64,000 nt of DNA from Achromobacter deleyi (GTDB lineage: Bacteria > Pseudomonadota > Gammaproteobacteria > Burkholderiales > Burkholderiaceae_B). The stretch lies in NCBI RefSeq assembly GCF_016127315.1, contig NZ_CP065997.1, positions 1,302,001 through 1,366,000 of the forward strand, given 5' to 3'. The position numbers were made by a program, and so were the translations under genes. Numbering within the stretch: position 1 is the first letter of the stretch; each line of letters begins with the position of its first letter. Shown here piece by piece: positions 1 through 64,000 of the stretch. Below the pieces are notes generated by a model. It made no database searches. It saw only the letters and a list, made by a program, of their open reading frames with translations, and was not told where the DNA came from.

Positions 1-1350
1 CCCCATCAGGCTGACGATGACAAAACTGAGGACGCTGACCGCCAGGCTGGCGTAGATGGGCGTGTTGGCCGCCAGGCCGTCCTTGATCATGAAGCCGATC
101 GCGGTGCCGCAGCCCAGCAGCATGCTGGCGATGGCGCCCGGCGTGGTGGCGCGGCGCCACCAGATGGCGCCCAGTATCGGCACCAGCATGCCGCCCACCA
201 GCAGGTTGTAGGCGCAGGTCAACGCGTTCAGCACGTCATCGACCGCCAGCGCGATGCCCAGCGTGGCCAGGCCGACCAGCAGCGTCACCAGGCGATGGCT
301 GCGCACCTGCGTGAAACCGCGTCCGCCGCGCAACGCCGGCAACAGGTCTTCGGACAGCACCGTCGCCGACGCCAGCATCGCCGCGCTGGCCGTGGACATC
401 ATCGCCGCCAGCGCCGCCGCGATCACCAGGCCGCGGATGCCTTCCGGCAGGCCCGCCTGCACGATGGCGGCAAAGGCGTTGTTGACGTTGGCCAGGTCGG
501 GCAGCAGCACCTTCGCCGTCATCCCGATCAACGCGCACACCAGGCCGTAGAGGATGCAATACAGGCCCGCCGCCGCGCCCGCCACCCGCGCCACGCGCTC
601 GCTGCGGGCGGTGAACACCCGTTGCCAGATGTCCTGGCCGATCAGGATGCCGAAGAAATAGATCAGGAAGTACGTCAGCACCGTGGGCCAGCCGATGCTG
701 GCGAGCTCGAAGCTGGCCGCCGGCAGTTTGGCCACCAGCTGGTCCCAGCCGCCAACCCGCGACAGGCAGATCGGCAGCAGGATGAACATCAGGCCGACGG
801 TCTTGATGAGGAACTGCACGATGTCCGTCAGCGTCAGCGACCACATGCCGCCCACCGCCGAGTACACCACCACCACGCCGCCGCCCACCAGGATCGACAG
901 CCAGAAGGGCAGGTCGAACAGCACCTGCATCACGGTGCCGATCGCGATCACCGAGGTGGCCGCCAGCATCAGCGCGTAGGCCATCATCACCACCGCGCTG
1001 ACGTGCTTGGTGCGCGCGCTGTAGCGGTACTCCAGGATCTGCGTCACGGTGAAGATGCGCAGCTTCAGCAGCGGCTTGGCCAGGAACACATTGAGCACGA
1101 TGATGCCCAGGCCCAGCATGGCGCACAGCCAGAAGCCGGAAATGCCGTACACATAACCCAGCCGGACCGTGCCGACCGTGCTGGCGCCGCCCAGGACGGT
1201 GGCCGCCATGGTGCCCATGTAGAAGCCCGGCCCCAGGTTGCGGCCCGCCACCAGGAAATCCTCGTGCGTCTTCGCCCGCCGCATGCCGTACCAGCCCAGC
1301 AGCAGCATGGCGGCCAGGTACAGCATCACGACGCCTATGTCCAAAACCAT
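1..1350 (-). CDS. Sodium:solute symporter (SSS family), partial
   Basis: The gene runs off the left edge; 450 codons are visible from the ATG, with no stop. The product is an inner-membrane Na+-coupled transporter: it is hydrophobic throughout, with about a dozen helical segments. Near the N-terminus it has the family pattern of a loop (DFLVAGRNLG) followed by a helix containing GGASTVGT, the region that forms the sodium/substrate site in LeuT-fold symporters. The substrate cannot be read from the sequence. Since the SSS family is usually about 460-500 residues, only a short C-terminus is missing. The gene is divergent from a LysR-type gene that starts 260 bp away, so the regulator probably controls this transporter (inference). 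Confidence 0.85.
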   Translation of the reverse strand, partial: MVLDIGVVMLYLAAMLLLGWYGMRRAKTHEDFLVAGRNLGPGFYMGTMAATVLGGASTVGTVRLGYVYGISGFWLCAMLGLGIIVLNVFLAKPLLKLRIFTVTQILEYRYSARTKHVSAVVMMAYALMLAATSVIAIGTVMQVLFDLPFWLSILVGGGVVVVYSAVGGMWSLTLTDIVQFLIKTVGLMFILLPICLSRVGGWDQLVAKLPAASFELASIGWPTVLTYFLIYFFGILIGQDIWQRVFTARSERVARVAGAAAGLYCILYGLVCALIGMTAKVLLPDLANVNNAFAAIVQAGLPEGIRGLVIAAALAAMMSTASAAMLASATVLSEDLLPALRGGRGFTQVRSHRLVTLLVGLATLGIALAVDDVLNALTCAYNLLVGGMLVPILGAIWWRRATTPGAIASMLLGCGTAIGFMIKDGLAANTPIYASLAVSVLSFVIVSLMG

Positions 1351-1609
1351 GTCCTTCCCCTTGTGTCGCCGCGTGCGTCGGCGGGCGCGCACGCTGATTG
1401 ACCGCCGCCGGCAAACAACTACTTTCGTAGAAGTGAATCCGGAAAACTCGCGCATTCCGGCGCCGATCGGCTCGCTCGCCGCCGGCGGCGTCGGCGTCGA
1501 TCCAAATCGGCAACTCCGGTGGAATAATAGGAATCCGCTCTTTTTCCATCCATATCTGGTTCGGAAAATTCACATCGACGTCCATCAATGTTTAGTCGGT
1601 AGTTACCCT
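1351..1609. promoter_or_regulatory. Divergent promoter region between symporter and LysR gene
   Basis: This 259-bp gap separates two divergent starts and must hold both promoters. It is less GC-rich than the flanks in its right half. A short dyad (CTAC, 4 nt, GTAG) lies at 1419-1430 and could be part of a LysR operator. I could not fix a -10/-35 pair with confidence. Confidence 0.35.
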
Positions 1610-2527
1610 ATGCTCTCGAACGTCTCCGACCTCGACCTGCGGCTGATCCGCGTCTTCCTGACCATCGTCGACGCCGGCGGCGTGTCGGCCGCGCAGGCGC
1701 TGCTGGGCGTGGGCCAGTCCACCATCAGCAGCCAGCTCGCCACCCTCGAAACCCGGCTCGGCTTCACGCTGTGCGAACGCGGCCGCGGCGGCTTTCGCCT
1801 GAGCGCCAAGGGGCAGCGTTTCGACAAGCTGGCGCGCCGCGCGCTGGCCTCGCTGGACGACTTCAGCGCGCAGGCGCGCAACATGCACCGGCAACTGGTG
1901 GGCAACCTGACGCTGGGCCTGATCGGCAACGCGACCATGGCGCAGAACGCGCGCATCGGCCACGCCATCGAGAGATTCCGCCGGCGCGACGAAGCGGTGC
2001 GCCTGTCGGTGCTGATCCGCAGTCCGCGCGAACTGGAAGAACTGATCCTGAAAGACGAGATGCAGGTCGCCATCGGCTACTTCCTGCACCGGGTGCCGAT
2101 GCTCGACTACACCACGCTGTTCCAGGAACGCCAGATCGCCTACTGCGGCGCCACCCATCCGCTGGCGGCGCGCGCCGGCCGCGTCACCGAACAGGACATC
2201 GCCGACGCCGACTGGACCTGGCGCACCTACCCCTTGCCCGAATCCTCGTTCGCCGGCCGGCCGCGCCACATCACCTCCGAGGCCGACAACATGGAGGCCG
2301 CGCTGATCCTGATCCTGTCGGGCGCGCACCTGGGCTACCTGCCCGAGCACTACGCGGCGCCGTACGTGGCCGCCGGCCTGCTGCACGCGCTGGACGCCAA
2401 CGCCTACCACTACGACGTCGAGATCAGCATGGTGGCGAAGCGCCGCAGCCACCTGGACGACATCGCCGCGGCCTTTCTCGAGGACATGCGCGCGGCCCTG
2501 CTGGACGCGTCGGCCCCGCCGCCGTGA
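1610..2527 (+). CDS. LysR-family transcriptional regulator
   Basis: A 305-residue protein. The N-terminal winged helix-turn-helix covers about residues 9-68 (core [19 protein letters not shown]), followed by the effector-binding alpha/beta domain. Total length is normal for the family. I chose the ATG at 1610 because the reading frame upstream of it is open only as low-quality sequence and the HTH begins right after it. The gene is divergent from the sodium/solute symporter, the usual layout for a LysR regulator and its target. It also sits 61 bp before panB in the same direction, but nothing in the sequence links it to pantothenate synthesis. Confidence 0.9.
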
Positions 2528-2588
2528 TATACCTGTGCCGCGCGCGGCGTCCGCACCAGGCCGCGCGCGCCGCATACCAGGAGCCCGC

Positions 2589-3419
2589 ATGTCCACCACC
2601 GCCACCTTGAATTCCGCCGCCGCCGCGCCGCGCCGCATGACCGTCCCGGCCTTTCGCGCCCGCAAGCGCGCCGAGCCGCTGGTCATGCTCACCGCCTACA
2701 CCGCGCGCATGGCCGAACTGCTCGATCCCCACTGCGACGCGCTGCTGGTGGGCGACAGCCTGGCGCAGACCATCTACGGCCTGCCGTCCACCGTTCCGGT
2801 CACGCTCGACATGATGATCGCGCACGGCGCCGCCGTGGCGCGCGGCGCACGCCAGGCGCTGGTGGTGGTCGACATGCCCTTCGGCAGCTACGAGGAGAGC
2901 CCGGAGCAGGCCTTCCGCTCGGCCGCGCGGGTCCTGAAGGAAACGGGCGCCAGCGCGGTCAAGCTGGAGGGCGGCCAGGCCATGGCGCCCGCCATCGCCT
3001 ATCTGTCGGCGCGCGGCATTCCGGTCATGGCGCACATCGGCCTCACGCCGCAGGCGGTGAACATTCTCGGCGGCTACGGCGCGCGCGGCCGCGGCGACGC
3101 CGAATACGCCCGCATCGCGGCCGACGCCACGGCGGTGGCCGACGCCGGCGCCTTCGCGGTGGTGATCGAAGGCGTGGTCGAGCCGCTGGCGCTGGCCATC
3201 ACCGAAGCCATCGCCTGCCCCACCATCGGCATCGGCGCGTCGGCCGGCTGCGACGGCCAGGTGCTGGTGGTCGACGACATGCTCGGCATGTTCGACCGCA
3301 CCGCCCGCTTCGTGAAGCGCTACGACACCCTGTCGGCCCGCATCCAGGACGCCGCCCGCGAGTATGCCGCCGACGTGCGCGCGCGCCGTTTCCCCGAGGC
3401 GGAACACCTGTACGGCTAG
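2589..3419 (+). CDS. panB: 3-methyl-2-oxobutanoate hydroxymethyltransferase
   Basis: PanB (EC 2.1.2.11) transfers a hydroxymethyl group from 5,10-methylene-THF to alpha-ketoisovalerate to give ketopantoate, the first committed step of pantothenate and CoA synthesis, in the cytoplasm. The 276-residue protein has the family signatures in order: [12 protein letters not shown] near the N-terminus (metal site), [21 protein letters not shown], the VIEGVVE segment with the catalytic glutamate, and TIGIGAS near the C-terminus. The ATG at 2589 is preceded by CAGGAG. No panC partner follows within the window; in many proteobacteria panB and panC are adjacent, so here the pathway is split or PanC lies elsewhere. 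Confidence 0.95.
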
Positions 3420-3518
3420 GCCGCCGGCGGCCGGGCGATCCGGCCCCGTCCGCGTTTGTCGCTAGAATCGAGCCATGCCTGATTTCCGCGCCCGCCGCGC
3501 ATCCTCCCTTCGCCAGCC

Positions 3519-4628
3519 ATGACGCCGCCCCGCCACGACACGCCCCAGCTGCAGGACGCAATCGCCGACGCGATCAGCACCGCCACGCGCGGCGCGGGCC
3601 GCGTCAACATCCTGGTCGCCGGCAAGACCGGCGTGGGCAAGAGCACGCTCATCAACGCGGTGTTCCGCGGCGACCTGGCCAAGACCGGCGCCGGCAAGCC
3701 GGTCACGCAGACCACGCAGGAATTCTCGCGGCCCGGCCATCCGCTCACCATCATCGACACTCGCGGCCTGGAGGTCGGCGACTACGCCCGTTCGCGCCAG
3801 CAACTGGCCGACCTGATCCGCGAGCGCGCCGCCTCGGATGACCAGGACCGGCACCTGCACGTGGCCTGGCTCTGCATCCAGGACAGCAGCCACCGCGTCG
3901 AGGATGCCGAGATCGAGCTGTGCGCGCTGCTGGCCGATGCCGGCATCCCGGTCATCGGCGTGCTCACCAAGGCCCGCAAGAACAGCCCCTTCCTGGAACA
4001 GGCGCGGGCGCTGCTGCCGCGCGCGCGCCAGGTGGTGGCGGTGCGCGCGCTGCCCGAACGCATCGAGGAACTGGACGCCGACCTGCCGCCGATGGGGCTG
4101 GACGCGCTGATCGAAGCCACCGCCGCCTTCATCCCCGAATCGCAGCAGCGCGCCTACGCCAACGCGCTTTCGACCCGCAACCAGAAAGCCCTGGAAGTAA
4201 AAAAAAAGCGGGCTGAAATAGAGGTGAACGTCGCCGCCGGCCTGGCCGCGTCGGCCGCCGCCGCGCCGATTCCGTTTTCCGACGCCGTGGCGCTGGTGCC
4301 GATCCAGGTCGGCATGATCGCCAAGATCGGCATCACCTTCGGCATGGAATTGAACACCGCCGCCATCAGCACGCTGGTGACGTCCACGCTGGGCGCGTCC
4401 GCGGCCACGCTGGTCGGTCGCTCGCTGGTGTCGGGCCTGCTGAAGTTCATCCCCGGCGCCGGCAGCGCGATCGGCGGCACCATCGCCGCCACCACCGCCG
4501 GCGCCATCACCAAACTGCTGGGCAACGCCTACATCGCGGTGTTGTACGACTTCTGCCAGAAGCATCCGGGCCAGGATCTCGACATCCCCATGATCACGCA
4601 GGCCCTCAAGCAACGCATGAAACCCTGA
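3519..4628 (+). CDS. P-loop GTPase with C-terminal DUF697-like hydrophobic domain
   Basis: A 369-residue protein. The N-terminal GTPase domain shows a Walker A/G1 motif GKTGVGKST at residues 35-43 and a G3 motif DTRG at 80-83. At the G4 position the sequence is TKAR (150-153) instead of NKxD, so the guanine-reading Asp is missing. After about residue 225 comes a hydrophobic region rich in Gly/Ala, like the DUF697 domain of YcjF-type and related GTPases that associate with membranes. The two parts are joined by a charged linker (KKKRAEIE) encoded in part by a run of nine A at 4199-4207. The cellular role is unknown. It stands alone between panB and a c-di-GMP gene. Confidence 0.75.
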   Translation: MTPPRHDTPQLQDAIADAISTATRGAGRVNILVAGKTGVGKSTLINAVFRGDLAKTGAGKPVTQTTQEFSRPGHPLTIIDTRGLEVGDYARSRQQLADLIRERAASDDQDRHLHVAWLCIQDSSHRVEDAEIELCALLADAGIPVIGVLTKARKNSPFLEQARALLPRARQVVAVRALPERIEELDADLPPMGLDALIEATAAFIPESQQRAYANALSTRNQKALEVKKKRAEIEVNVAAGLAASAAAAPIPFSDAVALVPIQVGMIAKIGITFGMELNTAAISTLVTSTLGASAATLVGRSLVSGLLKFIPGAGSAIGGTIAATTAGAITKLLGNAYIAVLYDFCQKHPGQDLDIPMITQALKQRMKP

Positions 4629-4683
4629 GCCTGTTACCCAACGCAAGTAGTGCCGCGAATCCCGCAACGCCTGCCCACTCCCA

Positions 4684-6765
4684 ATGATCATCGACCATTC
4701 CGACGTCATGTATCGGCACCTCGTGCAAGGTGTCGTTGACTACGCTATCTACATGTTGAACCCCGACGGCACCGTCGCCAACTGGAACGCCGGCGCCGAG
4801 CGTGCCAAGGGGTATACGCGGGACGAAATCGTGGGGCGGCATTTTTCCTGCTTCTACAGCCCCGCCGACCAGGCCTCGGGCCTGCCGGGACGCGGCCTGA
4901 ACATCGCCCGCGAGCAGGGCCGTTTCGAGGCCGAGGGCTGGCGCATCCGCAAGGACGGCACGCCGTTCTGGGCGCACGTGGTGATCGACGCCATCCACGA
5001 CGACGCCGGCGCGCTCATCGGCTACGCCAAGATCACGCGCGATTGCACCGAACGCCGCGAGCGCGAACTGCAGGTGCTGCACGCCAAGGAACTGGCCGAG
5101 CGCTACAACAGCGAACTGACCTCGCTGTCGAGCTTCCTGGAAGCCGTGGTCTCGCACATCCCGTCCTGCGTGCTGGTGCTGGACGCGGTGTCGCGCCGCA
5201 TCCTGCTGGCCAACCGGCAGACCGAAAACGTCTTCGGCGCGCGCCGCGATCAGATGCAGGGCCACACCATGCAGCAATGCCTGCCGCCCGCGGTCCATGA
5301 ATTCTTCGAGCGCCTGACCAACGACGCCCTGCGCTCCGACGGCGCCTTGCGCGAAGCCGGCCAGGAAGAGGTCATCACCGAACGCGGCCCGCGCACGCTG
5401 CGCAGCAAGACGCTGGTGTTCCACAGCAGCGATCCGCGTTCGCGCTACGTGCTGCTGATCGCCGACGACATCACCGACGAGAACGCGGCCCAGGCCCAGG
5501 TGCGCTACATGGCGCACCACGACACGCTCACCGGCATTCCCAACCGCCGCCTGTTCCGCGAACGGCTGCTCAAGGCGCTCTCGCCCGAGGGCCGGGAACG
5601 CAGCGCCGCGGTGCTGTGCCTGGACCTGGACAACTTCAAGAGCGTCAACGACACGCTCGGCCACCAGTACGGCGACGAACTGCTGCGCCAGTTGGCCCGC
5701 CGCCTGGCCAAGAACCTGCGCGAGCAGGACACCCTGGCGCGCCTGGGCGGCGACGAATTCGCGGTGGTGCTGCCCGGCATCGACAAGACCGACGACCTGC
5801 GCCAGATGGCCCAGCGCCTGATCGACGCGGTGCGCGAACCCTTCCAGGTCGACGGCCACACCGTGCCGGTCAGCGTCAGCATCGGCATCGCCCGCGCCAC
5901 CGCGCAAGAGTGCGGCGCCGACCACCTGCTGCGCTACGCCGACATGGCCCTGTACGAAGCCAAGCGCAATGGCCGCAACTGCCTGGCGTTCTTCAAGCCC
6001 GAAATGGAAGCGGCCGCGCTCAAGCGCCACGAAATGGAGATGGACCTGCGCCAGGCCATCCTGTCGCAGCAGCTGCAGCTGTACTACCAGCCCATCAAGG
6101 ACGCCAGCCATGTCCGCACGGTGGGGCGCGAAGCGCTGATGCGCTGGCAGCACCCGGCCAAGGGCCTCATCATGCCCAACGACTTCATCCCGATCGCCGA
6201 AGAGACCGGGCTGATCCACGAGCTGGGCGCCTTCACGCTGCACGAAGCCTGCCGCGAAGCCATGACGTGGGACGCGCACGAAACCGTGGCGGTGAACCTG
6301 TCGGCCACGCAGTTCACCAACAACGCGCTGGTCTCGCTGGTGGAATCGGCCCTGGCCACGTCCGGCCTGCCGGCGCGGCGGCTGGAGCTGGAGATCACCG
6401 AATCGGTGCTGCTGGCCAACTCCGAAGCCAACCTGACCACGCTCAACCGGCTCAAGCAGCTGGGCGTGAAAGTGGCGCTGGACGATTTCGGCACCGGCTA
6501 TTCCTCGCTGGGTTACCTGCGCACCTTCGAGTTCGACAAGATCAAGATCGACAAGTCCTTCACGCAGGACGTCGAATCGAGCAAGGAGGCGCTGGCCATC
6601 ATCCGCGCCATCAACGGCATCGGCCGCAGCCTCGACATCCCCACCACCGCCGAGGGGGTGGAGACCGCGGCCCAGCTGGAAAGGCTGACGCAGGAAGGCT
6701 GCTCGCACTTCCAGGGCTTCCTGCTGGGGCGGCCGGTGTCGCACGAGCCGCCGCAACCCGAATAG
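4684..6765 (+). CDS. PAS-PAS-GGDEF-EAL c-di-GMP turnover protein
   Basis: This 693-residue protein has no clear membrane segment. Two PAS domains (about residues 10-125 and 150-265) are followed by a diguanylate cyclase domain with an intact GGDEF at 355-359 and an inhibitory-site RxxD (REQD) exactly five residues before it. A phosphodiesterase domain with EAL at 483-485 ends the protein. The later EAL landmarks are present: NLSATQF, ELEITES, ALDDFGTG, the KIKIDKSF lysine and the AEGVE glutamate. Both catalytic halves therefore look competent by motif, and the PAS domains presumably choose the direction in response to a redox, oxygen or ligand signal (inference). The gene is monocistronic and lies 55 bp after the GTPase gene. 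Confidence 0.92.
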   Translation: MIIDHSDVMYRHLVQGVVDYAIYMLNPDGTVANWNAGAERAKGYTRDEIVGRHFSCFYSPADQASGLPGRGLNIAREQGRFEAEGWRIRKDGTPFWAHVVIDAIHDDAGALIGYAKITRDCTERRERELQVLHAKELAERYNSELTSLSSFLEAVVSHIPSCVLVLDAVSRRILLANRQTENVFGARRDQMQGHTMQQCLPPAVHEFFERLTNDALRSDGALREAGQEEVITERGPRTLRSKTLVFHSSDPRSRYVLLIADDITDENAAQAQVRYMAHHDTLTGIPNRRLFRERLLKALSPEGRERSAAVLCLDLDNFKSVNDTLGHQYGDELLRQLARRLAKNLREQDTLARLGGDEFAVVLPGIDKTDDLRQMAQRLIDAVREPFQVDGHTVPVSVSIGIARATAQECGADHLLRYADMALYEAKRNGRNCLAFFKPEMEAAALKRHEMEMDLRQAILSQQLQLYYQPIKDASHVRTVGREALMRWQHPAKGLIMPNDFIPIAEETGLIHELGAFTLHEACREAMTWDAHETVAVNLSATQFTNNALVSLVESALATSGLPARRLELEITESVLLANSEANLTTLNRLKQLGVKVALDDFGTGYSSLGYLRTFEFDKIKIDKSFTQDVESSKEALAIIRAINGIGRSLDIPTTAEGVETAAQLERLTQEGCSHFQGFLLGRPVSHEPPQPE

Positions 6766-6786
6766 GCCGCGGCGCCCCGGCGCGGC

Positions 6787-7857
6787 TCAGTCCTTGAGCA
6801 GCGCCTGGTTGGCGCGGGCCGCGGCCTGCGCGGCGGCCTGGCGGCCACGCACGAGTTCGAACAGGTTCTTCGGATCGGCCAGGCGCGGCGCCACTTCCAC
6901 CCGCGTGCCGATGCCGTGCTTGACCGCGCTGTCGCGCAGCCAGCGCAGCGCCGAGAAGTCCTCGAGCGCGAAGCCGACGGAGTCGAACACGGTGATGTCG
7001 CGATCGCCCTGGCGGCCGGCGCTCTGGCCCGTCAGCACGCGCCACAGCTCGGTCACCGCGAAGTCGGCGGGCATCTGCTGCAGGTCGCCCTCGATGCGCG
7101 TTTGCGGCTCGTATTCGACGAACACCGGACCCGCGCGCAGCACGTCGGCGTGCAGCTCGGTCTTGCCCGGGCAGTCGCCGCCCACGGCGTTGATGTGCAT
7201 GCCCGGCTCGATCATGTCGGCGGTCAGGATGGTGGCGTAGGCCTTGTCGGCCGTCACCGTGGTCACGATGTCCACGCCCCTGGCGGCCGCGGCGGTGCTG
7301 TCGAAGCGTCGCAGGCGCAGGCCGGGCACGCCGGCCAGGTTGCGTTCGAGCTTGTCGGTGGCGGCCGGATCGACGTCGTACAGGTGCAGCGTGTCGATGC
7401 CCAGGATGTGATGGAACGCCAGCGCCTGGAATTCGCTTTGCGCGCCATTGCCGATCAAGGCCATGCTGCGCGAGCCCGGACGGGCCAGGGCGCGGGCGGC
7501 CAGCGCCGACGTGGCGGCGGTGCGCAGCGCGGTGGTCAGCGTCAGTTCGCTGATCAACAGCGGTTCGCCGGTGTTGACCTGTGCCAGCGCGCCAAAGGCC
7601 ATCACGGTGCTCAGGCCGGCCGTCGGGTTGCCGGGATGGCCGTTGACGTACTTGAAGCTGTAGAGGTCATTGTCGGCCGTGGGCATCAGTTCGATCACGC
7701 CGGTCGCCGAATGGCTGGCGACGCGCGCGCTCTTGTCGAACTCCTGCCAGCGCAGGAAATCGGCCAGCAGATAATCCAGCAGATCCTCGAATACCTTGCG
7801 CGGGCCCTGTGCGGCCACGATCTTCGCGACGTCGGTGGTGGTGAGCAGTGTCGTCAT
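6787..7857 (-). CDS. ocd: Ornithine cyclodeaminase
   Basis: A 356-residue member of the ornithine cyclodeaminase/mu-crystallin family. Such enzymes convert L-ornithine to L-proline and ammonia using bound NAD+ (EC 4.3.1.12). The dinucleotide-binding motif is visible as LIGNGAQSEFQ, and the conserved acidic segment NAVGGDCPGKTEL carries the catalytic Asp. The ATG at 7857 is preceded by a GGGGA ribosome site; an in-frame alternative start 17 codons upstream has none. It lies downstream of, and in the same direction as, a LysR gene with a 172-bp gap, so it may be that regulator's target or simply a neighbour. Related family members act on other amino acids, so substrate specificity is inferred from overall likeness. 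Confidence 0.85.
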   Translation of the reverse strand: MTTLLTTTDVAKIVAAQGPRKVFEDLLDYLLADFLRWQEFDKSARVASHSATGVIELMPTADNDLYSFKYVNGHPGNPTAGLSTVMAFGALAQVNTGEPLLISELTLTTALRTAATSALAARALARPGSRSMALIGNGAQSEFQALAFHHILGIDTLHLYDVDPAATDKLERNLAGVPGLRLRRFDSTAAAARGVDIVTTVTADKAYATILTADMIEPGMHINAVGGDCPGKTELHADVLRAGPVFVEYEPQTRIEGDLQQMPADFAVTELWRVLTGQSAGRQGDRDITVFDSVGFALEDFSALRWLRDSAVKHGIGTRVEVAPRLADPKNLFELVRGRQAAAQAAARANQALLKD

Positions 7858-8029
7858 TATTTTCCCCTGATGTTTCGGTACAGAAATTCTGTCCGATGCC
7901 CAGGTCAATGCCTAGCGCCCACTTTCCACACAAAATGCTAGGAACCTGCCATTCTGGCAACCGCCGATGCCACTTGTCGCAATCCGGCCGTGGCACTGCT
8001 GGTAATCCCTGATATGCCGCGAACGGCGC

Positions 8030-8974
8030 CTAAACCGCGTCACTCGCGCGCAACTCCGCCGGCAGATGCTCGCGCATGACCTCGATGAAACGCCGCAGCC
8101 GGGCCGGCTGCAAGCGCGACGGCGCGTAGATCAGGTAGACGGGCAAGGGCGGGGCGAACCAGTCCGGCGCCAGCTGCACCAGCCGGCCGCTGGCCAGATC
8201 ATCGCGCAGCGCCCAGGCCGACGCGATGCCCACGCCCAGGCCCAGCAACGCCGCCTTGCGCAGCGCGTACAAGCCGTCGGTGGACAGGCGCGGCACGATG
8301 TCGATGCACACCACCTCGCCGGTGCGCACGTGCGTCAGGCTGACTTCATCGCGGTAGAACGTGCGCAGCGCCAGCCACGGCAGCGCCGCCAGTTCGGACG
8401 GATGCAGGGGCAGGGGGCCGTCGCCCAGCAGCGATGGCGCCGCCATGACGCTGCGCGACACCTGGCCCAGCTTGACCGCCACCACCGACGGATCCTGCAC
8501 CGGCCCGACCTTGATCGCGCAATCGATGTTCTCGGCGATGAAATCCGGCACGCGGTCGTGCAGCAGCCATTCCACCCGCATCCTTGGATACTGGCGCAGG
8601 TAGTGCGCCAGCGCCTCCATGAACTGGTTCTGGCCGAACGCGTGCGGCGCCACCACCCGCAGCGATCCGGCCAGTTCCTCGCCGGCGCCGCGCACCTCGC
8701 TCTCGAGCGAGTGCCAGGTGGTCATCAGTTCCCTGGCCCGCTCGTAGCAACGCTGGCCGTCGTCGGTCAGCCGGATCGCATGGGTCGAGCGCTGCAGCAG
8801 CCGCACCCCCAGCGTGCGCTCCAGCAGTTGCAGCCGGCGGCTGACCGTGGGCTGCGTCGCCCCCAGCTGCGAGGCAGCCGCCGACAGGCTGCCGGCCTCC
8901 ACGATACGTATGAAGGTTTCGAGCAACAGCAGGCGGTCGGTGCCGGTCGCAGCGGGCAGGGCGGGGATGGTCAT
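8030..8974 (-). CDS. LysR-family transcriptional regulator
   Basis: A 314-residue protein with an N-terminal winged HTH (about residues 12-70, core LGATQPTVSRRLQLLERTLG) and a LysR substrate-binding domain. The MTIPALP start at 8974 was chosen because the 63 codons upstream in the same frame read as low-quality sequence. It is divergent from the MFS transporter that starts at 9087; the 112-bp gap between them would hold both promoters. The HTH type (TQPTVSRR) places it in the CrgA-like group, whose members often control a neighbouring exporter or oxidoreductase (family knowledge). Confidence 0.88.
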   Translation of the reverse strand: MTIPALPAATGTDRLLLLETFIRIVEAGSLSAAASQLGATQPTVSRRLQLLERTLGVRLLQRSTHAIRLTDDGQRCYERARELMTTWHSLESEVRGAGEELAGSLRVVAPHAFGQNQFMEALAHYLRQYPRMRVEWLLHDRVPDFIAENIDCAIKVGPVQDPSVVAVKLGQVSRSVMAAPSLLGDGPLPLHPSELAALPWLALRTFYRDEVSLTHVRTGEVVCIDIVPRLSTDGLYALRKAALLGLGVGIASAWALRDDLASGRLVQLAPDWFAPPLPVYLIYAPSRLQPARLRRFIEVMREHLPAELRASDAV

Positions 8975-9086
8975 ACGCTCATCGTATAACGGATCTACCC
9001 GGCGGACGGCTACCCACGGCCCGGGCAGACGCTCAGAATCTGCGCCGTACCCCCTTCGCGGCATCTTTCCTGAACGGAACCCCCTC

Positions 9087-10325
9087 ATGTCCTCCGATAC
9101 CCGGGCGCATCCCGCGCCCCCCACCCAAGATCCGTCCGCCGGACTGGTCCTGCTGCTCGCCATGGGCGCCGGCCTGGCCGTTGCGTCCCTGTATTACAAC
9201 CAACCGATGCTGGGCATCCTGGGCGCGGACCTGCACGCCAGCGCCAGCCAGCTCGGCTGGATCCCGACGCTGACCCAGCTGGGCTACGCGTTCGGCATCC
9301 TGTTGCTGGCGCCGCTGGGCGACCGCTACGACCGCAAGCGCATCGTCCTCATCAAGGCCTGCGCCCTCGCCGCGGCCCTGCTGCTGGCCGCCGTCGCCCC
9401 CGCCATCGGCGTGCTGCTGACCGCCAGTTTCGCTATCGGCCTGTCCGCCACCCTGGCGCAGGACATCGTGCCCGCCGCTGCCACGCTGGCGCCGCCCGCC
9501 CATCGCGGCCGCATCGTCGGCACCGTGATGACCGGCCTGCTGCTGGGCATCCTGCTGTCGCGTGTCATCAGCGGCTTCGTCGCCGAACAGCTCGGCTGGC
9601 GCACCATGTTCCTGGCCGCCGCGGTATCGATCGTGGCGCTGGGTGCGGCCCTGTGGCGCGGCCTGCCCGCGTTCGTCCCGACCTCGCGGCTGCCCTACGC
9701 CGAACTGCTGCGCTCGCTGCCCCGCCTATGGCGCCAGCACGGCGAACTGCGCCGCGCCGCGACCGCGCAGGGGCTGCTGTCGCTGGGCTTCAGCGCGTTC
9801 TGGTCGACCCTGGCGGTCATGCTGCACGAGGCGCCGTTCCACCTCGGCGCGGCAGCGGCCGGCGCCTTCGGCCTGGCCGGCGCCGCCGGCGCCCTGGCGG
9901 CGCCGCTGGCCGGCCGCTATGCCGACCGGCGCGGCCCCAACGCCGTCAGCCGCCTTGGCGCCGCGCTGACCGCGGTGTCGTTCGCCACCATGGCGCTGCT
10001 GCCGCTGCTGTCGGCCCAATCCGGCCTGTGGCTGATCGCCGCCAGCGCCATCGGCTTCGACCTGGGCATCCAGGTGGCGCTGATCGCGCACCAGAGCATC
10101 GTCTACGGCATCGACCCCGCCGCGCGCAGCCGGCTCAACGCGGTACTGATGGTCAGCGTCTTCATCGGCATGGCCGCGGGCGGCGCGCTCGGCAGCCTGG
10201 CGCTGGCGCACTGGGGCTGGATCGGCGTGACCGCGGTGGCCACGGCCGCGGCGATCGGCGCCCTGGCCTTGCGCGTCTGGCCCGCCCGGCGCGGCGTGGC
10301 GCGCGGCGCGAACTGCGCGGCCTGA
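9087..10325 (+). CDS. MFS transporter
   Basis: A 412-residue membrane protein with about 12 hydrophobic segments. It carries the MFS motif A between helices 2 and 3 (GDRYDRKR) and the equivalent loop in the second half (GRYADRRG). The N-terminal LYYNQPML motif is typical of a subgroup annotated as arabinose-efflux-like or general drug/metabolite exporters; the substrate cannot be deduced. The ATG at 9087 is the first one after the divergent LysR promoter region. Expression is probably controlled by the LysR protein encoded next door (inference from layout). Confidence 0.85.
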   Translation: MSSDTRAHPAPPTQDPSAGLVLLLAMGAGLAVASLYYNQPMLGILGADLHASASQLGWIPTLTQLGYAFGILLLAPLGDRYDRKRIVLIKACALAAALLLAAVAPAIGVLLTASFAIGLSATLAQDIVPAAATLAPPAHRGRIVGTVMTGLLLGILLSRVISGFVAEQLGWRTMFLAAAVSIVALGAALWRGLPAFVPTSRLPYAELLRSLPRLWRQHGELRRAATAQGLLSLGFSAFWSTLAVMLHEAPFHLGAAAAGAFGLAGAAGALAAPLAGRYADRRGPNAVSRLGAALTAVSFATMALLPLLSAQSGLWLIAASAIGFDLGIQVALIAHQSIVYGIDPAARSRLNAVLMVSVFIGMAAGGALGSLALAHWGWIGVTAVATAAAIGALALRVWPARRGVARGANCAA

Positions 10326-10359
10326 TCGGACCGCCCACGCTGGCGGGCGCCGGATGCGA

Positions 10360-10397
10360 CACAGCCCTCGAACCGTGGCAACGGCGCGAGGGCTGTG
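10360..10397. terminator. Stem-loop between convergent MFS and lipoprotein genes
   Basis: A perfect 11-bp stem (CACAGCCCTCG at 10360-10370 pairing with 10387-10397) with a 16-nt loop lies between two convergent genes. There is no T-run on either strand, so it is at best a weak or Rho-assisted bidirectional terminator. Confidence 0.4.
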
Positions 10398-10421
10398 CGT
10401 CCCGACGGGAACGTCGGGGAC

Positions 10422-11069
10422 TTACTGCGCGGCGTAGCGCGGCGAACGTGGACCGTACAGGATGCCGCCCGGCGTACCGGCGCTGAGCAGCATGTTGTTG
10501 GTCATGCCCGCCACGCCGAAGCTGCGGTCGGACAGCGTGTTGACCACCTGGTCCACCACCGCCTGCACCAGCATGCCGATCAGGCCGCCGCCGCCATTGC
10601 TGGCCTGCACCACCTGCTTGCTGCCATCCCACAGCTTGGCGCCGGTGCGCAGATCGACCAGCGCGGCCTCGATGGAAACCGTGATCGAACTGGACAGGAC
10701 GGCGTAGCTCGAGCCGTACTGCTTGACGGTCATGTACAGCGCGGCATCGGCGCCGAAGATCTCGCGCAGGCGGGTCGCGGGCAGCTCATGGATTTCGTCC
10801 GCGCTGGTCAGGCCGTTCTGCTTGAACGTCTCGTCCATCACCGCCACCGGGATCACGTAGTAGCCCGATTCCGCCAGCGGCAAGGTCGCCTGCGACAGCA
10901 CCGCGGCGGTCGCGGTCACGTCCACCGAGGTATTCAGCGGCGGCAGCACCAGGATCGACGCCGGCTTGCTTTCGCGGAAGGCGGCGTAGTCCACATTGCG
11001 TTGCGGCGCGGCGCAGCCGGCCAGGAGGGCCACCAGCGCCAGCACGGCGATACGGAGGGTCGTGGTCAT
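10422..11069 (-). CDS. DUF799 lipoprotein (GNA1162-like)
   Basis: A 215-residue lipoprotein with a signal peptide and lipobox LAGC (modified Cys19). The mature part resembles the DUF799 family, to which the meningococcal antigen GNA1162 belongs; such proteins have a fold related to TolB/CsgG-type outer-membrane assembly factors. It is the third gene of a three-lipoprotein operon: its ATG at 11069 lies one base after the stop of the DUF4810 gene, so translation is probably coupled. The biochemical role is not known. The C-terminus is Gly/Pro-rich. Confidence 0.85.
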   Translation of the reverse strand: MTTTLRIAVLALVALLAGCAAPQRNVDYAAFRESKPASILVLPPLNTSVDVTATAAVLSQATLPLAESGYYVIPVAVMDETFKQNGLTSADEIHELPATRLREIFGADAALYMTVKQYGSSYAVLSSSITVSIEAALVDLRTGAKLWDGSKQVVQASNGGGGLIGMLVQAVVDQVVNTLSDRSFGVAGMTNNMLLSAGTPGGILYGPRSPRYAAQ

Positions 11070-11070
11070 G

Positions 11071-11556
11071 TCAGGCTCCCTTCTTGGAGGATTGCGCAGG
11101 CGTGGCCTGGCCGGCCGGCGCCGCGGGTTTCGCCGCCTCGGGCTGGGCGGCCTGCGGCGCGCTTTCCGCCGTCTTGCTGGCGTTGCGCAGCAGGAAGTCC
11201 ATGAACGGCTTGGACTCCGGGAAGGCCGCCTTCTCGCCCTCCAGCTGTTCCACGCCCTTGGCGCCTTCGCCCATCTTCAGGTACAGCATGCCCAGATGCG
11301 CGCGAAAGCCTGGCGGCAGTTCCGCGTTGGTCGCCCGCGCGGTCTCGATGTTCTTTTCCATCGCCAGCGTCTGCGCCGCGTGATCGGCGCCGTCGTCCTT
11401 GAGGTAGGCGTAGACCGAGGGCTGGTACGACTGCCAGCTGTACATGCTCTTGGGTTGCGCGCACGCGCTCAGCGCGCCCGCCAGGGCGGCCACCGCCAGG
11501 ATGCGGCCGGCGCGCCCAAGCGCGGTCGGGCGACCCTTCGCCAGATGGTTCAACAT
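11071..11556 (-). CDS. DUF4810 lipoprotein
   Basis: A 161-residue protein with a lipobox LSAC (Cys32), a central part with TPR-like helical character (MLYLKMGEGAKGVEQLEGE), and an Ala/Pro-rich tail. The start at 11556 was preferred over an ATG five codons upstream because the ribosome site GAGAGG sits about 7 bases before 11556 and overlaps the upstream ATG. It is the middle gene of the CsgG-DUF4810-DUF799 operon, 11 bp after the CsgG gene and 1 bp before the DUF799 gene. Function unknown; it probably forms a complex with its partners at the outer membrane. Confidence 0.83.
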   Translation of the reverse strand: MLNHLAKGRPTALGRAGRILAVAALAGALSACAQPKSMYSWQSYQPSVYAYLKDDGADHAAQTLAMEKNIETARATNAELPPGFRAHLGMLYLKMGEGAKGVEQLEGEKAAFPESKPFMDFLLRNASKTAESAPQAAQPEAAKPAAPAGQATPAQSSKKGA

Positions 11557-11567
11557 GGGGCGTCCTC

Positions 11568-12245
11568 TCACTGTTGGGCGGGCTGCCAGGCGCCCTGTTC
11601 GATACCCTCGACCAAGCGGTCGACGGCTTCGCGGATCGCCAGGTCCAGCACCTTGCCGTTCAGCGTCGAGTCGTAGCCGGCGGTGCCGCCGAAGCCGATG
11701 ACTTCACGGTTGGACAGGCTGTATTCGCCGGCGCCGGACGCGGAATACACCACTTCGGACGTCGTCACGTCGACCACGTTGAGGTCGACCTTGGCGTAGG
11801 CCACCTGTTCCTTGCCGCGGCCGAGAATGCCGAACAGCTGCTGGTCGCCCGTCACCTTGCGGCCGAAGGCGGTCACGTCGCCCGTCACCACGTAGCGCGC
11901 GCCCTTGATCTGGCTGGCCTTCTTGTTGAACGCGGCTTCCTGGGCGATCTCGGAGAGATTCTCGCGGTCCATCACCTGGAACCGGCCGCTGCGCTGCAGG
12001 TGGCTGACGAGAATGGTCTTGGCCTGGCCGCCCAGACGGTCCACGCCGTCGGAGAACACGCCACGCAGATAGTTGGTGCGGTTGTCGAACTTGCCCACCG
12101 AAATCGGGCTGCGCACGCCTTGATAGGGCTTGCTGGCCGCCGCCACCGCCGGCACCGCCACCGATTGGGAGCGCTCCGTGGCGCAACCCGCGACCACCAG
12201 CGACAACATCGTTACCGCGCCAAGCTGTACTGCCTTCTTCAACAT
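11568..12245 (-). CDS. CsgG-family outer-membrane lipoprotein
   Basis: A 225-residue lipoprotein (lipobox VAGC, Cys21) with the CsgG/curli-transport domain over most of its length, including GRFQVMDRENLSEI and the ARYVVTGDVTAFGRKV strand region. CsgG itself forms a secretion pore for curli, but no csgA/B/E/F genes are nearby, so a curli role is not supported. The start at 12245 has a strong AGGAGAG ribosome site. It leads the three-gene lipoprotein operon. The same trio occurs in Neisseria around GNA1162 (recalled, not checked). It may form a cell-envelope channel or assembly platform (inference). Confidence 0.85.
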   Translation of the reverse strand: MLKKAVQLGAVTMLSLVVAGCATERSQSVAVPAVAAASKPYQGVRSPISVGKFDNRTNYLRGVFSDGVDRLGGQAKTILVSHLQRSGRFQVMDRENLSEIAQEAAFNKKASQIKGARYVVTGDVTAFGRKVTGDQQLFGILGRGKEQVAYAKVDLNVVDVTTSEVVYSASGAGEYSLSNREVIGFGGTAGYDSTLNGKVLDLAIREAVDRLVEGIEQGAWQPAQQ

Positions 12246-12593
12246 GCCACTCTCCTGCTGGCCCGCGCCAAACCCCGCCGGGCGTCGTTTGAAAGAAAGA
12301 AATCCGGCAGCGAGTATATACAATTGAATACATACGTCATATTTGGAAGTGACGGACCGAAATGCGCCATTTCGGATTAATGACGGCAACTCCAGCCATT
12401 TCCCGTCTAAATTTGCACTTCTAAATGTCATATTTTTGACACGTCGTATCGAGGCGGAATTTTCCCCGGACATAACGCACCGACAGGCGGAAACGGTATT
12501 TCCAAATGAAACGCGACGAGGGGAATTAAGGCGATGCGACGGCGCCCCGCACGGGGCGCCAGTGGGCCGGACGAACGCCGGCCCGGCGGGATG
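12246..12593. promoter_or_regulatory. AT-rich promoter region upstream of the CsgG operon
   Basis: This 348-bp gap is far richer in A/T than its surroundings. On the minus strand a TATACT -10-like hexamer lies at 12313-12318, 67 bp before the CsgG start; no good -35 is visible, which would fit an activator-dependent promoter. Two dyads lie upstream: CCGAAATG-CGC-CATTTCGG at 12357-12375 (perfect 8-bp arms) and TGTCA-6 nt-TGACA at 12426-12441. At the right end a GC-rich hairpin (GGCGCCCC arms, 12541-12560) follows the stop of the DUF4261 gene. No gene was found in this stretch. Confidence 0.4.
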
Positions 12594-13502
12594 TCAGTGT
12601 TGGGGGTCGGCTTCGGGCGCGTTGATCTGCGAGGCGTCGATGATCTCCGCCACCAGCACCGGGCCCGGCCCCTGCAGGTAGTACTCGGCTTCCTGCGGCT
12701 CGCGCAGCTTCATGTAGCTGTGTTCACCGATCTGCATGGTATGCCCGGCGGCCAGTTCAGCGCCGCTGTCGAGCATGTAGGCCATGATGTTGTTGAACAT
12801 GTTCGAATATTCCTCGCCCTGGTGGTGGCCGTCGGCCAGCACGGCGAAATCTGGCAGGTCGAAACGGTCGCCGCCATAGGTGCGCATCCACACGCCCTGC
12901 ACGCCGTCGACCTCGTATTTCACGAAGCCGCAGTACAGCATGGTCAGCGGCAGCGTGCGCAGCACCTCCAGGCTTTCGTCGCCCAGCGAATCGTCGGTGA
13001 ACACGCCCGCCGGCAGCGAGGTATGCGCATGCTCGTTCAGCACCGCGACCGCGTTGAAACGGCCCAGCGCGCCGGCCACCGCGGCCATCGCCACGTACTG
13101 CTCCAGCGGATCCTCGTCGAAGCCGGCGTAGTACAGCAGCACGTGGCTGACGTGGGCGCGCACCTGCTCCTTGACCGGCGCCGGGTAGTGCGCCGGCGCC
13201 ACGCAGACTTCCAGGGCATCGTGCGGCAACGGCGCGTCGAATCCCACCAGGCGCACCACGTGCTTGCCCCAGCCGACCATGCCCAGCAGCTGCGGCATGT
13301 CCGGCTCGATCTCGGCGCGCGCCTGGCGCATGTCGGGGTGGTAGGCGCGCAGGGCGGCCGCCAGGGCATCGGCCTGCACCGCCAGTGGCGCCGCGAACAC
13401 CACCTGCAGGCTCAACGGATGCTCAATGTCGGGATTGGCCGTCAGGGCCGCGCTCTCGCCAGGCGAATCGGAGCGGCCGAAAAAGCGGGAGAAGATACTC
13501 AT
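12594..13502 (-). CDS. DUF4261 domain protein
   Basis: A 302-residue soluble protein without signal peptide or membrane segment. It resembles DUF4261 proteins: an N-terminal segment (LSLQVVFAAPLAV), a central WGKHVVRLVGFD region, and a long C-terminal half ending with a conserved-looking GEHSYMKLREP segment. The family has no known function and is often found as a stand-alone gene or near secretion-linked genes. Here it stands alone between the lipoprotein operon and a spermidine-synthase-like gene. Confidence 0.65.
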   Translation of the reverse strand: MSIFSRFFGRSDSPGESAALTANPDIEHPLSLQVVFAAPLAVQADALAAALRAYHPDMRQARAEIEPDMPQLLGMVGWGKHVVRLVGFDAPLPHDALEVCVAPAHYPAPVKEQVRAHVSHVLLYYAGFDEDPLEQYVAMAAVAGALGRFNAVAVLNEHAHTSLPAGVFTDDSLGDESLEVLRTLPLTMLYCGFVKYEVDGVQGVWMRTYGGDRFDLPDFAVLADGHHQGEEYSNMFNNIMAYMLDSGAELAAGHTMQIGEHSYMKLREPQEAEYYLQGPGPVLVAEIIDASQINAPEADPQH

Positions 13503-13603
13503 GGTCGGGAGCCTACCTGTCCGGGGAAAGCGGGGATGCTATCAAGCCCTTGCGACGCGTTGGCCGGCCAGATGCAACAAAAGCCCGCCGCCCGCAACCA
13601 GAT

Positions 13604-13631
13604 GTTGAATGGCCGCTGTTGAATGGCCGCG
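13604..13631. repeat. 14-bp tandem duplication
   Basis: The 14-mer GTTGAATGGCCGCT occurs twice in tandem (13604-13617 and 13618-13631; the last base differs in the second copy). It lies between the ATG of the DUF4261 gene and the stop of the spermidine-synthase-like gene. No function is evident. Confidence 0.7.
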
Positions 13632-13649
13632 CGATCAGCCGCCCAGGCC

Positions 13650-14447
13650 CTACTTCAATTCCCGCGTCGCCCCGATCACGCGCAGGGTCGGCATCAGCTG
13701 GCGCCAGGCGTCCTTGGCGATCGCGGCAGGCCGCTTCAGGTCGGCCGCCGCCGGATCATCCAGCAGATCGCCCTTGCACGCGAACACGATGCTGTTGGTC
13801 ATGTCGTCATCCACCACCTCGAACATCGCGCTGCCGAACGCGGCCCGCACCCGGTCCAGGTACTCGTGGTGCAGCGGATGATTCACATGGAAGTTGATCA
13901 CCAGGATGCCGTCGTCGCGCAGCGCCCGGTGGCAGTCCGCATAGAAGTCCGCCGAACACAGCGCGTCGGGAATCCCGGCGTCGTCGAAGCCATCGAGCAG
14001 CAGTACGTCGGCGGCTTCTTGCAGGCCGCGCACATGATCGGCGCCGTCGGCCCGCACCACCCGGAAGCGGTCGCTGTCGGGCGGCACCATGAACGCCTCG
14101 CGCAGCGCGATCACGGCCGGATCGATCTCGACCACCTCGATGCGCGACCGCGCCAGATAGCGGTGGCAGAACTTGGCCAGCGAACCGCCGCCCAATCCCA
14201 CCATCAGGATATCGGCGGGCTCCGGCGCGAACAGCACGAAGCCCATCATCATCCGCGTGTATTCGAGGTCGAGCGCGTCGGGGTTGAGCGTCGACATGCG
14301 GCTCTGGATGACTTTTTCGGAAAAATGCAGGGTGCGGGTGGTGCCGGCGGCCTGCACGTAGGGTTGGGCGGCCGGTGCGCGGGCGCGGGCGGCGTCCGGC
14401 GCCACCGGCGCGCTGGACAGGGACAAGGAGGAATCACGGGCGGACAT
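13650..14447 (-). CDS. Spermidine synthase-like protein
   Basis: A 265-residue Rossmann-fold protein of the spermidine/spermine synthase family. The glycine-rich cofactor motif VGLGGGSLAKF, the acidic strand VEIDPAVIAL and the aminopropyl-site region LLDGFDDAGIPD are all present. True spermidine synthases use decarboxylated SAM and putrescine; this subgroup often lacks clear polyamine specificity and is annotated only as spermidine synthase-like, so the substrate is open. The first 35 residues are Ala/Ser-rich and probably disordered. It is divergent from the Ala-rich protein gene at 14625. Confidence 0.75.
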   Translation of the reverse strand: MSARDSSLSLSSAPVAPDAARARAPAAQPYVQAAGTTRTLHFSEKVIQSRMSTLNPDALDLEYTRMMMGFVLFAPEPADILMVGLGGGSLAKFCHRYLARSRIEVVEIDPAVIALREAFMVPPDSDRFRVVRADGADHVRGLQEAADVLLLDGFDDAGIPDALCSADFYADCHRALRDDGILVINFHVNHPLHHEYLDRVRAAFGSAMFEVVDDDMTNSIVFACKGDLLDDPAAADLKRPAAIAKDAWRQLMPTLRVIGATRELK

Positions 14448-14624
14448 GGGGCAGAAGATACCACCGCCGCATGGCCGCGACGCGTTCTCGGACCAACTCC
14501 CGCTGGTCCCCCGTTAAAGAATGCGCGCCGGACTGCCGTACATGTCGTGTCACCTCGCCATCGCGGGCGCGGGCCGACCCGGCCCGTCCCCGATGCCACG
14601 TGCCCCGCCTTACCGGAACCTCCC

Positions 14625-15707
14625 ATGCAGCCCTTGGCCACCGACAGCCTCCTTCCCCCAGCCGCCCCCACGGGCAACGATCCGCGCGCCGCCAAGCGCG
14701 ACGCCGACGCCACGGCGCAGGACCAGGACACCGCGACCAGCGACCGCCCGGTCTCGGTCCGCGTGGTGCTGAGCGACGACGCCCTGGAACGCGCCGCCAA
14801 GGCGCGCAAGGCCATCTCCCAGCTCGCCGTCGACGCCGCCCAGTCGCGCCAGGACTTCGCCCGTTCCCGCGTCTCGCAGATCAAGCAGCGCATCGAGATG
14901 CTCAAGAAAATGCTGATGTTCCTGGGCAAGGCCGCCGCGAAATCAATCCTGCTGGAACTGCGCCAGCTGGCCGGCGAACTCGGCCAGGCCGCCTCGGCGC
15001 TCAAGGCCGGTGCCGGCGCCCCACCCAGCGCGGGCGCTGCCGGCGCCATGACGGCGCCCGTGGTCCAAGGCGCCAGCGGCGCTGCCACGACCGGCGCCGC
15101 GGCCGACGCGGCGGCGCCATCGCCCGCGGCCACTGGCGCCGATGCTGCCGATGCCGACGACGCATCGGCCCAGGCTGCCGCGCCCAGCGCCGCCGCCACC
15201 TCGCGAGCCCTGGCAGCCTACGCCGCCGCCAGCGATGCTCCCGCCGCGTCCGACGCGGTCGCAACCGACGCGGTGGACGCCGAGGCTCCCACGCAAGGCA
15301 CGGCAACCGCGCCGCGCGACGCCGCGCCCAAGGACGCCTCCGTCCCCGGCGACACCGGCAAGACCGACGCCGCCGGCAACCAGGACGACAAGACAACCTC
15401 CGCCGCCGAATCCCGCCAGGAACGGCAGGTCGAGCAAAAGCAGCGCCAGAACGATGCCCAAGCCGTGCGCGATGCCATCCGCGCCATGAAGGAACTGCTC
15501 GCCATGCTCAAGAGCAAGCTGCGGCAGCAGGACAAGGCCGCCCAGAAGCAGGTCCGCGAAGTCCAGGACGCCCTGGACGAGGCAACCAAGACGGCCCAGG
15601 CGATCGAAGGCGGCGGCACGGGTGGCGGCCTGGATAGCGGCATGGGCGGTGCCATGGGCATCGGCGGCGCGGATGCCGGTGGCGGCGCCGGGGCGGCATC
15701 CGCCTGA
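14625..15707 (+). CDS. Ala-rich hypothetical protein with two coiled-coil segments
   Basis: A 360-residue protein I do not recognise. Residues about 45-130 form a charged helical block (SRVSQIKQRIEMLKKML, then LELRQLAGELGQ). A long Ala/Asp/Pro/Thr-rich stretch (about 130-260) looks disordered, and a second charged helix follows (about 265-330, with AMKELLAMLKSKLRQQ). The tail is Gly-rich. There is no signal peptide or membrane segment. Codon use and third-position GC fit a real gene, and the two helical blocks argue against random sequence. A scaffold or secretion-related coiled-coil role is possible, but nothing in the sequence decides it. Confidence 0.6.
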   Translation: MQPLATDSLLPPAAPTGNDPRAAKRDADATAQDQDTATSDRPVSVRVVLSDDALERAAKARKAISQLAVDAAQSRQDFARSRVSQIKQRIEMLKKMLMFLGKAAAKSILLELRQLAGELGQAASALKAGAGAPPSAGAAGAMTAPVVQGASGAATTGAAADAAAPSPAATGADAADADDASAQAAAPSAAATSRALAAYAAASDAPAASDAVATDAVDAEAPTQGTATAPRDAAPKDASVPGDTGKTDAAGNQDDKTTSAAESRQERQVEQKQRQNDAQAVRDAIRAMKELLAMLKSKLRQQDKAAQKQVREVQDALDEATKTAQAIEGGGTGGGLDSGMGGAMGIGGADAGGGAGAASA

Positions 15708-15762
15708 CCCCGCGCCGGAAGCTCCCGCCCATCACACCGCCCGCGGCGCGTGGCGGGCGACG

Positions 15763-15795
15763 CTCGGGGCTCGGGGCTCGGGGCTCGGGGCTCGG
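15763..15795. repeat. Heptanucleotide tandem repeat (CTCGGGG, 4.7 copies)
   Basis: Four perfect copies of CTCGGGG (15763-15790) and a five-base partial copy follow each other 61 bp before the ATG of the small secreted protein gene. A repeat unit of seven changes spacing, not frame, as it lies outside coding sequence. It could vary in copy number by slippage. Confidence 0.85.
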
Positions 15796-15855
15796 CAATC
15801 GGCATATGATGGCACTCTCTCCTTGTTGCCACGGCCGCCAATCCCGCCTCTTGCA

Positions 15856-16344
15856 ATGCGCCTCATCCGCCCGCTCCTGCTCACTCTCCTGGCCTTCCCG
15901 CTGACAGCGATCGCGCAGGCTGACACCGACGCCGCGCAGGCGCGTGCGACCTTGAAACAGCGGGCCATCGAGCCCGAATGGATCGACGACTGTTTCGTCG
16001 CCGACAATCCGTTTCGTTACTGCATCTATCTCGACAAGGAAGCCGGCGGGTTCCGCGTCGTGGACGCGCAGTTGCGCGAACCGTACCAGGTCTATCTGTT
16101 CGACAACGGCCCGGATTATCCCCAGGACGGACGCTATCGCATCCGCCTGGACGGCAAGATCGGCTTCGCGGATGAAGAGACCGGCGCCATCGTCGTGGCC
16201 CCGGTCTATGACTGCGCCTTTCCGTTCAAGGACGGCAAGGCCAGCGTCGGTTACGGCTGCAAGAATGAAAGCGATGGCGAGCACCGCTGGTGGTCAGGCG
16301 GCCGCTGGCAAATGATCGACGTGCGAGGCAAGGTCGTCGAATAA
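15856..16344 (+). CDS. Small secreted WG-repeat-like protein
   Basis: A 162-residue protein with a signal peptide (hydrophobic LLLTLLAFPLTAIA, cleavage near AIAQA). The mature part contains strands such as YRIRLDGKIGFADEETGAIV and GRWQMIDVRGKVVE that resemble WG (beta-propeller-like) repeats. Four cysteines (in the CFVAD, RYCIY, YDCAF and YGCKN segments) could form two disulfides in the periplasm. Function unknown. The heptamer repeat lies in its upstream region. Confidence 0.7.
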   Translation: MRLIRPLLLTLLAFPLTAIAQADTDAAQARATLKQRAIEPEWIDDCFVADNPFRYCIYLDKEAGGFRVVDAQLREPYQVYLFDNGPDYPQDGRYRIRLDGKIGFADEETGAIVVAPVYDCAFPFKDGKASVGYGCKNESDGEHRWWSGGRWQMIDVRGKVVE

Positions 16345-16388
16345 CGCGTTCGCCCTGCTCCGGAAGGCGCCGGCCCACTCGCCATGCT

Positions 16389-17696
16389 TCATGCCTCCAG
16401 CCCCAGGTTGCCCGCGAACGTCGTGCTTGCATAAGATCGCCGCGCCAACCCCATGGCCGTCAACCGCGGCATGGCCTGGTCCAGGAACAAGTCCAGCGAT
16501 TGCACCGCTCCGCCTGGCAGCGCGATGAAGCCATCCGCCGCGCCGGCCTCGGCGCGGCGCTGGATCTCACCCACCAGGTCGTCGACAGTGCCCACCACCG
16601 TCCAATGCGCTGACGCATTGACCTCGGGCCGTGACAACAGGTCGCGCAGACAGGGCTGCTCACGCTCGACCAGGCGGCGCAGCATCTGGGCGTGCGTGGG
16701 GCTGCGCATCCCCGCTTGCGGTTGCCCCAGCATGCCCGCGGTGATCGGCGCCTCGGGATCGAGACATTCCGCATCCAGGCCAAGCGCCTGTCCCACATAC
16801 TGAAGTTTGCGCGACGGGTCCTGGCCCGCGTGGGTCGCCTCGTGCAACTCCCTGGCTTGCGCCCGGGTCGGGGCGAGATAGAGGCTCAGGCCCGGCAGCA
16901 TCCGTACCGCCCCGGGTGCCCGGCCATGACCGGCGGCCCGCCGCCGCAAGTCATGGCGCATGGCGACGCCGCCGCCGATATCGGGCGTTGCCGCGAAAAC
17001 CGCATCGGCCACCCGGGCGGCGAAATCCCGTCCCCATTCGGAGGCGCCCGCCTGGAACAGGGGAATGCGGCCATTCGCGCGGGCAGGCACGTTCAGGGGC
17101 CCCTGCACACTGAAATACTCGCCGCAATGCGCAATCGGACCGATCCGCGCGAGATCCGCGTACCGCCCCGACTCCCGGTTCAACAGCACCGCCTCCTGCG
17201 GATAGCTGCGCCACAGCGCGCGCACCACCTCGGTGAACTCAAGCGCCTTGCGGTAGCGTTGCGCCGAAGGCGGCAACGGCGCATCACCAAAGTTCTGGCT
17301 GCCATCGAGCGCCGTGACGATGTTCCAGCCGGCGCGGCCCTCGCTGATCCAGTCCAGCGATTGCAGCTGGCGCGCCACCACGTAGGGCGGATTGAACGAA
17401 GTGGCGGCGGTCGTCACCAGGCCGATGTGCCGCGTGTCACGCGCCAGCGCGGCCAGCAGCAGCGCCGGATCGAGACTGCTGAAACCGGGACCGCGCGCCA
17501 GCGCGGGCAGGTCCAGGAACAGCGCATCGGGGCGGAACACGAAGTCCAGACAGGAGGCTTCCGCCCGCTGCGCCACATGGCGGTAGAAATCGGCATTGCA
17601 CAACTGTTCGACCTGGCTGTCAGGGCGCCGCCACGCCGACGCGGACAGCCACGTGGCCGCCAGGGACAAGCCGATGCACAACGGAGGGGACTGCAT
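16389..17696 (-). CDS. LLM-class flavin-dependent monooxygenase (NtaA/DszA-like)
   Basis: A 435-residue protein of the bacterial luciferase-like superfamily, NtaA/SnaA/DszA branch: residues DSQVEQLCNADFYRHVAQ, the SFNPPYVVARQLQSLDWIS segment, GRAGWNIVTA, then LFQAGASEWGRDFAA. These enzymes use reduced FMN from a separate reductase. The start at 17696 has an AAGGAGC ribosome site and lies 23 bp after the ATPase gene stop, making it the last gene of the siderophore-uptake operon. In that setting it may modify or open the imported siderophore or release iron (inference); other substrates are possible. No flavin reductase is in this operon; one is encoded at 26556-27065. Confidence 0.8.
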   Translation of the reverse strand: MQSPPLCIGLSLAATWLSASAWRRPDSQVEQLCNADFYRHVAQRAEASCLDFVFRPDALFLDLPALARGPGFSSLDPALLLAALARDTRHIGLVTTAATSFNPPYVVARQLQSLDWISEGRAGWNIVTALDGSQNFGDAPLPPSAQRYRKALEFTEVVRALWRSYPQEAVLLNRESGRYADLARIGPIAHCGEYFSVQGPLNVPARANGRIPLFQAGASEWGRDFAARVADAVFAATPDIGGGVAMRHDLRRRAAGHGRAPGAVRMLPGLSLYLAPTRAQARELHEATHAGQDPSRKLQYVGQALGLDAECLDPEAPITAGMLGQPQAGMRSPTHAQMLRRLVEREQPCLRDLLSRPEVNASAHWTVVGTVDDLVGEIQRRAEAGAADGFIALPGGAVQSLDLFLDQAMPRLTAMGLARRSYASTTFAGNLGLEA

Positions 17697-17719
17697 GGGA
17701 AGCTCCTTGAAAGATGCGC

Positions 17720-18568
17720 TCAATCAGCCGCGGCGCTGGAAACGGGCACCACCAGTGGAGCGCCGGATACGGGATCGGGCATCACCACGCAGCGGATGCC
17801 GAACAGGCGCCGCACCCGCTCCGGCGTAATGACCTCGACCGGCGGCCCGCAGGCTTCGACCTTGCCGTCGCGCAGCGCGATGATGTGATCGGCATAGCGC
17901 GCCGCCTGGTTGAGATCGTGCAGGACCAGCACCAGGGTCTTGCCCTGCCGCCGGTTGAGGCGACGGCACAGGTCAAGCACCTCCAGTTGGTGGGCGATAT
18001 CGAGATACGTGGTGGGTTCGTCCAGCAGCATCAGCGGCGCGTTCTGCGCCAGCGCGAACGCCAGCCAGGCCCGTTGGCGCTGCCCGCCCGACAAGGTGCC
18101 CATCGGCCGGTCGGCCAGCGTGAGCAGGCCGGTCTGTTCCAGGGCCTCGCGCACCGCCTCGCCGTCGGCGGCGCGCCAGGGTCGCCAGAACGTCTGGTGC
18201 GGATAGCGGCCGCGCGCGACCAGCTCACCCACCCGGATGCCATCGGGCGCTTGCGGCGCCTGCGGCAGCAGGCTCAGGCGAACCGCCAGCTCGCGCGCGC
18301 CATAGCGCTGCAGCGCCTTGCCATCGAGCAGAACGCTGCCGGCCAGCGGCCTCAGCAGGCGAGCCAATCCGCGCAGCAGCGTCGACTTGCCACAGCCGTT
18401 CGGCCCGAGGATGACGGTGATGCGGCCCGCGGGAATATCCAGGTCCAGCCCCTGGCAGACGGGCGTCAACGCGTGCGCCAGCGTGAGTCCGCGCACACGC
18501 AGCGCGACATCGCGGGACAGGGGTGGGGAGCAGTCGGGCATGAGGGATCGTCGTGGAAAAGGCGTCAT
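17720..18568 (-). CDS. Iron-siderophore ABC transporter ATPase (FecE/FepC type)
   Basis: A 282-residue cytoplasmic ATPase with Walker A (GPNGCGKST), Q-loop, ABC signature LSGGQRQRA, Walker B LMLLDEPTTYLD and the H-loop LVLHDLNQA. The LDIAHQLEVLDLCRRLN segment is typical of the siderophore branch. The ATG at 18568 overlaps the stop of the upstream permease gene by ATGA, favouring this start over an ATG nine codons later. It powers the two FecCD-type permeases encoded just upstream in the same operon. Confidence 0.93.
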   Translation of the reverse strand: MTPFPRRSLMPDCSPPLSRDVALRVRGLTLAHALTPVCQGLDLDIPAGRITVILGPNGCGKSTLLRGLARLLRPLAGSVLLDGKALQRYGARELAVRLSLLPQAPQAPDGIRVGELVARGRYPHQTFWRPWRAADGEAVREALEQTGLLTLADRPMGTLSGGQRQRAWLAFALAQNAPLMLLDEPTTYLDIAHQLEVLDLCRRLNRRQGKTLVLVLHDLNQAARYADHIIALRDGKVEACGPPVEVITPERVRRLFGIRCVVMPDPVSGAPLVVPVSSAAAD

Positions 18569-19608
18569 CGCGTGCCGCGGCGAAGCAGCAGCCAGACCAG
18601 GTAGATGCCGCCGAGCAAGCCGGTCAGCTTGCCGATGGGCAGGTTCAATTGCCATGGGTGCAATTGGCCGAGCAGATCGGCGCCGATCACCAGGCAGGCA
18701 CCCATGGCGGCCGACCCGATGATCGACGGCCCCGCGCCGCCAAGCAGGCGCCGGGCCAACTGCGGGGCCGCCAGGGCGATGAAGGCCACCGGCCCCGCCG
18801 CCGCAGTCGCGAGCGAGGCCAGCGTCACCGCGCAGAAGAACATCGTCAGGCGCACTCGTGCCACTGCCACGCCCAACTGGCTGGCCAGGTCATCGCCCAT
18901 TTCCAGCAAGGCCAGGCGTCGCGCCGATCCGCATACGGGCGGCAGGCACAGGACGAGGGCGCCACCCGCCAGCCAGGCGTGCGTCCAGGTGCGCGCATTG
19001 AGCGAGCCGGACAACCACAGGTTCGCCAACAGCGCGTGATCCAGATCGCCCTTGACCAGCAACAGGCCGTTGACCGCATGCAGGATCGCGCCCACCCCCA
19101 CGCCGACCAGGACCAGCCGGCGCGCGCCCACGCCCTCTGGGCGGTGGGCCAGCAGCCAGACGGTGACCGCGGTCAGCAGGCCGCCAAGCGCCGCGCCCGT
19201 CGCCGCCCCGACCACGGACGGGCCATACAGGATGATGCACAGCAATGCGCCCGAGGCGGCGCCCGTGGTGAAGCCGATGAGATCGGGCGATCCCAGCGGG
19301 TTGCGCGACAGCGACTGGAACACCGCGCCCGATACGCCGAGCGCGGCGCCAACGAACACCCCGGTCAGCACGCGCGGCAGGCGAAAGCCCAGGATCAGTT
19401 GCTCTCCCGGCGCGGCGGGCGCGCCACCGCAGACGATGTCGAACAGGCGCCCCAGCGATAGTCCGCCGCTGCCCGTGCCCAATGCCGCAAGCGCCAGGAG
19501 GCCGGCCAGCGCCACCAGCGCCAGGCCGCCGAACGCGGCGCGCGGCCGCGCCGCGAAACGGGCCGGCCCCGGGCGCCGACCGGATGCCGAAGGCAGGCCG
19601 CCACGCAT
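18565..19608 (-). CDS. Iron-siderophore ABC permease (FecD/FepG type)
   Basis: A 347-residue inner-membrane permease of the FecCD (BtuC-like) family. Landmarks are RLPRVLTGVFVGAALGVSGA, SRNPLGSPDLIGFTTGA and, near the C-terminus, GPVAFIALAAPQLARRLLG, the coupling-helix region that contacts the ATPase. The start at 19608 follows the stop of the first permease by one base. It presumably forms a heterodimer with the product of the next gene upstream. Confidence 0.92.
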   Translation of the reverse strand: MRGGLPSASGRRPGPARFAARPRAAFGGLALVALAGLLALAALGTGSGGLSLGRLFDIVCGGAPAAPGEQLILGFRLPRVLTGVFVGAALGVSGAVFQSLSRNPLGSPDLIGFTTGAASGALLCIILYGPSVVGAATGAALGGLLTAVTVWLLAHRPEGVGARRLVLVGVGVGAILHAVNGLLLVKGDLDHALLANLWLSGSLNARTWTHAWLAGGALVLCLPPVCGSARRLALLEMGDDLASQLGVAVARVRLTMFFCAVTLASLATAAAGPVAFIALAAPQLARRLLGGAGPSIIGSAAMGACLVIGADLLGQLHPWQLNLPIGKLTGLLGGIYLVWLLLRRGTR

Positions 19609-19609
19609 G

Positions 19610-20632
19610 TCAGCCCAGCCCCGCGCGGCGGGCCAGCGCCACGAACAGCGGTCCGCCCAGCAATGCCGCCATGATGCCGGCGCTGATCTCGTCCGGCCTC
19701 GCGACCAGGCGGCCCAGGGTATCGGCGGCCAGCAGCAGACAGGCCCCGACCAGCGCGGCGCACGGCACCACCCGTCGATGCGCGGGGCCGCAGGCATGGC
19801 GCGCCACATGGGGCGCCGCCAGTCCGATGAAGGCCAGCGGACCAGCCGCGGCGGTCGCCGCGCCAGCCAACAGCACGATGGCCATGGCGGTGCCGATCCA
19901 GACCAGGCGCGGCCGCGCCCCCAGGGCCTGGCCAAGGTCCTGTCCCAGCGCAAGCGCGTCCAGCGCTCGCGCCAACGCCACTGCGCCAGCCGCCCCCAGC
20001 GCCATGGCCGGCAGCACGGCGGCCAGCACATGCCCGGAACGGCCTTGCAGTGAACCGACCACCCAGTGGCGGAATTGATCGAAGACGCGGTCTTCGCTGT
20101 TGATCGTGATGATCTGCGTGACGGCCAGCAGGATCGCCGACAGCGCCGCGCCCGCCAGCACCAGCCGCAGCGGATCATGCCCACGATGCAATCCGCCGAC
20201 CGCATAGACCAGGGCGCCGGCAGCCGCGGCGCCGCAGAAGCCCGCCATCAACTGCCCGGCCGGTCCCGGGGCGAGTCCGAACGCCATCGCCGCGGCGATG
20301 GCCGCCGCCGCCCCTGCGTTGACTCCCAGCAGGCCGGGATCGGCCAACGGATTGCGCGTCAGGGTCTGCATGAGCGCTCCCGCGATGCCGAGCGCCCCGC
20401 CCGCCGCCAGCGCCAGCAACGTACGCGGCAGTCGCAGGTGGCGCAACAGCAGATGCTCGTTGTCCAGCGGGTCGAAGGCGGTCAGCGCCTGCCCCACCGT
20501 GGCCAGCGACAGCGGCCGCGCCCCGGCCATCAGGCTCGCCACCGCCAGCAGCGCAAGCGCGATGGCGCAGGTCAGCAACAGGCCTGCCGCGAAACGGCCG
20601 CGCATGCGCGACGGACACAAGGCGCGCGTCAT
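19610..20632 (-). CDS. Iron-siderophore ABC permease (FecC/FepD type)
   Basis: A 340-residue FecCD-family permease with RLPRTLLALAAGGALGIAGA, TRNPLADPGLLGVNAGAA and GPLAFIGLAAPHVARHACG. The ATG at 20632 overlaps the stop of the binding-protein gene (ATGA), a sign of translational coupling. NPLADPGLLGVNAGA is the form usually seen in FepD/FecC-type proteins, while the partner has NPLGSPDLIGFTTGA as in FepG/FecD, which supports the heterodimer assignment. Confidence 0.92.
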   Translation of the reverse strand: MTRALCPSRMRGRFAAGLLLTCAIALALLAVASLMAGARPLSLATVGQALTAFDPLDNEHLLLRHLRLPRTLLALAAGGALGIAGALMQTLTRNPLADPGLLGVNAGAAAAIAAAMAFGLAPGPAGQLMAGFCGAAAAGALVYAVGGLHRGHDPLRLVLAGAALSAILLAVTQIITINSEDRVFDQFRHWVVGSLQGRSGHVLAAVLPAMALGAAGAVALARALDALALGQDLGQALGARPRLVWIGTAMAIVLLAGAATAAAGPLAFIGLAAPHVARHACGPAHRRVVPCAALVGACLLLAADTLGRLVARPDEISAGIMAALLGGPLFVALARRAGLG

Positions 20633-21570
20633 GTCCCGAAGCGTTCGAGCAAGATGTCGATGATCTGGCCGGCGCTGAACGCATCGATGCGGAAGGCGTC
20701 CCGGCCCAGGGCGTAGACCTGGCCCGCCCGCACCGACGGCAGATTGGCCAGCACGGGATCGCGCAGCAACGCGTTGGCGCCGGACGCGTCGGCGCGCAGC
20801 ACGAACGTGGTGCGCGCGGTCAGGCGCGTCAGCGCCTCATAGGGCGCCCAGACGAAATCCCCGGGCGCGCCCAGCGCCACATGCCAGGCGGGATCGGGCG
20901 CCTCGATCCGGAAGCCCAACGATGCCAGCAACCGGGCCTGCGGGCTCGCGGGCGTGGCGATGGGGTTGTTGGTCCCCGGACCGTTGTAGCTGACGATGTT
21001 CACCATGCCCTCCGGCACCCGCAACCGGGCCCGGGCTGCCGCGACCCGCGCGTCGAAGCGGGCGATGGCCGACGCCGCGGCGGTTTCAATGCCGAGCGCC
21101 CGGCCCAGCTGCATGGCGAGCTCCTGCCAGGTCTGGTGGCTGTAGTCCACCACGATGACCGGCGCGATGGTGCGCAGGGCATCGAGCTGCTCGCGCGCCG
21201 AATCCGCGCCGGTCGCCGACACGATGATCAGATCGGGCCGCGCCGCATAGGCAGCTTCCAGGTCGACCTGCCCGGCCGGCCAGAGCGGCTTGAGGCCATG
21301 TTCGCGCGCCACGCCGGCCCATTGCTCGAAAAAGCGGCCATTGGCGCCGCCGGCACTGGCGATGACCGGCGCATCGATGGCCAGCAGGGTGCCCGTCACG
21401 GTCACCGACGTGGACAGCACGCGCCGCGCGGCGCCCGCCAACGTGGTCCGCGTGCCGTCGGCGTTGTCGAAGCGGCGCGGCCAGTCCGGCGACGTCTGCG
21501 CTTGCGCCGACGCGCTCGCGCCCAGCGCGAACGCCATCAACAGCGCGGCCACCCAGCGCCCGACATTCAC
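20629..21570 (-). CDS. FepB-like siderophore-binding protein
   Basis: A 313-residue periplasmic binding protein with a signal peptide ending near SASAQA. The mature start resembles enterobactin-binding FepB: STSVTVTGTLLAIDAPVIAS is close to the FepB sequence as I recall it, as are ISATGADSA-like, QLDALRTIAPVIVVDY and VYALGRDAFRIDAFSA segments. No in-frame ATG lies before the signal peptide; the GTG at 21570 overlaps the receptor stop as GTGA and is the likely start. It should deliver a catecholate-type Fe(III)-siderophore to the FecCD permeases (inference from likeness). Confidence 0.85.
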   Translation of the reverse strand: MNVGRWVAALLMAFALGASASAQAQTSPDWPRRFDNADGTRTTLAGAARRVLSTSVTVTGTLLAIDAPVIASAGGANGRFFEQWAGVAREHGLKPLWPAGQVDLEAAYAARPDLIIVSATGADSAREQLDALRTIAPVIVVDYSHQTWQELAMQLGRALGIETAAASAIARFDARVAAARARLRVPEGMVNIVSYNGPGTNNPIATPASPQARLLASLGFRIEAPDPAWHVALGAPGDFVWAPYEALTRLTARTTFVLRADASGANALLRDPVLANLPSVRAGQVYALGRDAFRIDAFSAGQIIDILLERFGT

Positions 21571-23786
21571 CACGACAGTCTCGCGGTCGCCATGACCGTG
21601 CGTCCCGTGCCGTAGTAGCACGAGGTGGCGGCTGAGCACGTCGCCACGTAGCGCTTGTCCGCCAGGTTGCTGCCATTGAGCGCCAGTTGCAGGTTCATGC
21701 CGCCGATCTTGCCCACGTCGTAACGCAGGGCGGCGTCGAACAGGGTGTACGCGGGGATCCGCAGGTAGTTGGCCAGGTCGCCATACGTCGCGCCGACGTA
21801 GCGCACGCCCGCCCCCATGCCCAGGCCGGCCAACGGGCCGCCGTGGAAGGTGTAGTCCACCCACATCGAGCCCATCCAGTCGGGTACCCGGATCATGCGG
21901 TTGCCGGTGTGGCCATCGTTGCTGCGCACCACCTTCGAATCCATGCGCGTCACGGCGCCGATGACACTCAGCCCACGCAGCGGCGTGATGCGGCCCTCCA
22001 GTTCGATGCCGCGCACGCGCACCTTGCCGGTCTGCACCTGATAGGCCTCGTCGGCCTCATTGAGGGGATCGGCCGTCAGCACGTTCTGCTGCGACAGCTC
22101 GTAGGCCGACAACGTGATCATGCCGTCGATGGTGCGCGGCTCGTACTTCAGGCCCGCCTCCCACTGCGTGCCGGTGGTCGGCTTGAACGCGTTGCCCGCG
22201 CGCGTCGTGCCGCCGGTGGGCTGGAACGACTCCGAATAGCTGAAATAGGGCGCCAGGCCATTGTCGAACAGGTAGGTGACGCCGGCGCGGCCGGTGAAGG
22301 CCTCGTCCCGCGTCACCTGGCGCACCCCGGTCAGGCGGTTGAGGGAATCCATCCGTGTCCAATCCTGCCGCCCGCCGAGCGTGAAGCGCCAGCGGTCCAG
22401 CGCGATCTGGTCCTGCAGATACACGCCATACTGCGAGTCGGTCTCGCGCGTGGACATCTGCCTGGCCAGCGTCGGCTCGAAATCGTAGTGGGTGTAGACC
22501 GGGTCGTACACGTTGATCGCGATGGCCGCGGGCGAGACCGTCGCGGCCTGGCGCAGGAAGGTCCATTGCGTCTTCTGCCAATCGAAGCCGGCGATCATGG
22601 TGTGGGTCAGTGGCCCGGTGCCGAACTTGCCCTCGATGCGCGTGTCGACGGTCTGCGCATCCGAATCGCCTTCGCCCTGCACCGCGCGGCGGTTGAGGAT
22701 GCGGCCGCCGATGAGCGTGTTCAGGTTGGTGAGCGCCGCGCCGCGCACGCCGTTGCCCACGGTGGCGCGGTAAAGCGAATCCACATGCGTGTAGCGCGCG
22801 TTCTGGCTGACTTTCCAGGCGTCGTTGAACTGGTGCTCCAGTTGCCAGCCGGCGGTCCAGATATCGCGGTCATAGGTGTTCCAGTCGGGCTCGCCCAGGA
22901 ACGTGGTGTTCTTGATATAGCCCTCGGCGGCCGGCACCACCGTGCCCTGGTAGGGCAGGAACTGGAACGTGCTGCCCCCGCGGTCCTTCTGGTACAGGCC
23001 ATGCAGCGTCAGCCGCGTGGCATGGTCGTTGAAATACATCGTGGCGCTGGGCGCGATGAACCACTGCTCGTGGTCGGTGTGCTTGATCTGGGTCGCGCCG
23101 TCGCCATACAGCCCCACCAGCCGCCACAGCACGTTTTCGTCGGAATTGGCGCCGCCCAGGTCGAAGGCGGTCTGCCTGCGCCCGTGGCCATCGACCTGCA
23201 ACTGCACCACCTGCTCCTGCTCCAGCGTCGGCAGCTTGCTGACCTGGTTCACCATGCCGCCTGGCGCCAGTTGGCCATAGAGCACGCTGGAAGGCCCTTT
23301 CAGCACCTCGATGCGCTCCAGGTTCCAGGTATTGAAGGACGTCCGATTCCAGCTCAGGCTGCTGTCCGAGGGCGCGCGCAAGCCATCCAGCATCACGTTC
23401 GCGCCGAAGCTGCCGGCATCGAAGCCGCGGATGTAAAGATCATCCACCCGATTGTCGATGCCCTGACTCTCGGGCAGGACCCCCGCCGTGTAGCGCGTGG
23501 CTTCATTGAGGTTGCGCACGCCGCGCAGTTCCATCTCGCGCCGCTCGATCACCGACACCGATTGCGGCACCTCGCGCAACGGCGTGTCGGTCTTGGTCGA
23601 ACCGCCGATCGTGTCCGCGGGCCGGTAGGCGTTGACCGTCACCGCTTCGAGGTTGACCGGTTCGTCGGCGGCCAGAACGACACCGGACTGCGCGAGCAGG
23701 GCAAACAATAGCGAATGCGCCGCGCGGCGGCCGGCCGGACGAGCGGCGCGACGGGATGGAGGGCGCTTTGGTGCGTAGGCTGCCAC
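21567..23786 (-). CDS. TonB-dependent siderophore receptor (FhuA/FcuA type)
   Basis: A 739-residue outer-membrane receptor. It has a long twin-Arg-rich signal region (residues 1-39), a TonB box region (EAVTVNA), a plug domain with ETRYTAG-like, LYIRGFDA and LERIEVLKGPSSVLYG segments, and a 22-strand barrel ending in aromatic ...ATARLSW. The start is a GTG at 23786 with AGGAGAAG before it. It leads a six-gene operon in which each following transport gene overlaps or nearly touches the previous one. The plug (GQLAPGGMVNQVSKLP) is of the ferrichrome/hydroxamate receptor type, while the binding protein is enterobactin-like, so the ligand class is uncertain. Confidence 0.93.
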   Translation of the reverse strand: MAAYAPKRPPSRRAARPAGRRAAHSLLFALLAQSGVVLAADEPVNLEAVTVNAYRPADTIGGSTKTDTPLREVPQSVSVIERREMELRGVRNLNEATRYTAGVLPESQGIDNRVDDLYIRGFDAGSFGANVMLDGLRAPSDSSLSWNRTSFNTWNLERIEVLKGPSSVLYGQLAPGGMVNQVSKLPTLEQEQVVQLQVDGHGRRQTAFDLGGANSDENVLWRLVGLYGDGATQIKHTDHEQWFIAPSATMYFNDHATRLTLHGLYQKDRGGSTFQFLPYQGTVVPAAEGYIKNTTFLGEPDWNTYDRDIWTAGWQLEHQFNDAWKVSQNARYTHVDSLYRATVGNGVRGAALTNLNTLIGGRILNRRAVQGEGDSDAQTVDTRIEGKFGTGPLTHTMIAGFDWQKTQWTFLRQAATVSPAAIAINVYDPVYTHYDFEPTLARQMSTRETDSQYGVYLQDQIALDRWRFTLGGRQDWTRMDSLNRLTGVRQVTRDEAFTGRAGVTYLFDNGLAPYFSYSESFQPTGGTTRAGNAFKPTTGTQWEAGLKYEPRTIDGMITLSAYELSQQNVLTADPLNEADEAYQVQTGKVRVRGIELEGRITPLRGLSVIGAVTRMDSKVVRSNDGHTGNRMIRVPDWMGSMWVDYTFHGGPLAGLGMGAGVRYVGATYGDLANYLRIPAYTLFDAALRYDVGKIGGMNLQLALNGSNLADKRYVATCSAATSCYYGTGRTVMATARLSW

Positions 23787-23913
23787 GGGACTTCTCCTGC
23801 GAGTAAATAAGATTTGTTCTCACTGGAGTAGACCATGGGGGCTGGCGCGCGTCGTTCGTGAAAGCGGCGGAATCGTTCGCGCAAACGGCGATCTGCGGCC
23901 GCCGCCGGCGCGG

Positions 23914-24795
23914 CTACAGACGGGCCTGCACCTGGCGCGGCGTCAGGCCGAAATGGCGGCGGAAAGCCGTGGAGAAACTGCCTGGGTTGGCATATCCGGC
24001 CAGCGCGGCCGCCTGTGTCACGCTCACCCCCTCCGATTCGAGCGCCTGGCGCGCCAGGCGCAGGCGCTCCTGCTGCAGGAAATCGAACACCGTGATGCCC
24101 AGCGCCTGACGGAAATGGCGCTGCAACGTGGTCGGCGTGGTGTTCATGTGGCGCGCGATCTGCTCGATGCTCAAGGGCTCCGCCGCATGGCGCCGCAGCC
24201 AGTGCGTCAGGTCGACCATGCGCCGGCGCAGCACGGCCGGCGCCGGCTCGGCCACCTGGCCGGCCTGCGCGCCCTCGTGCGACAACGCCTCGATGACCAG
24301 TTCGATGGCGCGGCTTTCGAGATAAAGGCCGGCCACGTGCCCGGGCAGCGGCGGCGGGCTCAGCAGTTGCTCGGCCAACAGGCGGGCGCGCGTCGACGCG
24401 CGCCAGCTGCGCGTGGCCAGATGCGGGGCGAACGTCCGGGTCTCGCCCAACGATTCAGCCAACCACTGCCGGTTCACCCCAATACTGACACGGCGCGACG
24501 ATTCACCGCCGGCCACCACCCGCCGGCATTCCTCGGGTTCGCACAACGTCACCACGCCCGCGTCCGCGCCCTGCCCACGCGCCAGCCGCAGGGCGCTGCG
24601 CCCGTAGCTGACGTCGATGCGGCCATCAAGCACCAGCACGATCCGTAAATGGTCATCGACCATCGCCAGGCCGGTCGAGGCCTCGCTATCGGTTTCGCAG
24701 GCGAGCTGCAGGCTGAGGCCGGGCCGCAAGTGGTGGATCTTGCGCAAAGGCGCCGCGCCGGTGGCATCGGGCGCGCGGGACAGGACGCTTGCCAT
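23914..24795 (-). CDS. AraC-family regulator (PchR-like)
   Basis: A 293-residue regulator whose C-terminal 100 residues hold two HTH motifs (SIEQIARHMNTTPTTLQRHF and the downstream SVTQAAALAGYANPGSFSTAF). The N-terminal sensor part resembles PchR/AlcR-type proteins that bind iron-siderophores. It lies just upstream of the receptor gene (127-bp gap) in the same direction, so it most likely activates the uptake operon when the siderophore is present. A Fur-like box lies in its own promoter region at 24842-24860, fitting repression by iron. Confidence 0.88.
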   Translation of the reverse strand: MASVLSRAPDATGAAPLRKIHHLRPGLSLQLACETDSEASTGLAMVDDHLRIVLVLDGRIDVSYGRSALRLARGQGADAGVVTLCEPEECRRVVAGGESSRRVSIGVNRQWLAESLGETRTFAPHLATRSWRASTRARLLAEQLLSPPPLPGHVAGLYLESRAIELVIEALSHEGAQAGQVAEPAPAVLRRRMVDLTHWLRRHAAEPLSIEQIARHMNTTPTTLQRHFRQALGITVFDFLQQERLRLARQALESEGVSVTQAAALAGYANPGSFSTAFRRHFGLTPRQVQARL

Positions 24796-24841
24796 GGGAA
24801 AAGGGCGGCCCTCGAAGCGTCTGCGGCCGCATCACGTTGAT

Positions 24842-24860
24842 AAAAACGATTCTCATTATA
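24842..24860. promoter_or_regulatory. Candidate Fur box upstream of AraC regulator
   Basis: The 19-mer at 24842-24860 (plus strand AAAAACGATTCTCATTATA) matches 13 of 19 positions of the classical Fur consensus, with the right half CATTAT fully conserved. It lies 47 bp before the ATG of the AraC gene, inside a short AT-rich patch that is the only plausible promoter in the gap 24796-24994. Confidence 0.5.
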
Positions 24861-24994
24861 TTTTTCGCAATCCTTCCTGGCAAGATGGCCGGGATGATCG
24901 GAAAAACCGCTGGCGGAAGCGGAACTGGCTGACGGGCCGCAGGCACCGGCGGAAATGCCGCCCGGCTGCCCGGGCGTGCGGGAGCCTGACGGCA

Positions 24995-26476
24995 TCAACC
25001 AGACTTTGGCAATGATTGGCAATCATTGCCCGGCGTCGGATCCTCCGGCTTGAACCATGCGGGCCACGAGCTGCGATGCCTGTCGCCCACTTCGATACCG
25101 GGAATCAACGTCTGCGCCAGCGCAGGCAACTGATCCGCGGACTTGGCGATCCGATATTTGACGCTGTGCACGCATTCCCGGTCGCCGAATTCGCAACGAT
25201 TGAGCCGGGTGCCGCCACAGGGCCCGTTCGCCAGGCCCTTGGGACAGGTCTCGGGGCAGACGTAGAGCGTGTCCTGCAAGCGGCAGGTCCCGCAGGTGTC
25301 ACAGCCGACCAGCGGCCGCTTGAGCGTCCGTTCGACCGCGTGCAGCGCCTGCGCCGCCACGCCGGTTTTCCAGAACGGCCGCGTCACACTCCAGCCAAAG
25401 GCGCTGCCGAGCCATCCCGTGCGATTGAAGAGCTGTTCATGCACCGTGGAAAGCAGCGCATAGCGCAGGCGCTCCCCAGGCGTGGCGGCGACATCGGATT
25501 GCCCCAGCGCCCACGTGTCGGTATCAGGGGCGAAGCACACCTCGGGCATCCCGGGCATCCGCCAACTCGCCTGCCATCGCTCGACCCAATCGGACAGCGA
25601 GGTCACCGCGTCCCGCTGCCGGGTGATCGCCTGCTCCAGCGACAGCAGTTCGTCCAGCGTATGCACCCCGGACAGATGCACCCCGGCATACCCCATCCAT
25701 TGCAGGCCCACGATCTGCAGCGCCAGCCGCTCGAGGCTGCAGGCGCTGGCATGGGCGGGAGATAGCTGTTGCTCCCTGCGCAGCAATTCGCGCATGGCGT
25801 CGGTGATGACGATGCCGGGCACGTCCCGCAATACGGCCGCGCGCCTTGCGGTCAGCTGCATCACACAGGCCAGCATGGGCTTGCCGCGGCCCTGCGCGCG
25901 CATCCAGGCCTGGGCCTCGAGATGCTTGGCGGCGTCGAAGCCCAGTTGCAGGGTCAGGAAATCCGCGCCGGCCAGCAGTTTCTTCTGCGCCTTCAGGTAC
26001 TGCGCGGCGCCTTCTTCCTCGCGGTATTTGAACGGGTTCAGCGCCGCGCCCAGCAGCCAGTCCGGGCCGTGCTCGCGGGCAATCTGCAGCGCAGGCACCG
26101 ACTCCAGATAGCGCACGGGCGCCTGGCCCGGCTGGTGGCCCGGCAGGCGATCGCCACTGAGCATCAACAGTTGCTTCAGCCCGCGCGCCTGCATCGCCGC
26201 CATCTGGCGCAGCAAGTCCGCGCGCTCGCGGTCCTTGCCTGAAAAATGCAGCAGGGAGGCCGAGGGATCGTCCAACGCTGCCGCGCCCTCCAGGGGGCTC
26301 AAGTCCGAATGCAGGCCGACGCGATCGGCGAAGGCCGGCAGCAACGGCCAGCCGGCCAGGTGCCCGCGCTGCACGATCGGCTCGAGCGCGGCAAGGCGCA
26401 CAGGGGACTGTTGAGGAATGACCTCCAGCACGCAGGCGAAGCGTCTTTCGTCCAGCGCCTGTTTCAATAAACTCAA
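24995..26476 (-). CDS. Methylenetetrahydrofolate reductase-like protein with C-terminal Cys-rich (MetV-like) domain
   Basis: A 493-residue cytoplasmic protein. The first 310 residues look like a MetF-type TIM barrel (LMLSGDRLPGHQP, AALNPFKYREEE, FLTLQLGFDA). The C-terminal 100 residues resemble the MTHFR-C domain (MetV in acetogens), with Cys at 392, 395, 398, 407, 411, 420, 428 and 435 in CDTCGTC, CPETC, GPCGG and CEF/CVH contexts, likely binding metal or Fe-S. The start is unclear: the frame opens with TTG at 26476, no ATG is suitable, and a TTG three codons later is possible. It ends the mesX-mesD-flavin reductase run, separated from the reductase by 79 bp. It may supply or handle one-carbon units for methionine synthesis. 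Confidence 0.75.
   Translation of the reverse strand: MSLLKQALDERRFACVLEVIPQQSPVRLAALEPIVQRGHLAGWPLLPAFADRVGLHSDLSPLEGAAALDDPSASLLHFSGKDRERADLLRQMAAMQARGLKQLLMLSGDRLPGHQPGQAPVRYLESVPALQIAREHGPDWLLGAALNPFKYREEEGAAQYLKAQKKLLAGADFLTLQLGFDAAKHLEAQAWMRAQGRGKPMLACVMQLTARRAAVLRDVPGIVITDAMRELLRREQQLSPAHASACSLERLALQIVGLQWMGYAGVHLSGVHTLDELLSLEQAITRQRDAVTSLSDWVERWQASWRMPGMPEVCFAPDTDTWALGQSDVAATPGERLRYALLSTVHEQLFNRTGWLGSAFGWSVTRPFWKTGVAAQALHAVERTLKRPLVGCDTCGTCRLQDTLYVCPETCPKGLANGPCGGTRLNRCEFGDRECVHSVKYRIAKSADQLPALAQTLIPGIEVGDRHRSSWPAWFKPEDPTPGNDCQSLPKSG
25008..25030. repeat. 23-bp perfect palindrome
   Basis: GGCAATGATT at 25008-25017 pairs with AATCATTGCC at 25021-25030 around the trinucleotide GGC. It lies inside the last codons of the MetF-like gene and about 215 bp upstream of the AraC gene start. 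The AATGATT half-sites look like an operator for a dimeric repressor. It may also act as a hairpin near the end of the MetF-like transcript. Confidence 0.8.
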
Positions 26477-26555
26477 GACAGCTCGATACCGTGGGAAGCA
26501 GGGGAAAGCCGCGGCGCCTCAAGCCGATGCGGATGACGCCAAGCGCGGCAAACGC

Positions 26556-27065
26556 TCAAGCCGCGTCATGCGCGGCCATGTTGCGATACTGTCCTTTGAA
26601 ATACAGCAAAGGCTGCGTGGCGCCGGCTTGCTGCAGATCCAACGCCTTCACTTCGCCAATCACGATCACGTGATCACCCGCGGCGTATTCCGCATGGATC
26701 TCGCAATCGATCCAGTGCAGGCTGCCGGCAATGAGCGGATTGCCCAGCGGCGATTCCTGCCAGTCGATGCCGAGCCACTTGTCCGTGCCGCGCCGGGCGA
26801 ACTGGTTGGACACCTCGACCTGCCCATCCGACAGGATGTTCACGGCGAACCGGCCCGCCTGGCGAATCTTCGGATAGCTGGCCGAATTGGACATCACGCT
26901 GAACGACACCAGCGGCGGACTCATCGACACGCTGTGGAACGACTGGCAGGTAAAGCCGATCGGCTCGCCATCGATGTGGGTGGTGACCACCGTGATACCG
27001 GACGCGTAGTGCCCGAGCGCTTCACGAAAGCGCAACGGCTCGATGGCAGGACTGGGGAGTGACAT
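26556..27065 (-). CDS. Flavin reductase (FMN reductase, RutF/HpaC type)
   Basis: A 169-residue member of the flavin-reductase-like domain family: ALGHYASGITVVTTHIDGEP, GFTCQSFHSVSMSPPLVSFS (FMN site), FAVNILSDGQ and GDHVIVIGEVKAL. Such proteins reduce free FMN or FAD with NAD(P)H and pass it to a partner monooxygenase. The ATG at 27065 is used; a TTG five codons upstream is also in frame. It lies 108 bp after mesD with a hairpin between. It could serve the oxygen-dependent MesD/MesX reaction or the LLM monooxygenase encoded 9 kb away (inference). Confidence 0.85.
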   Translation of the reverse strand: MSLPSPAIEPLRFREALGHYASGITVVTTHIDGEPIGFTCQSFHSVSMSPPLVSFSVMSNSASYPKIRQAGRFAVNILSDGQVEVSNQFARRGTDKWLGIDWQESPLGNPLIAGSLHWIDCEIHAEYAAGDHVIVIGEVKALDLQQAGATQPLLYFKGQYRNMAAHDAA

Positions 27066-27130
27066 GGTAGGTACAGCCAAATGCTGGCGACTGGGTGCAG
27101 CGCGAATGCGACGTAGGGACTTGCGAATCT

Positions 27131-27157
27131 GGCCGTCGCAAGCAGCTTGCGACGGCC
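27131..27157. terminator. Perfect 12-bp hairpin after mesD
   Basis: GGCCGTCGCAAG at 27131-27142 pairs perfectly with 27146-27157 around a CAG loop. It lies 17 bp after the mesD stop (minus strand). No T-run follows on the minus strand; on the plus strand only ATTTTCC follows. It may be a weak terminator, or an intercistronic stabiliser that gives mesXD more mRNA than the genes after it. Confidence 0.5.
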
Positions 27158-27173
27158 ATTTTCCGTCTCGAAA

Positions 27174-28202
27174 TCAGTTCGAGAGTTCGTTGCGGACGAT
27201 TTCCGCGCCGGCGCTCAACGAGCTCAGCTTGGCGCGTGCGATGGCGCGGGACAGCGGCGCCATGCCGCAGTTGGTGCACGGATAGAGCTTGTCGGCGTCC
27301 ACGAACTGCAGCGCCTTGCGCAGCGTGTTGGCCACTTCCTCGGGGGTTTCAATGGTGTTGGACGCCACGTCGATGGCGCCCACCATCACCTTCTTGCCGC
27401 GGATCAGTTCGATCAGCTCCATCGGCACGTGGGAGTTGTGGCATTCCAGCGAGACGATGTCGATATTGGACTTCTGCAGCTTGGGGAAGGCTTCTTCGTA
27501 TTGCCGCCATTCCGAGCCCAGCGTCTTCTTCCAATCCGTGTTGGCCTTGATGCCGTAGCCATAGCAGATGTGGACGGCGGTTTCGCACTTCAGCCCTTCG
27601 ATGGCGCGTTCCAGCGTGGCGACGCCCCAGTCGTTGACCTCGTCAAAGAAGACGTTGAACGCGGGTTCGTCGAACTGGATGATGTCGACGCCGGCCGCCT
27701 CGAGTTCCCTGGCTTCCTGGTTCAGGATCTTGGCGAATTCCCAGGCCAGCTTTTCGCGGCTCTTGTAGTGATCGTCGTACAGCGTGTCGATCATCGTCAT
27801 GGGACCCGGCAGGGCCCACTTGATCGGCTGCTTGGTCTGCTGGCGCAGGAACTGGGCGTCCTCGACGAACACCGGCTTCTTGCGGGCAACCGCGCCCATC
27901 ACCGTCGGCACGCTCGCGTCATAGCGATCACGGATGCGGACGGTCTTGCGGTTCTCGAAATCGACGCCGTCCAGGTGCTCGATGAACGTCGTCACGAAAT
28001 GCTGGCGGGTCTGCTCGCCATCGCTGACGATGTCGATGCCCGCGTGTTGCTGTTCCTGCAGCGACAGGCGCAGGGCATCCTGTTTACCCTCGAGCAGTCC
28101 GCCATCCTGCAATTTCCAGGGCGACCACAGGGTCTCGGGCTCAGCCAGCCAGGAGGGTTTGGGCAGGCTGCCGGCGGTGGAGGTGGGAAGCAGTTTTTTC
28201 AC
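27174..28202 (-). CDS. mesD: Core-MetE methionine synthase, MesD type
   Basis: A 342-residue protein equal to only the C-terminal catalytic barrel of MetE; full MetE is about 750 residues. The zinc ligands are present: H211 and C213 (VHICYG), E253 (SLECH) and a Cys in PCTNCG (309/312). The start is a GTG at 28202 with AGGT upstream. Its neighbour is a DUF1852 protein (MesX), the pairing known for MesD, a folate- and cobalamin-independent methionine synthase of aerobic bacteria that needs oxygen and MesX. The natural methyl donor was unknown as far as I recall. The product should be methionine made from homocysteine. Confidence 0.88.
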   Translation of the reverse strand: MKKLLPTSTAGSLPKPSWLAEPETLWSPWKLQDGGLLEGKQDALRLSLQEQQHAGIDIVSDGEQTRQHFVTTFIEHLDGVDFENRKTVRIRDRYDASVPTVMGAVARKKPVFVEDAQFLRQQTKQPIKWALPGPMTMIDTLYDDHYKSREKLAWEFAKILNQEARELEAAGVDIIQFDEPAFNVFFDEVNDWGVATLERAIEGLKCETAVHICYGYGIKANTDWKKTLGSEWRQYEEAFPKLQKSNIDIVSLECHNSHVPMELIELIRGKKVMVGAIDVASNTIETPEEVANTLRKALQFVDADKLYPCTNCGMAPLSRAIARAKLSSLSAGAEIVRNELSN

Positions 28203-28227
28203 AATGATGACCTGATGCGCTGATTAA

Positions 28228-29211
28228 TCAAAGAGGAGTGGCCGCGGACCACTGTTCAAGAATCGTCTGGTAGGGCTTGATGAATTGCTCTTCCACAAAC
28301 CTGCCCTGCTCGACAGCCAGCCGACCACGTTCCTCTCGATCGTAGACAATCCGGGTCAACGAATAATCCTGGTGCTTCAGACTGGGTTGGTAGGATTTCC
28401 CCGCGCCCGAATTCGCGTTGTAGATCTCGGGGCGGTAAATCTTCTGGAAGGTATCCATCGTGCTGATGGTGCTGATCAGCTCGAGATTGGTGTAATCACC
28501 CAGCAGATCGCCCGTGAAATAGAACGCCAGCGGCGCGGCGCTGTTCGGCGGCATGAAGTAGCGAACCTTCATCCCCATTTTCTTGAAGTACTCGTCGGTC
28601 AGGGAATACTCATCCTGCTGGTACTCGACACCCAGCACCGGATGCTGGTTTTCCGTCCGCTGGTAGACCTTGCTGCTCGAGACGCTCAGGCAGATGACGG
28701 GCGGCTTGTTGAAGTTTTCCTTGTAGGTGCTGGAGTTCACGAAACTCTTGAACAGCTTGCCATGCAGATCGCCGAAGCCTTCCGGGGCGCTGAACTGGGG
28801 CTGGTCCTTGTTGTGCTCCAGCAGCACCACGCTGAAGTCGTAATCCCGCACGTACGAGGAGAAATTGTTCCCCACGATGCCCTGGATGCGCTCGTTGGTC
28901 TTGCGATCGACGATGTTCGTCTTCAGGATCTCGATCAGGGGCAGCGCATTGCCGCTGCTTTCGCCGTCGATACTCAATTCGACCGAAATGATTTCAAGTT
29001 CGACGCCGTAACGGTCGCCCTTGGGGTTGTCCCAATGCGCCAGCGCATTGAAACGGTTGTCGATCATCCTGAGCGTGTTGCGCAGATTTTCCTGGCGGCT
29101 TTCGCCTCGCGCCAGATTGGCGAAGTTGGTCGTGATTCGCGTATTGTCGGCGGGACGATAATCTTCGTCGAAACAAATACTCTTGATGGAAAATGCGAAC
29201 TCTTTACTCAT
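28228..29211 (-). CDS. mesX: DUF1852 protein, MesX
   Basis: A 327-residue soluble protein of the DUF1852 family, required by MesD for activity. N-terminal landmark: FSIKSICFDEDYRP followed by RITTNFANLARGE. The ATG at 29211 begins the conserved region; an ATG 35 codons upstream would add an AT-rich, unconserved extension. Base composition is visibly lower in GC than neighbouring genes, and Asn/Lys/Phe are more frequent, so it may have been acquired or evolves under other pressure. It leads the cluster, 25 bp before mesD. Its reaction is unknown; the oxygen dependence of the system suggests an oxidative step. Confidence 0.87.
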   Translation of the reverse strand: MSKEFAFSIKSICFDEDYRPADNTRITTNFANLARGESRQENLRNTLRMIDNRFNALAHWDNPKGDRYGVELEIISVELSIDGESSGNALPLIEILKTNIVDRKTNERIQGIVGNNFSSYVRDYDFSVVLLEHNKDQPQFSAPEGFGDLHGKLFKSFVNSSTYKENFNKPPVICLSVSSSKVYQRTENQHPVLGVEYQQDEYSLTDEYFKKMGMKVRYFMPPNSAAPLAFYFTGDLLGDYTNLELISTISTMDTFQKIYRPEIYNANSGAGKSYQPSLKHQDYSLTRIVYDREERGRLAVEQGRFVEEQFIKPYQTILEQWSAATPL

Positions 29212-29538
29212 TTTGATCCAGCGCCCAAATTTCTCAGATAAAACCCGCGTTATTTCCTGCTTTTCATTATTTCCAATATTTTTTGGATTTTTTTGATTAA
29301 GCAGTATTGACAGCATCTATATTCGGGTCGTATTTTATGCCGGGCCTTGTATGAATAATAATGATTTAATTTCCATGAAATCATTAGTTTCGCTCATGAT
29401 GATGTGCCCGGCCTGAACCGGGCTCGCGGCCAGGCCTCGGCCTCCCGTACGCCGCGGCCATCCCTCCTCCCACACGTTCGTCATTGGCATGCCGCGCCCC
29501 CGCCTGGGCAGACGCGACGGCTCCACGCACTCGACATG

Positions 29539-29564
29539 AAAAAAGGGCCGCGAATGCGGCCCTT
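29539..29564 (-). terminator. Rho-independent terminator of glmS
   Basis: On the minus strand, a 9-bp stem (AAGGGCCGC with GCGGCCCTT) and a 4-nt loop is followed by six T. It lies 52 bp after the glmS stop. Confidence 0.88.
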
Positions 29565-29579
29565 CGGGATCCCGGTCCA

Positions 29580-29606
29580 CACGCATCGTCCCGGGAACGA
29601 TGCGTG
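29580..29606. repeat. Hairpin in the glmS 3' untranslated region
   Basis: CACGCATCGT at 29580-29589 pairs perfectly with 29597-29606 around a 7-nt loop (CCCGGGA). It sits 10 bp after the glmS stop and 16 bp before the terminator hairpin. It may stabilise the mRNA 3' end or bind a protein or RNA partner. Confidence 0.75.
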
Positions 29607-29615
29607 GCCAGCGGT

Positions 29616-31448
<1,833 letters not shown>

Positions 31449-31599
31449 AGGAGAGACTCCGGAAAGTTCGAGTACGGAACGCATTGTGCGCGCAGCGCCA
31501 AGAAATTTGATTTCTTTATCTGCTCAGATTTGACAGTTTATTCACTTACATATTTGTGATTAAATAATATTTCATGAATAACGGATTGGTGAATTAATC
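31449..31599. promoter_or_regulatory. Divergent promoter region of glmS and the AsnC-type gene
   Basis: A 151-bp gap, AT-rich from 31500 on. A perfect 15-bp palindrome AGAAAT-TTG-ATTTCT lies at 31501-31515. A -35-like TTGACA at 31530-31535 faces the AsnC-type gene with TATTTG at 31551-31556 (15-bp spacer, short). A wide inverted repeat, TGATTAA at 31557-31563 and TTAATCA at 31594-31600, reaches the start codon and could be an autoregulatory Lrp-type site. Confidence 0.45.
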
Positions 31600-32091
31600 A
31601 TGCAAAATCCGCCGCTTTCCCACCCCGAACTGGATGATCTGGACCTGCGCATCCTGGAACAGCTGCAGGACGACAATTCGCTGACCAACCAGGAACTCGC
31701 CTCGCGCGTGCATGCCTCGCCGCCGACCTGCCTGCGGCGGGTGCGGCGCCTGGTGGAAGAAGGGGTGATTGCGCGCCAGGTGGCCATCCTGGCGGCCGAG
31801 AAGCTGGGCAGCACGCTGACCGCCATCGTCGAGATCACGCTGGACGTGCAGGCGGCCGAAAGCCTGGACGCCTTCGAACAGATCATGCTGGCCGAACCGG
31901 CGGTGCTGCAGTGCTACCGCGTGTCGCCGGGGCCGGATTTCGTGGTGATCGCGCAGGTCCGGGACATGCCGGCCTATCACGCGCTGGCGCACCGCGCCTT
32001 CACCGCGCACGCCAACGTGCGCAACGTGCGCACGTTCTTCTCGGTGCATCGCGCCAAGTTCGAGACCCGCATCGACCTGCGGGCGCCATAG
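31600..32091 (+). CDS. Lrp/AsnC-family transcriptional regulator
   Basis: A 163-residue regulator with an N-terminal HTH (LDLRILEQLQDDNSLTNQELA, then HASPPTCLRRVRRLVEEGVI) and a C-terminal RAM/AsnC ligand-binding domain (LQCYRVSPGPDFVVIAQV). Such proteins form octamers and sense amino acids. It is divergent from glmS; whether it controls glmS is not known. The AT-rich upstream region with inverted repeats suggests autoregulation. Confidence 0.9.
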   Translation: MQNPPLSHPELDDLDLRILEQLQDDNSLTNQELASRVHASPPTCLRRVRRLVEEGVIARQVAILAAEKLGSTLTAIVEITLDVQAAESLDAFEQIMLAEPAVLQCYRVSPGPDFVVIAQVRDMPAYHALAHRAFTAHANVRNVRTFFSVHRAKFETRIDLRAP

Positions 32092-32100
32092 CGACGCGCC

Positions 32101-33162
32101 TCAGCGGGCCGCCAGCAACCGCTCGAACTGCGCCAGGTAACGGTTGCCCATCTTCTGCACGTCGTGCTCGTCGCGCACGTAGTCATAGGCACGGTCGGTG
32201 ATCTCCTGGCGGAACGCGGCATCGTCCAGGCAACGCGCCATGCCCTGCGCCATGGCATGGAAATCGGCCACCGCGCACAGCACGCCGCGGCCATCGGCCA
32301 GGCTTTCCTTCAAGCCGCCGGCGTCGGTGGACACCACCGGCACGCGCTGCAGGAAGGCGTCCAGCACGCTGCTGCCCAGCGCCTCTTCCTCGGAGCTCAT
32401 GACGAAGACGTCGAGGATGCTGTAGAAATCCTCGACGCCCTTGCGAAAGCCCGCGAAGCGGTAGACGTCCTCGACGCCCAGCGCGCGCGCCTCGTCGCGC
32501 GCCTGCTGTTCGCGGTCGCCGCCGGCGCCGAAATGCAGGAAGACGAAGTCGCGCCGCGTCCTGGCCAGTTCGGCCACCGCGCGCACCAGCGTCACCGGAT
32601 CCTTGTCGCGGATCAGCGCGGCCGACGTGGCCATGACCTTCTTGCCTTCCAGGCCGAACTCGCGCACCAGCGCGGCGACGTTCGCCTGGTTGATCTGGTG
32701 CGGCTCGACCGCGCTGCGGATGATGACCGGGTCCAGCCCCAGGCGCCGCGGCTCGCTGGCCGCCATGTCGCTGATCGCCACGAACAGGTCGGTATGGCGC
32801 CACTTGTAGCCGGTCTTCCATTCCTCGTTCGGCTTGACCACGAACGAGGTGCGGCGCGAGAACGCCACCGGGCGCCGGTGCAGCCACTTGGTCAGCACCG
32901 CCCAGGTGATGGTGTTGGCGGTCTGGGCATGGATGATGTCATAGCCGCTGCCCGCGCGCGCCAGGAACGCCAGCTGCGCCGGCACATTGCGGACGGTGTG
33001 CGCCACGAAGCCCTCCTGGCGCACGCGTTCGGCCAGCGGGCCGCCTTCGCGGCACAGCACTTCGACCTGGTGGCCGGCATTGCGGAAGGCGCGCATGCAA
33101 TACAGCGTCTGCCGCTCGCCGCCGCGCCAGCCCTTCTCGAAGTTGAGCTGCAGGATCTTCAT
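32101..33162 (-). CDS. Glycosyltransferase family 4
   Basis: A 353-residue GT-B-fold glycosyltransferase. The N-terminal [12 protein letters not shown] segment binds the acceptor side, and the C-terminal nucleotide-sugar site shows [16 protein letters not shown] (the E-x7-E motif region of GT4). It starts with an ATG at 33162 that overlaps the ugd stop (ATGA), so it is translationally coupled to ugd and may use UDP-glucuronate or a derived sugar. It probably acts in LPS core or exopolysaccharide synthesis at the cytoplasmic face (inference). Confidence 0.88.
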
Positions 33163-34481
33163 GCGCGGCCGATGCCCGAGTACTCGAAGCCCTGGGCGCG
33201 CACGTCGGCCGGCGTGTAGAGGTTGCGGCCGTCGATGATGAGCGGGGTCTTGAGCAGGGCCTTGACGCGGTCGAAGTCGGGCGCGCGGAAGACCTTCCAT
33301 TCCGTGGCGATCAACAGCGCGTCGGCGCCGTCGAGCGCGTCGTACATGTCGGTGGCGAAGCTCACGCCGGCCTGGCCGGCCAGCACGCGGCCGGCCTCGT
33401 GCATGGCCACCGGATCGTAGGCGCGCACACTGGCGCCGCGCCGCGTCAGCTCGGCGATCACGGTCAGGCTGGGCGCCTCGCGCATGTCATCGGTATTGGG
33501 CTTGAACGACAGGCCCCACAGCGCGAACTTGCGGCCGCTCAGGTCCTCGCCGTAGCGCGCCACCAGCTTTTCCGACAGGCGGAACTTCTGCGCGTGGTTG
33601 GCGGCCTCGGCCGCCTCGATGACGCGCATCGGCAGCGCATTCTCGGCGGCGGTGTTGACCAGCGCCTGCACGTCCTTGGGGAAGCACGAACCGCCGTAGC
33701 CGGCGCCCGGATACAGGAAGTGGTAGCCGATGCGCGGATCGGCGCCGATGCCCCGGCGCACCTGCTCGATGTCGGCGCCCAGCGCCTCGGCCAGGTTGGC
33801 CATCTCGTTCATGAACGAGATGCGGGTGGCCAGCATGGCGTTGGCGGCGTACTTGGTCAGCTCGGCCGAGCGCACGTCCATCACCATCAGGCGGTCGTGG
33901 GTGCGCTGGAACGGCTCGTAGATGCGGCGCATGACGCCGATGGTGTAGTCGTCGTCGGCGCCGACGATGACGCGGTCCGGGCTCATGAAGTCGTTGATCG
34001 CCGCGCCTTCCTTCAGGAATTCGGGATTGGACGCGACGCTGAACGGCACCTCGACGCCGCGCGCGGCCAGCTCCTGCTCGACCGCGGCGCGCACCTTGTC
34101 GGCGGTGCCGACCGGCACGGTGGACTTGTCCACGATCAGCTTGCGGGTGGTCATGTGGCGGGCGATGTTGCGGGCCGCGGCCAGCACGTACTTCAGGTCG
34201 GCCGAGCCGTCCTCGCCCGGCGGCGTGCCGACGGCGATGAACTGCACGTCGCCGAACGCCACGCTCTGCGCCACGTCATCGGTGAAATGCAGCCGGCCTG
34301 CCTGCACGTTGCGCCGCACCAGGTCTTCCAGGCCCGGCTCGTAGATCGGAATGCCGCCCTGGCGCAGCAGGGCGATCTTGGCCGCGTCCACGTCCAGGCA
34401 CATGACGTCGTTGCCCATGTCGGCCAGGCACGCCCCCGACACCAACCCTACGTAACCGGTACCCACGACCGTGATCTTCAT
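33159..34481 (-). CDS. ugd: UDP-glucose 6-dehydrogenase
   Basis: Ugd (EC 1.1.1.22) oxidises UDP-glucose twice with NAD+ to UDP-glucuronate. The 440-residue protein has the N-terminal NAD motif [14 protein letters not shown], the catalytic-cysteine motif GGSCFPKD, and the C-terminal UDP-binding domain ([16 protein letters not shown]). The MKITVVG start at 34481 was chosen over an in-frame ATG 14 codons upstream. Together with the overlapping glycosyltransferase gene it forms a two-gene surface-polysaccharide operon. Confidence 0.95.
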
Positions 34482-34604
34482 GCCTGAACGCCTTAAAAAT
34501 AGGTAATCATCGCGCCGGGGCATCCCACCCCAGCGCCGGTCGCCATTATAGAAGCGGGCCGGCCGGCGGGTCTGGCGCCGCCCGGCCCGGGAGCGGAGGG
34601 CGCG

Positions 34605-35996
34605 CTACGGCGCCCGCAGCTTGCTGAAGCGCACCGTGTTCACCACCACCGCCAGGGCGGCGCAGATCGTGCCCAGCACCAGGGCCAGTCCGGGGCCATG
34701 CGCCACGCTGACGCTGAAGGCGATCGCCACCAGCGCGGTGCCGAAACTCTGCCCGAACACCCGGGTGGTAGCCTGCAGGCCGCCCGCCGCGCCGCTGCGC
34801 GAGCGCGGGGCGGCCGACAGCATGGCGCGGTTGTTGGGCGTCTGGAAGAAGCCGAAGCCCACCCCGGCCACGAACATGCCGGCCATGATCGGCACGTTGC
34901 CCACGGCTGCCGGCAGCGCCGCCAGCCACAGCATGCCCACCACCATGGTGGCCGCGCCCACGCCGCTCAGGGTGGCGGCGGAATAGCGGTCCGACAGGCG
35001 GCCCGCCACCGGCGCGATCAGCGCCGTGCCCACCGGCCAGGCGCCCATCAGCAGGCCGACCTCGAGATACGGCCGGCCCAGCACCTGCTGGAAATAGAAC
35101 GGCAGCGACACATACGACGCCATCTGCGCCGCGAAGGTGCAGGCCGACGCCCCCACCGCGAACGCCAGCGGCCGGATGCGCAGCAGGTCCACCGGCACCA
35201 GCGGCGCGGGCTGGCGGCTGGCGCGGCGCACCAGCACCAGGCCCGCCACGGCCGCGATCGCCACCAGGCCGATGCCGCGCAGCAGATCCTCGCCCATCAT
35301 GTCGATGCCGGTGATGAACACGCCCAGCGTCGCCATGCACAGCAGGGCGCTGATCCAGTCCAGCTTCACGTCATTGCGCGGCACCTCGGGCAGGTGACGC
35401 AGGCCGAACATGGCCAGCACGCAGATCGGCAGGTTGACCGCGAAGATCCACGGCCACGGCGCCACCGACAGGATCGCCGAGCCGATGGTCGGCCCCAGCA
35501 CCGACATCACCGCCACCGTGGTGGCGTTCAGGCTGATGCCCCGGCCCAGCATCTTGAGCGGATAGATGTTGCGCACCAGGCCGCCGAACAGACACATCAG
35601 CGTCGCCGCGCCCACGCCCTGGAACACCCGCGCCAGCGTCAGCTGCACCAGCGTGCCGGCCAGCGCGCAGCCCAGCGAGGCCAGCGTGAACAGCACCAGC
35701 CCGAAAGTGAACATGCGGCGAAAGCCGATGCGCTCGGCCAGCGCCGACAGCGGCAGCAGCATCATCACCACCGCCAGGTTGTAGGCGTTGACCACCCACA
35801 CCGCCTGCGCCGGCGACGCGTTCAGGTCGGCGGCGATGGTCGGCAGGGCGACGTTGGCGATGGTGGTGTCCAGCACCGACAGGCTGATGCCCGTCATGAC
35901 GGTCGCCGCGGCCCAATAGCGGCGCGGGACCGGCAGGCCGTCCGGCGCGGCGGGCCTGGCGCCGCCGGCCGGGGTTTCAGACGCCGGCGGCGTCAC
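34605..35996 (-). CDS. MFS transporter, DHA2 (EmrB/QacA) type
   Basis: A 463-residue membrane protein with about 13-14 hydrophobic segments. The first-helix motif [14 protein letters not shown], typical of the DHA2 drug:H+ antiporter group, and the [11 protein letters not shown] helix-2 motif are present. The likely start is a GTG at 35996 that overlaps the glmU stop (GTGA); a TTG eight codons earlier is also in frame. Co-translation with glmU is unusual for a drug exporter and may only reflect gene packing. Substrate unknown. Confidence 0.85.
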
Positions 35997-37366
35997 GACT
36001 TCTTGACCGGCCGTTGCCAACCGTCGATGGTGAGCTGCTTGACGCGCGTCACCGTCAGTTTGTCGGCCGGCGCGTCGCGGGTCAGGGTGGTGCCGGCGCC
36101 CAGCGTCGCGCCGCGGCCCACGCGCACCGGGGCCACCAGCTGCGTGTCCGAGCCGATGAAGGCGTCGTCTTCGATGACGGTACGGTGCTTGTTGACGCCG
36201 TCGTAGTTGCAGGTGATGGCGCCCGCGCCCACGTTCACGCGCGCGCCGATGTCGGCGTCGCCGATGTAGGCCAGGTGGTTGGCCTTGCTGTCGGCGCCCA
36301 GCACGCTCTTCTTGATCTCGACGAAGTTGCCGACGTGGGTACGGTCACCCAGCTCGGCGCCCGGACGCAGGCGGGCGTACGGGCCGATGCGCGCATCGCC
36401 GCCGACCTGGGCCTCGTGCAGATGGCTGAAGGCCTCGATCTGCGTGCCCGCGCCGATGCTCACGTCGCGCAGCACGCAATGCGGACCCACGCGCACGCCG
36501 TCGGCCAGCGTCACCTTGCCCTCGAACACGCAGCCCACGTCGATGAACACGTCACGGCCGCAGGTCAGCGTGCCGCGCACGTCGAAACGCGCGGGGTCGG
36601 CCAGCGTCACGCCGGCCTCGAGCTGGCGACGCGCCTGCTCGGCCTGCCAACGGCGCTCCAGTTCGGCCTGCTGCACGCGGCTGTTCACGCCCAGCGTTTC
36701 CCAGGACGCGCCCGGCTGGGCCGCGCCCACCGGCACGCCGTCGGTCACGGCCAGGCCGACCACGTCGGTCAGGTAGTACTCGCCCTGGGCGTTGTTGTTG
36801 TCGATGCGCGAGAGCCAGTCCTTGAGCTTGGCGGTCGGCGCCACCAGGATGCCGGTGTTGACTTCCTTGATGGCGCGCTCGGCCTCGGAGGCGTCCTTGT
36901 GCTCGACGATGCGGCAGACGTTGCCGGCGGCGTCGCGCACGATGCGGCCATAGCCGGTGGAGTCGGCCAGCACTTCGGTCAGCACCGCCGCGCCGGCGCC
37001 GCGCGCCTGCAGCAGCCCGCGCAGCGTCTCGGGCTGCACCAGCGGCACGTCGCCGTACAGCACCAGGGTCACGTCGTCCTGGCCATCGCCTTCGAGCAGT
37101 TGCGGCACGGCCTGCTGGACCGCGTGGCCCGTGCCCTGCTGCGGCTGCTGCAGCGCGAAGCGCAGATCGTCCTGTCCGGAGAAGGCCTGCTTGACGCGGT
37201 CGGCACCATGGCCGACCACCACGATGACACGGGCCGGCTCCAGCTGGCGGGCGCTGTCCAGCACGTGGGCCAGCATGGGTTTGCCAGCCAGGGTGTGCAG
37301 CACCTTGGGCAGGTCCGACTGCATGCGCTTGCCGAGTCCGGCGGCGAGAATCACTACGTTAAGCAT
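35993..37366 (-). CDS. glmU: Bifunctional UDP-GlcNAc pyrophosphorylase / glucosamine-1-phosphate acetyltransferase
   Basis: GlmU (EC 2.7.7.23 and 2.3.1.157) makes UDP-GlcNAc for peptidoglycan and LPS. The 457-residue protein has the N-terminal uridylyltransferase motif LAAGLGKRM (with a Lys of DLPKVLH following) and a C-terminal left-handed beta-helix with hexapeptide repeats ([46 protein letters not shown]). The ATG at 37366 begins the pyrophosphorylase domain; 77 in-frame codons upstream are noise. The GTG of an MFS gene overlaps the stop. Confidence 0.97.
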
Positions 37367-37430
37367 AAGTTCCGATGTATCGAAAACGCCCGGGGCCGGC
37401 GCGGCGGCCCCGGATCTGGATTGAAAAAAT

Positions 37431-38219
37431 TCAGGGCTTGCCGTCGGCAGGCCCGGTGTTCTTGGCAGCCGGCTTGGCGGCCGGTTTGCGCGCGGTCTTC
37501 CTGGCGGCGGTCTGGCCGCTGGCCTTGGCCGCCTTGGCCGCCGGCTTGGCCGCGGCTTTGGGGCCGCCCGGCGAGGCCTTGGGCGCCGCCCCCGCATCGG
37601 GCGCGGGGCCGCCGCCCGGCATGGACGCGGCCGTGGCCGCGGCGATCTGGTTGAACTGCTGCTGCAGCAGGTCCCACCACGCCTTGGACGCGGACTGCGC
37701 CGCCGCGCCCATCTGTTCGGTCATGTCCGGCTGCGGCGCCGCCCCGGCCGCCGCGTTCGCATCCTTGTTCCCGTCCTTGGGGGCCGCGGCCGGCGGCTCC
37801 CTGACGGGCTCGCGCTTGGCGGCGGGCGCCGGCTTCAGGCCCAGCACCACTTCCAGCGGCGACGCCGCGCCGCTTTCACGCACGGCGCCCAGGTCCATAT
37901 TGGCGGCCGAGTCGACGAAGGCGCGCAGGGTGCTGATGGTGGAACGCTGCACTTCCATGCCCTGGATCGTGCTGGACAGCATCGACAGGTTCATGCGCAG
38001 CCAGTTTTCCACCGAACGCAGTTCCGCGATGCGGCGGTCCAGGTCTTCCAGGTTCATCGGCGGCGCCATCGGCAGGCTGCTCGCCAACCCGCCCGGGCCG
38101 GTCAGGCCGGCCCAGGCCTGGCGCATCATTTCCATGCTGGCCAGCAGCGGATTGCCCGACAGGTCGGCATTCTGGCCCATGCCGGGCAGGACGAACGGGT
38201 TGCTGTGTTGGTCGCTCAT
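37431..38219 (-). CDS. phaM: PhaM-like polyhydroxyalkanoate granule regulatory protein
   Basis: A 262-residue protein. The N-terminal 110 residues match the PhaM/GranB type: [10 protein letters not shown], then [32 protein letters not shown]. The C-terminus is a Lys/Ala/Pro tail ([15 protein letters not shown] and [12 protein letters not shown]) like histone H1, which lets PhaM tether PHA granules to DNA and activate PHA synthase (known from Cupriavidus necator). Other pha genes are not in the window. It suggests that the organism stores PHB. Confidence 0.85.
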
Positions 38220-38262
38220 TCCTGGTTCCCCATAGATCGCAAAGGGCTGCCGGCCGGCACGG

Positions 38263-38931
38263 TCATCCCGGCAGCAGCTGGTTATTTTCCACGCGCACGT
38301 GGTCGCCGGACGCAAACGCGAACGGCTGCGCACTGCGGAACTGGCGCGTGCTGCCGTCGTTCAGGCGGACCGTGAGCTCATAGTGCGTCACCGTTTGTTG
38401 CTGCCTGATATTACGCTCAACTTCACGGCCTGCCAAAGCGCCGCCCACCGCGCCCAGCACCGTCAGCGCGGTCTTGCCGCTGCCGCCGCCGAACTGGTTG
38501 CCGACCACGCCGCCGGCCACGCCGCCGGCGATGGTACCGACCAGGTGGTCGCTATTGTCCTTGACCGGCACCTGCACCTGGCGGATGGTCTCCACCACGC
38601 CGCAGGTGCGGCAAGCCTGCGCCGCCGGCACGGCCAGCGCGGGCGCGGGCCGGCCCTGGGCCTGGGGCTGCGCCTGGGCCACGGGCGGCCGCGCGCCCGG
38701 GGCTTGCGGCTGGCCGGGGGCGCCAGGCTGGACCGGCGCCAGGTTGGCGCCTTCGGGGCCGGCCTGCGCCAGCGCGGGATCCTCGGGGTGCGGCGTGGCC
38801 GACGGCGTGGGCAGCCAGCCGAGCACGGCGGCGACGCCGACCGAACACATGACGATGACCGCGATGGCGGCGGCCGAAACCAGCGGATGCAGACCGCGGC
38901 GGGCGGAATCAGACTGGACGGGATTATTCAT
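38263..38931 (-). CDS. Glycine-zipper 2TM domain membrane protein
   Basis: A 222-residue protein with one N-terminal membrane anchor (AAIAVIVMCSVGVAAVLGW), a Pro/Gln/Ala-rich periplasmic linker (about residues 45-105), then a glycine-zipper segment (GTIAGGVAGGVVGNQFGGG and LGAVGGALAGREVERN) and a small C-terminal beta domain. The SlyB/17-kDa antigen-like glycine zipper suggests a role in envelope integrity. A CRTCG pair of cysteines precedes the zipper. Its gene ends 44 bp before the phaM start. Confidence 0.82.
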   Translation of the reverse strand: MNNPVQSDSARRGLHPLVSAAAIAVIVMCSVGVAAVLGWLPTPSATPHPEDPALAQAGPEGANLAPVQPGAPGQPQAPGARPPVAQAQPQAQGRPAPALAVPAAQACRTCGVVETIRQVQVPVKDNSDHLVGTIAGGVAGGVVGNQFGGGSGKTALTVLGAVGGALAGREVERNIRQQQTVTHYELTVRLNDGSTRQFRSAQPFAFASGDHVRVENNQLLPG

Positions 38932-39062
38932 GACGATGCTCCATCGTTACTAACCGGCAGTGGTATAGCACCCGGATGCGGTTTCGGCATGTTGCGATGG
39001 TGACGCTTCTTTGCTGCACCAATGCAATTGGACAGCCCCTGGCATTCGTGGACAATAGGGCC

Positions 39063-39284
39063 ATGGATGCCATTACCTTGCCTCAGATCGAAGCGGCCAT
39101 CAACTATTGGCGCAACGTCTCGCCGTCGGTCGGCGACGAATCCCGCCTGTGCCCCGAGGCGGCCGCGCTGGCCGCCCCCTATGCCTTGATGATCATGTCG
39201 CACCGCCGCGAACTGCCCGCCACGGAAATCGGCGACCAGGCCCGCGACGCGCTGGCCCGCTGGCAGGCGGCTGGCGGCGCGTGA
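39063..39284 (+). CDS. DUF3717 protein
   Basis: A 73-residue protein (MDAITLPQIEAAINYWR...) matching the small DUF3717 family of Burkholderiales in length and sequence style. The ATG at 39063 was chosen because the family begins with this segment; an upstream ATG at 38976 would add 29 residues with a weak hydrophobic stretch. Function unknown. It is divergent from the glycine-zipper gene. Confidence 0.7.
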   Translation: MDAITLPQIEAAINYWRNVSPSVGDESRLCPEAAALAAPYALMIMSHRRELPATEIGDQARDALARWQAAGGA

Positions 39285-39351
39285 CGCCGCCGGGCGCGTA
39301 GCCCCTCGCCACGGTCCGCCGGCCGCGCGGTCGCGCAGGCGGATCCTGGCA

Positions 39352-39370
39352 GGCCGCCCCTGGGGCGGCC
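39352..39370. terminator. GC-rich hairpin after the Sco gene
   Basis: GGCCGCCCC at 39352-39360 pairs with GGGGCGGCC at 39362-39370. It lies 9 bp beyond the Sco stop on the minus strand. There is no T-run, so it is a probable Rho-type or weak terminator between converging transcripts. Confidence 0.5.
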
Positions 39371-39379
39371 ATCGCGCAA

Positions 39380-39985
39380 TCAGCCCTTGAGCAGGGCCTG
39401 GATGTCGTGCACCAGGGCATCGACCCCGATGTTGTTGTTGGCCAGCACCCGCGATTCCCCCTTGCCGTCGAGCAGGTAGAACGCCGCGGTGTGGTCCATG
39501 GTGTAGTTGCCGTCCTTGGTCGGCGCCTTGGCGTAATAGGCCTTGAACGAGGCCGCCGCCTTCTTCACCTGGTCCGGCGTGCCGGTCAAACCCAGAAAAC
39601 GCGGGTCGAACGCCGTTACGTATTGCTTGAGCACTTCGGGCGTGTCGCGCTCGGGATCGACGGTGATCAGCAGCACCTGGACGCGGTCGGCGTCCGGGCC
39701 CAGCTTCTTCATCACCTCGGTCAGCTCGGCCAGCGACGTCGGGCAGACGTCCGGGCACTGCGTGAAGCCGAAGAACACCACCACCGCTTTGCCGGCGAAG
39801 TCCTGCAAGGTGCGCGTCTTGCCGTTGTAGTCCGACAGCTCCAGGCCGCGGCCCAGCTGGGTGCCGCTGATGTCGCTGCCCTTGAATTGGGGCGCATTGT
39901 CGCCGCAGGCGGCCAGGGCAACGGTGAACGCGGCGGCCGTGGCCAGGCGCAGGGCCAGGCGTCGGCTGGCGGAAAATACGGACAT
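39380..39985 (-). CDS. Sco1/SenC copper chaperone for cytochrome oxidase
   Basis: A 201-residue lipoprotein (lipobox LAAC, Cys27) with a thioredoxin fold. The copper ligands are visible: C77 and C81 in TQCPDVCP and H165 in YTMDHTAA. Sco delivers copper to the CuA site of subunit II, and with it is anchored at the periplasmic face. It is the last gene of a minus-strand run that also contains ctaB, ctaA, a thioredoxin-like assembly protein and SURF1; its start lies 18 bp after ctaB. Confidence 0.93.
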   Translation of the reverse strand: MSVFSASRRLALRLATAAAFTVALAACGDNAPQFKGSDISGTQLGRGLELSDYNGKTRTLQDFAGKAVVVFFGFTQCPDVCPTSLAELTEVMKKLGPDADRVQVLLITVDPERDTPEVLKQYVTAFDPRFLGLTGTPDQVKKAAASFKAYYAKAPTKDGNYTMDHTAAFYLLDGKGESRVLANNNIGVDALVHDIQALLKG

Positions 39986-40003
39986 CGACTTATCTCCAGG
40001 GGG

Positions 40004-40897
40004 TCAGATCAGCGCGACCCAGTGGTCCACCAGCAGGGCGCCGAACAGCAGCGCCAGGTAGAGGATGGAAAAACGGAACATGCTGCGCGCCAACTCGTCG
40101 CTGTAGTTGCGGTACAGCCGCCAGGCATACGACACGAACATGCCGCCCAGCACCAGCGCCGACGCCAGGTACAGCGCGCCGCTCATGCGGATCGCGGTGG
40201 GCAGCAGCGTGGTGGCGACCAGCGCGATGCTGTAGAGCAGGATATGCAGGCGCGTGAACTGCTGGCCATGCGTCACCGGCAGCATCGGCAGGCCGGCCTT
40301 GACGTAGTCATGGTTGCGGTACAAGGCCAGCGCCCAGAAGTGCGGCGGCGTCCAGATGAAGATGATCAGCACCAGCAGCCAGGCCTCGGCCGGCACGGAA
40401 TCGGCCACCGCCGCCCAGCCCAGCGCGGGCGGCATGGCGCCCGACAGGCCGCCGATGACGATGTTCTGCGGCGTGCGCGGCTTCAGGATGATGGTGTAGA
40501 TGACGGCGTAGCCGACGAACGTGGCGAAGGTCAGCCACATGGTGAGCGGGTTGACCAACGTGTACAGCACGAACATGCCGACCCCGCCCAGCAGGCCGGA
40601 CAGGCTCAGCACCTGGAAAGCGGAAATGGTGCCGCGCGCGGTGGCGCGCCGCGCCGTGCGCAGCATGCGCGCGTCGACTTCCTGCTCGATCAGGCAGTTG
40701 ATGGCGAAGGCGGCCGCGGCCAGCAGCCAGATGCCAAGGGTGCCGAACAGCACGCGGCGCATGTCCGGCACGCCTGGCACGGCCAGGAACATGCCGATCA
40801 CCGCGCAGAACACCGCCAATTGGGTGACGCGCGGCTTGGTGAGAACGAAATACTGGCGGAGCAATCCGGATTGGGGAGCGGCAAGACTGGTCATCAT
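40004..40897 (-). CDS. ctaB: Protoheme IX farnesyltransferase (heme O synthase)
   Basis: CtaB/CyoE (EC 2.5.1.141) converts heme b to heme O by adding a farnesyl group. The 297-residue membrane protein of the UbiA family shows the prenyl-diphosphate Asp motif region [19 protein letters not shown] and the second motif around [17 protein letters not shown]. About nine hydrophobic segments follow. It lies 10 bp after ctaA and precedes Sco, as expected for heme A biogenesis. Confidence 0.95.
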
Positions 40898-40907
40898 GCA
40901 CCCTATT

Positions 40908-41942
40908 TTAAACGCGCACCGAATTGGGGCCGTAGCCCCCGGCCGGCGCCCCGCCCGCAGTGGACAGGCGCACCATCAGGACCACCGCGGCCAGCGTCAG
41001 GCCGGCGGCCCCGCCATTGTGCAGCACCGCGATCAACAAAGGCCACTGGAAGAAGATCGTCGTCAGGCCGGTCAGCAGCTGGGCCCCCAGCAGCGCCAGC
41101 ATCAGCGTGGCCGGGCCGCGCAGGCCGTGGTCGGCCCGCAGGCGCCAGGCCAGCACGCCCAGGTAGGCGAACACGACGAAAGCGAAATTGCGATGCACCC
41201 AGTGGATCGCCGTCAGCGCCGGCTGCGAGATCATTTCCCCGGACGGCAGCTCACCCAAGGCGCGGATGATCGAATAACCGCCGTGGAAGTCCATGTCAGG
41301 CACCCATTTGCCGTGGCACATGGGGAAATCCATGCAGGCCAGCGCCGCGTAGTTGGTGCTGACCCAGCCGCCCAGCGTCACCTGGATCAGCAGCAGCACG
41401 AAACCGCCGACCACCCAGGGCTTGAAGCGCCGCGCCGCGGCGGCCACGGCATGGTGCGGACGTTCGCGCGCCGACAGCCAGGTCATCAGCGCCAGCACCG
41501 ACAGGCCGAACACCAGGTGCGCCGTGACCACGACGGGCATCAGCTTGTGCGTCACGGTCCAGGCGCCGAACGCACCCTGCACGCACACGGCCACCAGCGT
41601 CGTCACCGCCAGGGCTGGCGAGCGGCCCAGTTCGCGGCGATAGCGCCAAGCCATGTAGACGATGCCGATGATCAGCATGCCCAGGATCGAGCCGACGTAG
41701 CGGTGGATCATCTCGATCCAGGCCTTGGACAGCGTCACCGGGCCGAACGGCATGGCCTGCGAGGCCTCGTGGATATCGCCCATCGCCCCCAGCGGCGTGA
41801 CGCTGCCGTAGCAGCCGGGCCAGTCCGGGCAGCCCAGGCCCGAGTCCGTCAGGCGCACGAAGGCGCCGAACATGATCAGGTCCAGCGTCAGGAACCAGGT
41901 GAAGAAGACGAGTTTGCGATACCGCGCTTTGATGCGTTCCAT
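40908..41942 (-). CDS. ctaA: Heme A synthase (COX15/CtaA)
   Basis: A 344-residue membrane protein with eight hydrophobic segments. Conserved residues are seen in [19 protein letters not shown], near the N-terminus, and in the His-containing helices (EMIHRYVGS and [12 protein letters not shown]). CtaA oxidises the C8 methyl of heme O to a formyl group, giving heme A for aa3-type oxidases. The ATG at 41942 is used; a TTG three codons upstream is in frame. Only 21 bp separate it from the preceding gene in the operon. Confidence 0.94.
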
Positions 41943-41963
41943 GGAAATCAACTAAATACCGAT

Positions 41964-42578
41964 TCAACCGATGCGCGAGTTATAGACCAGCTTGCTGATG
42001 TCCTTGCGCACCTTCACGCCGTCGGCGTCGGCGGGATACTGCATCATCAGGTTGCCCAGGGGATCGATCACCCAGATCGGCTGCGCCAGCCCAGGCTGCC
42101 CGGCCACGCCGTCGCGCGCCAGCAGGAAGCGCGCCAGCTGGTCCGGATCGGCGCGCAGCATGATCGTGCCCTGGTAGGCCTCCATCACCTTGTCCGGCAC
42201 CGGGCCGTCGTCGGTGATGAACCAGACCCGCGCCAGGCGGTCGACGTTCTTGCCCTGGCTGGCGTGGGTGTTGCGGGTGATGTAGAGCTTGCGGGCGCAG
42301 CTTTCCGGGCAGGCCGCGCCGTCGGCCGCGACCAGCAGCCACTTGCCCTTCAGGCTCTGCAGGTCGAACGGCTTGCCGTCCAGCGTGGTCAGCTTGAGCG
42401 CCTCGGGCGCCGGCACCGGCCGCTGCGGCTCGACCAGCTGGCCGTAGTTGCTGGCGTCGGCCGGCCACCACTGCGGATTCATGTAGACCACGAAGGCCGC
42501 CACGATCGGCGCCAGCGTGCACAGGAACACCAGCACCATGGGCGTCAGCGAGCGCCGGGCGGGTTGGGAAGCAGTCAT
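41964..42578 (-). CDS. Thioredoxin-like cytochrome oxidase assembly protein
   Basis: A 204-residue protein with one N-terminal membrane helix (VLVFLCTLAPIVAAFVVYM) and a periplasmic thioredoxin-like domain with a CPESC motif (ACPESCARKLY), like a Sco relative. It lies between SURF1 and ctaA, where Burkholderiales encode a conserved unnamed oxidase-assembly protein. The start is uncertain: ATG at 42578 or an in-frame GTG at 42590, which has AGGA 12 bases upstream. Confidence 0.78.
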   Translation of the reverse strand: MTASQPARRSLTPMVLVFLCTLAPIVAAFVVYMNPQWWPADASNYGQLVEPQRPVPAPEALKLTTLDGKPFDLQSLKGKWLLVAADGAACPESCARKLYITRNTHASQGKNVDRLARVWFITDDGPVPDKVMEAYQGTIMLRADPDQLARFLLARDGVAGQPGLAQPIWVIDPLGNLMMQYPADADGVKVRKDISKLVYNSRIG

Positions 42579-42626
42579 GTCGCGAGCCACGTTGTTTCGG
42601 AATCCTGTTGTCGGGAAAGGCGGCGC

Positions 42627-43424
42627 TCAGGCCACCGGGTCGTTGGCCGCGCGTTGGCGCATGCGCTTGATGGCGCCCCCCAGCACCACCAGCCACGCGA
42701 TCGCGGCGAACAAGGCAAAAGAGAACCACTCTACCGCGTAGATCGTGTTCTGCTGGAAATTCACCGACGGCTGCGGCCAGTCGTGCACCAGGCCGTCGTC
42801 CCCCCCCAGCCCGAACTGGCTCACCACGGCGGGCAGCAGGGTCAGGCCGGTGACACGCGCGTAGGCGTCCAGCGGCAGGTTCTGCACCTGCGGCACCACG
42901 CCTCCCGCCGCTGGCAGCGTGGCAGGCAGGCTGGAGGCATCCTGGCCGCCCAGCGACCACAGCTCGAACATGCGCGGCACGCGCGTCGACAGCTCGCCCT
43001 TGATGGTCTGTTCGCCCTCGGGCGTGGCCGGCAGCGCCGGCGCGCCCTGGCCCTGGATCACCCGCGGCAGCCAGCCGCGCAGCACCAGCACCGCGGTGCG
43101 CTTGTCGGCATCGAGCAGCAGCGGCGTGGCCAGCCAGTAGCCGGGCCGGCCGTCATGGTTGCGGTTGTCCAGCAGTACACTGAATTCTGGCAGCCACGTG
43201 CCGCTGGCCTGGGCCACGCGCCACGGTTTCATGTCGGCCGGGGCGGTCGAGGGCGACAACTGCAGCGGCGCCTGGTTGCGGCCGGCCTCGATAGCCGCCA
43301 GAATGTCGCGTCGCTCGTCGGCGCGCCGCAGTTGCCATTGGCCCAGCGACGCCAGGATCACCACGGCGATCCCAAGCAGGAGCAAGGCGGCTACCGTGTA
43401 GCGGGTTGAATGCGGTCGGGCCAT
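42627..43424 (-). CDS. SURF1-family oxidase assembly protein
   Basis: A 265-residue protein with two membrane helices, one near each end (AALLLLGIAVVILASLGQWQ, and FALFAAIAWLVVLGG), and a periplasmic domain between them. The LGQWQLRRADER segment after the first helix and the VEWFSFALFA segment at the end are SURF1 landmarks. SURF1 helps heme A insertion into subunit I. It heads the minus-strand assembly operon and is divergent from the DUF2909 gene (36-bp gap). Confidence 0.9.
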   Translation of the reverse strand: MARPHSTRYTVAALLLLGIAVVILASLGQWQLRRADERRDILAAIEAGRNQAPLQLSPSTAPADMKPWRVAQASGTWLPEFSVLLDNRNHDGRPGYWLATPLLLDADKRTAVLVLRGWLPRVIQGQGAPALPATPEGEQTIKGELSTRVPRMFELWSLGGQDASSLPATLPAAGGVVPQVQNLPLDAYARVTGLTLLPAVVSQFGLGGDDGLVHDWPQPSVNFQQNTIYAVEWFSFALFAAIAWLVVLGGAIKRMRQRAANDPVA

Positions 43425-43460
43425 TTGTCTTCAATACATTCGATTTGTCCGGAGACCATC

Positions 43461-43661
43461 ATGCGCGTTTTCGTCGTACTGGCCTTCATCGGGATCCTGG
43501 CCAGTCTGGCATCCGCCCTGGTCTACCTGATGCGGGACAAGGGCAGCACCAACCGCACGGTCAATGCGCTGACGGTGCGCATCGGCCTGTCGGTGGCCCT
43601 GTTCCTGTTCGTGCTGTTCGCCCACCACATGGGCTGGATCGAAAGCACCGGTCTTAGATAG
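43461..43661 (+). CDS. DUF2909 twin-transmembrane protein
   Basis: A 66-residue protein with two membrane helices (VFVVLAFIGILASLASALVY and LTVRIGLSVALFLFVLFA) and a short charged loop (MRDKGSTNR). It matches the DUF2909 twin-helix family that sits within oxidase clusters of betaproteobacteria. The ATG at 43461 has GGAG upstream. It is encoded opposite to its neighbours. Confidence 0.88.
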   Translation: MRVFVVLAFIGILASLASALVYLMRDKGSTNRTVNALTVRIGLSVALFLFVLFAHHMGWIESTGLR

Positions 43662-43824
43662 GCCCGCGTCCGGCCGGTTCCCGCCCAATGCCGGCGGGTC
43701 CGGCCCTATTGGAACACGACCACCACGAAACGAAGGGCGAGGCCCGCGGCGCCGGTGTTTCCCGGCGGCCCGCCAGCCTCGCCCCGTGTCCGGCCGACCG
43801 GCCCGGCGGCGCCGGGCCCCCGCC

Positions 43825-44700
43825 TCAGAACCAGTAGACGAACAGGTACAGGCCCAGCCACACCACGTCCACGAAGTGCCAGTACCAGGCGGCGCCCTCG
43901 AAGCCGAAGTGATGGTCGGCGGTGAAATGGCCGCGCATCAGGCGGATCAGGATGACCGTCAGCATCGTGGCGCCCAGGATCACGTGGAAGCCGTGAAAGC
44001 CCGTCAGCATGTAGAACAGCGAACCATAGGCGCCCGAATTGAACTTGAGGTTCAGCTCGGTGTACGCGTGGTGGTACTCAGCGGCCTGGCAGGCCACGAA
44101 GATGAACCCCAGGATGACCGTGGCGGCCAGCCAGAACATGGTCTTGCCGCGATGGTTCTCGCGCAGCGCATGGTGGGCGATGGTCAGCGTCACGCCCGAG
44201 CTCAGCAGCAGCGCGGTGTTGATCGTCGGCAGCCAGAAGGGGCCCACGGTCTGGAAGTGCTCGACCACGCCGGCCGGGCCGAAGTTGGGCCACACCGCCT
44301 GGAAGTCGGGCCACAGCATCAGGCGGTGGTCCATGTCGCCCAGCCACGGCGTGGTGATGGTGCGCACGTACCAGAGCGCGCCGAAGAACGCCGCGAAGAA
44401 CATCACTTCCGAGAAGATGAACCAGCTCATGCCCCAACGGTACGACCCGTCGATGCGCTTGCTGTTCATGCCGGCTTCGGATTCCTGGATGGCGTCGCCG
44501 AACCAGTAGTACAGCACCACGATCAGCGCGATGAAGCCGACCAGCACCGACCACTTGGCCCAGCTCACGCCGTTGATCCAGCCCGCGGCGCCCAGGCCCA
44601 TGAGCAACAGCGCCACGGCCGTGCGCACGGGATGCCCCGAATCGGCGGGCACGTAGTAATAGGGTGCCTCTTTACCTTGAACCGAGTGGCTTGCACTCAT
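43825..44700 (-). CDS. ctaE: Cytochrome c oxidase subunit III
   Basis: A 291-residue membrane protein with seven hydrophobic segments. Family landmarks are WFIFSEVMFFAAFFGALWY (helix with the conserved Glu), YHAYTELNLKFNSGAYGS, GFHGFHVILGATML and the final WYWHFVDVVWLGLYLFVYW. It supports proton uptake and stability of subunit I. It follows the DUF2970 gene by 38 bp in the ctaC-ctaD operon. Confidence 0.96.
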   Translation of the reverse strand: MSASHSVQGKEAPYYYVPADSGHPVRTAVALLLMGLGAAGWINGVSWAKWSVLVGFIALIVVLYYWFGDAIQESEAGMNSKRIDGSYRWGMSWFIFSEVMFFAAFFGALWYVRTITTPWLGDMDHRLMLWPDFQAVWPNFGPAGVVEHFQTVGPFWLPTINTALLLSSGVTLTIAHHALRENHRGKTMFWLAATVILGFIFVACQAAEYHHAYTELNLKFNSGAYGSLFYMLTGFHGFHVILGATMLTVILIRLMRGHFTADHHFGFEGAAWYWHFVDVVWLGLYLFVYWF

Positions 44701-44738
44701 GGCTTTCTCCCTGGTACTGATTTATAGAATTAAGTGAT

Positions 44739-44963
44739 TCAAGTCAGGCTGGATACCGCCCAACGCACAATTAACACCAGCACGGTCACGAAGATCGCCG
44801 CCGCCAACAATCCCGCCACGATCACATGGACGGGATTGAGCCTGGCGCTGTCCTCGCGGTAGCCCGCGCCCTTGCGGACGCCGAAAAACCCCCACGCCAC
44901 CGCCTTCATCGTCTGAAGAAAACTCAGCTTGCGCTGGGCGGATTCACGCAGGTCGTCGCTCAT
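44739..44963 (-). CDS. DUF2970 protein
   Basis: A 74-residue protein with a charged N-terminus (SDDLRESAQRKLSF), a conserved WGFFGVRKGAGYREDSA segment and one C-terminal membrane helix. It belongs to DUF2970, found beside oxidase genes in betaproteobacteria. It lies 6 bp after the small assembly protein gene. Function unknown, presumably oxidase assembly. Confidence 0.87.
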   Translation of the reverse strand: MSDDLRESAQRKLSFLQTMKAVAWGFFGVRKGAGYREDSARLNPVHVIVAGLLAAAIFVTVLVLIVRWAVSSLT

Positions 44964-44969
44964 GGTTCG

Positions 44970-45104
44970 CTAGCCGCCGATGGCCTTGCCCGTCAACAGC
45001 GCCGAACCGCGGAACACGGTCCAGGCGAAAACGGCAATGACGAATACCAGCAGAATCAGTCCTGCGATCTTGTTGCGTCGGCGCTGCTCGGGGGTCATTG
45101 CCAT
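44970..45104 (-). CDS. Cytochrome oxidase small assembly protein
   Basis: A 44-residue protein (MAMTPEQRRRNKIAGLILL...) with a basic N-terminus and a single membrane helix, of the kind annotated as cytochrome oxidase small assembly protein. Either of two ATGs, 45104 or 45098, could be used. It lies 29 bp after ctaD. It is too short for routine gene calling, but its position and helix support it. Confidence 0.8.
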   Translation of the reverse strand: MAMTPEQRRRNKIAGLILLVFVIAVFAWTVFRGSALLTGKAIGG

Positions 45105-45133
45105 GCTGCCTGTTGCGGGGTTGGAATCGGCGC

Positions 45134-46741
45134 TCACTTGACTTCGGGCGGCGTTTCGAAAGTGTGGAACGGCGCGGGCGACGGCACCGTCCATTCCAGC
45201 CCTTCGGCGCCTTCCCACGGCTTGGCCGTGGCCTTCTCGCCCTTGCCCATGTAGCAACGCAGCACCGCCCACAGGAAGATCAGCTGCGACAGGCCGAACC
45301 AGAACGCGCCGATGGTGGCGATCTGGTGGAAGGTCGTGAACTGCGCGGCGTAGTCGGCGTAGCGACGCGGCATGCCGGCCAGGCCCAGGAAGTGCATCGG
45401 GAAGAAGGTCACGTTGAACGAGATCAGCGTCGACCAGAAATGCACCTTGCCCAGCTTTTCGCTATACATGCGGCCGGTCCACTTGGGCAGCCAGTAGTAG
45501 GTGCCTGCGAACAGCGCGAACAGCGAGCCGGCCACCAGCACGTAGTGGAAGTGGGCCACCACGTAATACGTGTCATGCACCTGGATGTCGATCGGCGCCA
45601 CCGACAGGATCAGGCCGGTAAAGCCGCCCATGGTGAACACGAAGATGAAGCCGATCGAGAACAGCATCGGCGTCTCGAACGTCATCGAGCCGCGCCACAT
45701 GGTGGCGACCCAGTTGAACACCTTCACCCCGGTCGGGATGGAGATGAGCATGGTGGCGTACATGAAGTACAGCTGCCCGGTCACCGGCATGCCGGTGGTG
45801 AACATGTGGTGGGCCCACACGATGAACGACAGCACGGCGATCGAGGCGGTGGCGTACACCATCGAGGCGTAGCCGAACAGCTTCTTGCGGGCGAACGCGG
45901 GCACGATGGCCGACACGATGCCGAACGCCGGCAGGATCATGATGTAGACCTCGGGGTGCCCGAAGAACCAGAACACGTGCTGGTACAGCACCGGGTCGCC
46001 GCCGGCGGCGGCGTTGAAAAAGCCGGTGCCGAAGTGGCGGTCGGTCAGCACCATGGTGATGGCGGCGGCCAGCACCGGCATCACGGCCAGCAGCAGGAAC
46101 GCGGTGATCAGCCAGGTCCAGCAGAACAGCGGCATCTTCATCAGCGTCATGCCGGGCGCGCGCATGTTCAGCACGGTCACGATGATGTTGATGGCGCCCA
46201 TGATCGAGGACGCGCCCATGATGTGCATGGCGAAGATGGCCAGGTCCATGCCCGGGCCCATCTGCAGCGACAGCGGCGCGTACAGCGTCCAGCCGGCGGC
46301 GGTGGCGCCGCCCGGCACGAAGAACGAGGCCGTCAGCATGATCGCGGCCACCGGCAGCAGCCAGAAGCTGAAGTTGTTCATGCGGGCGAAGGCCATGTCG
46401 GACGCGCCGATCTGCATCGGGATCATCCAGTTCGCGAAGCCCACGAACGCCGGCATGATGGCGCCGAACACCATGATCAGGCCGTGCATGGTGGTGAACT
46501 GGTTGAACAGCTCGGGGCGGAAGAACTGCAGGCCCGGCTCGAACAGCTCGGTACGCAGCAACAGCGCCAGCGTGCCGCCTTCGAGCAGCATGACGAACGA
46601 GAAGATGAGATACATCGTCCCGATGTCTTTGTGGTTGGTGGCGAAAAGCCAGCGGCGCCAGCCGGTGGGCATGGCGTGGTGGTGGTCATCGTGACCGTGG
46701 CCGTGGCCCGGCGACACGTGGTCTACAGTGACGCTGCTCAT
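45134..46741 (-). CDS. ctaD: Cytochrome c oxidase subunit I
   Basis: A 535-residue membrane protein with twelve helices, the catalytic subunit holding heme a, heme a3 and CuB. Ligands appear in [12 protein letters not shown] (heme a), [15 protein letters not shown] (CuB His and the cross-linked Tyr), [10 protein letters not shown] (CuB His pair) and VVAHFHYVL (a3 and a His). The His-rich N-terminus ([10 protein letters not shown]) is cytoplasmic and may bind metal. It lies 101 bp after ctaC. The canonical D-channel entrance region is present around [15 protein letters not shown]. Confidence 0.97.
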
Positions 46742-46842
46742 GATGGACTCCTTCCTGCTGAGTGCCGGCCCCGTTCCACGGAACCGGCAGGGTATCTCTG
46801 ACTAAACGGAACCAGCTCTGGCGATGGGAAAGCGGGGCGCGA

Positions 46843-48000
46843 TCAACGCGCGGCCGCCACGTCCTTCGGCATCACTGTCGGGTCCTGCCCCTTGCCGGCG
46901 TTGCTCCAGGCATGGCGCGTATAGCTGATGACCGCGGCGATCTCGACATCATTGAGCTGGGGCCCGAACGCCGCCATGGCGGTGCCGGGCTTGCCCTTCA
47001 GCACGGTGTTGATCTGGGCGGCTTTCGGGCCCAGGACAACCTTGTCTCCGTCGAGCGCGGGGAAGCTGCCCGGGATGCCCTTGCCGTTGGCCTGGTGACA
47101 GGCCACGCAATTGGCGGCGAAGACCTTCTCGCCACGGGCAACCAGTTCGGCTTCCGTCCACTCTTTATTGGGATCGTCGGCGTTTGCCGCCATCTTCTTC
47201 TTTTGGTCTTCAACCCACTTATCGTAGTCCGGTTGCGACAGGACTTCCACGACGATGGGCATGAACGCGTGGTCCTTGCCGCACAGCTCGGCGCACTGGC
47301 CGCGGTAGATACCGGGCTTTTCGGCGCGGAACCACGCATCGCGCAGGAAGCCGGGGATGGCATCCTGCTTGACGCCGAAATCGGGAATCATCCACGAGTG
47401 GATGACGTCGGCGGCGGTCAACATCACGCGGATCTTCTTGTCCACGGGCACCACCATGTGGTTGTCCGTTTCCATCAGGTAGAACTGGCCCTTGGGCTCG
47501 CGGTTCTCGATCTGGGCGCGTGGCGTCGACAGGGTGGCCAGGAATTTGATCCCGGCGGCGGAGCCGTCGAGATATTCGTAGCCCCATTTCCACTGGTAGC
47601 CGGTGACCTTGACGGTCAGGTCGGCGCTGGAAGTGTCTTTCATGGCGACGACCGTCTTGGTGGCCGGCAGCGCCATGGCGATAACGATGATGAAGGGGAT
47701 GACCGTCCAGGCCACTTCCACGCCAAGGTGTTCGTGGAAGGTCGCGGCCTTGTGTCCGCGCGATTTCCGGTGCGCCCAGATGGAGTAGAACATCACTCCG
47801 AAGACGCCCACGAAAATCACAATACAGATCGTGAGCAGCAGCCAGTGCAACCACATGACATCACGCGTGATCTGCGTGACGCCTTCGTGCAGGTTCAGCT
47901 GATTGACCTTCGGGCCGCCGGGCATGTCTTGCACCTGAGCGACGGCCACGCTGCCAATCAGCAGCGCACAAGCGCCCAGTATCCCTCTCCACTTCTTCAT
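46843..48000 (-). CDS. ctaC: Cytochrome c oxidase subunit II with fused cytochrome c domain
   Basis: A 385-residue protein: signal peptide, two membrane helices, a cupredoxin domain with all CuA ligands (H201, C236, E238, C240, H244, M247), and a C-terminal cytochrome c domain with heme site C298-V-A-C301-H302 and a likely axial Met near 342. The fused heme domain makes this a caa3-type oxidase that carries its own electron entry point. The aromatic electron-entry segment GYQWKWGYEY is intact. It is the first gene of the oxidase operon. Confidence 0.96.
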   Translation of the reverse strand: MKKWRGILGACALLIGSVAVAQVQDMPGGPKVNQLNLHEGVTQITRDVMWLHWLLLTICIVIFVGVFGVMFYSIWAHRKSRGHKAATFHEHLGVEVAWTVIPFIIVIAMALPATKTVVAMKDTSSADLTVKVTGYQWKWGYEYLDGSAAGIKFLATLSTPRAQIENREPKGQFYLMETDNHMVVPVDKKIRVMLTAADVIHSWMIPDFGVKQDAIPGFLRDAWFRAEKPGIYRGQCAELCGKDHAFMPIVVEVLSQPDYDKWVEDQKKKMAANADDPNKEWTEAELVARGEKVFAANCVACHQANGKGIPGSFPALDGDKVVLGPKAAQINTVLKGKPGTAMAAFGPQLNDVEIAAVISYTRHAWSNAGKGQDPTVMPKDVAAAR

Positions 48001-48151
48001 GCTTACCTCGAAACACGGCGCGAGGGCCCTTGTCGCCTAGTGGCACGGATGTCACTGCAACAGGACTACGCGCAATTATTAGATGGCAGGGTTAAGCAGG
48101 GAGATAGAGCGGCCCCCGCGTTCCCACTCGAAATCACAAAGAAACTGGCGG

Positions 48152-48180
48152 ATTATAGCGGACGCGCAAATGGATGTAAG
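48152..48180 (-). promoter_or_regulatory. Promoter of the cytochrome oxidase operon
   Basis: On the minus strand CTTACA (48175-48180), a 17-bp spacer and a perfect TATAAT (48152-48157) form a good sigma-70 promoter, giving a leader of about 145 nt before ctaC. The rest of the 292-bp gap 48001-48292 also has to hold the promoter of the Nudix gene, for which no clear pair was found. Confidence 0.6.
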
Positions 48181-48292
48181 TTTGTGCTCTTGAATTCATA
48201 CCGCCTGCCCCCATCTGTGCGCGTTCGTTCACGACCCAGGGTAAACAGGGGTGGCATAAAATCGTGGACAGTCTTATTAACACTGCCTCACG

Positions 48293-49099
48293 ATGCCCAA
48301 ACAGCTGTCCGATCTGTATGCCGCCCTGAGCGTACGGGCCCAGGAGCCCGCCCCGGTTGGCGCGCACGCGCTCTATATAGCGGGGCGCCGCTGCGGCTGG
48401 GCCACGCATGCCGCCTGCGATGCCTTGCAAGGCGCCGCTCACATCGAGGCCGATGCCGATGCATTGCGCATCGGCGCGACGCTGTCGCCCGGTCCCGCCC
48501 TCGACGCGGTGCTCGAACAGGCCGCGCAACTGTTGCGCCAAGCCAACTGCCTGCGCGGTTGGCGCGATGAATTGCTCGATGTGCTGGATGGCGATATCGC
48601 GCTCGGCGTCATCGAACGCGCGGCGATGCGGCCGCTGGGCCTGTTGACCAAGGCCGTCCACCTGAACGCCTGGACGCCCGATGGCCGCATCTGGATCGCG
48701 CGGCGCGCGCTCAGCAAATCCACCGACCCCGGCATGTGGGACACCCTGGTGGGCGGCCTGGCCGGCCGCGGCGAAGACCTGGACGTTGCGCTGGTGCGCG
48801 AATGCGGCGAGGAAGCTGGCCTGGACGCGCCGGACCTGGCGCAGCGCTCGCCGCTGCGCACCATCCTGCGCATCCACCGCCGCCTGCCCGAGGGCTACCA
48901 GGTCGAGGACGTGCTGACCAGCACCTGCGTGCTGGCGGCCAACGCGCGGCCCGCCAACCGCGATGGCGAAGTGATGGAAATCGCGGCCGCCGACGTCGAC
49001 ACCGTGGTACGGCGCGTGGCCGACGGTGAATTCACGCTGGAAGCGGCGCTGGTGATCCTCGAAGACATCATGCAGCGCCGCGCGGCCGGCGAAATCTGA
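48293..49099 (+). CDS. Nudix hydrolase with N-terminal DUF4743 domain
   Basis: A 268-residue protein. The N-terminal part (about 1-110) resembles DUF4743, seen in thiamine-pyrophosphokinase-associated Nudix proteins. The C-terminal Nudix box is complete: G-x5-E-x7-REUxEExGU as GLAGRGE...RECGEEAGL. Such DUF4743 Nudix proteins in yeast (YJR142W type) are thought to act on damaged thiamine pyrophosphates (recalled); here the substrate is inferred only. It is divergent from the oxidase operon. Confidence 0.85.
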   Translation: MPKQLSDLYAALSVRAQEPAPVGAHALYIAGRRCGWATHAACDALQGAAHIEADADALRIGATLSPGPALDAVLEQAAQLLRQANCLRGWRDELLDVLDGDIALGVIERAAMRPLGLLTKAVHLNAWTPDGRIWIARRALSKSTDPGMWDTLVGGLAGRGEDLDVALVRECGEEAGLDAPDLAQRSPLRTILRIHRRLPEGYQVEDVLTSTCVLAANARPANRDGEVMEIAAADVDTVVRRVADGEFTLEAALVILEDIMQRRAAGEI

Positions 49100-49196
49100 G
49101 CCGGCGCGGCGCGCGGGCTGACTGGACGCCCAAAGGGCGCGAATCAGCGGGCGCGCGACTCGACCGCGCCGGACTGCCGGCGCGGACCTCCCCGCA

Positions 49197-52010
49197 TCAG
49201 GCGCTGGCGCCTCCCGGCGCCGGGTCCGTCTCGCCCGTTTCGGCCTTGCGCTCCTCGGCCTTGTGCGCGTCGGCGTGACGCGTCTCCACCTGTTGCCACG
49301 GCGCGGCGCGCGTCTCGACCTGCTGCGGGCGCGGTTGCGGCTCGGGCTCGCGCGCATCGGCCGGCAGCGCCACCGACGCGCCCGGATCGGCGGCCCGCAG
49401 CGCCTGCACCGCCCGCGTATCGAGCCCGTTCTGCGCCCCCGCGGCCTCGGCCGCTTCCGCCGCCTGTGACGGCGTGAGCGCCGAGGCCGGCGCGGGAGCG
49501 GGCGCCGGCGCCGCGTTGGCCTGCGAGAACTGCTTCCAGACCTCGATGGCGCGCAGGCGCTGCTTGGCCACCACCTGGATGCGCTCGCGCAGGTGCTCGT
49601 CGCGCGCCAGCAGGGCATGGAAATCGCGCGACGACAGCATCAACAGCTTGCTGTAGCCCAGCGAGGTCACCTCGGGCGCGATCTGCTGCTCGCCCAGCAG
49701 GCCGAGTTCGCCGAAGAACTCGCCGCTGCCCAGTTCGATCATGGTGTTGTCCGGCAGGTGCACCGCCACCGCGCCCGACGCCACGAAACACATCTCTTCG
49801 CCGTGGCGGCCCTTGGTCAGTACGCGCTGGTCGGGCAGCGACAGGCGCGGCTTGAGCAGCTTGCTGATGGCGCGCAGCGAATCGGCCGACAAGCCTTCGA
49901 ACAGCGGCACGCGGTTGATCAGGTCGGCCGCGCTCATCTCGATGTCGAGCGGCGGGTGCGTGTCGATATGCGCCCAGCGGCTCTTCAACTGCGCCATCAG
50001 GTCGGCGTAGACCTCGCCGCTGATCAGGAACTGTTCCAGCATGTCGCGGTAGCGGATCCGCTCCAGCTCGCGCGCCACCCGGCCCAGGTAGCTTTCCTGC
50101 AGCCACTGCGCGTACGACGGGTATTGCAGGTTCAACGCCTGCATGGCGTTCTCGATCAGGTCCAGGCGGCGCTGGTGCAGCGACACGATACGCTGCGTGG
50201 CGGTTTCACCCAGCAGCGGCGTGATCTGCTCGCGCGCGAACACGATCAGGCGCTGCGCCACCGACCGCTTGCTCATCAGGTTGGCGAAACGATGGCCCAG
50301 CTCGCGCGCCAGCCACCCCTGGAAACCGAACAGGTAATGCAGCCGCAAGGCCAGCCGGAAGCCCGAGGAATAGCGCACGTCGGCGATGATGGCGCGCTCG
50401 AAGCCCGGCACCCCGCCCATGCGGATCGCGTCCTCCAGCCGTTCGGCCCGCGCCAGCAGCGTTTCCGCCATGCGCCAGTCGACGATCTGCGCCTTGAGGA
50501 TGTCGAAGAACATTTCCTCCTCGCGCTGCGCCACGATCGCCAGGCCCACCGCCACCCGCTGCTCGTCGCTCATCTGGCTGACCTGGCCGTCATGCACGCT
50601 GGTCAGGCTGGCGTCGAACACGGCGCGGATGCGGTCGCGCACCTCGCTGCCGATGTGTTCGGTCTTGGCGACTTCCTCGGTCTTGCCCTGCAGGTCCTCC
50701 AGCGCCACCGCCAGCGCCTGGTTGCGGATGGTGCGCTCGACCGGCGACAGCTGGTTCAGCCCCAGCATGCGGATCAGCGGCCGCAGGCTGATGCCATTGA
50801 CGAACAGCGTCAGCAGCACGAAGCCGGTGGTGGCCACCGCGATGAACTGGCGCGCCTCTTCGGCCACGCCGGTCTGCTCGGTCACGGCCAGCGCCAGGGC
50901 CAGCGACACCGCGCCGCGCAGGCCGCCCCACAGCATCACCACCTTGTATGGGTTGCTGACCTTGGTGCCCAGCTTGGTCAGCCCCAGCAGCGGCAGCAGG
51001 CCGAACACCACGATGGCCCGCGCCACCAGCGTCACCACGAACACCACCGCCACCAGCACCAGTTCCTGCCAGTCGGCCGCCGCCATCAGCTTGGGGATCA
51101 GCATGGCCGCGAACAGGAAGATGAGGGAATTGGCCCAGAAGCCGAATTGTTCCCAGGCGCTCGACAGGTATTCGAAGGTGGTCGGCGACATGCGGGTGCG
51201 GCCGGTCGACCCCACCACCAGGCCGGCGATCACCGTGGCGACCACGCCCGACACGTTCAGGTAGTGCTCGGAGATGAAGAAGGACAGGTAGGCCAGCGTC
51301 AGCGTCAGCGTGATCTCGGCCGTGGGGAAGCCGCGCAGCCAGGCGAACAGGAAACAGGCCAGCCGCCCCATGGCGAAGCCGGCGATGCCGCCGCCGATGA
51401 AGTGCACGATGAAGTCATTGAAGATGCCGCTGACGGTCAGCTCGCCATGGCCGCCCAGCACGGCCAGCAGCACCGAATACAAGGCGATCGACGCGGCGTC
51501 GTTGAACAGGCTTTCGCCCTCGACCAGCGTGGTCAGGCGCTTGGGCGCGCCCACTTCGCGGAAGATGCCCACCACCGCCACCGGATCGGTGGTCGCCACG
51601 ATGGCCCCCAGCAGCAGGCAGACCACCAGGCCATAAGGCGAGATCGCGTCCAGCGTCACGCCCACCACCACGGTGCACACCACCACCGCCACGATCGCCA
51701 TCATCAGGATCGGGCCGATGTCGTCCATCAGGCGCCGCACGTTCATGGACAGCGCGGTCTCGAACAGCAGCACCGGCAGGAACACCATCAGGAAGGTCTC
51801 GGAGGAAATCTCGAACCGTTCCAGCGAGTCGAGGAAGTCGCCGATCCAGCTCGGCGCCCAGCCATGGACGTGCACGATGATACCCAGCAAGCAGCCGACG
51901 ATAGCCAGCAGCACCGAGTAGGGCAGCTTGAGGCGGCCAGCCAGCGGCGGCATGAAGCACACCAGGGTCAACAGCCCGGCCAGACCGAATACGAGAAAAC
52001 CTACATCCAT
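49197..52010 (-). CDS. Na+/H+ antiporter (CPA1) with C-terminal cyclic-nucleotide-binding-like domain
   Basis: A 937-residue protein. An N-terminal CPA1-type exchanger of about 12 helices (ATTDPVAVVGIFREVG with the Asp of the ion site, VEGESLFNDAASIALYSV) is followed by a long cytoplasmic region (about 430-700) and a cNMP-like beta-barrel (about 715-825, GEFFGELGLLGEQQ). The Arg that binds the cyclic phosphate in CAP-type domains is not at its usual place (IAPEV instead of RSAxV), so ligand binding is doubtful. A 110-residue Ala/Pro/Glu-rich tail with two QQVETR repeats ends the protein. It is divergent from cpdA. Confidence 0.87.
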   Translation of the reverse strand: MDVGFLVFGLAGLLTLVCFMPPLAGRLKLPYSVLLAIVGCLLGIIVHVHGWAPSWIGDFLDSLERFEISSETFLMVFLPVLLFETALSMNVRRLMDDIGPILMMAIVAVVVCTVVVGVTLDAISPYGLVVCLLLGAIVATTDPVAVVGIFREVGAPKRLTTLVEGESLFNDAASIALYSVLLAVLGGHGELTVSGIFNDFIVHFIGGGIAGFAMGRLACFLFAWLRGFPTAEITLTLTLAYLSFFISEHYLNVSGVVATVIAGLVVGSTGRTRMSPTTFEYLSSAWEQFGFWANSLIFLFAAMLIPKLMAAADWQELVLVAVVFVVTLVARAIVVFGLLPLLGLTKLGTKVSNPYKVVMLWGGLRGAVSLALALAVTEQTGVAEEARQFIAVATTGFVLLTLFVNGISLRPLIRMLGLNQLSPVERTIRNQALAVALEDLQGKTEEVAKTEHIGSEVRDRIRAVFDASLTSVHDGQVSQMSDEQRVAVGLAIVAQREEEMFFDILKAQIVDWRMAETLLARAERLEDAIRMGGVPGFERAIIADVRYSSGFRLALRLHYLFGFQGWLARELGHRFANLMSKRSVAQRLIVFAREQITPLLGETATQRIVSLHQRRLDLIENAMQALNLQYPSYAQWLQESYLGRVARELERIRYRDMLEQFLISGEVYADLMAQLKSRWAHIDTHPPLDIEMSAADLINRVPLFEGLSADSLRAISKLLKPRLSLPDQRVLTKGRHGEEMCFVASGAVAVHLPDNTMIELGSGEFFGELGLLGEQQIAPEVTSLGYSKLLMLSSRDFHALLARDEHLRERIQVVAKQRLRAIEVWKQFSQANAAPAPAPAPASALTPSQAAEAAEAAGAQNGLDTRAVQALRAADPGASVALPADAREPEPQPRPQQVETRAAPWQQVETRHADAHKAEERKAETGETDPAPGGASA

Positions 52011-52198
52011 GGATAACGCCGCGTCCCGATCATGAAGCTTGTGAAAAGTTCCACAAGAATAGCGGGTTTTCCTGTCGATTCCGGCGAACAGATATTTCCG
52101 GCGCACGTTTCGTTACCCCGATCGAGCCAGGCGATACGCGCCGGGACACGAATTTTCGGTAAGGTAGGGGCCGTGCAGAAACTTCGCAGGAGCCGCAC

Positions 52199-53038
52199 TT
52201 GGCACGCGTCCATACCCTGGCCCGGCGCACCGACGCCCCGGCCATGCTCGTCCAGCTGACCGATTGCCACCTGTTCGGCGAGCCCGACACCGTGATGCTC
52301 GGCGTCAACACCGACGCCAGCCTGCGCGCCGTGCTGCGCCAGATCGAGGCCGACGGCAAGCATCCTGACCTGCTGCTGGCCACCGGCGACCTGTCCCAGG
52401 ATGGCGAACCCGCCGCCTACCAACGCCTGGCCGCCATCCTGGGCGCCGCGCCGGCGCTGGAAGGCGCCCGGATCCGTTGCCTGCCGGGCAACCACGACCT
52501 GCCCGTGGCGATGCGCCATGAACTGCCCGAGTGGTCGGTGCCGGTGACGGACGTGGGCGCCTGGCGCGTGGTCTCGCTGGACACCACCGTGCCCGGCTCG
52601 AACGCCGGCCACCTGCCCGACAGCCAGCTCGACCTGCTGGAAGCCGCGCTGGCCGAGGCGCCCGGACGGCACACGCTGCTGGCCATGCACCACAACCCGA
52701 TGCAGATCGACAGCCACTGGCATGACTCGATGATGATCGACAACCCGCAGGCGCTGTTCAAGCTGCTGGCGCGCTGGCCGCAGGTGCGGGTGCTGCTGTG
52801 GGGCCACGTGCACCACGAATTCGACCGCCGCCGCCACAACCTGCGCATGCTGGCCACGCCGTCCACCTGCTTCCAGTTCAGCATTCGCGACGGCAAGCAC
52901 GTGGTCGACAACCTCGCCCCCGGCTATCGCTGGATCAAGCTCTACCAGGATGGCTCGATGGCCACCGGCGTGCGACGCGTGCAGGACGCGCTGTGGCATG
53001 CGGCGCAGCCCGGCCCGGCCAGCGCGCAGGCGGCCTGA
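52199..53038 (+). CDS. cpdA: 3',5'-cyclic-AMP phosphodiesterase
   Basis: A 279-residue class III cyclic-nucleotide phosphodiesterase with the metallophosphatase set in order: LTDCHL, ATGDLSQDG, LPGNHDLP, LLAMHHNP and LLWGHVHHEFD. It should lower cytoplasmic cAMP. The likely start is the TTG at 52199, which has AGGAG at the right distance; the first ATG in frame is 15 codons later, already inside the first beta strand. It is divergent from the antiporter carrying a cNMP-like domain. Confidence 0.88.
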   Translation: MARVHTLARRTDAPAMLVQLTDCHLFGEPDTVMLGVNTDASLRAVLRQIEADGKHPDLLLATGDLSQDGEPAAYQRLAAILGAAPALEGARIRCLPGNHDLPVAMRHELPEWSVPVTDVGAWRVVSLDTTVPGSNAGHLPDSQLDLLEAALAEAPGRHTLLAMHHNPMQIDSHWHDSMMIDNPQALFKLLARWPQVRVLLWGHVHHEFDRRRHNLRMLATPSTCFQFSIRDGKHVVDNLAPGYRWIKLYQDGSMATGVRRVQDALWHAAQPGPASAQAA

Positions 53039-53066
53039 GCGGGGCCGCGCGTTTCGCGCGCGCAAT

Positions 53067-53098
53067 AAAAAACGGGGCACCATATGCGTGGTGCCCCG
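53067..53098 (-). terminator. Rho-independent terminator of a minus-strand transcript
   Basis: On the minus strand a 10-bp stem (CGGGGCACCA with TGGTGCCCCG, 6-nt loop) is followed by six T. rpoH has its own terminator 220 bp upstream of this one, so a separate short transcript should end here. The reverse strand has no T-run, so it does not serve cpdA well. Confidence 0.75.
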
Positions 53099-53165
53099 CA
53101 AGCATCCGTCTCATAGGGGAGGGGAAAGAGGAGAAGCCGAGACGGATGACAAGACTGCCAACCAA
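53067..53165 (-). ncRNA. Putative small RNA with C/U-rich (anti-Shine-Dalgarno) loop
   Basis: On the minus strand a 10-bp perfect stem (CATCCGTCTC with GAGACGGATG, plus-strand 53103-53112 and 53139-53148) closes a 26-nt loop made almost only of C and U, containing TCTCCTC and CCCCTCCCC. Five bases later begins the terminator at 53067-53098. A stem with a pyrimidine-rich loop plus terminator is the layout of anti-SD-type bacterial sRNAs such as the CcsR type in alphaproteobacteria. The 5' end is not fixed; the start given here is the shortest likely form. The gap 53039-53366 has no gene that I can support. Confidence 0.5.
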
Positions 53166-53315
53166 AGTTTGCGGTCTACGTGAAGTTAGGCGGTGCCCAC
53201 TTCATTAAGTTTCTGGAATCGAGCGTTATTTCGCGGCGAATTTGTATCAATTTATTGGTGCGTCGTGACAACGGCCGCCGCCACCCCTTCCCCGGGGCGC
53301 GCCCAGCCGGCGAAG

Positions 53316-53346
53316 CAAAAGAAAAGGGCCGCGAATCGCGGCCCTT
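53316..53346 (-). terminator. Rho-independent terminator of rpoH
   Basis: On the minus strand the stem AAGGGCCGC/GCGGCCCTT (5-nt loop) is followed by TTTTCTTTT. It lies 20 bp after the rpoH stop. Confidence 0.88.
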
Positions 53347-53366
53347 GGCATGGATGCGGCGGGGAA

Positions 53367-54251
53367 TCAGGTGGCCAGGTTGCCGCGCATCTTCTTCAAC
53401 GCGGCGGCCTCGATCTGGCGGATGCGTTCGGCCGACACGCCGAATTCCTGCGCCAGTTCGTGCAGCGTGGCGCCACCGTCGTCCTGCAGCCAACGGGCTT
53501 CGACGATGCGGCGCGAACGCGGGTCGAGCGCTTCCAGCGCGCTCGACAGGCCCGAGCTCTGCAGCTGGTCGCGCGCGGCGCGTTCCAGCACGCGGGTCGG
53601 CTCCTGGCGGCCTTCGTCGGACAGGTACGCGATGGGCGCGTAGCTGTCGTCATCGTCGTCCTGGTTCTCGAGCGACATGTCGCGGCCGGACAGGCGCACT
53701 TCCATTTCGCTGACGTCTTCGCGGCGCACGTTGAGTTCGCGCGCGATGTGGTCGACCTGTTCCGGGTCCAGCGTCTGGCCGTCCGGACGCATGCTGCGCA
53801 GGTTGAAGAACAGCTTGCGCTGGGCCTTGGTGGTCGCCACCTTGACCAGGCGCCAATTACGGATGATGTATTCGTGGATTTCGGCCTTGATCCAGTGCAC
53901 GGCGAACGACACCAGGCGCACGCCGCGCTCGGGGTCGAAACGCTTGACGGCCTTCATCAGGCCGACGTTGCCTTCCTGGATCAGGTCGGCGTGGGGCAAG
54001 CCATAGCCCAGGTACTGGCGCGCCACGGACACCACCAGGCGCAGGTGCGACAGCACCAGTTCGCGCGCGGCGCCCAGGTCTTCGCTGTCGCGCAGGCGGC
54101 GGCCGAGTTCGGTTTCGCGTTCGGCCGACAGGACCGGCAGGCGGTTCACGGCCGAGATGTAGGCATCGATCGTGCCGAGCGCGCCCGGATTGGCGATGGC
54201 CAACGCCAGGGCGTTGCCGGAAGTGGCCAACGAGGTACTGGGTTGTTTCAT
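53367..54251 (-). CDS. rpoH: RNA polymerase heat-shock sigma factor (sigma-32)
   Basis: A 294-residue group 3 sigma factor. Region 2 has VVSVARQYLGYGLPHADLIQ and NVGLMKAVKRFDPERG; the RpoH-specific box QRKLFFNLR is at residues 144-152; region 4.2 ends with ATLHELAQEFGVSAERIRQI. The ATG at 54251 lies after a GGAG site (about 9 bases); an in-frame ATG at 54287 lacks one. It directs transcription of chaperone and protease genes. Its promoter carries a perfect CIRCE operator at 54298-54324, so HrcA should repress it. Confidence 0.95.
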   Translation of the reverse strand: MKQPSTSLATSGNALALAIANPGALGTIDAYISAVNRLPVLSAERETELGRRLRDSEDLGAARELVLSHLRLVVSVARQYLGYGLPHADLIQEGNVGLMKAVKRFDPERGVRLVSFAVHWIKAEIHEYIIRNWRLVKVATTKAQRKLFFNLRSMRPDGQTLDPEQVDHIARELNVRREDVSEMEVRLSGRDMSLENQDDDDDSYAPIAYLSDEGRQEPTRVLERAARDQLQSSGLSSALEALDPRSRRIVEARWLQDDGGATLHELAQEFGVSAERIRQIEAAALKKMRGNLAT

Positions 54252-54297
54252 TGCAGCGGTCTCCGGAAAGCGAAGGGGTAAAGACATGGATTCGATG

Positions 54298-54324
54298 TTA
54301 GCACTCTAGTAAAGGGAGTGCTAA
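54298..54324. promoter_or_regulatory. CIRCE operator (HrcA binding site) in front of rpoH
   Basis: TTAGCACTC at 54298-54306, nine bases, GAGTGCTAA at 54316-54324: a perfect match to the CIRCE consensus TTAGCACTC-N9-GAGTGCTAA. It lies 47 bp before the rpoH ATG. No other copy is visible in the window. Confidence 0.95.
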
Positions 54325-54353
54325 TTCGACTATTGCGGCGCGTCAAAGTTTCC
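54318..54353 (-). promoter_or_regulatory. Promoter elements of rpoH (sigma-E-like and sigma-70-like)
   Basis: On the minus strand, GGAAACTT (54346-54353), 16 bases and TCGAA (54325-54329) resemble a sigma-E promoter (GGAACTT...TCnAA, with one extra A in the first element). Overlapping it, TTGACG (54341-54346), 17 bases and TAGCAC (54318-54323) form a weak sigma-70 pair. In either case the start point falls within or next to the CIRCE element. Confidence 0.45.
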
Positions 54354-54457
54354 ATTCAATGACACGTCCCCATTTTAAATCCGCATCGGGCGCGTGGCCG
54401 CCAGCGCCCTGGCGGGCCGGGTCCGCTTCGCCCGCAATCGCGGGCCGGATGTCCCGG

Positions 54458-55147
54458 CTACCAGCCCAGGCGTTTCAGCCCGGCCGCGGTGGCGTCGCCA
54501 TCCGGACGGGCGAACAGCGCGCCGCGCGGATCCATATAGACCTGGTACTTCGCGCCGTCGAACAGCGGCATGTAGGCCGCGCTGCCGAATTGGACATCGA
54601 CGAAGGGGAACCAGTTCGGGAAGCTCTGCTTGAGCGAACCCAGGTCCGGCGCCGGCCAGTCGTCCAGCGCATGCACCGAACGCGTCGCCGAGGCCTCGCG
54701 CGCGGCGTCGCTGTAGCGGCCGGACAGGCGTTCCAGGCGGTACAGCGGCGACACGCCGGCCATCAGGGCCGGCAGGCGCCAGCGCACCACGCGGGCGTCG
54801 ATCTGCCACTGGTCGCCATACAGCACGTATTGCTTGGTGCCCACGCCCGGCGCGCTGGCGCTGACCTGGAACTGGCCTTCCGCCTGCTGGCGGATCTCGA
54901 TCCGGGCGACGGGTTCGTCGGTGGTCAGCTTGAAGAACTGCACCAGCGACAGCGCCAGCAGCCCCGACACGCCGCCCAGCAACAGCAGCAACAGGCCGAA
55001 CACGCGCCGCACGGGCCGGAACTGGAAGGTGCGCCGGCCGCGCTCGTCGCGCGGGCCGCCCTTGCCCAGCAGCATCGCCAGGCCCGGCAGGAAGACGACC
55101 ACCGCGGCCAGCAGGATCCAGACGAAGGGAGCGATTCCGTTGATCAA
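54458..55147 (-). CDS. Conserved membrane protein of unknown function
   Basis: A 229-residue protein with two N-terminal membrane helices (IAPFVWILLAAVVVFLPGLA and VFGLLLLLLGGVSGLLALSL) and a periplasmic or cytoplasmic C-terminal domain rich in aromatic residues (WQIDARVVRWRLPALM, then SFPNWFPFVDVQFGSAAYMP). Similar proteins are sometimes labelled multidrug efflux pump, but nothing here supports transport. It lies between rpoH and the S-formylglutathione hydrolase gene on the same strand. Confidence 0.7.
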   Translation of the reverse strand: MINGIAPFVWILLAAVVVFLPGLAMLLGKGGPRDERGRRTFQFRPVRRVFGLLLLLLGGVSGLLALSLVQFFKLTTDEPVARIEIRQQAEGQFQVSASAPGVGTKQYVLYGDQWQIDARVVRWRLPALMAGVSPLYRLERLSGRYSDAAREASATRSVHALDDWPAPDLGSLKQSFPNWFPFVDVQFGSAAYMPLFDGAKYQVYMDPRGALFARPDGDATAAGLKRLGW

Positions 55148-55243
55148 ATCAGGCGGTCCTATACAAAGAACGCCACGGCCGGGGACCGGGCGGGGGACGC
55201 CGCGGGCCTGCCACGGCAGGCCGCCCAGTATAGAAGCGGGGCG

Positions 55244-56107
55244 TCAGGCGGCCGGCTTTCCAAGCCGCTCGACGTGAAACCGGATGTGATCCTCGATGAA
55301 GGTCGAGATGAAGTAATAGCCATGGTCGTAGCCTTCCTGGCGGCGCAGCACCAGCGGCTGGCCGGCGCTGGCGCAGGCGGCCTCGAATACCTCGGGATAC
55401 AACTGCTCGGCCAGGAACTGGTCGGCGCTGCCCTGGTCGAGCAGGATGCCACCGGGGAACGGCTGGCGCAGGCCGCGCATCAGCGCCGAGGCGTCGTAGG
55501 CGGCCCAGTCGTCGCGGTTCTCGCCGAGGTAGGCGCCGAACGCCTTCTGGCCCCAGGGGCATTGGCTGGGCGCGGCGATCGGGGCGAACGCCGAGACCGA
55601 GCGGAACTTGCCCGGATTGCGCAGCGCCAGCACCAGCGCGCCGTGGCCGCCCATCGAGTGGCCGAAGATGCCGACGCGCGCGGCGTCGCCGGGCAGGGCG
55701 GTGGTGACGATGCCATGGAGCTCGCGGGTCACGTAGCTGTCCATGCGGTAGTGGGTGCGCCAGGCCGAGGTGGTGGCGTCCAGGTAGAAGCCGGCGCCGG
55801 TGCCCAGGTCCCAGCTTTCGTCTTCGCCGGGCACGTTGGCGCCGCGCGGGCTGGTGTCGGGCGCCACCAGCATCACGCCCAGCTCGGCGGCCAGGCGCTG
55901 GGCGCCCGCCTTGATCATGAAGGTTTCCTCGGTGCAGGTCAGGCCGGCCAGGTAGAACAGCACCGGCACCGGGCCGTGCCCGGCCTGCGGCGGGATGAAC
56001 ACCGAAAACCGCATCGGCAGGCCGATCTCGGCCGACTCATGGCGGTAATAGCGCTGCGAACCCCCGAAACAACGATGCTGGGAAATGAGTTCCAGGGAGG
56101 CGGGCAT
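55244..56107 (-). CDS. fghA: S-formylglutathione hydrolase
   Basis: A 287-residue alpha/beta-hydrolase of the esterase D/FrmB family (EC 3.1.2.12), which hydrolyses S-formylglutathione to formate and glutathione in formaldehyde detoxification. The nucleophile Ser151 lies in GHSMGG; LAGLTCTEETF (the oxyanion region), the Asp in LLDQGSADQFL and the His in GYDHGYYFI complete the triad. The glutathione-dependent formaldehyde dehydrogenase that usually accompanies it is not in this window. Confidence 0.93.
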   Translation of the reverse strand: MPASLELISQHRCFGGSQRYYRHESAEIGLPMRFSVFIPPQAGHGPVPVLFYLAGLTCTEETFMIKAGAQRLAAELGVMLVAPDTSPRGANVPGEDESWDLGTGAGFYLDATTSAWRTHYRMDSYVTRELHGIVTTALPGDAARVGIFGHSMGGHGALVLALRNPGKFRSVSAFAPIAAPSQCPWGQKAFGAYLGENRDDWAAYDASALMRGLRQPFPGGILLDQGSADQFLAEQLYPEVFEAACASAGQPLVLRRQEGYDHGYYFISTFIEDHIRFHVERLGKPAA

Positions 56108-56258
56108 GGGAAGTCTCCGGGTCTGAGGCTGAAGAAAATTCGGCCGGAATTAGGGTATATCCACGGTACGAGGATCCGTCGCCGAATGTTAACCTGCCCG
56201 AATTGGAGTCCTTTCCACAAAAAGTAGCGATTCCGCGCCCATATTGTGATCGCGGGGC

Positions 56259-56287
56259 TTGACCAGCGTTCACCGTGGCACTATTTA
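56259..56287 (+). promoter_or_regulatory. Sigma-70 promoter of the RAYT-like gene
   Basis: TTGACC (56259-56264), a 17-bp spacer and TATTTA (56282-56287) form a good promoter pointing at the RAYT-like ORF, giving a leader of about 45 nt. Confidence 0.6.
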
Positions 56288-56338
56288 TATACGTGAGAGA
56301 AGACAACCCGTTCTTCTGGAAGCGCAAGCCCTGACACT

Positions 56339-57133
56339 ATGGCCCGTCTGCCCCGTCTGTACGCCCCTGGGCTGCCCCAACTGGTGCAGGCCAACTTCAT
56401 TCAGCCGCTGGCGGCGGCATCACAGCCCGCCCCGGCCGATATCCTCAACCAGCTAGCCACGTGGCTGGGCGAATCCGCCCAGCGCCACCGCGTGTCGGTA
56501 CATGGCTGGCTGCTCGCCAACGACCGCATCCTGCTGCTGGCCACCCCCGCCGACGAGGAAGGCCTGCCGCGCCTGATGCAGACGCTGGGCCGCAACCTGG
56601 CGGCGCGCCTGCGCGGCGGCCGGGTGTTCGCCGGCCGCTACCGATCGGCCCTGCTCGAACCCGGCGCCTGGGTGCTGCCCGCGCTGGTCTGGCTGGAGAC
56701 CTATCCGGTGCGCAGCGGCGCCTCGCAGGATCCCGATTCCTGGCCCTGGTCCTCGGCCTCCAGCCATACCGGCAACACCACGGCCGCGCCGGCGCAGTGG
56801 CAGTCCGACCACGCCGACTACTGGGCCTGCGGCAATACGCCGTTCGATCGCCAGGCCAACTACCGCAAGCGCCTGCAGGACGGCCTGTCGCGCGAGGAAA
56901 GCCAGCGCATCGACCAGGCCGTTTCGGGCCAGTGGGCGCTGGGCGGCCCGAGCTTCATCGCCAGCCTGGCCCACACCGCCAGCCGTCGCGTGGCCCCGGG
57001 CCAACGCGGACGCCCGCGCAAGAAGCCGGCCACGCCGGCCGCCACCGACTCCGACGGCGATACCGCGGTGTCCGCATCGCCGGCGTCACCGCCGCCGACC
57101 TCCGGAACCTCCGGAAGCGGATCGTCCTCCTGA
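56339..57133 (+). CDS. REP-associated tyrosine transposase-like protein, HUH motif lost
   Basis: A 264-residue protein. Its first 180 residues follow the Y1 transposase/RAYT layout (MARLPRLYAPGLPQLVQ, then a GWLLANDRILLLATP strand, then GRNLAARLRGG and FAGRYRSALLE). The strand that carries the metal-binding HUH in active enzymes reads NDRILLL, so both His are absent. The C-terminus is Ser/Pro/Gly-rich and disordered. A clear promoter upstream and a terminator downstream suggest that it is expressed and domesticated and not debris. No terminal repeats flank it. It precedes gltB. Confidence 0.75.
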   Translation: MARLPRLYAPGLPQLVQANFIQPLAAASQPAPADILNQLATWLGESAQRHRVSVHGWLLANDRILLLATPADEEGLPRLMQTLGRNLAARLRGGRVFAGRYRSALLEPGAWVLPALVWLETYPVRSGASQDPDSWPWSSASSHTGNTTAAPAQWQSDHADYWACGNTPFDRQANYRKRLQDGLSREESQRIDQAVSGQWALGGPSFIASLAHTASRRVAPGQRGRPRKKPATPAATDSDGDTAVSASPASPPPTSGTSGSGSSS

Positions 57134-57136
57134 CAC

Positions 57137-57157
57137 AGCGCCTTCGGGCGCTTTTTT
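57137..57157 (+). terminator. Rho-independent terminator after the RAYT-like gene
   Basis: AGCGCC-TTCG-GGCGCT with the stable UUCG tetraloop, followed by six T, three bases after the stop codon. Confidence 0.9.
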
Positions 57158-57501
57158 CATGCCGCCGCGATCACCGCGGCAGCATGATCGCGTGCGTCCC
57201 ACGCCGCCCGACGGACGCCGAGCGGCCCGCCAAATTCGCCAAAAAGCATCACAATAATTAGGGACGAAACATGGTGAAAATGAGGAAGATATCTCCTCAA
57301 GAACCATGCGGGCCGATACACCCCCGTGGCAAGCCTTGATTGGCGCGGCTCTTGTTATGTCCCTATATTAATGCTCTATGACGGTGCATTGGATTAATTA
57401 GGGTCACACCCCTTATATTCCTATTGCACCCTACTACGCGCGGGGGTATTGTCCGTTCCTGCACTGCAACATTAGAACGCAGTCTTACTGCGGAGCGCGC
57501 C
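57158..57501. promoter_or_regulatory. gltB leader and promoter region
   Basis: This 344-bp stretch lacks a large gene. Close after the terminator is a near-perfect hairpin (57159-57185, ten paired bases with one mismatch). Further right the DNA turns AT-rich; TTGGAT (57389-57394), 18 bp and TTATAT (57413-57418) are a possible promoter about 80 bp before the gltB ATG. A 22-codon ORF at 57271-57339 lies upstream of that promoter. Confidence 0.45.
57271..57339 (+). CDS. Possible 22-residue upstream ORF
   Basis: ATG at 57271 with AGGGA nine bases before it opens a 22-codon frame ending in TGA at 57337-57339 (product begins MVKMRKISPQEPCG). It carries no run of a single regulatory amino acid and no obvious attenuator hairpin follows, so a leader-peptide role is only a possibility. 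Confidence 0.25.
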   Translation: MVKMRKISPQEPCGPIHPRGKP

Positions 57502-62241
<4,740 letters not shown>

Positions 62242-62249
62242 GGGATACC

Positions 62250-63716
62250 ATGGGAAAGATTACCGGCTTTATGGAATACCAGCGCCTGCAGGAGGCCTCC
62301 GAGGCCCCGCAGAAGCGGCTGAAGAACTGGCGCGAATTCGTGCTGCACCTGAGCGACGACCAGGCCAAGCAGCAGGCGGCGCGCTGCATGGACTGCGGCA
62401 TCCCGTTCTGCAACAACGGCTGCCCGGTCAACAACATCATCCCCGACTGGAATGACCTGGTGTACAAGCAGGACTGGCGCCGCGCGCTGGACGTGCTGCA
62501 TTCCACCAACAATTTCCCGGAATTCACCGGCCGCATCTGCCCGGCGCCGTGTGAAGCCGCCTGTACCTTGAACATCAACAGCGACGCCGTGGGCATCAAG
62601 TCCATCGAGCACGCCATCATCGACAAGGGCTGGGCCGAAGGCTGGGTCGCGCCGCAACTGCCGGCGCGCAAGACCGGCAAGAAGGTCGCGGTGGTGGGCT
62701 CCGGCCCCGCCGGCATGGCGTGCGCGCAGCAGCTGGCGCGCGCCGGCCACTCGGTCACGCTGTTCGAGAAAAGCGACCGCATCGGCGGCCTGCTGCGCTA
62801 CGGCATTCCCGACTTCAAGCTGGAAAAGCACCAGATCGACCGCCGCATCTCGCAGATGGAAGCCGAAGGCGTGGAATTCGCGCCCTCGACCTACGTCGGC
62901 AACCCGTCCGACCCCGTGGCCGACGGCCTGACCGTGCGCACCCCGGCCTCGCTGCTGGCCGAATTCGACGCCGTGGTGATGAGCGGCGGCTCGGAAACCC
63001 CGCGCGACCTGCCGGTGCCCGGCCGCGAGCTGTCGGGCGTGTACTTCGCCATGGACTTCCTGCGCCAGCAGAACAAGGCCGTGGCCGGCGACCGCCTCAC
63101 CAACCAGACGCTGGCCAAGGGCAAGCACGTGGTGGTGATCGGCGGCGGCGACACCGGTTCCGACTGCGTCGGCACCAGCAACCGCCACGGCGCCGCCTCG
63201 GTCACGCAGTTCGAACTGATGCCGCAGCCGCCCGAATCCGAGAACAAGACCATGACGTGGCCGTACTGGCCGCTGAAGATGCGCACCTCGTCCTCGCATG
63301 AGGAAGGCTGCGAACGCGACTGGTCGGTGACCACCAAGCTGCTGCAGGGCAGCAACGGCAAGGTCGAGAAGCTGGTCGGCGCCCGCGTCGAGTGGTTCAA
63401 GGACGAAGCCACCGGCCAGATGAAGATGCGCGAGGTCGAAGGCTCGGAATTCGAGATCAAAGCCGACCTGGTGCTGCTGGCCATGGGCTTCGTGTCGCCG
63501 GTGCAGACCGTGCTGGATGCCTTCGGCGTCGACCGCGACGCGCGCGGCAACGTGCGCGCCAACACCGACGACTACCGCACCAACGTGGAAAAGGTCTTCA
63601 CCGCCGGCGACATGCGCCGCGGCCAGTCCCTGGTGGTCTGGGCCATCCGCGAAGGCCGCCAGTGCGCGCGTTCGGTGGATGCCTACCTGATGGGGTCGAG
63701 CGAATTGCCGCGCTGA
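62250..63716 (+). CDS. gltD: Glutamate synthase small subunit
   Basis: A 488-residue flavoprotein that feeds electrons from NADPH through FAD to two 4Fe-4S clusters and on to GltB. The N-terminal cluster motifs are [16 protein letters not shown] and [11 protein letters not shown]; the FAD site is [15 protein letters not shown] and the NADPH site [12 protein letters not shown]. The ATG at 62250 follows an AGGGA ribosome site 8 bp after gltB. It is the end of the gltBD operon. Confidence 0.97.
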
Positions 63717-63770
63717 TCGCGCTGCGCCCCGGGGTCGTCCGCCAGACCTGGCGTACCCAGACCCGCTAGC

Positions 63771-63807
63771 GCCGCCCGGCACCCCGTGCCCGGCGGCGCG
63801 GTTTTTT
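63771..63807 (+). terminator. Rho-independent terminator of gltBD
   Basis: A 12-bp stem with one mismatch (63771-63782 with 63786-63797) and a short loop is followed by a T-run at 63802-63807, 55 bp after the gltD stop. Confidence 0.85.
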
Positions 63808-63866
63808 CAGCCAACCGACATTTCGCCTTGCGTAAGATGCGGCATCGCCCCGCCGCGCCATCCGCC

Positions 63867-64000
63867 ATGTCCGCCACCGATCCCGCCGTTGCCGCACCGC
63901 CCACGCTGCCGCAGATTTTCCTGGCCTTCTCCAAGGTCGGCCTGACCAGTTTCGGCGGCGGGCTGAGCGGCTGGATGATGCGCGAATTCGTGCAGCAGCG
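63867..64000 (+). CDS. chrA: Chromate transporter (ChrA family), 5' end only
   Basis: The frame opens with ATG at 63867 and runs off the right edge; 44 residues are visible. FLAFSKVGLTSFGGG matches the start of the ChrA domain (the FxxxGxxSFGGG motif). The name follows the family; whether it exports chromate cannot be judged from the fragment. Confidence 0.75.
   Translation, partial: MSATDPAVAAPPTLPQIFLAFSKVGLTSFGGGLSGWMMREFVQQ

Follow-up and report, generated by a model that had tools for sequence, protein, structure and literature searches.

The window analysed here is a stretch of 64,000 nucleotides of Achromobacter deleyi (NZ_CP065997.1, positions 1,302,001 to 1,366,000). As originally predicted, it carries four intact genes on the minus strand, in the order mesX, mesD, a flavin reductase gene and a MetF-like fusion gene, separated by gaps of 25, 93 and 79 nt. 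The first gene (mesX, 28228..29211) encodes MesX, a putative oxygenase of 327 aa (DUF1852), and matched PF08908 with 631.8 bits (E = 2.5e-190, gathering score 25) over positions 1-323 of 323. The second (mesD, 27174..28202) encodes MesD, a core methionine synthase of 342 aa, which matched NF006589 “methionine synthase” with 709.4 bits (cut-off 392) and has 3rpd as its nearest solved structure (E = 1.2e-203). These matches bear out the proposed succession of a DUF1852 protein and a core-MetE barrel protein. The flavin reductase (FR, 174 aa, 26556..27080) starts with a TTG codon at 27080, with an ATG at 27065, and matched PF01613 with 155.3 bits (E = 1.7e-45, gathering score 27). The fourth gene (24995..26476, TTG start) encodes a 493-aa fusion of an MTHFR-like and a DUF5981 domain, which we refer to as MTHFRC. 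The E-values rule out chance matches for all four gene identities. The same genome also codes for MetE (791-aa frame), an ordinary MetF and a MetH-type homocysteine methyltransferase domain.

In MesD, PF01717 spans residues 5-330 and Meth_synt_1 reached only 18.1 bits, below its cut-off of 27. MesD is a core synthase without the N-terminal folate domain of MetE, and mesX adjoins its gene. The zinc ligands H211, C213 and E253 were read correctly at the outset, and the late cysteine, previously left unnumbered, is C312, since C309 is replaced by Ser in 27 of 131 alignment rows while all four ligands are kept in 131/131. Among the homocysteine-binding residues, S12 and E63 are present in 131/131 rows and D178 in 130/131, with one gap. 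The pairing of MesX with MesD was confirmed in every locus inspected (80/80 named loci and 43/43 loci of a phylum sample). The pair, its need for O2, its independence of MetF and a frequent flavin reductase were published by Price, Deutschbauer and Arkin in 2021 (PMC7857596). Their system (ACIAD3523/3524) likewise has MesX followed by MesD, the zinc and homocysteine residues, a nearby flavin reductase and coexistence with MetE and MetH. For other species it was demonstrated there that MesD/MesX makes methionine in the presence of O2 and needs neither 5-methyl-THF nor cobalamin, and a role of MesX as the supplier of the methyl group was predicted. By homology, MesX of A. deleyi would supply a methyl group in an O2-dependent manner, without 5-methyl-THF or cobalamin, and MesD would pass it to zinc-bound homocysteine.

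The AlphaFold2 model of MesX was of high confidence (pLDDT 91.3, pTM 0.91). A Pfam search returned no family besides PF08908, a PDB sequence search returned no relative, and fold searches, in which a flavin-monooxygenase fold or motif was looked for, gave no lead. Across 348 sequences, H150 is present in 347, C174 and H190 in all, and several acidic residues are invariant. Together with the published O2 requirement (PMC7857596), the two near-invariant histidines and the invariant acids would suit a non-haem iron oxygenase whose metal is bound by H150, H190 and an acidic residue; a flavin reductase would then reduce the iron or a partner, and FMNH2 would not be a co-substrate. We regard this as quite unlikely: the searches connected MesX to no other Pfam family and to no PDB relative, and FMN reductases of two unrelated families near mesXD fit free FMNH2 better.

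FR adjoins mesXD in 74 of the 80 named loci, which are close relatives, and comprises two PF01613 sequence types there (57 close, 17 at 26-28% identity). An MsuE-type FMN reductase (PF03358), as known from two-component monooxygenases, replaces it near mesXD in 5 of 130 loci. FR shares PF01613 with the NAD(P)H:FMN reductases of two-component monooxygenases (HpaC/HsaB), and the best of its eight NCBIfam matches are HsaB- and HpaC-like subunits. Unlike the HsaB and HpaC equivalogs, however, it scores below all cut-offs (HsaB 184.6 of 230 bits, HpaC_Thermus 122.1 of 200), and MesX is a putative oxygenase only. The expectation of a flavin reductase beside mesXD held as a recurrent arrangement among the named loci but not as a general one: FR or MsuE, members of two unrelated families, occurred near mesXD in just 6 of 43 phylum-sample loci. 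At phylum-sample and plasmid loci lacking FR and MsuE, no flavin reductase was found in the 20 ORFs scanned of the 37 longer neighbour ORFs on the same strand. We conclude that the adjacency of FR to mesXD is lineage-bound, and a universal partnership of the two is ruled out. In A. baumannii, mesX is repressed by B12, as is a flavin reductase gene at a distance of two locus tags (PMC12892962).

That reduced flavin and O2 drive the chemistry of MesX fits the recurrent reductase, but the idea was already put forward by Price et al. (PMC7857596). Calling the reductase the missing electron source was too strong, because mesXD was by itself sufficient to rescue metE and metF mutants of E. coli (PMC7857596). 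FR probably feeds free FMNH2 to MesX in a dispensable manner; free FMNH2 is favored because FMN reductases of two unrelated families occur near mesXD, and FR would be dispensable because other cellular reductases can supply FMNH2.

MTHFRC is indeed a fusion of an MTHFR-like with a C-terminal domain, but it is a diverged protein and not a plain MetF. Its TIM barrel (about residues 1-288, 25613..26476, minus strand) matched PF02219 weakly (35 bits, cut-off 24) and its Cys-rich domain (residues 377-455, 25112..25348, minus strand) matched PF12225/DUF5981 with 69.2 bits (E = 2.5e-19, cut-off 23) and the conserved Cys pattern, whereas the MetF equivalog TIGR00676 gave only 27.7 of the required 293.7 bits. 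In an alignment that included the ordinary MetF of this genome, residues E18, H77, D109, K166 and Q177 coincide with the catalytic positions of MetF in 41/41 rows. In contrast to MetF, MTHFRC has NPF in place of AAYPE, an additional region in its middle and, at its C terminus, a Cys-rich domain whose eight conserved cysteines are kept in 41/41 rows of the locus set. It shares PF12225 and the Cys pattern with the MetV-like C-terminal domain of anaerobic methylene-THF reductases; unlike there, the domain is fused to an MTHFR barrel and stands beside B12-independent methionine synthases. It is the low-confidence part of the MTHFRC structure model and may be a metal or redox site. Going by the conserved MTHFR site, MTHFRC most likely acts on 5-methyl-THF.

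A full-length MTHFRC was found in 31 of 80 mesXD genomes and none in the other 49; an obligate role in MesXD is thereby ruled out. It adjoins mes in 14 of the 80 named loci, always downstream, on the same strand in 10 and on the opposite strand in 4. In the remaining 17 of the 31 genomes, MTHFRC was not seen adjacent to mes; in the genome of L078 it stands next to a mes-type FR where a contig ends, and the genome of L059 has contigs too short to judge adjacency. In two loci of one genus (G046 and G354) the gene lies upstream of and divergent to mes, and on five Acinetobacter plasmid records it lies about 2-4 kb upstream, with queH in between in four. An integrase gene was also seen near the Acinetobacter plasmid mes clusters. 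In the phylum sample, the window's genome aside, two genomes contained MesX and DUF5981, and the two genes were adjacent in both. Divergent pairing of MTHFRC with metE was observed in 4 of 7 Pseudomonas-type loci. In an MTHFRC tree of 41 rows, from which second cuts of the same gene were dropped and L142 (split frame) was excluded, the adjacent-to-mes label needs at least three changes, gains or losses; L213 carries the non-adjacent label there although a mes-type FR stands beside its MTHFRC. Because of its additional link to metE, MTHFRC seems to be an accessory that assists B12-independent methionine synthesis and not to take part in the MesX reaction itself.

The order of the window, FR followed by MTHFRC, recurs in 10 of the 80 named loci. 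This order, the flavin reductases near mesX and the invariant C174 of MesX would also accord with a direct role of MTHFRC or FR in making the methyl donor, in which an alkylated flavin or a methylated residue of MesX (e.g., C174) would arise from 5,10-methylene-THF and FMNH2, and oxidation by O2 would allow the methyl group to pass to MesD. Reduced flavin transfers a methyl group from methylene-THF in ThyX and TrmFO, which gives such chemistry a precedent. We nevertheless consider it very improbable, given that the control genomes matching DUF5981 did not include E. coli and that mesXD suffices in this organism even without metF (PMC7857596).

As to the direction in which an accessory MTHFRC would work, our preferred, tentative suggestion is that it returns 5-methyl-THF to 5,10-methylene-THF and so provides a release from the methyl-folate trap. 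In a cell that relies on MesD while its MetH is short of B12, 5-methyl-THF would have no consumer. Four of the 14 genomes with adjacent MTHFRC gave no match to MetE (PF08267); a forward MTHFR would there be without a B12-free consumer. Against trap release, the other 10 of these 14 genomes and the window's genome hold MetE, which drains 5-methyl-THF. Across the 50 of 80 named genomes checked, MetE was present in these 10 of 14 as compared with 21 of the 36 others; absence of MetE as the reason for MTHFRC is not supported by these counts. MTHFRC could conversely be a forward methylene-THF reductase isoenzyme that makes 5-methyl-THF for B12-independent synthesis, above all for MetE, with electrons reaching it from a non-NADH donor via the Cys-rich domain. 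The conserved MTHFR residues and fold, the divergent pairing with metE and the MetE of those 10 genomes are in line with this. We think it unlikely, as the window's genome already has an ordinary MetF, PF08267 was not found in the other four genomes and MesD needs neither MetF nor 5-methyl-THF (PMC7857596). The same paper offers a point against our main reading, in that PP_4638, a relative, showed no phenotype in 101 fitness experiments. It also names ACIAD1783, a relative of MTHFRC, as probably having another function.

QueH, which acts in tRNA modification, is the B12-independent counterpart of the B12-dependent QueG (PMC10378866, PMC6461909). It was found in 17 of the 80 named mes loci, in each case at 83-310 nt from the closest gene of the mes cluster, and not within the window. 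PF02677 confirmed ten QueH matches, three of them short. As controls near mes in the named loci, MetF, MetH, CobW, CstA, FabV and Thiolase occurred in 0/80 each and MetE in 2/80. In the phylum sample, QueH occurred in 1 of 43 loci, the same as the controls MetF (1/43) and CobW (1/43), and genomes with both MesX and DUF5981 (3/398, including the window's) equal the chance expectation from 44 and 19, with up to 12 first-look candidates scored per genome for DUF5981. Neither QueH nor DUF5981 therefore showed an excess with MesX across the phylum, and because of this the cluster claim rests on adjacency in particular lineages. We consider it more likely than not that mesXD or metE (in place of MetH), queH (in place of QueG) and the MTHFR-DUF5981 fusion form a wider cobalamin-independence cluster, to which the fourth gene of the window belongs.

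The genes could instead simply be of use in one habitat and have been transferred together, MTHFRC and FR having no biochemical link to MesX-MesD. Their sporadic occurrence (MTHFRC at E = 1e-20 or better in 2/399 and MesX in 12/399 Burkholderiales genomes), the finding of mesX on 209 plasmid records, the integrase gene close to the mes clusters on Acinetobacter plasmids and the absence of excess co-occurrence in the phylum sample would all be expected from co-transfer. We judge it somewhat unlikely, as the same small gene set appears in several orders and strands across beta- and gammaproteobacteria, and mesX and a flavin reductase are co-repressed by B12 (PMC12892962). On the whole, we hold with moderate confidence that the window contains a mesXD locus in which FR feeds MesX and MTHFRC is part of a cobalamin-independence cluster. 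More doubtful is a portable kit for cobalamin independence, made up of mesXD (or metE), its own FMN reductase, queH and an MTHFR-DUF5981 protein that would oxidize 5-methyl-THF and free methyl-trapped folate while MetH is idle without B12.

The recurrence of MTHFRC beside mesXD in several arrangements and beside metE, and of QueH near mes, is new. Among the matches listed in the open-access PMC literature, no paper linked QueH or DUF5981 with mesXD; in the parts of PMC7857596 examined, no mes-linked MTHFR-DUF5981 gene is named, and its main text had no match for QueH or queuosine. Trap release, if true, would mean that bacteria have a dedicated way out of the methyl-folate trap, to our knowledge a new one. 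The linkage makes this idea, the methyl source of MesX, a question in amino-acid metabolism, and the function of ACIAD1783 and its relatives testable. The neighborhoods of queH, metE and mesXD offer a route to further B12-replacement genes, and the cluster bears on predicting which bacteria live without B12.

Regarding regulation, no Rfam riboswitch match at gathering score was obtained within 20000-34500. A MetR-like box, TGAA-N5-TTCA, was present exactly in 46 of the 124 regions upstream of mesX, against a mean of 0.72 and a maximum of 3 after single-base shuffling; an exact copy was not found in the window, where the best version has two mismatches. For 2-methylcitrate genes beside mes, strong matches were obtained only in L138, besides the source locus L207. 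Upstream of mesX in the window, we read from the sequence an inverted repeat, AATGATTT-N10-AAATCATT (29360..29385, minus strand), as a candidate operator, and a similar-looking sequence stands at the corresponding position in L003-L005.

In the window, mesX (28228-29211; a full-length PF08908 protein, E = 2.5e-190), mesD (27174-28202; a core synthase, PDB 3rpd being closest), a flavin reductase (FR, PF01613; 26556-27080) and MTHFRC, an MTHFR-DUF5981 fusion (24995-26476), all lie on one strand, as originally predicted (here the minus strand), with gaps of 25, 93 and 79 nt in this order. The predicted zinc ligands of MesD (H211, C213, E253 and a late Cys, C312) were also recovered and, together with the substrate residues S12, E63 and D178, are conserved across 131 rows except for one gap. 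All of them are kept in a diverged Burkholderiales MesD group (loci L136-L138) with 55-58% identity to the window MesD. The host genome (one contig, 7.0 Mb) carries a single MesX copy; in one phylum-sample genome (G082), two pieces of a broken second copy (C1:2175963-2176446) accompany the intact one. Since the host genome also encodes MetE, a MetH-type protein and a separate MetF, the mes locus is not its sole route to methionine.

MesD is reported to require MesX and O2, not MetF or cobalamin, and mesXD to be sufficient in E. coli (Price et al. 2021, PMC7857596). The same paper describes a putative flavin reductase as frequently close to mesXD and predicts that the methyl group is provided by a flavin-using MesX. 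Therefore, the central proposal of the original prediction, that reduced flavin plus O2 drives the chemistry, is already in print.

An FR adjoins mes in 74 of the 80 named loci nearest to the window's (the top 80 of 416, with Achromobacter as the source of the closest), which are nearest relatives and not independent. It is of the window type in 57 loci and of another type, 26-28% identical to the window's and mainly from Acinetobacter, in 17. The expected conservation of a reductase beside mesXD thus held among close relatives but not in the phylum sample (398 genomes, 44 with MesX including the window's own; 43 loci compared), where a PF01613-type reductase was found near 2 loci, an MsuE-type FMN reductase (PF03358) near 4 and no flavin reductase near the other 37. 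In Pfam, three tested examples of each family showed no relation between the two, and no hit was common to both. MsuE is encoded between mesX and mesD in G082, and immediately upstream of mesX on an Acidovorax plasmid. The presence of two reductase families close to the same gene pair speaks for the use of free reduced flavin by MesX, which FMNH2 would feed; the 37 loci argue that a dedicated reductase is dispensable. In A. baumannii AB5075 supplied with B12, mesX (ABUW_3198) is reported to be down about 300-fold (log2 -8.33) and the flavin reductase ABUW_3196, two tags away, about 6-fold (log2 -2.52) (PMC12892962).

Every one of 348 MesX sequences (taken from hit lists limited to the top 120, with the copies at the loci added) has C174 and H190, and all but one have H150. 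This conservation makes C174 a candidate methyl carrier or, as an alternative reading, H150 and H190 candidate metal ligands.

QueH, an epoxyqueuosine reductase and the B12-independent counterpart of the B12-dependent QueG (PMC10378866, PMC6461909), is absent from the window, which does hold mesXD, FR and MTHFRC. It occurs in 17 of the 80 named loci, 83-310 nt from the closest mes-cluster gene and either upstream of mesX or after FR, MTHFRC or mesD; PF02677 confirms ten hits. As controls, MetF, MetH, CobW, CstA, FabV and thiolase were each found in none of the 80 and MetE in two. In the phylum sample QueH is near 1 of 43 loci, the same as MetF and CobW. Only a short QueH piece (77-83 aa), perhaps a decayed copy, is left or aligned beside mesX in three of the 17 loci, L047, L056 and L072. 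Full-length metE is the divergent neighbor of MTHFRC, 217-373 nt apart, in four of seven Pseudomonas-type MTHFRC loci; two others have thiolase and CobW-type GTPase genes as neighbors and one has neither set. Hence mesXD or metE, queH and MTHFRC share neighborhoods in several beta- and gammaproteobacterial lineages, and the common factor we see in these gene contents would be living without cobalamin. Genes for B12-free propionate use by the 2-methylcitrate route (acnD, prpF and a prpB-like gene) lie near mesXD in L207 (Acidovorax plasmid) and L138.

The best-fitting role for MTHFRC would be oxidation of 5-methyl-THF, whose consumer is lost when MetH lacks B12 and MesD is used. This would explain an accessory, sporadic gene linked to B12-free synthases, as well as the reported lack of phenotype for its relative PP_4638 (PMC7857596) in MetH-using cells. 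Against it, MetE is encoded in 10 of 14 genomes with an adjacent MTHFRC, and in the host genome. On the MTHFRC tree, adjacency to mes needs at least three changes, gains and losses not being distinguishable from it.

In 44 of the 130 loci, one LysR-type regulator cluster recurs close to mes, in either orientation (e.g., L007:6633-7562; Pfam check of one representative). Together with a MetR-like box, it would point to methionine-linked control; neither was found next to mesX in the window. An inverted repeat, AATGATTT-N10-AAATCATT (29360-29385, minus strand), upstream of mesX is a possible operator, with similar repeats in L003-L005. A terminator-like GC-rich hairpin and T run (29539-29562, minus strand), just past glmS (29616-31484), parts glmS from mesX. 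Downstream of MTHFRC, as in L003 and L005, genes for an AraC-type regulator and a FhuA-like TonB siderophore receptor (21567-24795, minus strand) form an iron-uptake set, probably unrelated to mes. Twelve of the 130 loci, including L144 and L205, have a TauE/SafE-type permease close to mesXD, its orientation varying between loci (Pfam check of two representatives); it is possibly a transporter of a MesX substrate or product. Finally, mesX-like sequence was found on 209 of 72,556 plasmid records (e.g., L201-L207), most commonly from Pantoea (71), Acinetobacter (28) and Agrobacterium (21).
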